From assembly GCA_020853775.1 (NCBI GenBank), contig JADYYH010000071.1, positions 1-52,467 on the forward strand: a stretch of 52,467 nt of DNA. Direction: 5' to 3'. The notes below the pieces were generated by a model, which saw only the letters and a program-made list of their open reading frames with translations, had not been told where the DNA came from and did no database searches. Shown here one piece after another: positions 1 through 52,467 of this stretch (position 1 is its first letter; each line of letters begins with the position of its first letter). This DNA is from Nitrospira sp. GTDB lineage: Bacteria > Nitrospirota > Nitrospiria > Nitrospirales > Nitrospiraceae. A program made the position numbers and the translations under genes.

Positions 1-198
1 AGCCCACGCGGTCAACGTCGCGCGCTCTTTCAGGGACAAGACAATGGGAGGAGCAAGGTTCACGATGCATAAGCTGACTCTCGTTGTGGCCAATTGTCAA
101 GTCATTTATGACGCACTACACTAGGGTCCGGAACCTTCGACGCGTGCCTCCTGTGGAGCGCAGGAGGATGACACCATTCACCGCCTCTTCTTTTTCTG
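1..198. other. Window edge, no supported gene
   Basis: I see no convincing gene here. Frames on both strands are open to the left edge for short distances only, and none has a recognisable domain or a clear ribosome-binding site. The stretch lies beyond the 3' end of the pseudouridine synthase gene. Confidence 0.4.
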
Positions 199-1134
199 TC
201 AGCGTTCCTGTCTCACGGTGGCGAAATGAAGCGCCTCATACAGTAACCGAAAATCAGCCGGCGGCTTCGCCGCAAATTCACAATAAACATCTGTCACGGG
301 ATGTCGGAATCCCAGCTTCTGCGCATGGAGCATCACCCGCGGCACCGGACATCCATCCAGAGGATCGGTATTTCCTGCTCCATAGACCGGATCACCCAGT
401 ATAGGATGCCCTATCGCCTGTAGATGGGCGCGTAACTGATGGGTCCGACCGGTCCTGGGGCGAAGTACCAGATGGGCGGCCACAACGCCGAACGCCTGCT
501 CCACGTGATACTCCGTGAGTGCGGCTTTGGGATAGTCCGTGCGAACAGAGGTTCGTGTGATCTTGCCGCTGTCCGGACCTATCGCGAGTGCGATACAGCC
601 TTGGATTGGTTCGGGGTGTCCCCGAACCAACGCCTCGTATTGTCGGGTGATTGAATGTTGTTCGAATTGCACGGCCAGCCGGCCATGTGCATCCTTTGTT
701 TTGGCCACGACCATGACGCCTGAGGTATCTTTATCCAACCGATGGACGAGTCCTGGCTTGGCGACGGATCCCGCCCGCATGGCATGATCGAGCAGGGCGT
801 TCAGGAGCGTGTCGTCCCAATGGCCGGGGCCTGGATGGGCCGCCACGCCTGCAGGCTTATTGAGAACCAGGCATTCGGCATCTTCGAACAGAATATCGAG
901 GGGCGCTGGTTGGCCGTCAATCAGTAAAGGCGCCGGGCCGGGTTTGTCGAGGTGGACCACATCGCCTGGTTTTATTTTGTGACTCGACTTGGCCGACTGA
1001 TTGTTGACGCGCACCCGACCGGCTAAAATCATCCGTTGTACCGCGGCGCGAGAGAGTTTGGGCTCACGGTTGACGAGGAAGAGGTCCAAGCGCTTCGGCT
1101 GTTCGCCGGGAGAAATCAGAAATTCCGTCTGCAT
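199..1134 (-). CDS. rluD: RluA/RluD-family pseudouridine synthase
   Basis: This enzyme converts specific uridines in RNA to pseudouridine; in the RluD branch the substrate is helix 69 of 23S rRNA. The 311-residue protein has an N-terminal S4-type RNA-binding region (about residues 15-65, with the KLSRAAVQRMI helix). The catalytic motif HRLDKDTSGV lies at residues 131-140, with the nucleophilic Asp134. A GRTHQLRAHL motif sits in the C-terminal half. Its length is normal for RluC/RluD. It is the last gene of the minus-strand run, about 80 bp after the lipoprotein gene. Family membership is certain; the choice of RluD over RluA or RluC rests on overall layout only. Confidence 0.9.
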   Translation of the reverse strand: MQTEFLISPGEQPKRLDLFLVNREPKLSRAAVQRMILAGRVRVNNQSAKSSHKIKPGDVVHLDKPGPAPLLIDGQPAPLDILFEDAECLVLNKPAGVAAHPGPGHWDDTLLNALLDHAMRAGSVAKPGLVHRLDKDTSGVMVVAKTKDAHGRLAVQFEQHSITRQYEALVRGHPEPIQGCIALAIGPDSGKITRTSVRTDYPKAALTEYHVEQAFGVVAAHLVLRPRTGRTHQLRAHLQAIGHPILGDPVYGAGNTDPLDGCPVPRVMLHAQKLGFRHPVTDVYCEFAAKPPADFRLLYEALHFATVRQER

Positions 1135-1211
1135 CGCTTGCTAGGCTACGGCAGGGTGGCGGCCGAATGCAATGAAGGCGATAATACCGCACCATCGCCG
1201 GGACGGAAGCA

Positions 1212-2192
1212 TTACGGTTTTGGATAGGAGCGCAGTAATTCGGCCTTGAGCCGACCGATCTCCAGATCTTTTTCCGACAGTTGTTGTTTGAGCCGTGCGA
1301 TTTCACCCTGCAGTCGATCCAGCGTCGTCTCGTCACGCGATGCCCCCTGGTCTGACCGACCATCAGAAAAGCTCTGGCTCTCCGCTTGGCCCTGTTCTCT
1401 GGACGGTGGCAGAGCCCGGACGGGCGTCTCCCGTGATGTCGCGTGAGTGAGATAGGAGAGGAAGGCCGTATGGTCAAGGATGAGTTCGCTTGCGGAAGCC
1501 CTGTGGCCACCAGACCAGTTGGCTTTTGTGCCGAGTCCAAACCGTGGCGGCTCAAATGCAACCACTCCGCCACTGCCCTGGATGGAGTACAAGGGATTCG
1601 CACGCACTCTCGCCAATTCCTTGGAAGTTTTGGCAACAAGCGTATGGTGATTCGCCACCACGACATGTAACTTCTGGCGTTCGACGAAGAGAGCGCCTGA
1701 AGTAACTCCAGCTTCAGCACCCTGCGGCTCGATAAGCAGAAACGCGATCCATTCCCTACCGCTGGCCTCCTGGAAGGCTCGTCGGATCGCGGGCTGGATC
1801 AGAGTCAGTTCTTCCGGAGAAAAGACGGGCTTGGCGGGCTTCGCTGTATCCATCATTCCAAGCCGCTCCTCAAGAAAGAGCCTGGTCAGGATCGCGGACA
1901 GATCGTCGGCCTGCCACGAAACCGGGTGGTCATAGACAACGCGCGATGCCTCTGACGACTGGAATGAGTCGAGGCGAATAACCCAGCCCGAACTCTGCTG
2001 CACGTCCCGGCTCGTCAGTATGACGCCGGTACAGCCGGAGCATACCAACAGGAAGAGGAAAAGGAAGAAATAGCGAGATGATCGGAAGCGCGGTACGTTA
2101 GCGCCCTGACGAGCTGGAGAAGGAAGACCTGCGGAGAGAAAACGATGAGAAGTTCCAGTCAGGAACTTACGCGTGCCCTGTTTTTCGCGCAC
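1212..2192 (-). CDS. Putative lipoprotein with C-terminal coiled coil
   Basis: Unrecognised secreted protein. A hydrophobic run (YFFLFLFLLVCSGC) ends in a lipobox, so the mature protein should be lipid-anchored at Cys and exported. The middle (about 150 residues) has no motif I know. The tail is a heptad-rich segment (LQGEIARLKQQLSEKDLEIG) predicted to form a coiled coil, preceded by a Ser/Gln/Arg-rich linker. The start is uncertain. The frame stays open to a TTG at 2228 inside atpC; I chose the GTG at 2192, which overlaps the atpC end by 26 bp. All candidate starts leave an unusually long charged leader before the hydrophobic stretch. It may be co-transcribed with the ATP synthase genes. Confidence 0.65.
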   Translation of the reverse strand: MREKQGTRKFLTGTSHRFLSAGLPSPARQGANVPRFRSSRYFFLFLFLLVCSGCTGVILTSRDVQQSSGWVIRLDSFQSSEASRVVYDHPVSWQADDLSAILTRLFLEERLGMMDTAKPAKPVFSPEELTLIQPAIRRAFQEASGREWIAFLLIEPQGAEAGVTSGALFVERQKLHVVVANHHTLVAKTSKELARVRANPLYSIQGSGGVVAFEPPRFGLGTKANWSGGHRASASELILDHTAFLSYLTHATSRETPVRALPPSREQGQAESQSFSDGRSDQGASRDETTLDRLQGEIARLKQQLSEKDLEIGRLKAELLRSYPKP

Positions 2193-2589
2193 GATCGGCA
2201 ATCTTTTTTCGGAGGCGGGCCTTTTCAAGGCTGATTTCGGCCTCTCTCACTTCTGAGGGAAGACCGCCGGCCTGAAGACGCTGCTCGGCTTTTTCAACGG
2301 CCTGCTGTGCGCGGCCGATATCGATATCTTCAGCCTTCTCGGCGATCTCTGCCATCACGGTGACCTTCGCCGGCGTCACTTCCGCATAACCCCAGAGAAT
2401 AGACATGTAGTGCCACACTTCTTGTGACTTATACCGAAGCTCTCCGATACGCAAGCTCGACAGTAGATGACAATGGCCAGGCAGGACACCAAATTCCCCC
2501 TCACTGCCGGGAGCGATGACTTCATCGACCTCCTGGCTCAGGAGCAATTTTTCCGGCGTCACGACTTCTAAGAGAATCTTCCCAGCCAT
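2167..2589 (-). CDS. atpC: F1F0 ATP synthase epsilon subunit
   Basis: Epsilon subunit of the F1 central stalk. It binds gamma and can inhibit ATP hydrolysis. The 140-residue length is typical. The N-terminal beta-sandwich shows the family pattern LEVVTPEKLLLSQEVDEVIAPG followed by GEFGVLPGH. The C-terminal helical hairpin is Ala/Glu/Arg-rich (AQQAVEKAEQRLQ). It is last in atpH-A-G-D-C and is separated from atpD by 122 bp that hold a long inverted repeat. The start codon ATG at 2589 follows a GGGAG-type site at somewhat long spacing. Confidence 0.95.
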   Translation of the reverse strand: MAGKILLEVVTPEKLLLSQEVDEVIAPGSEGEFGVLPGHCHLLSSLRIGELRYKSQEVWHYMSILWGYAEVTPAKVTVMAEIAEKAEDIDIGRAQQAVEKAEQRLQAGGLPSEVREAEISLEKARLRKKIADRARKTGHA

Positions 2590-2629
2590 CTTGTTCTACC
2601 ACTCCCTTGCACCATGAGGGAGAAGCGAT

Positions 2630-2696
2630 GCGCCCTCTCCTGCGCGCGTCCAACGAGGGCCTTCAGGCCGCGCGTTGCGCGAGCGAAAGAGGGCGC
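2630..2696 (-). repeat. Long imperfect hairpin between atpD and atpC
   Basis: Outer arms GCGCCCTCT (2630-2638) and AGAGGGCGC (2688-2696) are perfect inverse complements. Inside are further paired blocks: CGCGC near 2643 with CGCG at 2678-2681, CAACG (2651-2655) with CGTTG (2673-2677), and GGCC-TTCA-GGCC (2658-2669) as the tip. As RNA this would be a strong stem-loop between the beta and epsilon cistrons. It lacks a U-tract, so it is more likely an mRNA processing or stability element, or a REP-like repeat, than a full terminator. Confidence 0.7.
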
Positions 2697-2711
2697 GCGA
2701 TTCGCCCCCTC

Positions 2712-4190
<1,479 letters not shown>

Positions 4191-4222
4191 TTACCGTCGT
4201 GCAGCATTCCTCGGTCCAGATT

Positions 4223-5107
4223 TTATTTCAGGGCCTCTGCGCCGCCCACGATGTCCATGAGCTCCTTCGTAATGGCCGCCTGGCGCGTCTTATTGTAGTA
4301 CAAGGTCACTTTCTTAATGAGCTGACCGGCATTGCGAGTCGCACCATCCATCGCCGCCATGCGTGCCCCATGCTCGGCCGCCGCAGACTCCAACAAGATA
4401 CGGTAGGCCTGAATCTGGAAGTGTTTTGGCACCAACACATTCAGGAGCTCGCCTTCATCAGGTTCGTACAGATAACTTCCCCCAAGGGCCGAACCCTCGG
4501 CCGCCGGAGCCGCGCCGAATTCCGCAGCGGCGTCGATGGGGAACAGCTTTTCCACAATCACTCGCTGTTGGATGGCGGATTTAAACTCGTTGTAGACGAC
4601 ATACAATTCGTCGAAGGTGCCCTTCACAAAGTTTTCGGTCAGGTCTCCGCCGATATCGATGGCATGCTCAAAACTCAATTTATCGAAAATCCCGGTCCAT
4701 TCCTGCCTGATCGGCCATGAGCGACGGCGGAAATAATCACGCCCCTTTCGCCCGATCAGGCTGAGGTTGACCGACAGCCCTTGCGCCTCACATTGCCGGA
4801 CGAATTCGGCGCTCTTTCTGACGATGTTGCCGTTGAAGCCGCCGCAGAGACCGCGATCGCTCGTGACGACGAGGACTTCGATCTTCCTCCCCTCGCGCTT
4901 CTGGAGCAACGGATGGGAGGTACGATTCACGCGTTGGCTGAGGTTGCTGAGCACCCCGCGCATTTTATGCGCGTACGGGCGGGCAGCGAGAATACGATCC
5001 TGCGAGCGTTTGAGCTTGGCCGCCGCGACCATTTTCATGGCCTTAGTGATCTTCTGCGTATTTTTGAAGGCGGCAATTTTCCGCCTGAGAGATTGTAAGC
5101 TCGGCAT
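4223..5107 (-). CDS. atpG: F1F0 ATP synthase gamma subunit
   Basis: Gamma subunit, the rotating central shaft of F1. The 294 residues start with the conserved MPSLQSLRRKIAAFKNTQKITKAMKMVAAAKL and end with the family's C-terminal helix (KVTLYYNKTRQAAITKELMDIVGGAEAL), both of which form the coiled-coil shaft. The LVVTSDRGLCGGFN signature is present near residue 80-90. It sits 94 bp downstream of atpA, in the usual A-G-D order. Confidence 0.97.
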   Translation of the reverse strand: MPSLQSLRRKIAAFKNTQKITKAMKMVAAAKLKRSQDRILAARPYAHKMRGVLSNLSQRVNRTSHPLLQKREGRKIEVLVVTSDRGLCGGFNGNIVRKSAEFVRQCEAQGLSVNLSLIGRKGRDYFRRRSWPIRQEWTGIFDKLSFEHAIDIGGDLTENFVKGTFDELYVVYNEFKSAIQQRVIVEKLFPIDAAAEFGAAPAAEGSALGGSYLYEPDEGELLNVLVPKHFQIQAYRILLESAAAEHGARMAAMDGATRNAGQLIKKVTLYYNKTRQAAITKELMDIVGGAEALK

Positions 5108-5201
5108 ATTTTACGGAAGCAGACAGGTGCGATTGGACGATTCAGTGAAGAGAGGAATGGTCACGCCACGCTCACATCCCCGATCACGCAATCACGAAAT
5201 C

Positions 5202-6719
<1,518 letters not shown>

Positions 6720-6721
6720 GG

Positions 6722-7261
6722 CTACTCCTTGGTCAACACACGCTGCATGGCGCTCAGTCGGCCCCGGACCGTGCTATCTACGACGGTGCTGCCCAGGCGG
6801 ATGTGGAGGCCGGCGACATGTTCAGGTTCTGTATGGAAAGTGACATCGACATCGCGCTTCAACAGATCGCGTAATCGGGTGGTGATACGATCCTGCTCAG
6901 TGGCAGGCAACGCATTTGCGGATGACACGAGTACCTGCTGCGTCCCTTTGGATTCATCCACCAGCTTGGCGAAAGCTTCAGCGATGTCGGGCAGGAAACT
7001 GACGCGATTCTTTTTTACCAATTGATCGAGGAACCGCTGGACGACCGGCGGGCATCCAAGCTTGGTGGCCACTTCGATGAGCACACTGAGCTTGGTGGCT
7101 TCGGGGAACACCGGCGAAGCCACGGCATGCCGCAACTCAGCGGACTGCGTAAAGGCTTCCCCCAGTCCATTCAGCGCCAGGCGAGCCGACTCGATGCTTG
7201 GGCTATCAAGAAGTTCGAACAGAGCTTTTGCGTATCGACGTGCGACGGCTGTCTTAATCAC
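6722..7261 (-). CDS. atpH: F1F0 ATP synthase delta subunit
   Basis: Delta subunit (OSCP-like), which links F1 to the peripheral stalk. The 179 residues begin with the family pattern [13 protein letters not shown] and continue with the conserved [17 protein letters not shown] segment and a C-terminal region ending [13 protein letters not shown]. The start is a GTG at 7261 with a weak GGATAGG site upstream. It is the first gene of this F1 cluster. No F0 gene (atpB, atpE, atpF) precedes it: the upstream neighbour is mnmA, so the membrane sector must be encoded elsewhere. Confidence 0.95.
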
Positions 7262-7339
7262 AATACCTATCCGCTACGGTTAACCGTGTTTTGATCAAAC
7301 GGGAAGCTTGCGTGCGGTGGGCACGACAAAAAGCGCGCC

Positions 7340-7369
7340 AAGGTAGCATTCAAACGCGGGTACTGTCAA
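7340..7369 (-). promoter_or_regulatory. Candidate promoter of the atpHAGDC cluster
   Basis: On the minus strand TTGACA (7364-7369) is followed after 18 bp by TACCTT (7340-7345), about 80 bp before the atpH start. The -35 is perfect and the -10 is weak. Its place in the 248-bp gap between mnmA and atpH fits an operon promoter. Confidence 0.45.
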
Positions 7370-7509
7370 GGACGATCCATACAGGGGACAGAAGAGGAAC
7401 TGCGCGATGACGACGAGAGCAGCATGGGGTCGCCGAGCCGAAGCCGCACGACCGAGGGCTCATTCCGAAAAATGCACTCGAGTTGGACTGGTAATGAAAC
7501 GGTCAGAAC

Positions 7510-8592
7510 CTAACGGCGCTGGATGATTCCGCCGCCAAGCACACGGTCCCCTCGGTAAAACACTGCGGACTGTCCGGGACTCAGCGCTCGTTGGGGCTGG
7601 TGAAATCGGATCTGCACGGTCCCGTTGTGTAAGGGCACAACCGTCGCGGCTGCCGGCGGCGTGGCATAGCGGATTTTCACTTCGGCCTCGAAGGGCTGCT
7701 GCCCGACTTCCCTATCGAAGAAACTCAGATCCCCCGCCTGGCAATCGGACTGCACGAGTTGCTCCTCCCCACACAATACCACTTCGCCCGACTCGGGCAC
7801 GACTTTCTGCACGTACAATCGTTGCCCCACCGCAATGCCCAGGCCGCGTCGCTGCCCCGGCGTATAAAAGGCGATCCCTTCGTGTCGGCCCAACACTTCA
7901 CCATCGACGCCCACAAAGGATCCCGGCTGTTTGAGCTCCGGCCGTTCCTGCTCGAGGAAGGTCCGATAGTCACCCTGGCTCACAAAACAAATCTCCTGGC
8001 TCTCCTTCAGCTCCTCGACCGGCAATCCGAGAGATTCCGCTTCCTTCCACACGTCGTTTTTTTGCATTTCTCCGACCGGGAACAATAGCCTCGGCAGCCA
8101 GTCGGGCTGGATTCGGTACAAAAAATAACTCTGGTCTTTGCGCGCATCGAGAGCCCGATGCAACGACCATTGTCCACTCGCGTCCTGCACGCGCGCATAA
8201 TGCCCGGTCGCCACGTAGTCCATCCCCCGCTCTTGCGCCAGGGCGTAGAGAGAACGGAGCTTGACTCGCTCATTGCACCGGACGCAGGGATTGGGCGTGG
8301 TACCGGCGGCGTATCCGGCAACAAAGTCGTCGATGACGCCCTGCTGAAAAATTTCTCGGCGATCGACGACCTCATAAGGAATACGTAGACGTTGGGCGAC
8401 GAACTTGGCAATCCCGATCTTGCAGCAGCCCCGCTCCTCCCACCGCTTGGACACCGCGGCGTGCTCGTCTTCGTGCTCCCAGACCTGGAGAGTGACGCCA
8501 TGGACATCATACCCTTGCTGAACGAGCAACGATGCAGCGACGGAGCTATCGACTCCGCCGCTCATCCCTAGCAGCACCGCCTGACGTGTCAT
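7510..8592 (-). CDS. mnmA: tRNA-uridine 2-sulfurtransferase
   Basis: MnmA activates U34 of tRNA Lys/Glu/Gln with ATP and transfers sulfur to make 2-thiouridine. The 360 residues have the PP-loop SGGVDSS at 11-17. The catalytic Cys is in the TPNPCVRCN motif (Cys103), and the second Cys is in the SQEICFVSQGDY motif. Length and ending are typical. It works on the same wobble base as MnmE and MnmG encoded 4-7 kb upstream, so this region holds most of the mnm5s2U34 pathway. Confidence 0.96.
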   Translation of the reverse strand: MTRQAVLLGMSGGVDSSVAASLLVQQGYDVHGVTLQVWEHEDEHAAVSKRWEERGCCKIGIAKFVAQRLRIPYEVVDRREIFQQGVIDDFVAGYAAGTTPNPCVRCNERVKLRSLYALAQERGMDYVATGHYARVQDASGQWSLHRALDARKDQSYFLYRIQPDWLPRLLFPVGEMQKNDVWKEAESLGLPVEELKESQEICFVSQGDYRTFLEQERPELKQPGSFVGVDGEVLGRHEGIAFYTPGQRRGLGIAVGQRLYVQKVVPESGEVVLCGEEQLVQSDCQAGDLSFFDREVGQQPFEAEVKIRYATPPAAATVVPLHNGTVQIRFHQPQRALSPGQSAVFYRGDRVLGGGIIQRR

Positions 8593-8624
8593 AAAGAATA
8601 CCGGGGGAACAAGGAGCCGCGCAC

Positions 8625-9080
8625 TTACGGCTCTTGGGTTTTGACTTTGCCGCGATGGGCCACGAGGTCGCGCACGCCAGGGTCCTGCGGAGAACCGAAT
8701 TCGGATGATTCATCCTCCGACCACTTCTCAGCGCCCATGTTGCTCATGCCGTGAAAATGCGCGCCTTCTTCGATCATGATGACCGGGCTTTGAATGTCCC
8801 CGATGAGAATCCCGGGCTTCTGAATTTCCACCTTCTGCTGCGCGGTAATCGACCCCTTCACGCGCCCGCTGATCTCAACGGACCCGGCGGCGATCACGCC
8901 CTTGATCACGGCGCTTTCTCCGACGATCACTGCCCCACCCGTGTGCACCTCTCCTTCGACGCGGCCATCGATACGGACGGTTCCGTCAAAGGTGACGATG
9001 CCTTTAAAGCTGGTACCCTTTCCGAGAAAGGTAAACTTGTCGGATTCCGCGACGGACTGCTTTTTGGTCTCACCCCACAT
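8625..9080 (-). CDS. Bactofilin-family cytoskeletal protein (copy 1)
   Basis: Bactofilins polymerise without nucleotide into filaments that position cell-wall or chromosome-segregation proteins. The 151-residue protein has the beta-helical DUF583 core, built from repeated short Gly-centred turns (GTSFKGIVTFDGTVRIDG, EGEVHTGG, SGRVKGSITA), flanked by short charged ends. An AGGAGG site precedes the ATG at 9080. It lies downstream of a second bactofilin and parAB, which fits a role in organising the partition machinery; that link is an inference. Confidence 0.9.
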   Translation of the reverse strand: MWGETKKQSVAESDKFTFLGKGTSFKGIVTFDGTVRIDGRVEGEVHTGGAVIVGESAVIKGVIAAGSVEISGRVKGSITAQQKVEIQKPGILIGDIQSPVIMIEEGAHFHGMSNMGAEKWSEDESSEFGSPQDPGVRDLVAHRGKVKTQEP

Positions 9081-9219
9081 CAGCGTCCTCCTTCACGCAC
9101 CCCACGACGGTGACCGCCCGTGGCGCGGACTGAAATGAACCTCTATTCATGCCGATGATACCGACTTTCGGCGCACAAGGCCGGCGGCATTCTGTCCAAC
9201 GAATTGGTATCGCTCCGGA

Positions 9220-9696
9220 TCAGCTGTTGACCAGCTTGACGCCCTGTCCGCGTGAAGTACCCTGTGGCTCGCGGGTTCCGGTTTGGCTCATCTCCAGCGT
9301 CCCGTTGAACACCACACCCTCTTCCATCGCCAACAATGGAGCCTTGACTCCGGCGTTCACCACTGCAGGTGCGCGCAGCTTCACCTTCTCACGCGCACTG
9401 ATGTCGCCGGTGATCTTTCCCTTGCACACCACCGTGCCGGCGGTGATCTTTGCTGTGAGAACCGCGTCTTCACCGACCAACAAAACACCTTCGGTATGAA
9501 TTTCACCGTCCAAGTTGCCGTCGATACGCACGGTGCCGTTGTAGGAAATCACGCCCTTAAAGCTCACGCCCTTCCCGACAAAGGCATTGATCTCTTCGTT
9601 CCCTTCACGGGGTGCTGTCGATTCCAAATTTTCCATTTCACTTCCCTCGCTTTGTCCTGCCTGGCGCTTTCCTTCTGGCTTGTCCTTAATCCACAT
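9220..9696 (-). CDS. Bactofilin-family cytoskeletal protein (copy 2)
   Basis: A second bactofilin of 158 residues, clearly paralogous to the gene 139 bp downstream. Shared blocks are NAFVGKGVSFKGVISYNGTV with FTFLGKGTSFKGIVTFDGTV, and GEIHTEGVLLVGEDA with GEVHTGGAVIVGESA. The N-terminal tail is longer and acidic and the C-terminus differs, which suggests different partners. A GGAGGT site lies 7 bp before the ATG at 9696. Its neighbours are parB upstream and the other bactofilin downstream. Confidence 0.9.
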   Translation of the reverse strand: MWIKDKPEGKRQAGQSEGSEMENLESTAPREGNEEINAFVGKGVSFKGVISYNGTVRIDGNLDGEIHTEGVLLVGEDAVLTAKITAGTVVCKGKITGDISAREKVKLRAPAVVNAGVKAPLLAMEEGVVFNGTLEMSQTGTREPQGTSRGQGVKLVNS

Positions 9697-9835
9697 GCTT
9701 CATACCTCCAAACAAATAACTATGCGGCTCACCGGCTGACCGGTCATGCTTCACCGTCCGGTCGATGGGCAATACACATTCCGTCGGCATTGTACTCCGG
9801 TCAAACCGCAAAAATCTGCCCTGAAAATGCCTCCG

Positions 9836-10687
9836 TTATCCATTCAGCAACTGCTCGACCACCCCGTCCAGTTCTTCCGGAGAAAAATAGTGAATGACGA
9901 TCTTGCCACCACGGCGGCCCTTCTGCACATCCACCCTAGTGCCGAGGCGTTTCTGCAGCCGCTCCTCAAGATCGGTCCGCAACGGCGCGCGCATCGGACG
10001 CTTCCCTGGTTTTTTGGCCTCTGCGTGGCCCTGAACCAAGCGCTCCGTCTCTCGCACCGACAATTGCCCGCTCACGATCTGCGTCGCCAAACTGATTTGC
10101 GCTGCGGGGGTCATCAGGCCGAGAATGACCTTGGCGTGGCCCGTCGACAATTGATCGGTTTCAATCATGTGCTGAACCTCGACGGGCAACGAGGTCAATC
10201 GCAACATGTTCGCCACCGACGACCGGTCGCAGGCGACTTTTTGCGCAATCGCCTCCTGCGTCAGGCCAAATTCGTTCAACATCCGCTGATATGCTCGCGC
10301 GGTTTCCATGGGATTCAGATCGTCGCGCTGAAGGTTCTCGACCAACGCGAGCACCATCGATTCCTGGTCGGACACATTCCGGATCAGTGCATGAATCTTC
10401 TGCATTCCCGCCAACTTAGCAGCTCTCAGGCGGCGTTCACCCGCAATCAATTCATAAATGCCATCACCTTTGCGGCGCACCAGAATGGGTTGCAACAGGC
10501 CGTTTTGCTTAAGTGACGCCGTCAATTCTGCCAGCTCGACCTCAGAGAATTGCTGTCGTGGCTGAAAGCGATTGGGAACAACCGATTCCAAGCGCAACTC
10601 CTGCACGTCGCCTCGCTCGGGATCCGCGGTACTTCGGCTCGTCGGCAACAGAGCGTCGAGACCTCTACCGAGGGCTTTTTTCTCCAT
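9836..10687 (-). CDS. parB: Chromosome partitioning protein ParB
   Basis: ParB is a CTP-dependent clamp that loads at parS and spreads to form the partition complex. The protein starts MEKKALGRGLDALLP, the typical ParA-interacting N-terminus. It carries the GERRLRAAKLAG and ENLQRDDLNPMETA boxes of the ParB/Srx CTPase fold, then a helix-turn-helix (LTQEAIAQKVACDRSSVANMLRL). I chose ATG 10687 over the TTG at 10696 because the AAGGAG site is better spaced for it. It overlaps the parA end. Two parS sites lie within 1.5 kb. Confidence 0.95.
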   Translation of the reverse strand: MEKKALGRGLDALLPTSRSTADPERGDVQELRLESVVPNRFQPRQQFSEVELAELTASLKQNGLLQPILVRRKGDGIYELIAGERRLRAAKLAGMQKIHALIRNVSDQESMVLALVENLQRDDLNPMETARAYQRMLNEFGLTQEAIAQKVACDRSSVANMLRLTSLPVEVQHMIETDQLSTGHAKVILGLMTPAAQISLATQIVSGQLSVRETERLVQGHAEAKKPGKRPMRAPLRTDLEERLQKRLGTRVDVQKGRRGGKIVIHYFSPEELDGVVEQLLNG

Positions 10688-11441
10688 GGACCACAAACTC
10701 CTTCGCTAGAGAAAGATATGCTTGAGCACCGGATGATGCCATGTTGTAGAGCAATGCCGGACGGCCGTAACTGGGAGCTTCGGCCAACGTCACATTACGA
10801 GGGATCATCGTCTGATACACGGCCTCGCCGAAATGGCCTCGAATCTGCTCGACGACTTGACGCGCCAACGAATTACGCGCGTCATACATCGTCAACACAA
10901 TGCCCTCAATTTCCAAGGTTGGATTCAATGACTGCCTCATGCGCTCAATGCTCTCCATGAGTCGCCCGAGACCTTCCATCGCATAATATTCACACTGGAC
11001 CGGAATGAGCACGGAGTGCGCGGCCACCATCGCGTTGATGGTGAGAAGACCGAGGGCGGGCGGGCAGTCGAGCAAAATAGTATCGTACCGGTCAGCAACT
11101 TCGGCGAGGGCCTCCTTGAGCCGCTGTTCGCGGCCTTCCATATTCACTAATTCCACCTCAGCGCCCGCGAGGTGGGAATTGGCCGGCACTAAGGACAACC
11201 CGTTGATCGCAGTTTGCATCGCAAGAGACGCAATACTTTCCTTAATAATGATGGCGTTATAGACCGTCTTCCCCAGCGACATGGCATCCACCCCGAGGCC
11301 GCTGGTCGCATTCCCCTGGGGGTCAATATCCACGAGAAGAACTGAACTGCCCTCAATGGCCAAGGCTGCGGCCAGATTCACTGAGGTGGTGGTTTTGCCA
11401 ACGCCACCCTTCTGATTCGCGACAGCAATGATTCTCGCCAT
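10665..11441 (-). CDS. parA: Chromosome partitioning ATPase ParA (Soj)
   Basis: Walker-type ATPase that forms a DNA-bound gradient and drives separation of ParB-parS complexes. The 258 residues begin MARIIAVANQKGGVGKTTTS, with the deviant Walker A at 11-18. Motif A' (LLVDIDPQGNATSGLG) and Walker B (TILLDCPPALG) follow. A GGAGGGG site precedes the ATG at 11441. It overlaps parB by about 23 bp and sits 65 bp after rsmG, with a parS site in the gap. Confidence 0.97.
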   Translation of the reverse strand: MARIIAVANQKGGVGKTTTSVNLAAALAIEGSSVLLVDIDPQGNATSGLGVDAMSLGKTVYNAIIIKESIASLAMQTAINGLSLVPANSHLAGAEVELVNMEGREQRLKEALAEVADRYDTILLDCPPALGLLTINAMVAAHSVLIPVQCEYYAMEGLGRLMESIERMRQSLNPTLEIEGIVLTMYDARNSLARQVVEQIRGHFGEAVYQTMIPRNVTLAEAPSYGRPALLYNMASSGAQAYLSLAKEFVVHGEKSPR

Positions 11442-11472
11442 GTAATCCCCAATCCCCTCCCACAGTACCCTG

Positions 11473-11498
11473 CCTGATGTTCCACGTGGAACATCAGG
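11473..11498. other. parS centromere site 1
   Basis: The core 16-mer TGTTCCACGTGGAACA (11478-11493) matches the parS consensus TGTTNCACGTGNAACA. The symmetry extends to a perfect 26-bp palindrome through flanking CCTGA and TCAGG. It lies between rsmG and parA. ParB should load here. Confidence 0.93.
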
Positions 11499-11506
11499 AC
11501 GACTCG

Positions 11507-12160
11507 CTATTTCGAGAAGACAGAAAGCACGCGATGTCCATATCCCGAGGGAAGCTCATACTCGACTTCCTCTACCAAAGCAAGGCCAGCGAGCGCAAAA
11601 ACTCTTGGAATCCTCTCAGCGCGATACAAAATGACTTTACCGCCAGGCGTAAGCAGATCAGCAAGTAATCGACCACTCTCATCCACTTTCAAGGCTCGCA
11701 CCACGATGTGATCGAACGTTCGCCGATTCGGACGCTTGACGTACTGCTCCAACTTGGCCGGGACCACCGTCACAGGCTGCAACCCCAGAGACCCCACGAC
11801 ATATCTCAAAAAGGACCCTTTTTTTTCACTCGGCTCAAGCAGTTCTAATTTCACTTGTGGCAGGAGAAACTTAAGGGGAAGGCTCGGAAATCCAGCCCCT
11901 GCCCCCACATCCAACAATTCATTTATTCCAACATTATCAATCACTTTAATGCCAGCAACAGAATCGATGAAATGCTTGATCAGGATCTCCTCGTCATCGT
12001 CGATCGCTGTCAGATTAATCGCCTTATTCCACTTCTTGAGTTCGCAGAAATAATGAAAAAACAGCGGCACGCACGAATCTGTAAGAGGAATGGCAAGCTC
12101 TGCGGAGAATCTTCGAAACGAAGATTCAAACTGGGTAGGGTCCTGTTCCACGTGGAACAA
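11507..12160 (-). CDS. rsmG: 16S rRNA (guanine527-N7)-methyltransferase
   Basis: RsmG (GidB) methylates G527 of 16S rRNA using S-adenosylmethionine. The 217-residue protein carries the SAM motif LLDVGAGAGFPSLPLKF, the KWNKAINLTAI segment before it, and the family C-terminus. The assigned start is a TTG at 12160 that falls inside parS site 2, so the first residues (FHVEQ) are a translation of the parS palindrome. The true start could lie a little downstream. It is followed by parA after 65 bp. Confidence 0.93.
   Translation of the reverse strand: MFHVEQDPTQFESSFRRFSAELAIPLTDSCVPLFFHYFCELKKWNKAINLTAIDDDEEILIKHFIDSVAGIKVIDNVGINELLDVGAGAGFPSLPLKFLLPQVKLELLEPSEKKGSFLRYVVGSLGLQPVTVVPAKLEQYVKRPNRRTFDHIVVRALKVDESGRLLADLLTPGGKVILYRAERIPRVFALAGLALVEEVEYELPSGYGHRVLSVFSK
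12144..12159. other. parS centromere site 2
   Basis: A second perfect copy of TGTTCCACGTGGAACA, 651 bp from site 1 start to start. Its flanks are not symmetric, unlike site 1. It overlaps the 5' end of rsmG, so partition and translation-start signals share the same bases. Confidence 0.92.
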
Positions 12161-12246
12161 TTACGCGAAACGATCTCAACGGTCAAGAATGTTTCTTTAG
12201 ACGAAGGGTATTTGATCAGAATTAACTGAGAAAGAAGCAGAAAAGT

Positions 12247-14127
12247 TCACTCATAGGCTAATGGCTGGCGCCTATGGCGCTCGATGGCAACCAGCAGAAG
12301 AGAAATTGCGGCAGGCGTGACACCGGAAATCCGCGATGCCTGCCCTACAGATTCCGGTTTTACGCGTTTGAGCTTTTCTCTGACTTCAGTAGAAAATCCT
12401 GATACCTCGTCATAGTCAAAGCTCCCGGGAATCAGCCGATGCTCAAATTTCTGCGACCGTTGAATCTGCTGCTGCTGCCTCTTGATGTACCCCTCATACT
12501 TCACTTCGAGCTGTACGGCGTCCATAACGTCGGCATCCTCAATCTCAGAGCCGCCAAATACGGAAGAGATTTTTTCATACGTCAGATCCTGGCGCCTCAG
12601 GATTTCCGCCAACGATTGCGTCGGAGCGACCGGCCAAATCTCGAATTCTTCAAGCAGTCTCCTGACATCCGGCGTCAACTTCGGCCTTGTGTCCTTAAGT
12701 CGCTGAACCTCCCGCTCAATGGCTGAACGTTTCTCCTGAAACTTTTGATGGACGTGATCCGGAATGAGTCCGATACGATGCCCGAGATCCATCAGGCGGA
12801 GATCCGCATTGTCATGGCGTAACAACAACCGATATTCCGCACGCGAGGTAAACATGCGGTAGGGCTCTCTCGCATCTTTCGTGATCAAATCATCAATCAA
12901 TACAGCGATGTAGGCTTGCGATCGATCGAGGACGAGCGGGGCATCACCTCTCAGCTTCAACGCCGCATTAATGCCGGCCATGATGCCTTGCGCCCCAGCC
13001 TCTTCATAGCCAGATGTGCCGTTAATCTGGCCTGCATGGTAAAGCCCTTCAACCAGTTTCGTCTCCAAGGAATTATGGAGCTGCCGCGGCGGGAAATAAT
13101 CATACTCCACCGCATAGCCCGGCTTTAAGATCTTGGCCCGTTCCAATCCCGGAATGGTCTTTAACAGGGCTGCCTGCACATCCACCGGCAAACTCGTCGA
13201 AATGCCATTCGGGTAGAACTCGTTCGTATCGAGCCCCTCCGGCTCGACGAAGATTTGATGTCGGTCTTTCTCGGCAAACCGGACGACTTTATCCTCAATC
13301 GATGGGCAATACCGAGGACCAACACTGTCGATGACCCCGCTGAACAATGGAGATCTGTCGATATTTTTCGCAATAATATCATGCGTTTGCGAGTTCGTAT
13401 GCGTCAAATGACACGGCACTTGCGGCAAAGGGATACGGCTGGTGCGATATGAAAAGGGCGGAGGCGGATCGTCACCGGGCTGCAGCTCCATCATCGAAAA
13501 GTCGATGGTGTCGCGATCCAATCGGGGAGGAGTTCCCGTTTTCAGACGGCCAAGCTCAAACCCGAAATCCCGCATGCAATCGGAAAGGTGCTCAGCCGAT
13601 GACTCTCCGGCTCGTCCGGCCGGAAAGTGACTCAGTCCGATATGGATGAGCCCTTTCAAAAAGGTGCCGGACGTGAGCACAACCGCGCGAGCCTCAATGT
13701 GCTGCCCTGAATCGGTCACAATGCCGGTCACGGCCCCGGCGTGGGTAAGGATACGGTCAACGGTACCGCCGCGGATGTGGAGGCCCGGCTGTGCGCGAAG
13801 CGTATGCTGCATCACCTGCCGGTAAATCTTCTTGTCGCACTGCGCGCGTAATGCGCGAACCGCTGGCCCCTTACTCGTATTGATCATCCGGAACTGAATG
13901 CCTGCTTGATCTGTGTTCCGTCCCATTTCTCCGCCCAACGCATCAATTTCTTTAACGAGATGCCCCTTGGCGATTCCGCCGATGGCTGGATTACACGACA
14001 TTTGCGCAATGCGGTCCGGATCCATGGTCAGCAACAGGGTACGCGCGCCCATACGCGCCGCCGCGAGGGCCGCTTCACAGCCCGCATGCCCTCCTCCCAC
14101 CACGATGACGTCGCATTGTTCGCTCAT
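12247..14127 (-). CDS. mnmG: tRNA uridine-5-carboxymethylaminomethyl modification enzyme MnmG
   Basis: FAD protein (GidA) that, with MnmE, adds the carboxymethylaminomethyl group to U34 of certain tRNAs. The FAD-binding motif [12 protein letters not shown] is at residues 9-20. The conserved [23 protein letters not shown] and [18 protein letters not shown] blocks follow. I chose the ATG at 14127 because it puts the Rossmann motif at the N-terminus as in the family and clears mnmE. A longer frame starts at 14187, inside mnmE. It is 13 bp downstream of mnmE, so the two partner subunits are co-transcribed. Confidence 0.95.
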
Positions 14128-14140
14128 ACCGGACACCCTT

Positions 14141-15571
14141 TCATTTCCCGATACAAAACTCGGCAAAAATGCGCTCGAGAATTTCATCCGTCGTAATGAC
14201 GCCCGTAATTTCTCCTAAGGCATCTGCAGCAACACGGAGATCCATGGCGACTAATTCTCCCGCACGGCCCGCGTCGACGGACTGTCTCGCCTGATCAACC
14301 CCCTGCAGCGCGTGCTCCAGCGCGACGGTATGGCGCAGGTTCGTCACGAGCACGCCTTCATGCGACTCCAAGGCACCAGGCATCAGTCGGCTGCGAATGG
14401 CCTCCTGCAGTTGGTTCAGCCCGTTCGCCAAGGTGGCGGAAATTTCGAGAACCTCGCCATGGCCGGGACAAGCCCGATCAAGATCATCGCTCGATAATTG
14501 GCGAGGAAGATCGCATTTATTGATAACCAGCAATGCGCGCGCCGCCTCAGGCTCGGCGAGAAGGGCGTGATCGCTTTCCGATAAGAGCTGGGAGCCATCC
14601 AGGAGGATCAGCGCAAGATCGGCATCTGCCCAAGCCACTCTGCTGCGGCGAATGCCTTCGACTTCCACCGGATCGTCCGTCTTGCGTATACCCGCCGTAT
14701 CCACCAATCGTACGGGAATGCCCTCAATGCTGACCACTTCCTCCAGCAGATCTCGGGTGGTGCCGGGAATCGCTGTCACGATCGCACGATCGCTTCGCAG
14801 CAAGGCGTTCATCAAACTGGACTTGCCGACGTTCGGGCGTCCAAGAATCGCCACGACCGCCCCTTCCCTCCAGATGCGGCCGTCACGTCCCGACTGAAGC
14901 AACCGACGCAGTTTGTGCAAGGTGGCGTCCAGCAGCCGCATCAATTCGTCCTGCCGAACAAATGAAATATCTTCTTCCGCAAAATCCAAGGCGGCTTCAA
15001 TGTGCGCCAGCGCCACAACCAACTCAGACCGAATCTCCTCCACGTGGCGGGATAACTCTCCTCGTCGTTGGGACTGGGCCACGGTCAGGCTGCGTGCGGT
15101 CTTCGCGCGAATGGTATCGAGCACTGCCTCGGCTTGTGCGAGATCGAGACGCCCGTTGAGAAAAGCTCGCTTTGTAAATTCGCCCGGTGCCGCAAGCCGT
15201 GCTCCCGCTGAGAGTAATCCCCGGCACAGCTGGTCCAAAATAACCGGCCCACCGTGGCACTGCACCTCCACTACATCTTCTCCGGTGAAAGAATGCGGGC
15301 CTTTCATCACCACGACGAGCGCCTCATCGATAAACCTCGGCGGCCCGGCGTCATGAGTGCCAGTGGGAGGTGGGTTCGTATTGTCAGCGCAGAGATCGGC
15401 GAGGGTGAGCCGATGCGTGGGGATACCGTTCAAGGCTTTACCCGACCGGAGACGTACGACCTGAGAAGCGATGCCAAGAGCGTGAAGGCCGCTGATGCGG
15501 AGTATGCCGATGCCCCCTTCGCCGGGGGGTGTGGCGATGGCACAGATGGTATCGTCTAGCGCGCCAAGCAT
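14141..15571 (-). CDS. mnmE: tRNA modification GTPase MnmE
   Basis: MnmE (TrmE) is the GTPase partner of MnmG in wobble-uridine modification. The 476 residues have the N-terminal folate-binding domain ([28 protein letters not shown]). A G domain is inserted in the helical part: G1 [10 protein letters not shown]2/G3 GTTRDL and DTAGIR, G4 NKCD. The C-terminus is the hallmark FCIGK with the conserved Cys. It is downstream of yidC (21 bp), the usual order. Confidence 0.97.
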
Positions 15572-15592
15572 GACGCACCCAATGAGGTCGTG

Positions 15593-17335
15593 TTATTCAG
15601 TAGCTGAGGCGTTTCGCCGCTTTTTCTGTTCTTTTGAATCTTCGTTGGCAACCGCTTCAACCTCTTCCGCCGGCGCCTGCCATTTTTTCCCAAACAACCG
15701 CTCGGTCACGACTTGCTGCGTAATGGTGAGCGTATTGTTGGTCAGCCAATACAGCACTAACCCGGCGGGGAAGTTGACGAACAGGAAGGTCATGAAGACC
15801 GGCAGGAACAACATGATCTTCGCTTGCATCGGGTCCATCGTGGTCGGAGTGATCTTCTGCTGAATGACCATGGTGGCGCCCATGATGATCGGCAAGACGT
15901 AATACGGATCCTGCACGGAAAGATCTTTGATCCACAGCATGAACGGCGCCTGGCGGAGGTCGATCGTCATGTAGAGAATATTAAACAGCGCGACAAAGAC
16001 CGGCATCTGAAGCACCATCGGCAGACAGCCACCGACGGGATTCACCCGATGATCCTTGTACAGCTTGATTAATTCCTTATTCAGCCGCTCACGGTCATCC
16101 TTAAACTTGTTTTGAATCGCCAGGACCTTCGGCTGAATGACCTGCATCTGCTTCATCGACTTGTAGCTTTTATACTGCAGCGGCACGAACATCAGCTTGA
16201 TCAACATGGTCAAGAGAATGATCGTGAGACCATAGTTGTGCGTAAACTCGTAGAGAAAGCGCAGCACGTAGAAAATCGGCTTGGCCACCGCTTTGACCAG
16301 GCCCCAACTGCCAAAAACAAACCAGCCGAAGTCGATCGTATCTTCCAGGCCGGCATTCAACCCCTTCAGGATGTCGTACTCTTTCGGCCCGGCATAGAGC
16401 TGCATCGCCAGTGTCGCCCCGCCGGCAGGTGCGGGGAACCTGACGCCGGCGGACACCAGCTTATCGCCTTCTTTCTTCGCGAGGGCAGCCGCAGCCTTCT
16501 GCGGCATCAGGACGCTGAGAAAGTACTTGTCCTGAATAGCGGACCACTTCACGTCTCCCTTGCGTTCCGCTTCGCTGTCGGGCGTTTCCTTCAAGACCTT
16601 GTCATCGACCAGAGACGCTGAGCCCATCAAGCCGATAAATCCCTCACCCCATTCGACAATGCCGAAATTGGTACCAAGGGTCACATCAACCGGCGTGGTC
16701 AGGCCTTGCGTCCGAATCGCGATATCCACCACATACGATCCGTGATGGAACGTCAATTCCTTCTCAACATCCATATTCCGCTGGGCGTCGTGATAGCGGA
16801 ATATGAGATGGCCGGTGGGATGGGCACTATCGAGGTGAGAAATGTCCTGCGTCACCTGGTAGAGGCCGGATCCAAGGTCGGAGGTCACGGACTGATCGGT
16901 GGTGACGAGGCTCAGGGGCCCCTTGAAGCGTCCCCCTGCGTATACGAGTTGGACCGGCACAGGCCCCTGGTCGGTTGTCGTGGTATAGCGCTTCAGCTCC
17001 CAGGACTTGATCACCCCGCCACGGTTGGTGAACTTGGCCCGAAATAAATCTGTCTCCACCTCGAACGTCTGTTCGTCTTTGACCGTTCCCGTCCCACCAT
17101 TTGATGCAGGTGGCGTCGAATTCGTACTGGCCGGAGCGGAAGCGGCAGGACTCACGGGCTGAGTGGAAGCATTCTCCGATCCCGCAGGCGTTCGTTCGGC
17201 AACCGGAGTATTTGCCGTGGTTGCGACTTGTACAGACTCCGACGAGGGCAACAACCCCATGCCCTTGAGGAGGTAGTCATAGCCGATAATGACGGCCAGA
17301 GAGACGATGAGGAAAACAATGACGCGCTTTTCCAT
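15593..17335 (-). CDS. yidC: Membrane protein insertase YidC
   Basis: YidC inserts proteins into the inner membrane, alone or with SecYEG. At 580 residues it is the long Gram-negative type. It has a first membrane helix (VIVFLIVSLAVIIGYDYLL), a Pro/Ser/Thr/Ala-rich linker, a large periplasmic domain (about 90-350), then the five-helix insertase core with GGCLPMVLQMPVFVALFNILY and a basic tail (KEQKKRRNASATE). F1F0 subunit c is a classic client. It follows yidD and precedes mnmE. Confidence 0.97.
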   Translation of the reverse strand: MEKRVIVFLIVSLAVIIGYDYLLKGMGLLPSSESVQVATTANTPVAERTPAGSENASTQPVSPAASAPASTNSTPPASNGGTGTVKDEQTFEVETDLFRAKFTNRGGVIKSWELKRYTTTTDQGPVPVQLVYAGGRFKGPLSLVTTDQSVTSDLGSGLYQVTQDISHLDSAHPTGHLIFRYHDAQRNMDVEKELTFHHGSYVVDIAIRTQGLTTPVDVTLGTNFGIVEWGEGFIGLMGSASLVDDKVLKETPDSEAERKGDVKWSAIQDKYFLSVLMPQKAAAALAKKEGDKLVSAGVRFPAPAGGATLAMQLYAGPKEYDILKGLNAGLEDTIDFGWFVFGSWGLVKAVAKPIFYVLRFLYEFTHNYGLTIILLTMLIKLMFVPLQYKSYKSMKQMQVIQPKVLAIQNKFKDDRERLNKELIKLYKDHRVNPVGGCLPMVLQMPVFVALFNILYMTIDLRQAPFMLWIKDLSVQDPYYVLPIIMGATMVIQQKITPTTMDPMQAKIMLFLPVFMTFLFVNFPAGLVLYWLTNNTLTITQQVVTERLFGKKWQAPAEEVEAVANEDSKEQKKRRNASATE

Positions 17336-17380
17336 GAAGTTATGTACCGACTGGAAGCTGAGAGGTTGTCGTCACAAGAA

Positions 17381-17644
17381 TCACCGTACCGGATCCACTC
17401 CGCCAGGATGGAACGGGTGACATTTCAGGAGGCGCCAACCGGCCATGACTCCACCCTTGAACAATCCATATCGTTCAATGGCGTCTTGCGCATAGGCTGA
17501 ACAGGTCGGGTGGAAGCGACACGCAGGCCCGAGCATCGGCGACACACAGGCGCGGTAGACCGACAGAAGGCCGATACAGAAATACCTCACGACGAGGAAT
17601 CCCCAGAACGAGCCAACCGCTGTCTTTGCAATGTGCTGCGCCAT
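17381..17644 (-). CDS. yidD: Membrane protein insertion efficiency factor YidD
   Basis: Small amphipathic protein that aids YidC-dependent insertion. It shows the family signature [30 protein letters not shown] with its conserved Cys residues, and ends [15 protein letters not shown] chose the ATG at 17644 (87 residues) because it gives the family length. The frame is open further upstream to 17680 inside rnpA. It overlaps the rnpA end by about 58 bp, as is common for this pair. Confidence 0.92.
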
Positions 17645-17958
17645 ACGCTCTGCAGCTCCACAAACGGCACATTCAGGCACTGTCGCTTCGGGAAGACCAG
17701 AAATGCATGACCTGCAATCAACGTCGGCCGAACTGCGCGACCTAATTCCCGGAACAGGCGCTTCGCCCTGTTCCGACGCACCGCCGTCCCAAACCGCCGT
17801 CCGATGACAATCCCCATCATGGCGTCTTGGGGCATCCCGCCCGGACTAATCTGGAGATTGAATAATCCTGTTGAAACACGCCGCCCATTTTTCTTGATGA
17901 GCTGGATTTCCCGGCTACGCTTCAAGAAAAACGACGCAGACGCCTGCCCTGCCGTCAT
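17587..17958 (-). CDS. rnpA: Ribonuclease P protein component
   Basis: Protein subunit of RNase P, which matures tRNA 5' ends. The 123 residues contain the family pattern [20 protein letters not shown] near the N-terminus and the RNA-binding RNR-type motif [16 protein letters not shown]. It lies between rpmH and yidD in the canonical rpmH-rnpA-yidD-yidC order. Confidence 0.94.
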
Positions 17959-18135
17959 AACCGACCTGTCTGCGGGTTACCAGGTGCGATCGCGCTCCAA
18001 CTATTGAAGTGCGTATCGTCCTATGTATCGCCCCTTCATCTTCCACGACCAGGCTCAGACGACAGTATTCACCCCGGTGACCACCCACCACCTGGATGTT
18101 TGCCTACATGCAGATTGCCTAGCGGCAGGAAAGAA

Positions 18136-18273
18136 TCAGACGGTGAGGCGAGCGCGGCCCTTGGCTCTGCGACGAGCGATAACCTTGCGGCCGTTCTTTG
18201 TACTCATGCGCTTCCGAAATCCATGTTCCCGCTTGCGCTTGAGATTTGAGGGCTGTTTAAAAGTGAACGACAT
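18136..18273 (-). CDS. rpmH: 50S ribosomal protein L34
   Basis: A 45-residue basic protein starting [19 protein letters not shown] and continuing through the diagnostic [21 protein letters not shown] to a short tail. This is L34 of the large ribosomal subunit. An AAGGAG site precedes the ATG at 18273. It is the first gene of the leftward rpmH-rnpA-yidD-yidC run and has a near-perfect sigma70 promoter 45 bp upstream. Confidence 0.97.
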
Positions 18274-18317
18274 TGCGCACTCCTTCTCGAGAAATCATTT
18301 TTCAATAAAGAGGCCGC

Positions 18318-18346
18318 ATTATAGGGACGTCACGCAAGGGTGTCAA
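18318..18346 (-). promoter_or_regulatory. Strong sigma70-type promoter of rpmH
   Basis: Minus strand TTGACA (18341-18346), a 17-bp spacer and TATAAT (18318-18323) are both perfect consensus boxes. The predicted start of transcription is about 35-40 bp before the rpmH ATG. This is the strongest promoter I can see in the window, as expected for a ribosomal-protein gene. Confidence 0.85.
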
Positions 18347-18768
18347 TCAATCCACGATCAAGTCTCCGCCGCGAAATGGAGTCAAGAAATTCAGACTGCA
18401 CCGAGCGCATGGCTTCTCCTGATATACAGACATCCCATCGCCCCTCGTTCTTGAGGCACTCTTGCCCAATTGCGGCAAAGATGCCACAGCGGTCAGCCGG
18501 CTCTTCTCCGGAATATTTCATCGTAACTAATTGTTCTGGCGAGGCATTCAAGGATACTCATGACCATAACATGCCTGGCACCTACATTGCGTAAGAGGGT
18601 ATTGGCTCGATAGGAGCGCCGACTTTCACGCGGATGGCACCAAGAAACGTGGACAGGCATCAGAGCCCTAGCAGCAGGACGCCACCACGGTACAACTACC
18701 GCGCAGTTAAGGACGAAAGACGGGAAGAACTCGCGGGACAGCCATCCACACGATAGAATACAACAATC
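18347..18768. other. Divergent intergenic region, no gene called
   Basis: About 420 bp between the rpmH promoter and the next rightward gene. It holds one weak 73-codon minus-strand frame (18330-18551) with no ribosome-binding site or known motif. I see no dnaA gene and no cluster of DnaA boxes (TTATCCACA), although rpmH often borders dnaA and the origin. A TAGAAT box (18754-18759) sits just before the rightward gene. Confidence 0.5.
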
Positions 18769-19917
18769 ATGAGCCGCCCAGATCACCTCTGTCGCATCGT
18801 CACTCGCTTCATCCTCGTCGTTCTGTTGTCGATGAGTGTGGGTGGGTGCGTCGAAACCGTGCCTGAGGAATTGGTAGAAGCCATCGAGAGTCTGGACCGT
18901 GACCTGAGGACACTTCGGGCCTACGATGTCACGCCTGAAGACTATTCCAAGTTTTCCCGCCAATGGATTGCGTTGAATAATCGCATCCGATCGGAGGAGA
19001 ACATCGTCCGGTGGCCCTGGGAAGACAATGAGCTCGAAACCGATCTGGAAGCCCTTCAAGTCGAAGGCAGACAGCTCATGAGTGAAGTTACTAGCCGGAT
19101 TCAGGATCAGCGCACCACCGCCGAAACGAAATTGGCCAAAATCGAGCAACGGCTTCGCCTCCTGAACACCCGGGTAGGAGACATCGGCAGCCGTGTGGTA
19201 CTCGGGGAGCATCCTGTTGAAACTGAAGTGCACGTCAAACAGGCCCGCCTGTTCCTTGAGCAAGGACAATACGAACATTCGATCCAGGCCTCAGAGCGAG
19301 CCGGCAAAATTCTCCTGACTCAAACTGCACTGCTCACCAATGAATTAGGTCGATATGCAGACGATGATCTGATCGCGACCTGGCGGGAATCTGCGCAACG
19401 AACGATTGACTGGTCTCGAACGCATCGCGCCCAGGCCATTGTCGTCAGCAAGGCCGACCGCGTCCTCACCCTGTACAGGAACGGTCGTAAAGTACTGACC
19501 TATCCTATTCGATTAGGATCGAGAGGCATCCGGGCAAAACAACACTACGGCGATGGCGCCACTCCCGAAGGCGAATATCGTATTCAACGTAAACGCGGGC
19601 CCGGACAAACGCCCTACTTCCGCGCCCTCATTCTCGACTATCCCAATGTGGACGACCGTCGCCGATTCGAGGAAGCTCAGAAGGCAGGACTCATCCCCAA
19701 AAGCCAACACATGCCAGGCCTCATTCAGCTTCACGGCATCGCGCAAGGGATTTCCGATCAACCGTACGGCAGTATCGTGCTGGACAATCCGCAGATCGCC
19801 CAGCTTTTCGCTCAAGTCGCCGTGGGAACACCGGTCAATATCGTCGGCGCGTTAGAATCCCAGAACTCCATCTCGCTTGTGCTGGCAGACTTGGGTGATC
19901 AGGAAGAAGAAACCTAA
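18769..19917 (+). CDS. Lipoprotein with YkuD-like L,D-transpeptidase domain, catalytic Cys replaced
   Basis: A 382-residue exported protein. The signal helix FILVVLLSMSVGGC ends in a lipobox. A helical, charged middle region (about 30-220) is followed by a YkuD-like domain (about 225-375). It has the expected VVSKADRVLTLYRNGRKVLTYPIRLGS start, the GDGATPEGEYRI motif and the conserved LHG (His322). At the place of the catalytic SxGC motif it reads PYGSIVLDN, with Ser335 where Cys is expected (AGT codon). Active enzymes crosslink peptidoglycan or attach lipoproteins to it. This one may be a non-catalytic wall-binding or regulatory protein. It has no clear Shine-Dalgarno site. Confidence 0.8.
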   Translation: MSRPDHLCRIVTRFILVVLLSMSVGGCVETVPEELVEAIESLDRDLRTLRAYDVTPEDYSKFSRQWIALNNRIRSEENIVRWPWEDNELETDLEALQVEGRQLMSEVTSRIQDQRTTAETKLAKIEQRLRLLNTRVGDIGSRVVLGEHPVETEVHVKQARLFLEQGQYEHSIQASERAGKILLTQTALLTNELGRYADDDLIATWRESAQRTIDWSRTHRAQAIVVSKADRVLTLYRNGRKVLTYPIRLGSRGIRAKQHYGDGATPEGEYRIQRKRGPGQTPYFRALILDYPNVDDRRRFEEAQKAGLIPKSQHMPGLIQLHGIAQGISDQPYGSIVLDNPQIAQLFAQVAVGTPVNIVGALESQNSISLVLADLGDQEEET

Positions 19918-20019
19918 CGTAGTCGCGCCGCCGTTATCATCCCTCGCATCTGCGCTCCCGATCCTTCATCTGCCTCGGTTCTGCTCAATCCCCTCCGCAT
20001 ACCATCGACCTCTGCGCGT

Positions 20020-20048
20020 TTGCCTTTTCAATCTTACGAACCTAAGAT
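20020..20048 (+). promoter_or_regulatory. Candidate promoter of the pgi operon
   Basis: TTGCCT (20020-20025), 17 bp, TAAGAT (20043-20048), about 50 bp before the pgi start. The boxes are moderate matches; position and spacing support the call. Confidence 0.42.
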
Positions 20049-20101
20049 AAGACTCACCTGCGTGCATTGTCGTTCCTCCACCTCATGGAAGAGAGCGTGT
20101 T

Positions 20102-21802
20102 ATGCCGATCCGCCCCAAGGTTTCCTCCCTCCTGGACAACCAGACCCTCGCGACGACATTCGATGATCTGGCAAGCAGCCGGGCGATCGAGCGTATTTGG
20201 ACACGGGATCATACCCTGTGGAACCCGAATCCGACGGAAATCGATAACCGGCTGGGATGGCTGACGGTCCTCGACCACATGCAGGACGGACTTTCCGACT
20301 TGCGAAGCTTCGCCCAAGCGGCACGAGAGGCCCGCACGACCGATGTAGTGCTGCTGGGAATGGGAGGCAGCAGTTTAGGGCCAGAAGTATTGCGTTGCAC
20401 CTTTGGATCCTCGAAAGGAGCACCGCGACTTTGGGTCTTGGACTCCACGGTGCCGGGCTGGGTACGGCAGGTGACGACTGCGATTCAGCCGGCACGAACG
20501 TTGTTCCTCGTCGCCAGCAAATCCGGCGGAACAATCGAAGTCATGTCCCTCTTCGCGCATTTCTGGGAACTCGTCCATCGGACAAAAGGCAATCGCGGTG
20601 GCGCGCAGTTTATCGCCATTACGGATCCTGGAACGGGGCTGGAGCAACTCGCGCGGGAGCGCGGATTTTGGCGCACGTTCGCGAACCAGCCGGACATTGG
20701 CGGCCGCTACTCCGTGCTCTCATACTTTGGCCTGGTTCCAGCGGCCCTGCTTGGATTGGATGTGGGAAAACTCCTCAGTCGCGCACTGGCCATGCGCGAA
20801 GCCTGTCGCCAGACGGTGGCCAAAGATAATCCTGGCGCCGCCCTGGGAGGCCTGATGGCGGCCATGGCTAAAAGCGGGCGGGACAAGGTCACCCTCCTCA
20901 CCTCTCCCGCGCTGACCTCATTCGGACTCTGGGTAGAACAATTGCTCGCGGAAAGTACCGGGAAGGAAGGGACCGGACTCATTCCCGTCGCGGGAGAGCC
21001 ATTCGCATCTCCGGCTGCCTATGGGGCAGATAGAGTCTTTATCTCGCTCCGTCTCAGGGGCGATCGCAACGCCTCCCTCGATAGAACTGTTTCCGCCCTG
21101 CAGCGAGCGGGACAACCGGTGTACTCCTTACAGCTGAAGGACCGCTACGACCTGGGCGGCGAATTTTTCCGTTGGGAGTTTGCCACGGCCATCGCGGGGC
21201 ATGCGCTCGGCATTCAGCCGTTTGACCAGCCGAATGTACAGGAAAGCAAAGACAACACGGGACGTGTCCTGAAAGAGGTCGAAACTCAGGGGAAATTGCC
21301 CTCCGTTGCCGTGCTGACGCCCAAACAGGCATTGACCCAATTGCTCGACCAAACGGGCCCAAATCGCTACCTGGCCATTCTGGCGTACACCACTCCGACG
21401 AGCCAGGTGGAAGCAGCACTGCGAGCCCTACGCAAAGCCCTCATGGTGCGACACCGCCTGGCCACGACAGCAGGATATGGTCCGCGCTATCTGCATTCGA
21501 CAGGACAACTTCACAAGGGCGGACCGAACAGCGGACTGTTTCTCGAACTGGTCGATACGATGAAGCCGGATCTCGCGGTTCCGGAAAAATTCTATACATT
21601 CGGCACCTTGGCTCAGGCCCAGGCCATCGGTGATCTGCAATCACTGCAGACACACCAGCGCCCGGCCGTCCGGATCGCTCTCGGCCCCAATCCCGTCCGT
21701 ACCATCCGCAGCCTTGTGACGTTCCTCACGCCGGCCAAGGCCACGCGCCGGACATCCGTTCCAAAAAAGCGATCCACGCCCACTCGTCGCACCCGCCGTT
21801 GA
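20102..21802 (+). CDS. pgi: Glucose-6-phosphate isomerase
   Basis: Interconverts glucose-6-phosphate and fructose-6-phosphate. The 566-residue protein has two SIS sugar-phosphate domains. The first carries VVLLGMGGSSLGPEVL and the SKSGGTIEV loop (Ser/Thr that bind phosphate). The GGRYSVLSYFGLVPAAL segment marks the active-site region. Late in the protein RYLHSTGQLHKGGPNSG matches the catalytic-His region. The sequence style resembles the isomerase half of transaldolase-isomerase fusions, but no transaldolase part is attached. The extreme C-terminus is a basic Arg/Thr/Pro tail. It is first of a five-gene operon, 1 bp from pgl. Confidence 0.93.
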   Translation: MPIRPKVSSLLDNQTLATTFDDLASSRAIERIWTRDHTLWNPNPTEIDNRLGWLTVLDHMQDGLSDLRSFAQAAREARTTDVVLLGMGGSSLGPEVLRCTFGSSKGAPRLWVLDSTVPGWVRQVTTAIQPARTLFLVASKSGGTIEVMSLFAHFWELVHRTKGNRGGAQFIAITDPGTGLEQLARERGFWRTFANQPDIGGRYSVLSYFGLVPAALLGLDVGKLLSRALAMREACRQTVAKDNPGAALGGLMAAMAKSGRDKVTLLTSPALTSFGLWVEQLLAESTGKEGTGLIPVAGEPFASPAAYGADRVFISLRLRGDRNASLDRTVSALQRAGQPVYSLQLKDRYDLGGEFFRWEFATAIAGHALGIQPFDQPNVQESKDNTGRVLKEVETQGKLPSVAVLTPKQALTQLLDQTGPNRYLAILAYTTPTSQVEAALRALRKALMVRHRLATTAGYGPRYLHSTGQLHKGGPNSGLFLELVDTMKPDLAVPEKFYTFGTLAQAQAIGDLQSLQTHQRPAVRIALGPNPVRTIRSLVTFLTPAKATRRTSVPKKRSTPTRRTRR

Positions 21803-21803
21803 A

Positions 21804-22574
21804 ATGGTACGGCCGCCGGAACGTTACATTTTTGCTGACGCGCAAGAACTGGTCCGTGCGGCCGCCATCCTCTTCGTGACCGTCGGTCAGCAAGCCATAC
21901 GTACGCGTGCGCGCTTTCTTGTGGCTCTGTCCGGAGGCTCCACCCCGAAAGAACTCTATCGGGTCCTGACGAGCCAGGAGTTCGCCCCGCAACTCGACTG
22001 GAGCAAGGTGCATTTCCTGTTCGGCGATGAGCGCGCGGTGCCGCCTACACATCAGGACAGTAACTTTGCCCTGGCGAATAGGCTCTTGTTCATCCCGCTC
22101 AATATTCCACCCGCGCAGATCCACCGGATGCGCGGAGAAGACCCGCCTGAGACCGCAGCCGTTGAGTACGAAGATCTGTTGCGGCGGCTCGCGTCCGCCA
22201 CCGCCGGAGAATGGCCGGTGCTGGACCTGGTTCTCCTCGGCATGGGGGACGATGGTCACACCGCCTCGCTCTTCCCCGGTACGCCGGCCCTCATGGAACA
22301 GACCCGTTGGGTCGTCCCCGGCATCTCTCCGCAAGGCACGCGGTCCCGCATCACCCTCACCCTAGGTGTGATCAATCATGCGAGTGTGATACTGTTCCTC
22401 GTGACCGGCCTGAATAAGGCCACCGTCGTCCGCCGCGTCGTCGAACATCGTGCCGACGCCCCCGCTCCCTATCCGGCAGCGCGGATCCGTCCTGAGACGG
22501 GGCGACTGTTGTGGTATCTTGACCGCGCCGCCGCGTCGGAATTGACCGTGGCGGCAGACGAGTTGTCATCATAA
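21804..22574 (+). CDS. pgl: 6-phosphogluconolactonase
   Basis: Hydrolyses 6-phosphoglucono-lactone in the oxidative pentose phosphate pathway. The 256 residues are of the DevB type, with VALSGGSTPKELYRVL near residues 35-50, the VHFLFGDERAVPP motif, and the LVLLGMGDDGHTASLFPGT motif that carries the catalytic His. It is tightly packed between pgi (1 bp) and glk (8 bp). The usual partner zwf is not in this window. Confidence 0.94.
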   Translation: MVRPPERYIFADAQELVRAAAILFVTVGQQAIRTRARFLVALSGGSTPKELYRVLTSQEFAPQLDWSKVHFLFGDERAVPPTHQDSNFALANRLLFIPLNIPPAQIHRMRGEDPPETAAVEYEDLLRRLASATAGEWPVLDLVLLGMGDDGHTASLFPGTPALMEQTRWVVPGISPQGTRSRITLTLGVINHASVILFLVTGLNKATVVRRVVEHRADAPAPYPAARIRPETGRLLWYLDRAAASELTVAADELSS

Positions 22575-22582
22575 GAGGCACC

Positions 22583-23668
22583 ATGATTTTGGCAGGCGAT
22601 ATCGGCGGGACGAAGACGAACTTGGCCCTCTATGAATGGACCGGCGGGCGGGTGGAACCGGTACGCGAGGACAGTTTTCACAGCGCGGATTATAACGCCC
22701 TCGAAGACATCATCGACGAGTTCCTCAGCACACCGCTCGTCAAACCGGCACCAGAGAGGGCTCCGGCAGAGGACCCCATCGATCCTGACAGCGATGTCGC
22801 CGCTGAGACCGTCGACGTCGCGCCCGAACCCATCATCCTGACGGCGGCCTGCTTTGGCGTAGCGGGGCCTGTGATCGACAACCGTTGCCGCACGACCAAT
22901 CTGCCCTGGTTCATTGATGGCGCCGCCTTGGCCGAACGCTTCGCCATTCCTCACGTGCGCCTCCTGAATGATCTCGAAGCCACGGCTCATGGCCTCCTGC
23001 ATCTCACTGCCGATGAAGTCGTGGTGCTGAACGCGGGCGCGCCGCCGAAGAAAAAACAAGCGCTCGCCCTGATCGCGGCGGGGACCGGACTCGGCGAATG
23101 CATCCTCTACTGGGATGGAGCACGGTATCGCCCTATGCCGTCGGAAGGCGGACATACGGACTTTGCGCCCAACAGCGACCGCGAGATCGAGCTGCTTCGT
23201 CATCTCCGCGGCAGTTATCTGCACGTTAGTTATGAACGCATTGTCTCGGGGCCCGGGCTCCATGCGATTTATGAGTATGTGCGCGACACCAAAAAAAACG
23301 AGCCGACGTGGCTGGCCGAGAAGATCAAAGTCGGCAATCCGGCCGCCGAAATCGCCGAAGCCGGGCTCAAAGGCCAAGCCGAGATCGCCACACAAGCGCT
23401 TGATTTGTTCGCATCAATTTATGGGGCAGAAGCCGGCAACCTGGCGCTGAAAGCGCTCACGCTCGACGGGGTCTACGTCGCCGGCGGCATTGCCCCCAAA
23501 CTCCTGAAGAAACTGCAGGACGGCTCATTCATGCGCGGCTTCACCAACAAAGGCCGCTACAAACGGCTAATGAACCAAATTCCGGTAAAAGTCGTGATGA
23601 ACGATAAAACCGCTCTGCTCGGCGCCGCCTCCATGGCGGCACAACTCACACTTCCTCCTTCATTATGA
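22583..23668 (+). CDS. glk: Glucokinase
   Basis: ATP-dependent glucose phosphorylation. The N-terminus MILAGDIGGTKTNLALYEW is the ATPase phosphate-1 motif. FGVAGPV and LLNDLEATAHG carry the sugar-binding and catalytic Asp residues, and AGTGLGE is the next phosphate loop. At 361 residues it is somewhat longer than usual. A Pro/Glu/Asp-rich stretch of about 30 residues (around 54-85, containing PAPERAPAEDPID) is inserted between the first strands and the sugar-binding region. An AGAGGCA site precedes the ATG. It overlaps rpiA by 4 bp (ATGA). Confidence 0.93.
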   Translation: MILAGDIGGTKTNLALYEWTGGRVEPVREDSFHSADYNALEDIIDEFLSTPLVKPAPERAPAEDPIDPDSDVAAETVDVAPEPIILTAACFGVAGPVIDNRCRTTNLPWFIDGAALAERFAIPHVRLLNDLEATAHGLLHLTADEVVVLNAGAPPKKKQALALIAAGTGLGECILYWDGARYRPMPSEGGHTDFAPNSDREIELLRHLRGSYLHVSYERIVSGPGLHAIYEYVRDTKKNEPTWLAEKIKVGNPAAEIAEAGLKGQAEIATQALDLFASIYGAEAGNLALKALTLDGVYVAGGIAPKLLKKLQDGSFMRGFTNKGRYKRLMNQIPVKVVMNDKTALLGAASMAAQLTLPPSL

Positions 23669-24369
23669 CACCAACACCCTGTGACCTCGATTCGGAAAAG
23701 CGCCAAGCCGCGCTCAAAGCCACGGAGTTTGTTCACGACGGCATGGTCGTGGGGCTCGGCACCGGCACCACCTCGAAACATCTCATTCTCGCCCTGGGCG
23801 AGCGGGTGCGTGCCGGGCTCACCATTCAAGCCGTCCCGACATCTCACGACACCGCGACGCTCGCCAAACAATCCGGCATTCCGCTGATCGAATCGGACAA
23901 TGCCTGGATGATCGATGTCGCGATCGATGGAGCGGACCAAGTCGATCCCGCATTGAATCTCGTCAAAGGCGGCGGGGGCGCGCTGCTGAAGGAAAAAATT
24001 GTGGCGGCCGCCGCGAAACGATTCATCGTCATGGTGGACCATACAAAACTCGTCCCGGCGCTCGGTGGCAGTTTTCCTCTGCCTATTGAAGTCGTGCCGT
24101 TCGGATGGGGCAGCACGGCCAGGCACATCGAAGCGGTGTCGGGCGGCAGGGCGGTCTTGCGCCAACGCAACGGAGACGTGTTTCAGACCGAGGCGGGGCA
24201 TGTCATCCTCGATCTACACATGCCACACATCGGTGACCCTGCTGCCTTGGAAATTGAACTGAACCAGATTCCCGGGATCGTTGAAACCGGTCTGTTCATC
24301 GGACGAACCAGCATCCTGATCGTCGGTCGCGGACAAGGCACCGACGTCACCCATGCCCCGAAGCCATGA
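23665..24369 (+). CDS. rpiA: Ribose-5-phosphate isomerase A
   Basis: Interconverts ribose-5-phosphate and ribulose-5-phosphate in the pentose phosphate and Calvin-type pathways. The 234 residues show GLGTGTTSKHLI near residue 32, the catalytic DVAIDGADQVD motif, and VKGGGGALLKEKIVA. Its start ATGA overlaps the glk stop, and its stop overlaps the aminopeptidase start in the same way, so the operon is translationally coupled. Confidence 0.96.
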   Translation: MTPTPCDLDSEKRQAALKATEFVHDGMVVGLGTGTTSKHLILALGERVRAGLTIQAVPTSHDTATLAKQSGIPLIESDNAWMIDVAIDGADQVDPALNLVKGGGGALLKEKIVAAAAKRFIVMVDHTKLVPALGGSFPLPIEVVPFGWGSTARHIEAVSGGRAVLRQRNGDVFQTEAGHVILDLHMPHIGDPAALEIELNQIPGIVETGLFIGRTSILIVGRGQGTDVTHAPKP

Positions 24370-27140
24370 ACCGCCCGCATGGCGACCCGCCGGTGACGCG
24401 CCGGCAGGCGGTTGGTCTGATCGCACGTGCCGCGACCCATGCGGCCTTGTGGTTGGCCGCGTGGCAGGGAGCGGCGTCATGGTTCTTCGTGCCGGCAGCC
24501 TGGAGCCGAGCCAATTCACCTCACAACCACCGATACCCTAAGAGCACTATGACGACGTCATCCGCAATGGCTTCCGATCCCTACCGTCTCCCGCGCCATG
24601 TCATCCCAACGTACTATGACCTGCGCATCGAGCCGGATCTTCACTCACACTCGTTCGCGGGCCATGAGCTGGTCACCCTGACCGTCATCGAGCCCACCAC
24701 CGAGTTGATCCTCAACGCGACGGAGTTGGATGTATCTACAGCGACCTTGTCTGGCGAGGGCCAAACACCCCGCACCGGAACCGTGCGGATGGATCCCGAA
24801 CTCCAGCGATGCCACATCACGTTCCCAGCGGTCATCCCGCCGGGTGTGTGGAAGTTAGGCCTCACATTTCGCGGAACGTTGAACGATAAGCTCCGCGGTT
24901 TCTATCGCAGCAGCTACAAAGACGAGCGAGGGATCGCGCATACCCTCGCCGCCACGCAGTTTGAAGCGACGGACGCGCGCCGGGCCTTCCCCTGCTGGGA
25001 TGAGCCGCAGTTCAAGGCCGTCTTCGCCGTGACCTTGGCCATCGACCCCGCGCTGACAGCCATCTCGAATACGCGAATCGTCGACGACCGTCTCGAGGGC
25101 GGCACACGCGTCGTGCGCTTCGCGGAATCCATGAAGATGTCGACCTATCTGGTGGCCTTCATCGTCGGGAAACTCGTGTCGACCGCACCGATCATGGCCC
25201 GACAGACGCCGGTTCGCCTCTGGTCCATACCCGGCAAACAGCACCTGACTCCATTCGGGCATGAGATCGCGGTGTACTCACTCAATTTCCTGGCCGACTA
25301 TTACGCGATTCCCTATCCCGGCGACAAACTGGATTTGATCGCCATTCCCGATTTCGCCTCCGGCGCCATGGAAAATCTGGGCGCGATCACCTTTCGCGAA
25401 ACCGCCTTATTGCTCGATCAACGCACGGCAACGCACGCGGAGCAAGGACGTATCGCGGATGTGGTGGCCCATGAGAATGCGCACATGTGGTTCGGCGACT
25501 TGGTCACCATGGCTTGGTGGAACGGACTCTGGCTCAATGAAGCCTTCGCCACCTTCATGGAAATGCTCGTGGTTGATGCCTGGAAGCCGGAGTGGGAACG
25601 GTGGACGGCCTTTGGCATGGCTCGGGCCGCCGCCCTGTCGGTCGATGGCCTGCTGAGCACCAGGCCGATTGAATTTCCCGTGCGCGCGCCGAAGGAAGCC
25701 GAAGCCATGTTCGACGTGTTGACGTATGAGAAAGGCGCGTCCGTCCTTCGCATGCTGGAACAACATATCGGCCCGACAGTATTCCGGGACGGCGTGCGCC
25801 ACTATTTGACGGCGCATGCCTATGGCAATGCCGAAACTACGGACCTGTGGGTCTCACTCGGGCATGCATCGAAGCAAGACGTGCCGGCGCTGATGAACGA
25901 ATGGATTTTCTCGCCCGGCTATCCGTTGATTTCACTTGCCGTCGAGTCACCGTCCATGCTGACGCTCACGCAACGCCGGTTCACCTATGCCGGCGACTCC
26001 TCCGCGGCAACAGCAGGAGCAGCGCCACAGTGGCACGTGCCGGTGCAATTACGGATCACCACCACGCGAGGCACTGAAACCAGACGCGTGCTGCTCAGTG
26101 CCCGGGAGAATCGCATCCCTCTGCCGGACGGCTGGACATCGGTGCTGGCCAATGATGGGGGCCATGGCTTCTATCGCGTACGATATAGCTCCGATTTGCT
26201 CAGCGGCCTGCAGAAGGATGGTTTGAACAACCTGGCTCCGGTAGAACGATTTAATCTCTTGAATGATACCTGGGCCGCGACAGTGGCCGGCATGATTTCG
26301 TCCGCCGACTACCTCGCCTTGACCGAACATTTCCGCCATGAACAGGACCCGCATGTCTGGGCCGTCATGCTCGGGTCCTTCTCCACCATCAATCATCTCC
26401 TGGACGAAAGCGACCGGCCCCTCCTGGCGTCGTTGGTACGCGATCGTGTCTCGCCGATGTTTCACCAGTTAGGGTGGACGCCCCGACTCGATGAACGCGA
26501 TCTCGTCAAAGAATTGCGCGGCGACATCATTCGGGCATTAGGCACCTTGGGACGCGACGAAACCATCCAAGCGCAAGCGCGTGAGGCCTACACAGCCCTT
26601 CAGCAACAGTCCCGGCCTATCGACCCCAATGTGATACCCGCGCTTGTTTCCATCCTGGCCTTTACCGGTAATGCGGCTCGCTACGAAGAGTTTTCCGGCC
26701 GGTTCCGTCAAGCCACGACCCCGCAAGAGGAACGCCGCTATCTCTTTTCTCTCGCCGCGTTCCGAACACCTGAGCTGCTGGAGCGTACGTTAGCGAAAAC
26801 CCTGACCGACGAGATCCGCACGCAAGATGCCCCGTTCCTCGTCAGCAGCCTTCTGCATAATGTCTACATCCGCGAGAAGGCCTGGGAATTTGTAAAGGCC
26901 AACTGGGAACGGATGGACAAGCTGTTCCCCAAGAGTGGCCTGCGGCGAATGTGCGGGGGCATCACCGGACTTTCAACCCCTGAACTCGAACGTGATGTCC
27001 GGGACTTCTTTGCATCCCGCAAGATCGACCTGGGCGGAAAGACGCTGGAGCAGTATTTGGAACAACTGCATATTGCCGTACAATTTCGTGAACGTGACTG
27101 CGCGGCGATTCGCGCCCTGTTGGCGCGCAGGACGACCTGA
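24366..27140 (+). CDS. pepN: M1-family zinc aminopeptidase (PepN-like)
   Basis: Removes N-terminal amino acids from peptides. The 924-residue protein has the GAMEN substrate-binding motif at residues 333-337 and the zinc site HENAH at 369-373, with the third ligand in the WLNEAFATF segment about 20 residues on. The family fold starts near residue 72 (YRLPRHVIPTYYDLRIEPDL). Before it are about 60 extra residues with a TRRQAVGL segment and a hydrophobic, Ala/Trp-rich stretch resembling an export signal. An internal ATG at 24549 would give the cytoplasmic form. The 4-bp overlap with rpiA favours the long start. It is the last gene of the sugar-phosphate operon. Confidence 0.92.
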   Translation: MNRPHGDPPVTRRQAVGLIARAATHAALWLAAWQGAASWFFVPAAWSRANSPHNHRYPKSTMTTSSAMASDPYRLPRHVIPTYYDLRIEPDLHSHSFAGHELVTLTVIEPTTELILNATELDVSTATLSGEGQTPRTGTVRMDPELQRCHITFPAVIPPGVWKLGLTFRGTLNDKLRGFYRSSYKDERGIAHTLAATQFEATDARRAFPCWDEPQFKAVFAVTLAIDPALTAISNTRIVDDRLEGGTRVVRFAESMKMSTYLVAFIVGKLVSTAPIMARQTPVRLWSIPGKQHLTPFGHEIAVYSLNFLADYYAIPYPGDKLDLIAIPDFASGAMENLGAITFRETALLLDQRTATHAEQGRIADVVAHENAHMWFGDLVTMAWWNGLWLNEAFATFMEMLVVDAWKPEWERWTAFGMARAAALSVDGLLSTRPIEFPVRAPKEAEAMFDVLTYEKGASVLRMLEQHIGPTVFRDGVRHYLTAHAYGNAETTDLWVSLGHASKQDVPALMNEWIFSPGYPLISLAVESPSMLTLTQRRFTYAGDSSAATAGAAPQWHVPVQLRITTTRGTETRRVLLSARENRIPLPDGWTSVLANDGGHGFYRVRYSSDLLSGLQKDGLNNLAPVERFNLLNDTWAATVAGMISSADYLALTEHFRHEQDPHVWAVMLGSFSTINHLLDESDRPLLASLVRDRVSPMFHQLGWTPRLDERDLVKELRGDIIRALGTLGRDETIQAQAREAYTALQQQSRPIDPNVIPALVSILAFTGNAARYEEFSGRFRQATTPQEERRYLFSLAAFRTPELLERTLAKTLTDEIRTQDAPFLVSSLLHNVYIREKAWEFVKANWERMDKLFPKSGLRRMCGGITGLSTPELERDVRDFFASRKIDLGGKTLEQYLEQLHIAVQFRERDCAAIRALLARRTT

Positions 27141-27168
27141 CAGAATCAGATGGTCGATGGCGATGACG

Positions 27169-29841
27169 TCATTCGTGCCGAAGTACGGTTAAGGGAGGCT
27201 GGCCGAGAATACGGTAGGTGCTGAGAAAACCCACCAGCAGCGTCAGCAGAACGGTGCAGCCCAATCCGATACCAAGCAGGGGCAGCTCCAATGCCCAGGG
27301 CAATTCCAAAATATATTTTAAGATCGCCCACGAGAACAGACTGGCGAGGGCGACACCAATTATCCCCGCCACACATCCCAGCAACGCATACTCGGTCGCA
27401 AATGACCGGGCAATCAACCCGCGGGTCGCGCCGAGCGCCTTGAGAATCACGGCCTCATACAGCCGTCGATAACGTGTGGCCGCGAGCGCCGCCGCCATCA
27501 CCAGCGCGCCGGCCAGCAGGCAAAACAGCGCGACTCCTCGAATCGCCAGCGACAGCCGATCGAGGACGCGGGCAAAGCTGCTCAAGACTTCGCCGATGTT
27601 AATGGCGGTCACATTGGGAAACGCCGCGACCACGGCCGACTGAAAGGCCACCTCGTCATGAGGAGGCACTCGAACCGTCGCGACGTATGTCATGGGTGCG
27701 GCATCGAGCGAGCCTGGCGAAAAGATCATGTAGAAGTTCGTGGAGAAGTTCCCCCACTCGACTTTTCTGATGCTGCTCACTTCGGCCTGCAGAATGGTGC
27801 CTTGAATATTGAGATCCAGCAGACTGCCGATGTCGAGATCGAGACTCTTGGCAGCCTCCTCCTCGACGGACACCTGCGGCTTCGCAAACACCTGCCCCGG
27901 CTTCCACCAGGCGCCCTTCACAATCTTATTGTCCTTCGGTACTTGATCGAGGAACGTCAACACGTACTCGCGAGTCATATACCAGCTTTTGCGTTTCTCT
28001 TCTTTCGATTGGGCAGGCGGCTCATCTGGTTGCGCCTCGCGCTCGTCGGCCACCAGCCGCCCGTTGATGGCATGGACCCGCGAACGGACCAGCGGCGTCA
28101 GGTCGGGCGCGAAATCGCCGGTGCGCCGATGAACCAACTCGCCAAAGGCTTGTGCCTGATCAGGTTGAATATCGATAAAAAAGAAGGTGGGTGAATCGGA
28201 CGGACGGTTTTCTCCCACCTGCCGCACGAGCGCATGCTGAAGCAACGCGATCGCCAGAATCACCATCACACCGACGCCGATCGACACCATCACCCCTAAG
28301 GTTTGCCCGCCGGGCCGTTGAATATTCCCCAGCGCCTGTCGCACAGACAACGCTCGCGACACCGGGAGCGCACGTAATCCCCGCAGCAAGGCCTGAGCCG
28401 CCCCGGCCAAGATCACAATCGCGACCAGCAACCCACTGATAAACAGGCCGCCGATGGCCAGCGATCCGGCCTGCCACATAGACAGCCCCGCCAGCCCGAT
28501 CCCGATACCTGCCGCCGTGACGGTTCGAAGCGGATCCGCCGTGACCATTTGCACCGCGCGTCTTGCCAGAGAGGTATCTCGTCTCACCGAAGGTGCACCT
28601 GCGCCTTCCACGTCACGCCGGAAGATGGCGGCCGGTTTAATGTCTCGAATGGTCAGCAGCGGCCACAGGCTGAACAGCAACGTCGTCAGAATGCCCACGC
28701 CCAGGCCTTTCCCAATGGGGGCCAGGGCTGCGAGGGAGAGCACGGATGTAAACTCGACCTGCTGCAGAACATCCGTCGCCAGCAACGTCGACACCGCCTG
28801 TGGAAGAACGGTTTGCAACGCGACACCAATGCCGATCCCCGCCATGCTGCCCAACAGGCCCAGGCCGACGGCTTGGCCAAGATAGGAATAGATGATGGTG
28901 GCGGTATCCGCGCCCACGGTTTTCAAAATCGCAATGGAGGGAAGCTTCTCTCGCACGAAGGCGTGAATCGACAATGCCACACCAATGCCTCCGACGAAGA
29001 GCGCCGTCAACCCGACAAGCCCCAGATACCGTGCGAGTTGATCGAGAAATTGCTTGAGCTGGGGCTGGGCATCCCGATAAGAAGACACGCGCGCGGATTC
29101 TGCCGCAAGGCGGCCCCGTAGCTCATGGATAAGCGGAGACAGGGCCATTGACGCAGGAAGCCGTAACAAATGCCGTTCGCGCATTCGGCTCCCCGGCTTG
29201 ATGAGATCGGCGGCTGCCAGCCCTTCTTGGGAAATGAGTACCCGAGGGCCAAGGCTGAACATGTTCGCCATACGATCCGGCTCCGTGTGAATCACGCCCG
29301 TAATCCGGAATGTGGCCTGCCCGATCTTCATCGCGTCTCCAACCACCAGGCCCAGACGGATCAGCAACGCCTCCTGCACGACCGCCCCATGGCAGCTGGT
29401 TCCACAGCGTTCACCGGCAAAATGGAGTAAGTCGGTCAATGACCGATCCGGGGCAACTCTCACGACACCATATAACGGGTACCGCGGCTCGACGGCTTTT
29501 AACTCGACGAGCTGAGTGACGTCCGTCCCGCCCTGAGCTCGATCGGCCCGGCCGACCATCGCTACCAACTCGCTGACACGCGTGGCCACAATTCCACGAC
29601 TCACGAGGTCCGTCAGCACGGCGGAGCCAGGACCGCCCAGAGGTCTGGACAGCCGGATTTCCAGATCGCCCCCTAACAAGCCGCGCGCCTCTTTAAGCAC
29701 CGCCCGTTCGACATTGGCCGAAAAGAGCGACACCCCCACGACGGCTCCGACGCCCAGTGCGATACAGGCGAGAAAGTAGACGAAATGCCGCCAGGACGAT
29801 CGCAAGTCGCGCCAGGCCAGAATGAACCAGAAGGGCCTCAT
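27169..29841 (-). CDS. FtsX-family ABC transporter permease (large)
   Basis: An 890-residue membrane protein with an N-terminal helix (FVYFLACIALGVGAVVGVSLFSA), a MacB-type periplasmic segment (about 45-255), a cluster of helices near 265-500, a second large extracytoplasmic region (about 540-750) and a final set of FtsX helices (about 760-885). This matches the YbbP type of two-module permease. Such systems extract lipids or lipoproteins or act in membrane homeostasis; the substrate here is unknown. It overlaps the ATPase gene by 4 bp and ends convergent to the aminopeptidase gene. Confidence 0.88.
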   Translation of the reverse strand: MRPFWFILAWRDLRSSWRHFVYFLACIALGVGAVVGVSLFSANVERAVLKEARGLLGGDLEIRLSRPLGGPGSAVLTDLVSRGIVATRVSELVAMVGRADRAQGGTDVTQLVELKAVEPRYPLYGVVRVAPDRSLTDLLHFAGERCGTSCHGAVVQEALLIRLGLVVGDAMKIGQATFRITGVIHTEPDRMANMFSLGPRVLISQEGLAAADLIKPGSRMRERHLLRLPASMALSPLIHELRGRLAAESARVSSYRDAQPQLKQFLDQLARYLGLVGLTALFVGGIGVALSIHAFVREKLPSIAILKTVGADTATIIYSYLGQAVGLGLLGSMAGIGIGVALQTVLPQAVSTLLATDVLQQVEFTSVLSLAALAPIGKGLGVGILTTLLFSLWPLLTIRDIKPAAIFRRDVEGAGAPSVRRDTSLARRAVQMVTADPLRTVTAAGIGIGLAGLSMWQAGSLAIGGLFISGLLVAIVILAGAAQALLRGLRALPVSRALSVRQALGNIQRPGGQTLGVMVSIGVGVMVILAIALLQHALVRQVGENRPSDSPTFFFIDIQPDQAQAFGELVHRRTGDFAPDLTPLVRSRVHAINGRLVADEREAQPDEPPAQSKEEKRKSWYMTREYVLTFLDQVPKDNKIVKGAWWKPGQVFAKPQVSVEEEAAKSLDLDIGSLLDLNIQGTILQAEVSSIRKVEWGNFSTNFYMIFSPGSLDAAPMTYVATVRVPPHDEVAFQSAVVAAFPNVTAINIGEVLSSFARVLDRLSLAIRGVALFCLLAGALVMAAALAATRYRRLYEAVILKALGATRGLIARSFATEYALLGCVAGIIGVALASLFSWAILKYILELPWALELPLLGIGLGCTVLLTLLVGFLSTYRILGQPPLTVLRHE

Positions 29842-30545
29842 AGCTGGTCGCCGGACTCTTCGTAGGACGATGAGGTGAGGTGATCGGATCCGATCCGGCC
29901 GTCACGGAGCGTGATGACCCGCTCCATCGAAGCAGCCAGTTGTTGATCATGCGTAACCAGCACGAGGGTCGTGCCGGCATCCCGATGTAAGGCCATGATG
30001 AGCTGGATCACCTGCTGGCCCGTATGGGAATCCAGGTTTCCGGTCGGTTCGTCGGCCAACAGAATCGGGGGCCGGCAGGCAAAGGCGCGCGCCACCGCAA
30101 CGCGCTGCTGTTCTCCTCCGGAAAGCTGAACGGGATAGTGCGAGACCCGGTGCCCTAACCCAACCGCCTGCAACAATTCGAGGGCGCGCTGGCGCGCGTG
30201 ACGATCACCCGCGAGTTCCAGCGGGATCGACACGTTCTCCAGAGCGGTTAACGTCGGAATCAGGTGAAACGACTGAAAGATATACCCCACGTTGGCCAGG
30301 CGCAGGCGCGCCATCGCCTTCTCGTTCAACTGGGTAATCTCGCGGCCGTTGAGCCAAATGGTTCCGGATGTCGGCCGGTCAAGGCCGGCGATCAAGCCCA
30401 GCAGCGTGGACTTGCCACTCCCGGACGGCCCGACAATCGCTATGGTTTGCTTTTCCGGAATGTCGAGACTGATATCATTAAGAATCCTGACCGTCTCGCC
30501 TCCGGCCTCCAGCTGCATCGTCACATGTTGAGTGGCAATCATCAT
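29838..30545 (-). CDS. ABC transporter ATP-binding protein (YbbA/LolD type)
   Basis: ATPase partner of the adjacent FtsX permease. It has Walker A GPSGSGKSTLLG, the Q-loop YIFQSFHLIPTLTALENV, the ABC signature LSGGEQQRVAVARA and Walker B PILLADEPTGNLDS followed by the H-loop VLVTHD. This belongs to the LolD/MacB/YbbA subfamily. I chose the ATG at 30545, which follows an AGCAGG site; a longer frame reaches 30569. The start is divergent from the esterase gene with about 55 bp between them. Confidence 0.93.
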   Translation of the reverse strand: MMIATQHVTMQLEAGGETVRILNDISLDIPEKQTIAIVGPSGSGKSTLLGLIAGLDRPTSGTIWLNGREITQLNEKAMARLRLANVGYIFQSFHLIPTLTALENVSIPLELAGDRHARQRALELLQAVGLGHRVSHYPVQLSGGEQQRVAVARAFACRPPILLADEPTGNLDSHTGQQVIQLIMALHRDAGTTLVLVTHDQQLAASMERVITLRDGRIGSDHLTSSSYEESGDQL

Positions 30546-30585
30546 CCTGCTAATCCGCGGACCTCGCATCCAAACACAATTTTCA

Positions 30586-30597
30586 TATTATACTGTA
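30586..30597. promoter_or_regulatory. Bidirectional A/T-rich -10 region
   Basis: In the short divergent gap the minus strand reads TATAAT (30587-30592) for the ABC pair and the plus strand reads TATACT (30589-30594) for the esterase. Neither has a good -35 box at 16-18 bp. The plus-strand box is only 6 bp from the ATG at 30601, which would make that transcript almost leaderless. Confidence 0.35.
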
Positions 30598-30600
30598 CGA

Positions 30601-31404
30601 ATGACGCCCTGCTCTGACCTTTTCCTCCTCAGTCCGCGCTTGCTGACAGGAGGCCTCATGGCCCTGCTGATGAGCGGCCTCGTGGGCTGCGATCAAACAC
30701 CTCCGACTTCCAGCTCTCCCTCATCATCCGACCCCGCTGGTCTTTCCCGACCTCACTCGTCGACTGACGACAAGCCCGCAACGGACCCGGCTCCGGCGAC
30801 GACTCCCGCATCCGACCCCCGGCCCAGAATCGTCGCATTCGGCGATAGCTTGACGGCCGGCCTTGGTGTCTCCCCCGAACAGACCTATCCTGCGCAGCTT
30901 CAGAATCAGCTCGATGCGCTGGGGCATCGCTATCAGGTGCTCAATGCAGGGGTGAGCGGAGACACGACCGCCGGTGGCCTACGCCGGGTGTCCTGGGTGC
31001 TTGCCGGAAAACCGTCTGTGGTGATTCTTGAGCTGGGCGGAAATGACGGGTTGCGCGGCCTGAGCCTGCCGGAGACGCGTTCGCACCTGGACGCGATGAT
31101 CAGGCAGTTAACAGAGGCCGGGGTACAGGTGATTCTGGCCGGCATGAAGCTGCCGCCGAACTACGGAGAGGAGTACACGACGAAATTCGAAGCGATGTAC
31201 CGAGATCTGGCGAAGGCCCACGCACTGCCACTGATTCCATTTCTTCTGGAAGGAGTAGGCGGCGAACAGAGGCTCAATCAAGCCGACGGTATCCATCCCA
31301 CGGGGGAAGGTTATCGGATTGTGGTCCAAAACGTGCTGCAGACCCTGCTTCCGCTCCTGAAAACCAGCGGATCCGCCACACCGGGCATCAAAAAGAAGGC
31401 GTGA
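30601..31404 (+). CDS. SGNH/GDSL-family esterase lipoprotein (TesA-like arylesterase)
   Basis: Exported hydrolase for acyl or aryl esters. The signal region ends LMSGLVGC, a lipobox, followed by a Pro/Ser/Thr-rich linker. The catalytic domain has block I IVAFGDSLTAGLG (nucleophile Ser), block II with NAGVSGDTTAGGL, block III LELGGNDGLRG and block V DGIHPTGEGY with the Asp/His pair. This is the TesA/arylesterase branch. The start is uncertain: ATG 30601 gives a normal signal peptide, while ATG 30658 has a good AGGAGG site but leaves a very short signal. Confidence 0.9.
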   Translation: MTPCSDLFLLSPRLLTGGLMALLMSGLVGCDQTPPTSSSPSSSDPAGLSRPHSSTDDKPATDPAPATTPASDPRPRIVAFGDSLTAGLGVSPEQTYPAQLQNQLDALGHRYQVLNAGVSGDTTAGGLRRVSWVLAGKPSVVILELGGNDGLRGLSLPETRSHLDAMIRQLTEAGVQVILAGMKLPPNYGEEYTTKFEAMYRDLAKAHALPLIPFLLEGVGGEQRLNQADGIHPTGEGYRIVVQNVLQTLLPLLKTSGSATPGIKKKA

Positions 31405-31443
31405 AACATCCTCTCCGTGTTTTGTAACGGAGAAACATTTCAC
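31401..31443. terminator. Hairpin at the end of the esterase gene
   Basis: GTGAAA (31401-31406) pairs with TTTCAC (31438-31443), and TCTCCGT (31412-31418) pairs with ACGGAGA (31427-31433), with an 8-bp loop. The left arm includes the stop codon. It lies between convergent genes and could stop transcription from both sides, though U-tracts are weak. Confidence 0.55.
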
Positions 31444-31466
31444 GCCGCACGATCCGGAGGAGCTGG

Positions 31467-31643
31467 TTAGCTCTTCTTGAAGAAGGTGTCGTAGACCCCG
31501 AACCCCAAGATCAGAGCGATCAAGGTGTAATAGAGGCCTGTAATGCCACTGTAGTCCGGCGGCCCCTCACTGACGTTGGCAAACGCAGTGGTCGCCTGAA
31601 GCGCCCCGATTCCACCCAAGATTCCTACTATCAGCTTGTTCAT
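31467..31643 (-). CDS. Small exported or membrane protein, 58 residues
   Basis: Unrecognised. The predicted protein starts MNKLIVGILGGIGALQATTA, a signal-like helix with an AFA end. A short polar segment (NVSEGPPDYSG) follows, then a membrane helix (LYYTLIALILGFGVYDTFF) and a KKS tail. A GGGGGAG site lies just before the ATG at 31643, and a sigma70-like promoter is 40-70 bp upstream, so the gene is probably real and expressed alone. It is bounded by the convergent hairpin downstream. The form resembles single-span accessory subunits of membrane complexes, but I cannot assign a partner. Confidence 0.72.
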   Translation of the reverse strand: MNKLIVGILGGIGALQATTAFANVSEGPPDYSGITGLYYTLIALILGFGVYDTFFKKS

Positions 31644-31684
31644 GATCTCCCCCTTGTAGTCAAGGAATGCCCAAAGAGGCCCGC

Positions 31685-31714
31685 ATTGTACTGAAGGGAC
31701 GAGGGGTGACGCAA
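31685..31714 (-). promoter_or_regulatory. Candidate promoter of the 58-residue protein gene
   Basis: Minus strand TTGCGT (31709-31714), 18 bp, TACAAT (31685-31690). Transcription would begin about 35 bp before the ATG at 31643. Confidence 0.5.
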
Positions 31715-31782
31715 GGGGTAAGAAGAAAGAAGGATTGGAAACGAAATCGGGAGGAAAGCCCCCTGTTGAGGCAGGGAGGCCG

Positions 31783-32721
31783 TTACACCTTTCCCAGGGC
31801 TTTCAGCATCGTCGCCACATCGCGGCAGGTATCGGAGAGTCCCTCCAATCGACGGCCCTTTTCGGTCAGGAGCCCGGCAATGGCCCTGACTTCGCCCTCG
31901 AACTGTTCCACATGTCGGGACAGATCGGTGGATTTGGACAGGGAGGCCTTGTGCTGATCCACCTCCCGCTGGAGATCCCGGCAAATCACCTGCAACGATT
32001 TGGCTTCCTTGGCGGAGGCTTCCAGATCCTGAGTCAGCCGGGCGACGACCGCTTCACGATTGCGAATATCCGTATCGAGTTCGATTTGCGCGACTTCGCT
32101 TTCCCGCCTCCGTTCATCCAACTGCTGAATGATCCGCGTCCAGGTCGAGACCAGGCCGGGTTCGATATCCGGCTGAGCGGGAACCGGCTGACCGGATTGA
32201 ATGGCCTGCACCACTCGTTGCATCCAGTCGCTGAACTGATTCAGCTCGCTGAGCTTCACGTCCCCGGACGGGGCGGATTTCGCCGTGGTTCGTTCGGCTT
32301 CAAGACGAGGAGCTGCAGGCCGCGCCCTGGGAACCACGCGAGCTTTCGACCAGCGTTGATACTCGAGCAGCGCAGCGACACCGTGCCGGCAGATCGGTTG
32401 CTCGTGTAGGGTACAGGAGCATTTGGCTTCCAGGTGTCCGTTGTGGAGACGGATGGTCTGCTCGTACAGCCCGGAATTGCCCATCACGGACGAGGTGAAT
32501 TCGGTATCCGATGCATCGGTCAGCTGTACCCGGCGTTCCGTCTGGTATTGCTTGCCGATTTGGAACGCATTGGGCTCCACGATGGAGCTGATCATGTCCG
32601 CCTCAAGCAAACTGAGGCGATCCGCCGAACAGGCAATTTTCCCCCGCATCGTGCCACCTGTGGAATGGTTGGTTCCCGTGAGTCGCCCTTGCAACTTGTC
32701 GAATGATCGCCGCAGTGTCAT
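31783..32721 (-). CDS. SWIM zinc-finger protein with long coiled coil
   Basis: The N-terminal third has a SWIM-type motif CSCTLHEQPICRH (CxC...CxH) followed by a GVAALLEYQRW helix, as in SWIM domains of Snf2-linked and other nucleic-acid-binding proteins. An Arg/Ala-rich linker follows, then about 130 residues of heptad-like sequence (QLDERRRESEVAQIELDTD and on) that should form a coiled coil. No helicase or nuclease domain is present. Three starts are possible (32748, 32721, 32649); the last has an AGGTGG site. Role unknown; DNA or protein scaffold binding is an inference. Confidence 0.75.
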   Translation of the reverse strand: MTLRRSFDKLQGRLTGTNHSTGGTMRGKIACSADRLSLLEADMISSIVEPNAFQIGKQYQTERRVQLTDASDTEFTSSVMGNSGLYEQTIRLHNGHLEAKCSCTLHEQPICRHGVAALLEYQRWSKARVVPRARPAAPRLEAERTTAKSAPSGDVKLSELNQFSDWMQRVVQAIQSGQPVPAQPDIEPGLVSTWTRIIQQLDERRRESEVAQIELDTDIRNREAVVARLTQDLEASAKEAKSLQVICRDLQREVDQHKASLSKSTDLSRHVEQFEGEVRAIAGLLTEKGRRLEGLSDTCRDVATMLKALGKV

Positions 32722-32865
32722 GGAGTGCTTACCCCTGAGGCCCATCATCCGGATAGGCGATCCGAGCGTACGGCAGGTTCCCCGATCCGACCGTCCCGGT
32801 AACGGGAGTCCCTGCAGGGATCGAAACCATTCGGCAGGGCCGCGCTGACTCGACCGCTCGATATC

Positions 32866-33879
32866 TTATCGGCATCGTCGAGGGGCCCCTTGAGACCCAG
32901 GCGGGGTCAACCACACAAAATCTGCAATGCCTTCCTGCATCAGCTGATACAGTTCAGCGGCCCGTTCCTGTTCAAATGTGGCCATGTAAATAGTCACTTC
33001 CTTGAGGCCACCCACCCGTCGAGCAACCCGATTCGGCACCGGCAACCGGTATTGGACATGCCCGCCGCCGGTGTAACTCACCACCGGACCTTGCGCCTGA
33101 TCATCCGCAGCGCGAACACGATGCACCGCCGCCGTGACGGTCTTGGCCATGCCTTCGTCCCTCACCATGGAGGCCTCGTACATGGTCTGGTAGTCTTCCG
33201 GTGCCCCTCCGCCATGGCAGGCCTGAAGCTGAGACAGAATCCGGGAGCGATACGCCGGGGCATCGACAATGGTCTCCTGCTCCATACCCCACTGACGCCA
33301 CTCGGGCTGGTCCTTGGCCTGAGCCAGTCCCGATTTGACGACCTGACGAATCAGCGGTTTCGGGGGATTCATCGCCAGCACGGGGAGCCGCTGATCCTTG
33401 GCAAACTGGACCAACGGTTCATAATCCTCAAAGGCGCCGCCCCAATTTTGCTTCCATCCCACACGCTCCAGAAATTCCTGACGAGCAGGCTCCTTCGACA
33501 GGAGATAGTCATCGAGCGCCGGCTGGCCTTCCCAGCCGAACATCTCCATCGCCAGCACGGGCCGACGCCCGTGGTTGACGAGCGACCGCAACACCGTCAG
33601 CGCGGCCTCGATGTGCGAACGGTTGTGATGCTCCTCTCCCAGATAAATCACGTCATAGCCGGCCAACCCCTCCAACCAGTCGTTCATCGAAACGAAGCGG
33701 CCAGTCTTGGCATTCAACACTTGACCAACCGCCCACTCGTCCCAGCCTTGCGGGATGGCCCGGGTCACAGGCACGTTTGTCTGACACCCTTCCAGGGCAA
33801 CCACCAGCCCAAAGACGGCAATCACGCATCGGAGGCTCTGCCATAATTTCTGATGTCCATGTGGTACTGGAGTACACAT
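32866..33879 (-). CDS. ChaN-family lipoprotein
   Basis: A 337-residue lipoprotein with signal helix VIAVFGLVVALEGC (lipobox). The ChaN/Tiki-like domain has YDVIYLGEEHHNRSHIEAAL near the start, the VLAMEMFGWEGQPALDDYL segment, and a late VVSYTGGGHVQYRLPVPNRV segment. ChaN proteins of this family bind haem and have been linked to iron uptake; related Tiki proteins are metalloproteases. The neighbours give no iron-uptake context, so the role here is open. It is divergent from the next gene. Confidence 0.87.
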   Translation of the reverse strand: MCTPVPHGHQKLWQSLRCVIAVFGLVVALEGCQTNVPVTRAIPQGWDEWAVGQVLNAKTGRFVSMNDWLEGLAGYDVIYLGEEHHNRSHIEAALTVLRSLVNHGRRPVLAMEMFGWEGQPALDDYLLSKEPARQEFLERVGWKQNWGGAFEDYEPLVQFAKDQRLPVLAMNPPKPLIRQVVKSGLAQAKDQPEWRQWGMEQETIVDAPAYRSRILSQLQACHGGGAPEDYQTMYEASMVRDEGMAKTVTAAVHRVRAADDQAQGPVVSYTGGGHVQYRLPVPNRVARRVGGLKEVTIYMATFEQERAAELYQLMQEGIADFVWLTPPGSQGAPRRCR

Positions 33880-34016
33880 ATGGTCTACCTAACACACGCC
33901 TCATGCAGCCGCAAGACGAGGCGCTTGACTCCCTTGTAACCCGCCCGATACTCTGCGCGACGCAACCGAAGAGTCGATGGACCACAACCCACACGCCAAT
34001 CGTTAACTCCTGACCG

Positions 34017-35342
34017 ATGCCTGTTGACTCCGACAGCCTGGCCGCATTCCGAAAGCAGGTCACGTCCGCCAGGTCGCTCGATGCACCGTTATGGGAGGCC
34101 TCGCGTCACCTTGTCCATCCCACGGACTGGCCCGCAACCAGGAATAGCCTCGTCGAGGAAATCCTGGCCTCTTCCATCCCGGACGGACTCAAGCAGGATC
34201 TCCAAGCAGCCTTGCCCGTCTTGCTCGCCACCGACGATCGCACCGCCGCCGGACTCCTCAAGCAGCTGACCGGCCTTCCCCTCACCAAAGCCCTGCGCGC
34301 CTTATGCGTGTTCTTTAAGGTGGGAAAACCCTCAACGGCCAAGTGGCCCCTGCCGAGCGTCACACCGGACACCATCGACCGGTTCATTCAGACGCATCAC
34401 AATCCCTTTGATGTGTTAGTGGAACAGGTCCCCGCCTCGGTCTTGGATCTGGGGGCAGGGGATCTCTCATTTGCTGAAGAACTGGCCACGCTCTACGAGC
34501 CTGCGCTGGCCGCGCAACAGAGGCCCCTCGTGCTCCACTGCCTCGACCGGCTCGATCCGTTGTCACAACTCGGAGGGCCGTTACACGCCCCCCCGCTTCG
34601 ACTGAATCGCCTGCGCGCCAAGCCGGGCCTGCAGTTCCGCTTCTATGGCGACCAGGACATGTTTGCGCTCGACGCCTTGGAACGAGACCAGCGGCTGGCC
34701 GCCCGATATCTCCTCGTCACCTGCTGGGCACCGGCGACGCCGACCTTTGCCTATGAACCGACCCGCCTCTCCGCCCGCTGCCTCGCCGAAGAGCTCCGGC
34801 GCACTAAGGGAGATTCCCGCCAGATTCGACATGGCAAAGAACCAGCCCTGGAGGTGAACCATGCCGGACGGAGCCTGCTGTTCCCCCCATGGAAGTTCGA
34901 TATACGCGGGCCGCTCGCCCTGCTGGAATTGATGGCCACCCGAGGAGCCCTCTGTGTGTTGGGAGCGGTGGACTCGCAGGTCTGTTGGGAAATTCTCTCG
35001 CAGCTGATTGATGACCCGCGCCTCAGGCCCGCCGATGTCGTGTTATCGGCACAGACTCTGCCCGAGGTCTTCGGAGAGATCTACCGCCAACTGTCAGCCC
35101 TCCCGGTCGGCGGCTCCTGCCTGCTCTCGGACCTCACGGCGCTGCGGAAGAGTTTTCCATCGGTCCTGCACGCCGCTTCCGGTCAGCCTGCCCCGTATCG
35201 ATTCCGCCAGGTCAAAATTCAGCGCGGCGCATTATTCGACGGTCTCCCTGCCAGTAGCACCGCCAGGCGGTTCCAAGGCATGTCGGAAGAAACTCCCCCC
35301 TGGCTGCTGACGCTCGTACCAGAGCCCGTCTCCATTTCATAA
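34017..35342 (+). CDS. Conserved-looking protein with a SAM-binding-like motif
   Basis: A 441-residue protein I do not recognise as a named family. Residues about 138-160 (VPASVLDLGAGDLSFAEELA) look like motif I of class I methyltransferases. The strand after it ends LHCLDRLDP, placing an acidic residue where motif II would bind the ribose. The N-terminal 120 residues are helical. Late segments (LLFPPWKFDIRGPLALLELM, ADVVLSAQTLPEVFGEIYRQL) fit the same fold. No signal peptide. It precedes the moxR-type operon by about 160 bp and has a separate candidate promoter after it. Confidence 0.72.
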   Translation: MPVDSDSLAAFRKQVTSARSLDAPLWEASRHLVHPTDWPATRNSLVEEILASSIPDGLKQDLQAALPVLLATDDRTAAGLLKQLTGLPLTKALRALCVFFKVGKPSTAKWPLPSVTPDTIDRFIQTHHNPFDVLVEQVPASVLDLGAGDLSFAEELATLYEPALAAQQRPLVLHCLDRLDPLSQLGGPLHAPPLRLNRLRAKPGLQFRFYGDQDMFALDALERDQRLAARYLLVTCWAPATPTFAYEPTRLSARCLAEELRRTKGDSRQIRHGKEPALEVNHAGRSLLFPPWKFDIRGPLALLELMATRGALCVLGAVDSQVCWEILSQLIDDPRLRPADVVLSAQTLPEVFGEIYRQLSALPVGGSCLLSDLTALRKSFPSVLHAASGQPAPYRFRQVKIQRGALFDGLPASSTARRFQGMSEETPPWLLTLVPEPVSIS

Positions 35343-35419
35343 CCGCTTCAGTCCGGTTCCCGCCCCGGCGTCGCCACGATTCGACCACTTACGCCACCTC
35401 GCGTAAAAGGCCGGATAAA

Positions 35420-35448
35420 TTGACGGTCCCCAGACCCTTTGTTAGACT
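35420..35448 (+). promoter_or_regulatory. Candidate promoter of the moxR operon
   Basis: TTGACG (35420-35425), 17 bp, TAGACT (35443-35448). A transcript from here would begin near 35455, which supports the GTG at 35502 as the moxR start over the TTG at 35439. Confidence 0.5.
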
Positions 35449-35501
35449 TCGGGCATACACGCCCATGTGCCGAACATAATCCCCATCCAAACAGATCCAA
35501 C

Positions 35502-36443
35502 GTGAATTCTTCTCACTCGATCAAACTGTTACAGGACAATATCGCGCAGGTCATCAAGGGGAAGCCGCGGACGATTGAATTGGCGGTCGTCTGCCTGTTG
35601 GCGCGGGGACACCTGCTGATTGAAGACGTGCCCGGGGTGGGAAAAACGACCCTGGCCCACAGCCTGGCCCGATCGCTAGACTGCTCCTTCAAGCGCATCC
35701 AATTCACGAGCGACCTGCTGCCGTCCGACATCGTCGGCATATCGGTATTCAATCGTCAAAAACAGGCCTTCGAGTTCATGCCGGGACCGCTCTTTGCCAA
35801 CATCGTCCTCGCCGACGAGATCAATCGCACCACCCCGAAAACACAAAGCAGTTTGCTGGAAGCGATGAGCGAAGCCCAGATTTCCGTCGATAACCAAACC
35901 TATCCACTTCAGCAACCGTTCATGGTGATTGCCACGCAAAATCCGGCGGAGTATCACGGCACCTTTCCGCTTCCGGAATCGCAATTGGATCGATTTCTGA
36001 TGCGGCTCTGCATCGGGTATCCCACGCCCGAAGAGGAAAAGAAGGTTCTGGACCGACCGCAATCGCTGCATCCGGCCAATGAAATCGAGCCGGTTCTGAA
36101 CGCGCAGCACATCCTGGATCTGCAAGCCCAGGCCGACAAGGTCCGAATGGAAGACAGCCTGATGGACTACCTGCTGGCCATCGTCCTCACCACCAGGCAA
36201 AACCCCTTATTTTCACTCGGCGTCAGTACGCGTGGCGCACTTGCCCTGTGCAAAGCGGCAAAGGCCCTCGCCCTGGCGCGGGACCGAACCTATTGCCTGC
36301 CCGAAGACATCAAAGAACTCGCTCCGGCTGTTCTCTCGCACCGCGTCATGCTCAGCCGCGCTCAGGGCACACGCACGAAGAGTGTCGAGCACACAGAACG
36401 GGTCATTCACGACATTCTCGAAAGCATCCCGGTTCCCGTGTGA
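35502..36443 (+). CDS. MoxR-family AAA+ ATPase
   Basis: Chaperone-like ATPase that usually works with an adjacent DUF58 protein. It has Walker A GVGKTTLAH, Walker B ADEINRTTPKTQSSLLEAMSE, the sensor-1 region VIATQNPAEYHGTFPLPESQLDRF, and a C-terminal lid. I chose the GTG at 35502 (313 residues) for the reasons given at the promoter; no good Shine-Dalgarno site is visible. It heads the three-gene set moxR - DUF58 - transglutaminase, a widespread conserved arrangement. Confidence 0.93.
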   Translation: MNSSHSIKLLQDNIAQVIKGKPRTIELAVVCLLARGHLLIEDVPGVGKTTLAHSLARSLDCSFKRIQFTSDLLPSDIVGISVFNRQKQAFEFMPGPLFANIVLADEINRTTPKTQSSLLEAMSEAQISVDNQTYPLQQPFMVIATQNPAEYHGTFPLPESQLDRFLMRLCIGYPTPEEEKKVLDRPQSLHPANEIEPVLNAQHILDLQAQADKVRMEDSLMDYLLAIVLTTRQNPLFSLGVSTRGALALCKAAKALALARDRTYCLPEDIKELAPAVLSHRVMLSRAQGTRTKSVEHTERVIHDILESIPVPV

Positions 36444-36519
36444 CCACGCCTCGTGCGTGCGAAACGGCAGGTCGGATAACCGCTCCCTACGGGCGCTCAC
36501 GGAATGACAGGCCACCAGC

Positions 36520-37662
36520 ATGGCGTCCATGACCCTCCACACCTGGTTTCACCGGCTCTCTCGATATCGGGCGATCAGCGTGACCACGGAAGGCGTGCGC
36601 TTCTTGCTGTTAACGTTGGCCGTGGGCATCGCGGCCGTGAACACGGGCAACAATCTCTTCTACCTGTTATTGGCGATGATGCTCAGCCTCATCGTGCTCT
36701 CCGGCTTGTTGTCGGAACAATGCGTGCGGCGGCTGGAGTTCCACCGCCATCTGCCCGACACACTGTTTGTGAACCAACCGGCCACCGCCACGCTCTGGAT
36801 TGCCAACCGCAAATCACATCTGCCGAGCATCTCCTTACGGTTCCTCGACATCGCTGCCGGCCAGGACCATGATTGCGGCATTCGCCTGACTCACCTTGCG
36901 CCGGGTGCGTCGACGTTGCGTACCTACCCCCTGCTCATCAGGCGACGAGGGCGCTATCAGATCGACGGGATCCGTGTCGTCACGCCGTTTCCCTTCGGGC
37001 TGTTTCATAAGAAAGCGTTCTACCCGCAGGAGGCCAGCATACTCGTCTGCCCCGAACTCATTCCCCTGCCGCCCGTGCAGCTCCAGGAAATTCACGCGAT
37101 CGGCCACGAGCACGCCTTGTCTCGACGCGGCCACGGAAATTCGCTCTACAATCTGCGGGAATTTCGCCCCGGTGACGATTCTCGCGCCATCCATTGGATG
37201 ACGACGGCGCGCACCGCCAAACTCATGCTGAAAGAGACCGAAGCCGAAGATCAACGCATCATTACACTTGCGGTCTTTACGGTCGCTCCCGACGAAGAAG
37301 CCGACAGATTCGAACGGGCACTCTCCATCGCCGCCTCACTGATTGATCAATTGGTGAACAGCGGCCTGCGGCTCCGCTTGCTGCTCGGTGAGCAACAGGA
37401 ACTCCTGGCCGAGGGAAACGAGTCGCCGCTGCATCTGTTCCATGCCTTGGCGCTCTGCGAGCGGCGCCCTGTAGCCGACAGCGCGGCCGTACAAGAGGCG
37501 CTCTCTCAGGCGCTGGCTCGATCCCAGGATGGCCCCGCTCTCTTGCTTTCCTCTTGGGCAGACCCTGCTCTCCACGGTGTGTTTCCAGCGGTGGACCAGA
37601 TTCTCACCCCCGACACCCACAAGGATCTCTTCGATGCCGCTGGATCATGCCTTCCGGCTTAG
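36520..37662 (+). CDS. DUF58-domain protein
   Basis: A 380-residue membrane-anchored protein. Two helices near residues 25-65 (FLLLTLAVGIAAVNTGNNLFYLLLAMMLSLIVLS) are followed by a beta-rich extracytoplasmic or cytoplasmic segment and the DUF58 core signature YNLREFRPGDDSRAIHWMTTARTAKLMLKE. The later part has a VWA-like fold in this family. It is the usual partner of the MoxR ATPase. The transglutaminase gene starts inside its last 29 bp. Confidence 0.91.
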   Translation: MASMTLHTWFHRLSRYRAISVTTEGVRFLLLTLAVGIAAVNTGNNLFYLLLAMMLSLIVLSGLLSEQCVRRLEFHRHLPDTLFVNQPATATLWIANRKSHLPSISLRFLDIAAGQDHDCGIRLTHLAPGASTLRTYPLLIRRRGRYQIDGIRVVTPFPFGLFHKKAFYPQEASILVCPELIPLPPVQLQEIHAIGHEHALSRRGHGNSLYNLREFRPGDDSRAIHWMTTARTAKLMLKETEAEDQRIITLAVFTVAPDEEADRFERALSIAASLIDQLVNSGLRLRLLLGEQQELLAEGNESPLHLFHALALCERRPVADSAAVQEALSQALARSQDGPALLLSSWADPALHGVFPAVDQILTPDTHKDLFDAAGSCLPA

Positions 37663-39874
37663 CTCCATCCTGCTGGCTGGGACCGGCTTCGCAAGCCTGA
37701 CACTCGCCATTGCCCTGCCCTGGTGGCTCTTGATTGTGGCGGCGGGGGCCTTCTCCATGGCCTTGCTGCGCATTCAGTCTACAAGCGCGGTCTCCGGCGC
37801 CATCGGGCACCTGCGATTCTCCGCCCTCACGTGGAATGTCTTTCTGGTGCTCGCGTTCGCGGGATTCTGGCTTGATCTCTTCCTCATCTCGCAGGAGATC
37901 CTCCCGGCGGGGATTCACTTTCTCGTACTGCTGTTAGTGAACAAACTCTCGAACCTCGACCAACGACGGGACTTCCTGCATCTCTACGCCATTAGCCTCA
38001 TTGCGCTCCTAGCCTCCGCGGCGCTGACCACCCAGATTTGGTATGCCCCGTTTTTCTTCGCCTACCTGGTCATCGGCGTCTGGACTCTTCTGCTCTATCA
38101 TCTCTTGCAGGAACAGGAAGAGCTGGCTGAACCGCAGCAAGGGCTCGCCCACACCACGCCGTCCCTCCTCCTGCTTCCCAGTCTCACGGCTCGCTTCTTC
38201 TGGACCACCAACGCCGTGGCAACAAGCGCGTTTGCTCTCACGCTGTTGTTCTTTTTTCTGATTCCGCGAGTCGGAGTGGGGTTCTTCCAAAACAATCATG
38301 GCGACAACCTGCGCACGACCGGGTTTTCGGAGCATGTTGATCTGGGCGTCATGGGGCCAGTCAAGCAAGACCCGAGCATTGTCATGCGAGTGGAACTCCC
38401 GGAACGCACAGGCCACGACTCGAAATGGGAGCCGCTGTACCTTCGCGGGGTCGCCTACAATCGGTATGACGGAAAATCCTGGACCAACAGCCTGCCGCAC
38501 CGCCGCATGCTGACGGAGCTTCCCGAGGACACCTTCACGCTCCGTACGTCAGGGACTAAACCAGCGCCCCCGGCTCGGCAGCTGAGACAGGAGATTCTTC
38601 TTGAGCCCCTCGACACCACGGTCCTCTTCGGCACGCCGTTTCCCACATCGGTGAAAGGCCACTTTCTCTCGCTCCAATCGGATCTGATGGGCTCACTGTA
38701 CTTGCCGTTTCCTCTTCACACGCGCACCCAATACACCGTCTACTCTTCGCCGACCACGTTACATACAACGGAGAAAAAGTCCGCGGCATTGCTCTACCCC
38801 GATTTTATTCTCCAACAATATCTGCAAGTGCCAGCCGTCAATGAGCAGGTCCTCGAGCTCGCGCGCCAGATCACGCAGCCCGCGACCAGCATCGCCCACG
38901 CCGTGGCCTTGATTCACACCCATTTGCTCACGCATTACCGATACAACCTGGACGTGCCCTCGCTGCAATCTCCGCATCCGCTCGAGGACTTTCTATTGAC
39001 CAGAAAAACCGGCTATTGCGAACACTATGCGACGGCCATGGTCGTGATGCTTCGCACCGCAGGCATCCCCGCACGGCTGGTGACGGGATTTCTTGCAACG
39101 GAATGGAATGAATTCGGCGGCTACTACACCGTGCGTCAACGAGATGCGCATGCCTGGGTGGAAGTGTATTTTCCGCAGTCGGGCTGGATCACCATGGATC
39201 CCACCCCGCCGTCCCCGGATGCAGCCGGTGCCACCTGGTGGCAATCGGCCACTCGCGCGATGGATTCGCTCCGCCTCAAATGGGATCGCTTGTTCGTGCA
39301 CTACAGCGCACACGATCAATTCACCGTCGTGCAGGGCATCCGAGAGGGAGGGGAGGCGGTGCGGGCAGGATTCGCTGAAACGCTGAGCGCGCTGTCGGCT
39401 CAGGCGGCCGCCATCGTCGGTCGTATGGGAAGCAGCGTGATTCCGTCCGATGTGCCGCACTACGCAATCACGCTTCTGCTGGCGATCGCCGCAGTGTATG
39501 GAGCAAGCGCGATCCTGCGAAGGTTGCGGAATAGGCGCACGCAACACAGTCCTTTTTCCACGCAGCAACAGACCGTCATCACCCTCTACACCAGCCTGCT
39601 GCAGTGCTGCGCGCAGCGGGGAATCACAAAACCGGCCAGCGCCACGCCAATGGAATTTCTTGAGCAGATTCGCACGCGATGGGAAGAAGCTTGGCCTCTC
39701 GCTGATTCCGTCACGCGACTATATACGCACGTGCGATTCGGGGAGGCGGCCCTGACGGAAGAGGCCCTCGCTACGGCAGAAGCCCAGGTGCGAACACTTC
39801 GCCTTCTCGGACACTCGACAGCCGACTCGCAGCCTCCATCCCGCGGACCTGTCATGCCATCACGCCTGCGCTAA
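37634..39874 (+). CDS. TgpA-like transglutaminase-domain membrane protein
   Basis: About 746 residues. The N-terminal six-helix DUF3488 membrane region (1-200) is followed by a periplasmic transglutaminase core and a C-terminal helix plus DUF4129-like tail. The catalytic Cys lies in RKTGYCEHYATAMVVMLR, the His in RQRDAHAWVEVYFP, and the Asp in GWITMDPTPP, so the triad is intact. I chose ATG 37634 because it starts directly before the first membrane helix; the frame extends upstream inside the DUF58 gene. TgpA is essential in Pseudomonas, but its substrate is not established. Confidence 0.92.
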   Translation: MPLDHAFRLSSILLAGTGFASLTLAIALPWWLLIVAAGAFSMALLRIQSTSAVSGAIGHLRFSALTWNVFLVLAFAGFWLDLFLISQEILPAGIHFLVLLLVNKLSNLDQRRDFLHLYAISLIALLASAALTTQIWYAPFFFAYLVIGVWTLLLYHLLQEQEELAEPQQGLAHTTPSLLLLPSLTARFFWTTNAVATSAFALTLLFFFLIPRVGVGFFQNNHGDNLRTTGFSEHVDLGVMGPVKQDPSIVMRVELPERTGHDSKWEPLYLRGVAYNRYDGKSWTNSLPHRRMLTELPEDTFTLRTSGTKPAPPARQLRQEILLEPLDTTVLFGTPFPTSVKGHFLSLQSDLMGSLYLPFPLHTRTQYTVYSSPTTLHTTEKKSAALLYPDFILQQYLQVPAVNEQVLELARQITQPATSIAHAVALIHTHLLTHYRYNLDVPSLQSPHPLEDFLLTRKTGYCEHYATAMVVMLRTAGIPARLVTGFLATEWNEFGGYYTVRQRDAHAWVEVYFPQSGWITMDPTPPSPDAAGATWWQSATRAMDSLRLKWDRLFVHYSAHDQFTVVQGIREGGEAVRAGFAETLSALSAQAAAIVGRMGSSVIPSDVPHYAITLLLAIAAVYGASAILRRLRNRRTQHSPFSTQQQTVITLYTSLLQCCAQRGITKPASATPMEFLEQIRTRWEEAWPLADSVTRLYTHVRFGEAALTEEALATAEAQVRTLRLLGHSTADSQPPSRGPVMPSRLR

Positions 39875-39922
39875 CTGAAACCGTCAGACCTTCACGGAGC
39901 AGACGAACTAAAGGAGGTCGTA

Positions 39923-40350
39923 GTGGTCAAAGAAGCCCTCGATGCCGGACGCGTCTTCGTCATTCAAAATTTTTCTCTCGAAGGAAGAGTGTGCGGCGCT
40001 GATTCGACAGAGCGACACGCTGCCTATGAACCAGGGACGACCGGCAACCTGGACAGACATCCCAGCCGCATCGAAACGGGTCCTATCTGCGGATGAAGAC
40101 CGGAGACAACAGTGAAGTGGCGATATGATCTATCTCAATGAGGGGATGGTCGGTGGAGAGACCCGGGGTTGCGAACATCAACAGTGCGTTCCACCCCCTT
40201 CCTGCTCCGTTCTTCTCGGGGCGACCAACGACGGGAATGGCGCTTGGTATGTCTGCAGGCCATGTGGCACGAGGGGGCAGTGGTCCAGAGCGGACTGAAG
40301 TACGTGCTCCGGACGGAGGTCTTATATGGCTTCAACTCTCACGCGGCCCG
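39923..40350 (+). pseudogene. Decayed 2OG-Fe(II) oxygenase (prolyl 4-hydroxylase type)
   Basis: An AAAGGAGG site (39910-39917) precedes a GTG at 39923. That frame reads VFVIQN and then loses phase at a T5 run (39970-39974). One base less restores FLSKEECAALIRQSD and then WTDIPAASKR, which ends at a TGA (40113). Twelve bases on, MIYLNEGMVGGETR (40125-40166) is the strand that in this family lies between the iron ligands. The end, MWHEGAVVQSG then LKYVLRTEVLY (40262-40327), is in another frame. The segment with the HxD ligands is missing. This is a broken gene with at least two frameshifts, a stop and an internal deletion. Confidence 0.85.
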
Positions 40351-40500
40351 CCAGGAGCAGTGCCCATTTCCACAAAGCGCCTGCGCAGCAGCATTCAATT
40401 CGAAATCGAGCACATGCAGCGAAAGGAAGACCCCTGATGGTCCTCGCCACGTGTAGAGACGAACATCAGAAACTGGATTGAGTGGAAGTGATTGAAAAGT

Positions 40501-40575
40501 TGGAGCGGGAAACGGGATTTGAACCCGCGACCCTCGCCTTGGCAAGGCGATGCTCTACCACTGAGCTATTCCCGC
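40501..40575 (-). tRNA. tRNA-Gly (anticodon GCC)
   Basis: On the minus strand the sequence folds into a full cloverleaf: acceptor stem GCGGGAA with TTCCCGC, D arm GCTCAGTGGTAGAGC, anticodon arm with loop TTGCCAA (anticodon GCC), T arm GCGGG-TTCAAAT-CCCGT and an encoded CCA end. Length 75 nt, intact. Confidence 0.98.
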
Positions 40576-40594
40576 GTCCGTCAGAAGAAGCGGG

Positions 40595-40624
40595 ATTCTA
40601 CCGGCCAGATGTAAAGACTGTCAA
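40595..40624 (-). promoter_or_regulatory. Promoter of tRNA-Gly
   Basis: Minus strand TTGACA (40619-40624), 18 bp, TAGAAT (40595-40600). Transcription would start about 12 bp before the mature tRNA end. Confidence 0.75.
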
Positions 40625-40843
40625 GCCAGACATCGCAAATATCCTTCACGCCGCAGTCGATTCACACGCATTCATGCTTCAATCCAAACCGTTCGCCGCA
40701 CAGATTGCCCATCTGCAACCGCTGCCTTGGTCTTTCGACTCAGACGTGCCTGCTTCTTCTGTCCACTTGACGGACTTGAGAGGCTTGAGTACAGTGAATG
40801 TAATGTCGCTTTTCGCCATTCCTATCAATGAGGTACCCGTAGC

Positions 40844-41173
40844 GTGACCTCCCGTCCGCAGCAGTCGGCACCCTTTGCAGCGCAAGCCATTTCATTTGAC
40901 GAGTATCTCGCATCGGGCAAGATTCCCGACGGATTGCTTGTCAGCGAATATGTGGAGCAGCAGTTTGTGGAACGGCTGGTGCACTACGTACTCAGCGTGC
41001 CGGCCGGTAGTTACTCGATGGCCCAACTCAGCCGCCTCCTCGAGCAACTCGATCCTCGTGCGCAGGTCTTTTTCTTCAAGCGACTGAAAGAGAACAGCCC
41101 GGACAGCCTCAAAGATTTTGCCCCGCTGTATTACGGATTCATGAACGAATTTCACTCCCTCCTGTTTACGTAA
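40844..41173 (+). CDS. Uncharacterised small protein (109 residues)
   Basis: I do not recognise this protein. It begins at a GTG and has no signal peptide. Predicted helices dominate (SEYVEQQFVERLVHYVLSV, MAQLSRLLEQLDPRAQVFFF) and it ends DFAPLYYGFMNEFHSLLFT. Codon use looks like the neighbours and the reading frame is free of rivals after the tRNA. It is first in a run of four small plus-strand genes. Confidence 0.65.
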   Translation: MTSRPQQSAPFAAQAISFDEYLASGKIPDGLLVSEYVEQQFVERLVHYVLSVPAGSYSMAQLSRLLEQLDPRAQVFFFKRLKENSPDSLKDFAPLYYGFMNEFHSLLFT

Positions 41174-41197
41174 GTCGCCGTCCCACAAAAAAATACC

Positions 41198-41225
41198 TTG
41201 TCGCCCCCCTAATCTCAGGTATAAT
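41198..41225 (+). promoter_or_regulatory. Candidate promoter upstream of the 122-residue protein gene
   Basis: TTGTCG (41198-41203), 16 bp, TATAAT (41220-41225), about 33 bp before the ATG at 41258. The -10 is perfect. Confidence 0.6.
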
Positions 41226-41257
41226 CACGAGAACCTCTTAATGAGCCAAGGAGCACT

Positions 41258-41626
41258 ATGAATCCCACGTTACAACGCGCTGTTACGAGTTTCTATAATC
41301 TGGTATACGAAGCCCAGACGTTTGCGACAACCATGTCTCGCATCGATACCGCTGAGCAGGAACACTATGCCGGGCGGATTGAAGGCCTCAATTGGGTCCT
41401 GGATCGCTGCCAGGAGCTCGAGGATATGGATGCCAACATCACCCCGACAACGCTGCAACGCGTCCTGACGGAAGTGAAATCAGACTTGGATCATGAGCTC
41501 TCCGTGCAGCGTCGGGAAAAGGGCCGACGGGCGGACGGACGCGAAGAGGCGCTGACCTTCGTCGCGGACTATTTATCCAGCCTGATCACGGCAACTGAGA
41601 TCGAGTCCGCGAAAACCTCCGTGTAA
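41258..41626 (+). CDS. Uncharacterised small helical protein (122 residues)
   Basis: Not recognised. An AAGGAG site and a TATAAT promoter precede the ATG, so expression is well supported. The sequence is polar and helical (TFATTMSRIDTAEQEHYAG, LTEVKSDLDHELSVQRREKG), with a charged Arg-rich hinge near residue 88-95 and no membrane segment. It may be a small cytoplasmic adaptor; that is only a guess from its composition. Confidence 0.75.
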   Translation: MNPTLQRAVTSFYNLVYEAQTFATTMSRIDTAEQEHYAGRIEGLNWVLDRCQELEDMDANITPTTLQRVLTEVKSDLDHELSVQRREKGRRADGREEALTFVADYLSSLITATEIESAKTSV

Positions 41627-41683
41627 CCGCCTGTCGATTGTCTCCAGGCTTATCCTTCGCTATGGCCTCCTCCGAGGGCGACT

Positions 41684-41917
41684 ATGGCCCGTGAGTGGAT
41701 CATCTTCGCCATTTGTCTCGGCTTGGGAGGCCATATTGCTCTCGCCGTCGTGTTGCATGCACCGGACATGTGGCCATGGAGCAAGGCCTGGCTGTACGGG
41801 TTACTCTCCGGCCTGGCCCTCTATGTGGTGGTCCAGGTCCTGCGCTCGCTCTGGTGGGTCTTCCGCGGGAGGAACAGCGATGAATCCGATGCGGCAGAAG
41901 ATCAGCATATTCGCTAA
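41684..41917 (+). CDS. Small two-helix membrane protein (77 residues)
   Basis: Not recognised. Two hydrophobic helices, IIFAICLGLGGHIALAVVL and LYGLLSGLALYVVVQVL, are joined by a short loop with PDMWPWSKAW. The C-terminal tail is polar and acidic (RNSDESDAAEDQHIR). A CCGAGGG site lies before the ATG. It follows the 122-residue gene by 57 bp. Confidence 0.68.
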   Translation: MAREWIIFAICLGLGGHIALAVVLHAPDMWPWSKAWLYGLLSGLALYVVVQVLRSLWWVFRGRNSDESDAAEDQHIR

Positions 41918-41986
41918 GACTCATTTCGTCGAACATCCCATCTAAGCCGTTGCACGCTCTACCCACCTCTCAGTAGAATACCGTCC

Positions 41987-42277
41987 ATGCAGCCGCGTTC
42001 GAACAAACCTTCACCGCCCGGTTGGCCCCCGCGTGCAGCGAGACCACGCGCCACCCCTTCGCCGTCTCAGGGTCATCGCCAGACAGATCAGTACGATTCC
42101 TTTAATGCTTCCTTGCTCTACTGCGGTCATTGTCGTCAAGCGACTCCCACCAGGCAGCGCCTGCTTCTCGTGTTACCCACCGGGAATCTGTACGAGTATC
42201 TTTGCGCTCAATGCGGAACCTCCACTGGCTCAAAAACCGAAAGCGCCTCAGGTGAAGGCGGGCTTATAGCCCCATAG
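41987..42277 (+). CDS. Small putative zinc-ribbon protein (96 residues)
   Basis: The N-terminal 40 residues are Pro/Arg/Ser-rich and probably disordered. The rest holds two CxxC knuckles, YCGHC and LCAQC, 26 residues apart, around a beta-hairpin-like LLLVLPTGNLYEY segment, which suggests a zinc ribbon. I cannot name the family. A smaller protein starting at an internal codon is possible. Confidence 0.6.
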   Translation: MQPRSNKPSPPGWPPRAARPRATPSPSQGHRQTDQYDSFNASLLYCGHCRQATPTRQRLLLVLPTGNLYEYLCAQCGTSTGSKTESASGEGGLIAP

Positions 42278-42427
42278 GCTCCACCAGCCATGCAGCCTCT
42301 TCCGATCGCAGGGTAGTCCCGCAAGCAGCCACGCGGGATACAGGCAGAGCCTCATTGCTCCCTGCAGGGCCATCCATCCGACCACTGACGTTGTGAAGTG
42401 AAACTGAGACGGTTCGAGGGAGGAACA

Positions 42428-42724
42428 CTAGGCGATCTGGTCGAGCGGAATCCCCTCATCGATCAACATGACCGGGATATCTTCTCGCACAGGATACAGA
42501 ATCTTATTGTCCGATCGCACCAAGCCGCCATCGAGCTTTTCCGTCACCGGCTTTTGCGCCTTGTTCTTTAACAGGCCCCGCTCGATCGCGCCGTTCACCT
42601 TTTGAATCACCAGATCGTCAGCCAGCACTACCGCTTGCTTCGTTTCAGGGCAGCACAGAATGGCCAACAAGTCTTTATCGAGATTGACTTTCTTTTGAAC
42701 GGCGTCACTCACGATACATCTCAC
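42428..42724 (-). CDS. Trm112-family protein
   Basis: Small protein of the Trm112/YcaR type, which in other organisms serves as a zinc-binding activator of methyltransferases. It has DKDLLAILCCPETKQAVV near the start and the hallmark end NKILYPVREDIPVMLIDEGI. Only one of the two usual cysteine pairs is present (CC rather than CxxC), so zinc binding is uncertain. The start is GTG 42724 or GTG 42712. It is the only minus-strand gene in the region. Confidence 0.85.
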   Translation of the reverse strand: MRCIVSDAVQKKVNLDKDLLAILCCPETKQAVVLADDLVIQKVNGAIERGLLKNKAQKPVTEKLDGGLVRSDNKILYPVREDIPVMLIDEGIPLDQIA

Positions 42725-42866
42725 AATCTCACCCGACAGGGTGACTCAAAGGTTACCCGAAACATAGTCTAAATGAATCGACAGATCAAGAAGATACCAA
42801 AACTCTTCTCCATCTGGTATCGTAAACGATCGTTGCCCCTCTCGTGCACCAACACCAGGACTCAGC

Positions 42867-43493
42867 GTGACGTCTTCTCATCGGCTTGGACGCATCTTTT
42901 TTACCGGACTGCTCGTGCTCGTGCCGGCCTGGACAACATTTTTGATCCTGGCGGCCCTGTTCGATACGCTGGACTCGTTCCTGCTCAATCTCATCGGCCA
43001 CCAAATCCAGCCCTATGCGCCGGGATTGGGCATCCTGTTGCTTATCGGCATGGTTCTCCTGGTTGGAGCCATTGCCACACAGGTCATCGGGCAGCGCTTC
43101 GTTCGCTGGGCCGAAACGACGCTCGAGGGCATTCCATTGATCCGCAGCATCTATCTGACGTTGAAAAGCATGACGGATCTTTTGAACTACCGCGCGCGCT
43201 TCGGACAAAGTACGGTGGTGGCGTTCCCGTTTCCGCGCGATGGACTCTGGGCGCTCGGCTTCGTCATGGGCGCTCCCCCGGCAGCATTGCAGGTCGCGCC
43301 GACGGTTGAATTGGTCATGGTGTTCGTGCCGACCGCCATTCACCCGTTCACGGGATATCTCGCGATGATTCCCAAAACTCAACTGCAGCCGCTCAATCTC
43401 TTGCCGGAGGAAGCCCTGAAGTTGGAATTTTCAGCGGGTCTCTATCGCCCCCTCCAAGGCTGGCTCACGGCCCCGGCGGTGAAATCGTCATGA
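42867..43493 (+). CDS. DUF502-family membrane protein
   Basis: A 208-residue protein with two strong helices at the start (FFTGLLVLVPAWTTFLILAAL and LGILLLIGMVLLVGAIATQVIG). The family signature IPLIRSIYLTLKSMTDLL follows, then a conserved C-terminal domain (FVMGAPP, VFVPTAIHPFTGYLAMIP). The cellular function of DUF502 is not known in bacteria. It starts at a GTG and overlaps the acetyltransferase gene by 4 bp (ATGA). Confidence 0.9.
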   Translation: MTSSHRLGRIFFTGLLVLVPAWTTFLILAALFDTLDSFLLNLIGHQIQPYAPGLGILLLIGMVLLVGAIATQVIGQRFVRWAETTLEGIPLIRSIYLTLKSMTDLLNYRARFGQSTVVAFPFPRDGLWALGFVMGAPPAALQVAPTVELVMVFVPTAIHPFTGYLAMIPKTQLQPLNLLPEEALKLEFSAGLYRPLQGWLTAPAVKSS

Positions 43494-44008
43494 TGTCCGC
43501 CGATCAGTTGCGCATTCGCCAGGCCACCTTGCACGACCTGGAGGTCCTCACCAAATTCAGCGCGGCCATGGCCCTGGAGACCGAGCACAGACAACTGGAC
43601 ATCTCGCGTCTTCGATTAGGAACACAAGCCGTGATGGAGCGCCCGGAACGGGGGCAATATTACGTGGCGGACTTGCGCCAGGACGCGTCGGCCGATACAG
43701 TGATCGTAGGGCAGCTCCTCACCACCTATGAGTGGAGCGATTGGCGGAATGCCCAATTCTGGTGGATCCAGAGCGTCTACGTAGACCCGGCGTGGCGCCG
43801 TCAGGGCGTGTACCGTGCCATGCATGGAGCCATGATGACCCTGGCGCAATCGCGCACGGATGTCTGCGGGGTTCGCCTGTATGTCGAGGGCGACAACACG
43901 ATCGCCAAAGGGGTGTACGAACGGGTCGGGCTCACCCCGTCCACCTATCGGATTTACGAGTCCGATTTCGTCCTGTCCAAACCTTCTCCCTCCGGCCATC
44001 AGAGCTAG
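43490..44008 (+). CDS. GNAT-family N-acetyltransferase
   Basis: Predicted acetyl-CoA-dependent acetyltransferase of 172 residues. The fold elements are IRQATLHDLEVLTKFSAAMA at the start, the WWIQSVYVDPAWRRQGVYRAMH segment with the RxxGxxR-like acetyl-CoA loop, and DNTIAKGVYERVGLTPSTYRIYE near the end. The substrate is unknown. It is translationally coupled to the DUF502 gene. Confidence 0.9.
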   Translation: MMSADQLRIRQATLHDLEVLTKFSAAMALETEHRQLDISRLRLGTQAVMERPERGQYYVADLRQDASADTVIVGQLLTTYEWSDWRNAQFWWIQSVYVDPAWRRQGVYRAMHGAMMTLAQSRTDVCGVRLYVEGDNTIAKGVYERVGLTPSTYRIYESDFVLSKPSPSGHQS

Positions 44009-44045
44009 CCGGCCCGGAGGCATGTTCGCACAAGGAGGATACCAT

Positions 44046-44426
44046 ATGCGACGAGCGGGCCTGCTCCTGGGCGTGATACTGCTGACGCTGAACGGGTGCG
44101 CCTTCAGCCGAGGCACCCTCGGTGAGGAAATCAAGACGGATACCGTCAACTCGATCAAAAAAGGCGTCACCACACGCGCGGACGTCCTGGCCCAACTCGG
44201 CGCACCGGACCGCCTTCTGCAATTGAACGGCCGCGATCTCTTTCAATACTACCGATACGACGCCAAGGTCGGCAGCCTCCTCCTGATCCTGATCAACTTC
44301 TCCCGCGTGTCGGTCAAAAGCGACGACCTGTTTGTCATCATCAATCATGAAGGAATCGTGGAAGAGGTGATCGCGTCGAAACGGACGGAAAATCTGGAGT
44401 TCCGGTTCTGGCCATTCGGAGATTGA
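44046..44426 (+). CDS. BamE/SmpA-like lipoprotein 1
   Basis: A 126-residue exported lipoprotein. An AAGGAGG site precedes the ATG at 44046. The signal GLLLGVILLTLNGC ends in a lipobox. The mature part has the SmpA-type motif IKKGVTTRADVLAQLGAPDRLLQLNGRD and a hydrophobic hairpin segment (VGSLLLILINFSRVSV). This resembles the small outer-membrane lipoprotein fold of BamE, but membership in the Bam complex is not shown. The adjacent gene is a diverged relative. Confidence 0.82.
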   Translation: MRRAGLLLGVILLTLNGCAFSRGTLGEEIKTDTVNSIKKGVTTRADVLAQLGAPDRLLQLNGRDLFQYYRYDAKVGSLLLILINFSRVSVKSDDLFVIINHEGIVEEVIASKRTENLEFRFWPFGD

Positions 44427-44430
44427 CGCC

Positions 44431-44853
44431 GTGTCACGCCGAGTTGTTTCCCTCACACTGCTTTTTGTCGCGATACTGGCAATGCCCTTGTCCGGCTGCA
44501 ACGTTGCGCGGCTCACAATCAATACTCCCCTGACTCTGGATTCTGTGTCCTTCATTACCGAGGGACAGACGACGCTGACCGATGTCGTGACCAAATTGGG
44601 CGCGCCCGATTCCATTACCGAAGCGGAGCGGGGAACCGTCGTGACCTATCGGTTTCTCAACGCCAAATACTCGCGCGTGAATTTCGGATGGCTGGTTAAG
44701 CCCTGGTCGCCGGTCGACCCGGACCTCGTGTTCTCTCGCTCCGGCATGGGCACGGATGCCTTAGAACTCCTCTGCGACACGAACTGGGTCGTGACGCACC
44801 AGGCATTTGTGCGTCATCGTCCCGAGCCACTGTTTACGCCCTATCCGTTTTAA
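44431..44853 (+). CDS. BamE/SmpA-like lipoprotein 2
   Basis: A 140-residue lipoprotein starting at a GTG 4 bp after lipoprotein 1. The signal ends LAMPLSGC. The motif FITEGQTTLTDVVTKLGAPDSITEAERG aligns with the same region of its neighbour (GxTTxxDVxxxLGAPD), so the two look like a tandem duplication that has diverged. The C-terminal half differs and ends in a Pro-rich FTPYPF. It shares a transcript with the first copy. Confidence 0.8.
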   Translation: MSRRVVSLTLLFVAILAMPLSGCNVARLTINTPLTLDSVSFITEGQTTLTDVVTKLGAPDSITEAERGTVVTYRFLNAKYSRVNFGWLVKPWSPVDPDLVFSRSGMGTDALELLCDTNWVVTHQAFVRHRPEPLFTPYPF

Positions 44854-44883
44854 TCTCTTCCCGATTCTCTTGCCGTTCTTGAA

Positions 44884-44912
44884 TTGCCGCCTTGCACGCA
44901 TCTCGTTATAAT
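44884..44912 (+). promoter_or_regulatory. Promoter of the LOG-family gene
   Basis: TTGCCG (44884-44889), 17 bp, TATAAT (44907-44912). Transcription would begin near 44919-44920, at or next to the ATG at 44920. Confidence 0.65.
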
Positions 44913-45777
44913 GCCGCCCATGGGCCTAGGTTCCTCCGATGAGTCAGCCAGCCGACCGCCTCACGTCACGTCTTCTTCCTATATCCCGGCCGACCGCGAC
45001 ATCGACTTTCTCCAGCGTGATGAGCTGCGTCCCATACGTCTCGGACTTGAACTCCTGAAGCCGGAATTGATCCAAACAGAGCAAGGCATCCGCTCGACCA
45101 TCGTGATCTTCGGCAGTTCCCGACTGGTCGAACCGTCCCTTGCCCGCCAGGCCCTGGAAGCTGCGAAGGCCGAATTGCACACCGCCCCGCAGGATCCCCT
45201 GCGACAGCAGCAGGTGGCGCTGGCCGAACGCCGGCTGGCTATGGCGCACTACTACGACATCGCCCGCGAATTCGGCCGCCTGGTGTCTGCAACCTGCCAG
45301 ATCAACGGGCAGTGCGATTACGTGATCGTCACCGGCGGAGGCCCGGGCATCATGGAAGCCGCCAATCGCGGGGCAGCGGATGCCGGCGCCAAATCGATGG
45401 GACTCAACATCACCCTCCCGCACGAACAACAGCCGAACCCCTACATCACACCGGACCTGTGTTTTCAGTTTCACTACTTCGCGTTACGCAAGATGCATTT
45501 TCTCCTTCGTGCTCGAGCGCTGGTGGTGTTTCCCGGTGGATTCGGCACACTCGACGAACTGTTTGAAACCCTCACCCTTCTCCAGACCGGCAAAACTCGC
45601 AACATTACGGTTGTGCTCATCGGGCAGGCGTATTGGGAACGGCTCATCAATTGGTCCATGCTGGTCGAAGAAGGACTCATCGGGCTCCACGATCTCTCCC
45701 TGTTCCATTTTGCAGAGACGGCCGAACAGGCATGGGATCTGATCAGTCGGAACCATGGAGGCCCTGCCGCACCATGA
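44911..45777 (+). CDS. LOG-family protein (lysine decarboxylase-like Rossmann fold)
   Basis: Members of this family include nucleoside-5'-monophosphate phosphoribohydrolases (LOG). It carries the two signatures TGGGPGIMEAANRGAADAG and VVFPGGFGTLDELFETLTLLQTGK (PGGxGTxxE). About 60 extra residues precede the Rossmann core, and a basic helix (QQVALAERRLAMAHYYD) sits inside. ATG 44911 overlaps the -10 box, so ATG 44920 may be the true start. It overlaps the next gene by 4 bp. Confidence 0.88.
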   Translation: MPPMGLGSSDESASRPPHVTSSSYIPADRDIDFLQRDELRPIRLGLELLKPELIQTEQGIRSTIVIFGSSRLVEPSLARQALEAAKAELHTAPQDPLRQQQVALAERRLAMAHYYDIAREFGRLVSATCQINGQCDYVIVTGGGPGIMEAANRGAADAGAKSMGLNITLPHEQQPNPYITPDLCFQFHYFALRKMHFLLRARALVVFPGGFGTLDELFETLTLLQTGKTRNITVVLIGQAYWERLINWSMLVEEGLIGLHDLSLFHFAETAEQAWDLISRNHGGPAAP

Positions 45778-47171
45778 AGATCTCCTTTCACGGCGCCGCG
45801 CGGTCAGTCACCGGGAGCCGCCATCTTCTCGAAATGCCAGGCAACCGAATCCTGTTGGACTGCGGCCTGTTTCAGGGGCAGCGGCAGGAGGCTGATCGGC
45901 AAAACCGGTTTTTAGGATTCGATCCGCGCTCGATTCAAGCCGTGCTCCTGTCGCACGCGCATATCGACCACTCCGGCGCGCTTCCCGTCCTGGGTAAACA
46001 CCAGTTTCGCGGGGACGTGCACATGACCCGTGCCACGGCGGATCTGACCGCCGTGATGCTGGAGGACTCGGCCCGCCTACAAGAGAACGATTGCGCCTAT
46101 CTGAACCGGAAGGAAAATCGTCGCGGGCGGAAGTGCCTGAAGCCGTTCTACGAGACACGTGACGCCCGAGCCATCATTCGCCGTTTCGTCGGCGCTCGCT
46201 ACGGAGACACGATCAAAGTGACGCCTCGTGTCACCGCGTCGTTCCATGATGCCGGGCACATTCTGGGATCCGCCGCCATTCGGCTCAAATACACTGCGCG
46301 CGGCAACAGCACCACGCTGCTGTTCTCCGGCGATCTGGGACGGTCGCACATGCCCATCCTCCGCGACCCGACGCCGCCGCCAAGTTGCGATGTCTTGATC
46401 ATCGAATCGACGTATGGCGATCGCCTGCATGAGGAGGCCGGCGAGGCGTTGACCAAGAAAGCGCAACAGATCGTCGCGCACGCGAAAGCACACAACAGCA
46501 AAATCATCGTACCGGCGTTTGCACTCGGACGGACGCAAGACCTCATCATGCGCATCAAACGACTGGTGGCCGAAGGTCAGATCGATCCGCTGCCCATTTA
46601 CATCGACTCGCCGCTGGCGTCGAAGGTCACGGACGTGTTCCGCAAACACCCTGAATGTTACGACGAAGAGACCTATCGCACCTTCACCTCGGAGGGAGAT
46701 CCCTTCGCCGCGCGGTATATCCGGTATGTCTCATCCCCCGATGAGAGTAAGCGCTTGAACAGCGTGAAAGGCCCCTGCGTTATCATTTCCGCCTCCGGCA
46801 TGTGCGAAGGGGGGCGCGTGGTCCATCACCTCAAACATGCCATTCAGGACGAAGCCAATATCATCGCCATCGTGGGATTTCAGGCCGAACATACCTTGGG
46901 ACGCAGGCTGGTTGAAGGCTGGGATGTCGTGCCGCTATTCGGCGTTCCCACAGCGCGCCGCGCCCAGGTGGTGGTGTTTAACGGGTTGTCGGCCCATGCG
47001 GATCGGAACGATCTGCTCGCCTATGTGCGAGCGATCAGTCCCGCGCCTCAGCAGATTTTCGTGGTGCACGGAGAAGAAAAACAGGCCCTGTCACTGGCAG
47101 CGGCTATTCAGACCGAATATCCCCGGACATCGATCGTCGTGCCCCACAAGGAGAGTAGTTATGAGGTCTAG
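45774..47171 (+). CDS. Metallo-beta-lactamase/beta-CASP RNase-like protein
   Basis: A 465-residue protein of the RNA-processing beta-CASP group (YSH1/CPSF-like, as in bacterial YSH1 homologues). The MBL motif SHAHIDHSGALP is near residue 60. The FHDAGHILGSA His motif, the FSGDLGR Asp motif and IIESTYGDR follow. The beta-CASP part ends with the ISASGMCEGGRVVHHL and GLSAHADRNDL signatures. The ATG at 45774 overlaps the LOG stop (ATGA). The next gene starts inside its last 11 bp. The likely role is RNA cleavage or trimming; the target is unknown. Confidence 0.92.
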   Translation: MKISFHGAARSVTGSRHLLEMPGNRILLDCGLFQGQRQEADRQNRFLGFDPRSIQAVLLSHAHIDHSGALPVLGKHQFRGDVHMTRATADLTAVMLEDSARLQENDCAYLNRKENRRGRKCLKPFYETRDARAIIRRFVGARYGDTIKVTPRVTASFHDAGHILGSAAIRLKYTARGNSTTLLFSGDLGRSHMPILRDPTPPPSCDVLIIESTYGDRLHEEAGEALTKKAQQIVAHAKAHNSKIIVPAFALGRTQDLIMRIKRLVAEGQIDPLPIYIDSPLASKVTDVFRKHPECYDEETYRTFTSEGDPFAARYIRYVSSPDESKRLNSVKGPCVIISASGMCEGGRVVHHLKHAIQDEANIIAIVGFQAEHTLGRRLVEGWDVVPLFGVPTARRAQVVVFNGLSAHADRNDLLAYVRAISPAPQQIFVVHGEEKQALSLAAAIQTEYPRTSIVVPHKESSYEV

Positions 47172-48405
47172 CATCGCCTGCGTCCTTCTCGTGATGACCA
47201 CATGCGTCCCTCTTGCCTGGAGTGCGGAGTCGTCGAACGAGGTGACCGAGCAACCGCGGGTACGCGCGCGCGCACTCGGCCTGAGACTCGGGCAACTGGA
47301 GCCCGGCCCGCTGAATGCCATTACCGATGTGCCGGGCGTGAAGGTCGGGCAGGTGACCGTGATGCGGGGAGACGGCGCTCTTCAACCGGGGCAAGGGCCG
47401 GTGAGAACCGGTGTCACGGTCGTGGTGCCACGGGAGGATGTGTGGCACAAAAAAGTTCCCGCAGGGGCCTTCGTGCTGAACGGCACCGGAGAAATGACCG
47501 GTCTGGCGTGGGTGACTGAATCGGGATTTCTCGAATATCCCATCGCGCTGACCAACACGCTCAATGTGCCACGGGTGGCCAATGGCGTCATCAGTTGGAT
47601 GCTCCGTCGCTATCCGGGGATCGGCATCACCGACGACACCCTCACCCCGGTCGTCGCGGAATGTGATGACGGCCGGTTGAACGATATTCAAGGACGCCAC
47701 GTTTCGGAAACAGATGTCATGCAAGCATTGGACGACGCGACATCCGGACCGGTCTCCGAAGGAACCGTCGGAGCGGGCACAGGTATGATTTCGTACGGAT
47801 TCAAAGGCGGCATCGGCACAGCCTCCCGGCGGCTTCCTGCTGCCGCCGGCGGGTTTACGGTCGGGGTCTTGGTCAACGCCAACCACGGCCGTCGCCCTGA
47901 ACTCGTCATGGGTGGAGTGCCGGTCGGACAACGGTATGACGCCGCGCCCGTTCAATCCAGCGGGCTGCCGGACCCGAATCCGGAACGCGTGTATGCCACC
48001 CGTGAAGGATCCAGCGGGAACGCCGAAGGATCGATCATCGTCATCGTTGCCACAGATGCTCCACTCGACAGCCGGCAACTGACCAGGCTCGGCAAGCGAG
48101 CCGCCTTGGGCCTGGCCCGGACCGGCTCGACCGCACGCCATGGAAGCGGCGATTTCATGCTGGCCTTCTCCACCGGCAATGTCATTCCCCATTACCCGGC
48201 CGAACCGATCTTTTCGCTCGCGCATCTGGCCGACACACATCTGAATGCCGTGATTACCGCCACGGTAGAGGCCACGGAAGAAGCGATCCTCAATGCCCTG
48301 ACCGGTGCCACCACCGTCATCGGACGCGACGGATTTCGGGCGGAGGCGATCTCGATTCCGAGACTCCGCGCACTGCTCTCGTCGGACGTGACCAACGGGC
48401 GGTGA
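47161..48405 (+). CDS. P1/S58-family aminopeptidase (DmpA-like)
   Basis: N-terminal nucleophile hydrolase, exported: the first 21 residues (MRSSIACVLLVMTTCVPLAWS) are a signal peptide. The family pattern NAITDVPGVKVGQVTV opens the mature part, with the GTGMISYGFKGGIGTASR and VLVNANHGRRPELVMGGVPVG blocks in the middle. Family members self-cleave before a catalytic Ser; here that is Gly290-Ser291 in the AEGSIIVIVATDAPL motif. DmpA and BapA relatives cleave D-amino-acid or beta-amino-acid peptides. The 11-bp overlap with the beta-CASP gene suggests co-expression. Confidence 0.9.
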   Translation: MRSSIACVLLVMTTCVPLAWSAESSNEVTEQPRVRARALGLRLGQLEPGPLNAITDVPGVKVGQVTVMRGDGALQPGQGPVRTGVTVVVPREDVWHKKVPAGAFVLNGTGEMTGLAWVTESGFLEYPIALTNTLNVPRVANGVISWMLRRYPGIGITDDTLTPVVAECDDGRLNDIQGRHVSETDVMQALDDATSGPVSEGTVGAGTGMISYGFKGGIGTASRRLPAAAGGFTVGVLVNANHGRRPELVMGGVPVGQRYDAAPVQSSGLPDPNPERVYATREGSSGNAEGSIIVIVATDAPLDSRQLTRLGKRAALGLARTGSTARHGSGDFMLAFSTGNVIPHYPAEPIFSLAHLADTHLNAVITATVEATEEAILNALTGATTVIGRDGFRAEAISIPRLRALLSSDVTNGR

Positions 48406-48491
48406 CCAGGCGCTCGACGCCGGTCGGCACCTTGCTTTTACAGGGCCTCACAGCTATTCTCCTGGCTCGTTTGTATCGGATGCGGAGGGCT

Positions 48492-48719
48492 ATGGCTGAT
48501 TATTCCATGGGAGGCGGACTCACGCTTCTCACCGCGCTGGAAAAGAGCGACAAGTTTGCGGAATTTTTAAAGACGCGAATGGCGCAAGCCCTAGAAACGC
48601 GAGACCCGACCGAACTCCATTATTTGCTCGCACAGCTTGATGATTATCATTCGTACATGTGGCGGTATTACAAAAAGCTCGCCACGGATCGACCGGAACG
48701 CATGAATCCTGGCGTCTGA
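48492..48719 (+). CDS. Uncharacterised small helical protein (75 residues)
   Basis: Not recognised. It starts MADYSMGGGLTLL after a CGGAGG site and is helical (LEKSDKFAEFLKTRMAQAL), ending in a Tyr-rich segment (DDYHSYMWRYYKKL). The frame also offers a GTG at 48402 that overlaps the peptidase stop (GTGA), giving 105 residues. I prefer 48492 because of the ribosome-binding site. It lies 46 bp before the FIST gene. Confidence 0.65.
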   Translation: MADYSMGGGLTLLTALEKSDKFAEFLKTRMAQALETRDPTELHYLLAQLDDYHSYMWRYYKKLATDRPERMNPGV

Positions 48720-48765
48720 CCTTGCGGGCTGCACGCCGTCCATCCCCTACTCAGCAGGACATCCC

Positions 48766-49992
48766 GTGATTACGACTGCGCCGTCAACGCTGCGATTTGC
48801 CTCCGCCCTGACCTGCCAAGGTGATGCCCAGGCTGCAGCCGATGACTTGATCAGAGCCATCCGCGAACAGTTAGGCCCTTCGCGAATTGATGTGGCCTTC
48901 CTGTTTATTTCGGCTCAGCATGCTGATCAGGCCGAGGCGCTTTCGCAAGCCCTGCGCCTGGCCTTGGGCCCGGTGACGCTGGTCGGCTGCACAGGCGAAG
49001 GCATTATCGCGACTGGACGCGAAATTGAATCAGGTCCGGCGGCCACACTTTGGGCGGCTCACCTGCCAGGCGTACTCATCCAACCGTTGCGGCTCTCATT
49101 TTCCAGCGTCCATGATCAGTTCTCGCTGCGCAACTGGCCGGACATGGATGAAGCGGGCGACGGCGCCCCGGTGATGATGCTGTTTGCCGATCCCTTTTCC
49201 ACGCCCATGCAAGAAGTCTTGACCGTCATTGAGGAACAATACCCCGGCACCCGCACCCTGGGCGGACTCGCCGGCGGCGGGCAGGACCTCGGCGAAAATC
49301 GTCTCTTCCTCGACGATCAGGTGTACACCGACGGCTTGGTGGGCGTGGCCCTGTCCGGCAACATCACCGTCCGATCCGTCATTTCACAAGGCTGCCGCCC
49401 TATCGGCGATCGCTTCATCGTCACGAAGGCCGAGCACAACGTCATTCAAGAGCTCGGGGGCATGCCGGCGTTACATTGCCTGCAAACCGTGTTTGAACAA
49501 CTCAGCAGCGATGAACGGGCCAAGGCCCAACGAGCCTTGCATATCGGCATCGCGATGGACGAGCAACGCGCGCACTTCACGCGAGGCGATTTCTTGATCC
49601 GCAATCTCCTCGGAGCCGACCAGCAGACCGGCGCGATCGTCATCGGAGATGTCATCCAGGAAGGGCAGACCGTCCAGTTTCAAGTCCGGGACGCTCATTC
49701 GGCGGATGAAGATCTTCATGCCTTGCTCGCCGCGCCGCCTCGCGGTGTCCCGTCAAAACCGCTCGGCGCGCTACTGTTCAGTTGCTGCGGGCGCGGCAAA
49801 GGGCTCTTCGGCATTCCGCATCACGACGCATCCGTTTTGGGCGAACAATTGGGTGCCATTCCGCTGGCCGGATTTTTTGCGCAAGGAGAAGTGGGGCCGG
49901 TGGGCGGACGGAATTTTCTCCATGGCTATACGGCCAGTATTGCCATTTTCTCGGAGCCCGAACGATGGCGCCAGACAGGCCTCATCCGGTGA
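48766..49992 (+). CDS. FIST N/C-domain sensor protein
   Basis: A 408-residue cytoplasmic protein with the FIST N domain (about 10-220, with LVGCTGEGIIATGREIESGPAATLWAA and TLGGLAGGG) and the FIST C domain (about 225-400, with GALLFSCCGRGKGLF and IPLAGFFAQGEVGPVGG). FIST domains sense small ligands and are often attached to signalling proteins. Here none is fused. The gene begins at GTG 48766 with an AGGA site. The ligand and partners are unknown. Confidence 0.9.
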   Translation: MITTAPSTLRFASALTCQGDAQAAADDLIRAIREQLGPSRIDVAFLFISAQHADQAEALSQALRLALGPVTLVGCTGEGIIATGREIESGPAATLWAAHLPGVLIQPLRLSFSSVHDQFSLRNWPDMDEAGDGAPVMMLFADPFSTPMQEVLTVIEEQYPGTRTLGGLAGGGQDLGENRLFLDDQVYTDGLVGVALSGNITVRSVISQGCRPIGDRFIVTKAEHNVIQELGGMPALHCLQTVFEQLSSDERAKAQRALHIGIAMDEQRAHFTRGDFLIRNLLGADQQTGAIVIGDVIQEGQTVQFQVRDAHSADEDLHALLAAPPRGVPSKPLGALLFSCCGRGKGLFGIPHHDASVLGEQLGAIPLAGFFAQGEVGPVGGRNFLHGYTASIAIFSEPERWRQTGLIR

Positions 49993-50048
49993 GCGCTCCT
50001 CCTGACCTGTTTCGTAAGTCAGGTCACGCAGGGAGCTGAAAGGGACGT

Positions 50049-50492
50049 ATGACGACTCGCTTCTGGTGGACAACTTGGGGTATCGTGGGGCTCGTATTCA
50101 TGACCATAGGGAGGCCAATGATGGCGAACAGTGAACAACCCGGGACGACGGCAGAAGTCACGACCGCATCCGGGCTCAAATACGTAGATGTGGTGGTAGG
50201 AACCGGCCGCGAAGCCGCCGCGGGCAATCTGGCGACGGTGCACTATACCGGGTGGCTCACCAACGGCAAGAAGTTCGATAGTTCCGTCGACCGCCGTGAT
50301 CCCTTCGCCTTCCCCATTGGGGCAGGACAGGTCATTCGCGGATGGGATGAAGGCGTCGCCGGGATGAAGGTCGGCGGAAAACGGAAGCTAACGATTCCAC
50401 CGGACCTCGGGTATGGAGCGCGTGGCGCCGGCGGAGTGATTCCTCCCAATGCCACGCTGGTGTTTGACGTAGAATTGCTCGAAGTCCGATAA
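50049..50492 (+). CDS. FKBP-type peptidyl-prolyl cis-trans isomerase
   Basis: A 147-residue isomerase with an N-terminal hydrophobic leader ([19 protein letters not shown]) that suggests export. The FKBP core runs from about residue 35: [57 protein letters not shown] and the closing [10 protein letters not shown]. It is a single-domain form, 56 bp after the FIST gene, with a short inverted repeat between them. Confidence 0.92.
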
Positions 50493-50547
50493 GGGCTGGC
50501 ATGGTCCGGCCTTCACACATCTTCACCCTGGATTTCACGCACATCCG

Positions 50548-51654
50548 ATGAAACAGACGCCCCTCATAGACGCGCATCGCAAGGCACAAGGCAAGCTGGT
50601 CGATTTTGCCGGATGGGAAATGCCCATTCAATATTCCGGCGTCGTCGATGAGTACCAGACGGTCCGCCGTCATGCAGGATTGTTCGATGTCAGTCACATG
50701 GGGCGCATTCGTGTCGCAGGGCCAGGGTCATTGGCCTTTCTGCAGCGCGTGACCACCAATGATGTCTCCAAACTGTCGATTCGCCAATCGCAATACTCGA
50801 TGGTCTGCGCACCGAACGGAGGGATTAAGGACGACATCTTCATCTATCATGTGAAGCCCTATGAATTTCTCGTCTGCGTGAATGCCTCCAATCGTGAAAA
50901 GATCGTCGCCTGGTTTCACGAAAAGGTTGCGCAAGCCCAGGGGTGCACGGTCCAGGATCAGTCGACTGCTCTCGCGCAAATTGCGATTCAAGGCCCCGCT
51001 TCACGCGACACGCTCACCGCCGCCGGCCTGGCCGATCTTCACCTCCTGAAAATCCGGCACTGCCTGGACGCCGTCGTCTGCGGCCATCCAACCCTGGTGA
51101 CACGAACAGGTTATACCGGCGAATTGGGCTATGAATTGTATCTTCCGGCCGAGGGAGCCATGGCGATCTGGGCTCGTCTCCTCGAGGTGGGGCAGCCGCT
51201 CGGCTTGAAACCGGCCGGACTGGGCGCGCGAGATTTATTGCGACTCGAAATGGCCTACTTGCTCTACGGCAATGACATGGACGAAGGCACGACGCCCATC
51301 GAGGCCGGAGCGGACTGGGTCGTAAAGTTCGACAAGGGAGACTTTATCGGCCGCACGACGCTGCTGGCACAGCACAGCAACGGACCAGCGCGGCGGCTCA
51401 TTGCCTTTGAACTCGTTGAAAAGGCCGTGCCGCGACATGGGTTCAAGATTCTCAGCGCGCAGGACCAGGCCGTGATCGGTGAAGTCACCAGCGGAAATCT
51501 GTCGCCCATTCTGCAAAAAGGCATCGGCATGGGATACGTCACGCCGGTTGCCTCTCAGCCCGGATCGTCCATCCTGATCGACATCAGGGGGAAGGCCTGC
51601 CCTGCTGTCGTGGTCAAACCGCCATTCTACAAAAAACTTCCCGGCACGCCATAA
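50548..51654 (+). CDS. gcvT: Aminomethyltransferase (glycine cleavage T protein)
   Basis: T protein of the glycine cleavage system, which releases ammonia from the aminomethyl-lipoyl H protein and forms 5,10-methylene-THF. The 368 residues contain FDVSHMGRIRVAGP, GGIKDDIFIYH with the folate-binding Asp, TGYTGELGYELYLP, and LRLEMAYLLYGNDMDEGTTPIEAG, and end with the C-terminal OB-like domain. The sequence is a true GcvT rather than YgfZ. No gcvH or gcvP is present in the window. A NUDIX gene follows after 12 bp. Confidence 0.95.
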   Translation: MKQTPLIDAHRKAQGKLVDFAGWEMPIQYSGVVDEYQTVRRHAGLFDVSHMGRIRVAGPGSLAFLQRVTTNDVSKLSIRQSQYSMVCAPNGGIKDDIFIYHVKPYEFLVCVNASNREKIVAWFHEKVAQAQGCTVQDQSTALAQIAIQGPASRDTLTAAGLADLHLLKIRHCLDAVVCGHPTLVTRTGYTGELGYELYLPAEGAMAIWARLLEVGQPLGLKPAGLGARDLLRLEMAYLLYGNDMDEGTTPIEAGADWVVKFDKGDFIGRTTLLAQHSNGPARRLIAFELVEKAVPRHGFKILSAQDQAVIGEVTSGNLSPILQKGIGMGYVTPVASQPGSSILIDIRGKACPAVVVKPPFYKKLPGTP

Positions 51655-51666
51655 CCGCTGCACGCC

Positions 51667-52185
51667 ATGGTCAGACCGATCTATAAAGGCACGGTCGTCA
51701 CGCTCAATGTCGATACGGTACGCCTGCCGAACGGGCACACGATAGACCTGGAGGTCATACGCCATCCTGGCGCGTCAGCCGTCGTGCCCTTGAAGCAAGA
51801 TGGAACCGTCGTCCTGATCCGCCAATTCCGCCATGCGGCTGACGGGTTCATCTACGAAATCCCGGCCGGGAAGCTGCATCCGAAAGAAGACCCTTTAGCC
51901 TGTGCCGCTCGCGAACTTGAGGAAGAAATCGGGTACAGGGCGGGGCACTTCCAACTTCTGTCCAGCATTTTTACCGCGCCGGGCTTTGCCGACGAAGTCA
52001 TCCACGTGTACCTTGCCACAGAACTGACGCCGGGCACGCAAAACCTGGATCAGGACGAAGTCCTGGAAGTGGTAGAAATGCCGCTGCGAGAGGCCATCGA
52101 CAAAATAGAAGACGGCACCATACGGGACGCCAAAACGATTGTCGGGTTACAAGCGGTCTATATTCGGCAGGTGGGAAACCGGTAA
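51667..52185 (+). CDS. NUDIX hydrolase (ADP-ribose pyrophosphatase type)
   Basis: The Nudix box is GKLHPKEDPLACAARELEEEIGY (consensus Gx5Ex7REUxEExGU). The upstream VVLIRQFRHAADGFIYEIPAG segment and the downstream IFTAPGFADEVIHVYLATELTP segment match the ADP-ribose pyrophosphatase branch (NudF-like), which hydrolyses nucleoside diphosphate sugars. The length of 172 residues is normal. It is co-transcribed with gcvT and ends at the bidirectional terminator. Confidence 0.9.
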   Translation: MVRPIYKGTVVTLNVDTVRLPNGHTIDLEVIRHPGASAVVPLKQDGTVVLIRQFRHAADGFIYEIPAGKLHPKEDPLACAARELEEEIGYRAGHFQLLSSIFTAPGFADEVIHVYLATELTPGTQNLDQDEVLEVVEMPLREAIDKIEDGTIRDAKTIVGLQAVYIRQVGNR

Positions 52186-52191
52186 AAGACC

Positions 52192-52228
52192 GAAGAGGCC
52201 TCCCACCACCAGGATGGGAGGCCTCTTC
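52192..52228. terminator. Strong bidirectional hairpin terminator
   Basis: GAAGAGGCCTCCCA (52192-52205) and TGGGAGGCCTCTTC (52215-52228) are perfect inverse complements with a 9-bp loop, one of the strongest hairpins in the window. It sits between convergent genes. Confidence 0.85.
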
Positions 52229-52261
52229 AGCCAGCTAGCCTCGCCAGAAAACGGGTGACTC

Positions 52262-52467
52262 TTAGTGGCCGCCCTTCTTCTCGTCTTTCTTCTTCTCTTC
52301 GCCGAACACGGTCTGGGACAAGTGGCCGCCCTTCTTCTCGTCCTTCTTCTTCTCTTCACCGAAGAGGGTCTGGGAGAAGTGGCCGCCCTTCTTCTCTTCC
52401 TTCTTCTTGTCGTCACCGGCGAACGAAGGAGCGCTGAACGCCACCAACAATGCAGCCGCCATCACCG
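52262..52467 (-). CDS. Truncated secreted repeat protein (Lys/Glu/His-rich)
   Basis: The 5' end is cut by the window edge. The visible part opens with a signal-peptide end (AALLVAFSAPSFAG) and then repeats a 19-residue unit with GEEKKKDEKKGGH and (L/F)SQT(V/L)F, ending in KKGGH. Two full units and a partial one are seen. The protein is highly charged and low-complexity, with a His after each Gly-Gly pair. Its function is not known to me; metal or polyanion binding is a guess. Confidence 0.75.
   Translation of the reverse strand, partial: VMAAALLVAFSAPSFAGDDKKKEEKKGGHFSQTLFGEEKKKDEKKGGHLSQTVFGEEKKKDEKKGGH
52265..52420 (-). repeat. 57-bp tandem repeats in coding sequence
   Basis: The unit begins at 52265, 52322 and 52379, exactly 57 bp apart (19 codons). 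The third is incomplete. Units differ by a few bases (for example tcgtctt, tcgtcct, tcttcct), so they are old enough to have diverged slightly. All changes keep the reading frame. Confidence 0.85.

Follow-up and report, generated by a model that had tools for sequence, protein, structure and literature searches.

Proteins with a YkuD domain include both L,D-transpeptidases and hydrolases. Escherichia coli has both activities: LdtA-C are reported to attach Lpp and DpaA to remove it (PMC10653827). DpaA-like proteins (DpaA is also LdtF or YafK, the peptidoglycan meso-DAP protein amidase) and LD-carboxypeptidases are reported to lack the arginine that transpeptidases carry two residues past the catalytic cysteine, and the DpaA-like ones to be present across many Gram-negative bacteria, including some that lack Braun's lipoprotein (PMC8263019). 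Single substitutions are reported to abolish function: DpaA C143A is inactive (PMC8263019), DpaA K83A has no activity (PMC10653827) and LdtMt2 C354S gives no product (PMC11410929). Serine chemistry within this cysteine family is reported for Lpg1514 of Legionella pneumophila, a YafK-type YkuD protein with a lipoprotein signal peptide (PMC13400389).

The window, the whole 52,467-nucleotide stretch of Nitrospira DNA analysed here, encodes a YkuD protein (P0001) in which serine occupies the catalytic-cysteine position. The open reading frame, its coordinates and the placing of Ser335 and the LHG histidine, His322, had been given in an initial annotation and are confirmed. The features are as follows.

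18769..19917, + strand: open reading frame of the Ser-form YkuD lipoprotein (P0001), 382 aa, with an orthologue in 28 of 29 genus genomes
18769..18849, + strand: signal peptide and lipobox VGG-C, Cys27 at 18847-18849
18850..19413, + strand: N-terminal domain, residues 28-215, predicted mostly helical from the secondary structure of a low-confidence model
19432..19842, + strand: YkuD domain, residues 222-358, from the Pfam profile match
19537..19539, + strand: Lys257, aligned with Lys83 of DpaA
19732..19734, + strand: His322 (CAC) of the HG motif, His in 151 of 151 readable rows of the family alignment
19771..19773, + strand: Ser335 (AGT) in the catalytic-Cys column, from the sequence and the family alignment
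19918..20101, + strand: gap before the next gene, the site of Ldt2 in relatives by locus comparison

The Pfam YkuD profile (PF03734) matches the protein with E 1.6e-15 and 58.4 bits (gathering cut-off 23.4); since profile positions 2-146 of 146 are covered, the match spans the active-site motif, which reads LHGIAQGISDQPYGSIVL with the HG motif intact. It is the sole match to PF03734 at E 0.001 in the genome. Two AlphaFold2 runs gave models of low confidence (mean pLDDT 49.4 and 35.3), and the YkuD fold is assigned from the profile match alone. The lipobox residues G26 and C27 are invariant in the 17-sequence alignment, and from this motif the product is a putative lipoprotein. A cysteine elsewhere in the active site, the alternative raised in the initial annotation, was not found: the whole protein has no further Cys after Cys27, and the 29 Ser-clade proteins have none in columns 28-382 when aligned to the window protein as reference.

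On the opposite strand the gene is flanked by what we take to be yidC-yidD-rnpA-rpmH, and on its own strand by what are presumably pgi-pgl-glk, pgi being the gene that follows the 19918..20101 gap. The small ORF at 18136-18273 (- strand), beside rnpA, presumably encodes ribosomal protein L34 (rpmH); upstream of it, 18318-18346 (- strand) is a 12/12 match to a sigma-70-type promoter (TTGACA, 17, TATAAT). Neither form of the DnaA box sought, TTATCCACA or TTATNCACA, occurs in the window.

Among solved structures, the nearest to a profile of eleven Cys orthologues are 8ikr (E 5.6e-6) and 4xzz (E 0.002), which are DpaA and Csd6 according to PMC13400389 and PMC10653827. The NCBIfam DpaA model (NF040599) matches all eleven Cys members (best L078, 35.9 bits) and also P0001 (23.5 bits, E 2.4e-5), in each case under its cut-off of 365. 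The cysteine of 120 homologues aligns with that of the Csd6 TKGC motif inside one 15.9-bit stretch; the SIGC of DpaA is aligned with TLGC in the Cys relatives, but in a short piece without support of its own (-0.7 bits). Two residues past the cysteine, the Nitrospira Cys forms have mostly Met (96% of the set that also carries Ldt2, the neighbour described below), a few have Gln or Ala, and Arg is absent among the motifs listed; the outgroup forms have Ala (23 of 24) or Gly (1 of 24). In the window protein Val337 takes the place of the transpeptidase arginine. Because the residue pattern after the cysteine is that of hydrolytic YkuD enzymes, a YkuD 'transpeptidase fold' is not the same as a transpeptidase lineage, and by its alignments the Cys form resembles DpaA and Csd6, not transpeptidases. 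The 'L,D-transpeptidase fold' of the initial annotation thus stands as far as the YkuD domain goes, but the lineage is probably of the hydrolase type.

The window protein shares with DpaA the YkuD domain, the lack of Arg two residues past the Cys column and a lysine: by an alignment-derived offset Lys257, which is Lys in 151 of 151 readable rows, faces DpaA Lys83. Unlike DpaA, it has Ser for Cys143, Tyr260 at the Gln86 position (throughout the Ser clade), an added N-terminal domain and a lipobox, and the overall similarity is weak. The LD-carboxypeptidases Csd6 (4xzz, 4y4v) and Pgp2 (6xj6, 6xj7) are hydrolytic YkuD enzymes; they keep the cysteine, match less well than DpaA and are marginally similar (Pgp2 against P0001, E 0.27). 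With the canonical L,D-transpeptidases (LdtE, LdtMt2 and the Ldt2 of relatives) the Pfam domain is held in common; where that Ldt2 reads THGCIR the window protein reads PYGSIV, with neither Cys nor Arg.

Within the genus, column 335 is Ser in 27 of 28 orthologues and Gly in one (G026, an otherwise ordinary open protein with the Cys-form residues at 283 and 320); it is also Ser in G042, the single genome of the sister genus. The one genus genome that yielded no orthologue, G010, is assembled into about 1030 contigs at 88% completeness. Sixteen named records, which overlap with the genus genomes (14 titled Nitrospira, one Nitrospiraceae bacterium, one labelled Nitrosospira), hold orthologues at 81-93% identity. 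Ser335 is invariant in alignment A1, whose 17 sequences take in the complete chromosome of Candidatus Nitrospira defluvii (FP929003.1, L006) and the UBC2 chromosome (L001). Ser at column 335 is fixed in the lineage of the window, the condition on which the initial annotation had made its reading depend. The two sources of error it had named are both ruled out: a sequencing error at 19771, because the residue is the same in all 17 A1 sequences, a complete chromosome among them; and misalignment, because His322 and column 335 face the His and Cys of the 120 Cys homologues.

Of 152 loci, 120 have Cys at column 335, 29 have Ser, two have Gly and one has lost the column by a deletion. These rows are 151 of the 158 matching family genomes, from 175 searched, and one outgroup locus; seven genomes in which the gene is split or truncated were left out (G137, G155, G197, G199, G201, G202, G210). 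In the outgroup family, 20 stretches were searched and all 24 homologues read Cys, one stretch (L275) having no homologue; the outgroup locus G112 is counted among these 24 and again among the 112 loci with Cys and Ldt2. As 120 of 152 rows and 24 of 24 outgroup homologues have Cys, we take Cys to be ancestral at this column. The genus codons are AGC (21) or AGT (6) for Ser and GGC for Gly, and the Cys codons of relatives are TGC (82) or TGT (38), which fits the single base change TGT to AGT that had been proposed.

In most relatives the next gene downstream, in the same orientation, encodes another YkuD protein, shorter at about 213 aa and carrying the canonical IHG...THGCIRL motif; it is here called Ldt2. 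Its nearest NCBIfam models, LdtE, PRK10190 and PRK10260, are all labelled L,D-transpeptidase and score 34-37 bits, far under their cut-offs. By these sequence features, the locus pairs a YkuD protein of the hydrolase type with one of the transpeptidase type. In the outgroup 13 of 24 homologues adjoin Ldt2; 11, all Cys, do not, and for ten of these 11 Ldt2 lies on another stretch of the same genome. Four outgroup stretches (L257, L268, L270, L272) hold two YkuD copies of about 400 aa, one adjoining Ldt2 and the other 1 to 8 kb off without it, both with the Cys kept. A joint function of the two genes is argued from their adjacency and common orientation in most family loci and at the 13 outgroup homologues.

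The whole-genome search of 175 family genomes gave no match to Ldt2 in any of the 29 genus genomes, so that a moved copy is rejected, and none in G042 or in G048, a genome with Gly at column 335. Thirteen of the 29 genus genomes hold 14 further PF03734 matches, with Gly (12) or Ala (2) two residues past the Cys, and none of the transpeptidase type with Arg at that position. A second YkuD gene, with the motif [IM]HGRDLPG..ASHGC[IV]GL, is present in 12 of the 29 genus genomes (L240-L250, L253) and in G042 (L254), and absent from the genome of the window. YkuD_2 (PF13645) gave no match in the 29 genus genomes, but as the control genomes were likewise without one, this negative carries no weight. 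A search for wider relatives on viral contigs found five stretches that fit a pattern, none of which was confirmed. Searches of the open-licence PMC literature listed no paper about the window protein or about Nitrospira YkuD lipoproteins that lack the Cys.

At 112 of the 152 loci a Cys form stands upstream of an intact Ldt2; at the 31 loci with Ser or Gly, an intact Ldt2 is never present. Five loci keep Cys without an intact Ldt2: it is absent in G198, G045 and G216, a remnant with stops in G204 and a short remnant in G205, whose own YkuD domain is missing about 27 residues in frame. Contig ends interrupt three further Cys loci (G062, G139, G153). One locus, G144 (L238), has an intact Ldt2 but has lost the motif through a 231-bp deletion relative to G132; the assembly is 80% complete, and the deletion may be real or an assembly fault. 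In L239 (G147, g6) the pattern is reversed, with no match to the 385-aa YkuD gene and Ldt2 reduced to a 113-aa piece. Loss of Ldt2 does not force loss of the cysteine, as shown by the five Cys loci and the 11 outgroup homologues without an adjacent intact Ldt2.

In a protein tree from which the motif columns were left out, the Ldt2 state changes four times and the Cys state three times, each Cys change falling on a branch that leads to Ldt2-less genomes only. For these tests G144 (deletion) was set aside for the Cys state and G139 (contig end) for the Ldt2 state, and G062, with its Ldt2 on another contig, and G153, whose Ldt2 is divided between two contig ends, were scored as Ldt2-bearing. Branches to Ldt2-less genomes, stems included, make up 17.6% of the tree length, so that by chance all three Cys changes would fall on them with a probability of about 0.0055 (the cube), a rough figure because the branch lengths come from the same protein and losses may fall part-way along stems. 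The independent-pairs sign test gives a median p of 0.5, with too few pairs to reach significance. G048 falls together with G040, a genome carrying Cys and Ldt2; the placement of G048 as kin of the Ser clade, which would reduce two Cys losses to one, is rejected (p-AU 2e-5, 41-row subset). On this tree evidence G048 lost its Cys to Gly independently of the Ser clade.

One clade of genus g10 holds several states of the pair. G213 has it intact; in G204, G198 and G216 Ldt2 is broken or gone and the Cys is kept; G214 has Ser beside a remnant of Ldt2 (short pieces with stops); and in G205 the YkuD domain is damaged. Read from these loci, the order in g10 is partner first, nucleophile second. In the clade of the window and in G048 the two changes share one branch, so that the same order is there an inference. 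Neither gene was matched in nine genomes (G063, G067, G196, G203, G208, G209, G211, G212, G221); these, and the five g10 genomes in which just the N-terminal part is readable (G197, G199, G201, G202, G210), are not on the tree. In the latter five (L182, L179, L181, L184 and L183, respectively, for G197, G199, G201, G202 and G210) the N-terminal part remains readable at 62-68% identity after loss of the YkuD domain, and this form may be a gene or a remnant.

The coincidence of the two losses could in principle have an outside cause common to both, such as a change in wall chemistry or the loss of a wall-linked protein, the two enzymes never having worked on one substrate. The low power of the sign test works in favour of this explanation, but the two genes are neighbours in one orientation across most of the family and at over half of the outgroup homologues, and we consider it unlikely.

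Constraint was compared as median dN/dS over pairs with dS 0.2-1.2, which are not independent; the active-site stretches are residues 251-274 and 316-345. For 63 pairs within the genus, the N-terminal domain has a median of 0.072, the YkuD domain one of 0.032 and the active-site stretches one of 0.029. The same three regions give 0.102, 0.083 and 0.049 over the 297-299 pairs of a large Cys set; over the 48-49 pairs of the g10 Cys set they give 0.073, 0.055 and 0.043. All 28 genus orthologues have an open YkuD domain. Over a Ser-clade tree length of 1.28, 85 of 137 YkuD columns are unchanged, among them Lys257, His322 and Gly334; column 335 has one change. The window protein combines what marks a pseudoenzyme: a domain kept, a nucleophile lost and purifying selection. 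That constraint in the genus is strongest at the active-site stretches counts against an idle protein, because an enzyme would show the same.

Fixed differences separate the Ser clade from the Cys set with Ldt2 at eleven columns; all but one of these lie in the YkuD domain, a clustering of borderline significance (Fisher p 0.049). They include Q260Y (aligned with DpaA Gln86), F283Y (Tyr109), G316P, E320Q, T332P and C335S. G048 is altered at ten of the eleven, four times to the same residue (hypergeometric P 7e-6; 2.3e-5 without column 335), with Lys257 and His322 kept, which hints, without proof, that G048 and the Ser clade have changed along similar lines. At some of these columns change is simply tolerated, since G059, which has Cys and Ldt2, carries three of the changes (columns 244, 247 and 284), G045 is altered at four and G040 at one.

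The initial annotation left two possibilities: a wall protein without catalysis, or an enzyme that uses a new nucleophile. The second would make Ser335 the nucleophile of a serine hydrolase or acyltransferase of the wall, arisen once from a cysteine YkuD enzyme in the common ancestor of the genus and the sister genus, with residues 260, 283, 284, 315, 316, 320 and 332 re-set for the new chemistry or for a new substrate in a changed pocket. The near-uniform Ser of the genus and the Ser of the one sister-genus genome, the unchanged Lys257, His322 and Gly334, a YkuD domain more constrained than in either Cys set and the gathering of fixed differences within it all agree with such an enzyme, as does the serine-dependent beta-lactam hydrolysis reported for the YafK-family protein Lpg1514. 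In that protein, however, the reported serine is Ser132, which sits outside the cysteine site, and Cys174 is retained (PMC13400389). Ser at column 335 is also dispensable, judging by the Gly of G026 and the independent Gly of G048; it arose again in G214, among relatives in which the gene is decaying; and in LdtMt2 the same exchange, C354S, is reported to be inactive (PMC11410929). We regard a working serine enzyme as a distinctly unlikely outcome and, given the Gly in G026, the independent Cys losses and the lack of an intact Ldt2 at Ser and Gly loci, lean to the non-catalytic alternative. By analogy with LdtMt2 C354S and DpaA C143A, and with Gly accepted in G026, the Ser form is likely inactive.

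Plain decay would mean that the domain is being lost, and that it still looks conserved because too little time has passed or because the N-terminal part alone has a function. It fits the breakdown in g10 where Ldt2 is gone (five genomes with just the N-terminal part, nine genomes with neither gene) but is very improbable for the genus, where every orthologue keeps an open YkuD domain that is more constrained than its own N-terminal domain and has most columns unchanged over the Ser-clade tree.

The explanation we favour, which we hold to be probable though far from certain, is that a wall eraser fell idle once its writer was lost, and persisted as a binder without catalysis. The ancestor would have been a lipoprotein-anchored cysteine hydrolase of the DpaA/LD-carboxypeptidase type, paired with the adjacent Ldt2 as eraser to its writer; these roles in Nitrospira are suggested by weak similarity to the E. 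coli enzymes. Ldt2 would then have been lost in the ancestor of the genus of the window and the sister genus, hydrolysis would have become purposeless, and the nucleophile would have changed to Ser. The protein would have been retained with its domain, Lys257 and His322, and with altered residues that the DpaA alignment places near the pocket. It may now bind the stem peptides of peptidoglycan without cutting them, an eraser turned reader, and may thereby form a non-covalent link between outer membrane and wall in cells that would have lost the covalent one.

Relatives of enzymes that lack the nucleophile are a known kind of protein. What is new here is that the nucleophile was lost three times, in each case within lineages without the neighbouring transpeptidase gene, and that the retained form is under at least as much constraint as the Cys form. 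Loci with Ldt2 keep the nucleophile (112, the sole exception being the deletion in G144), which links the two functions and points to Ldt2 as the partner. The family thus offers natural stages, from the intact pair through loss of the partner and loss of the nucleophile to decay or long-term retention, and these allow one to ask why a dead-looking wall enzyme stays in one genus and goes in another.
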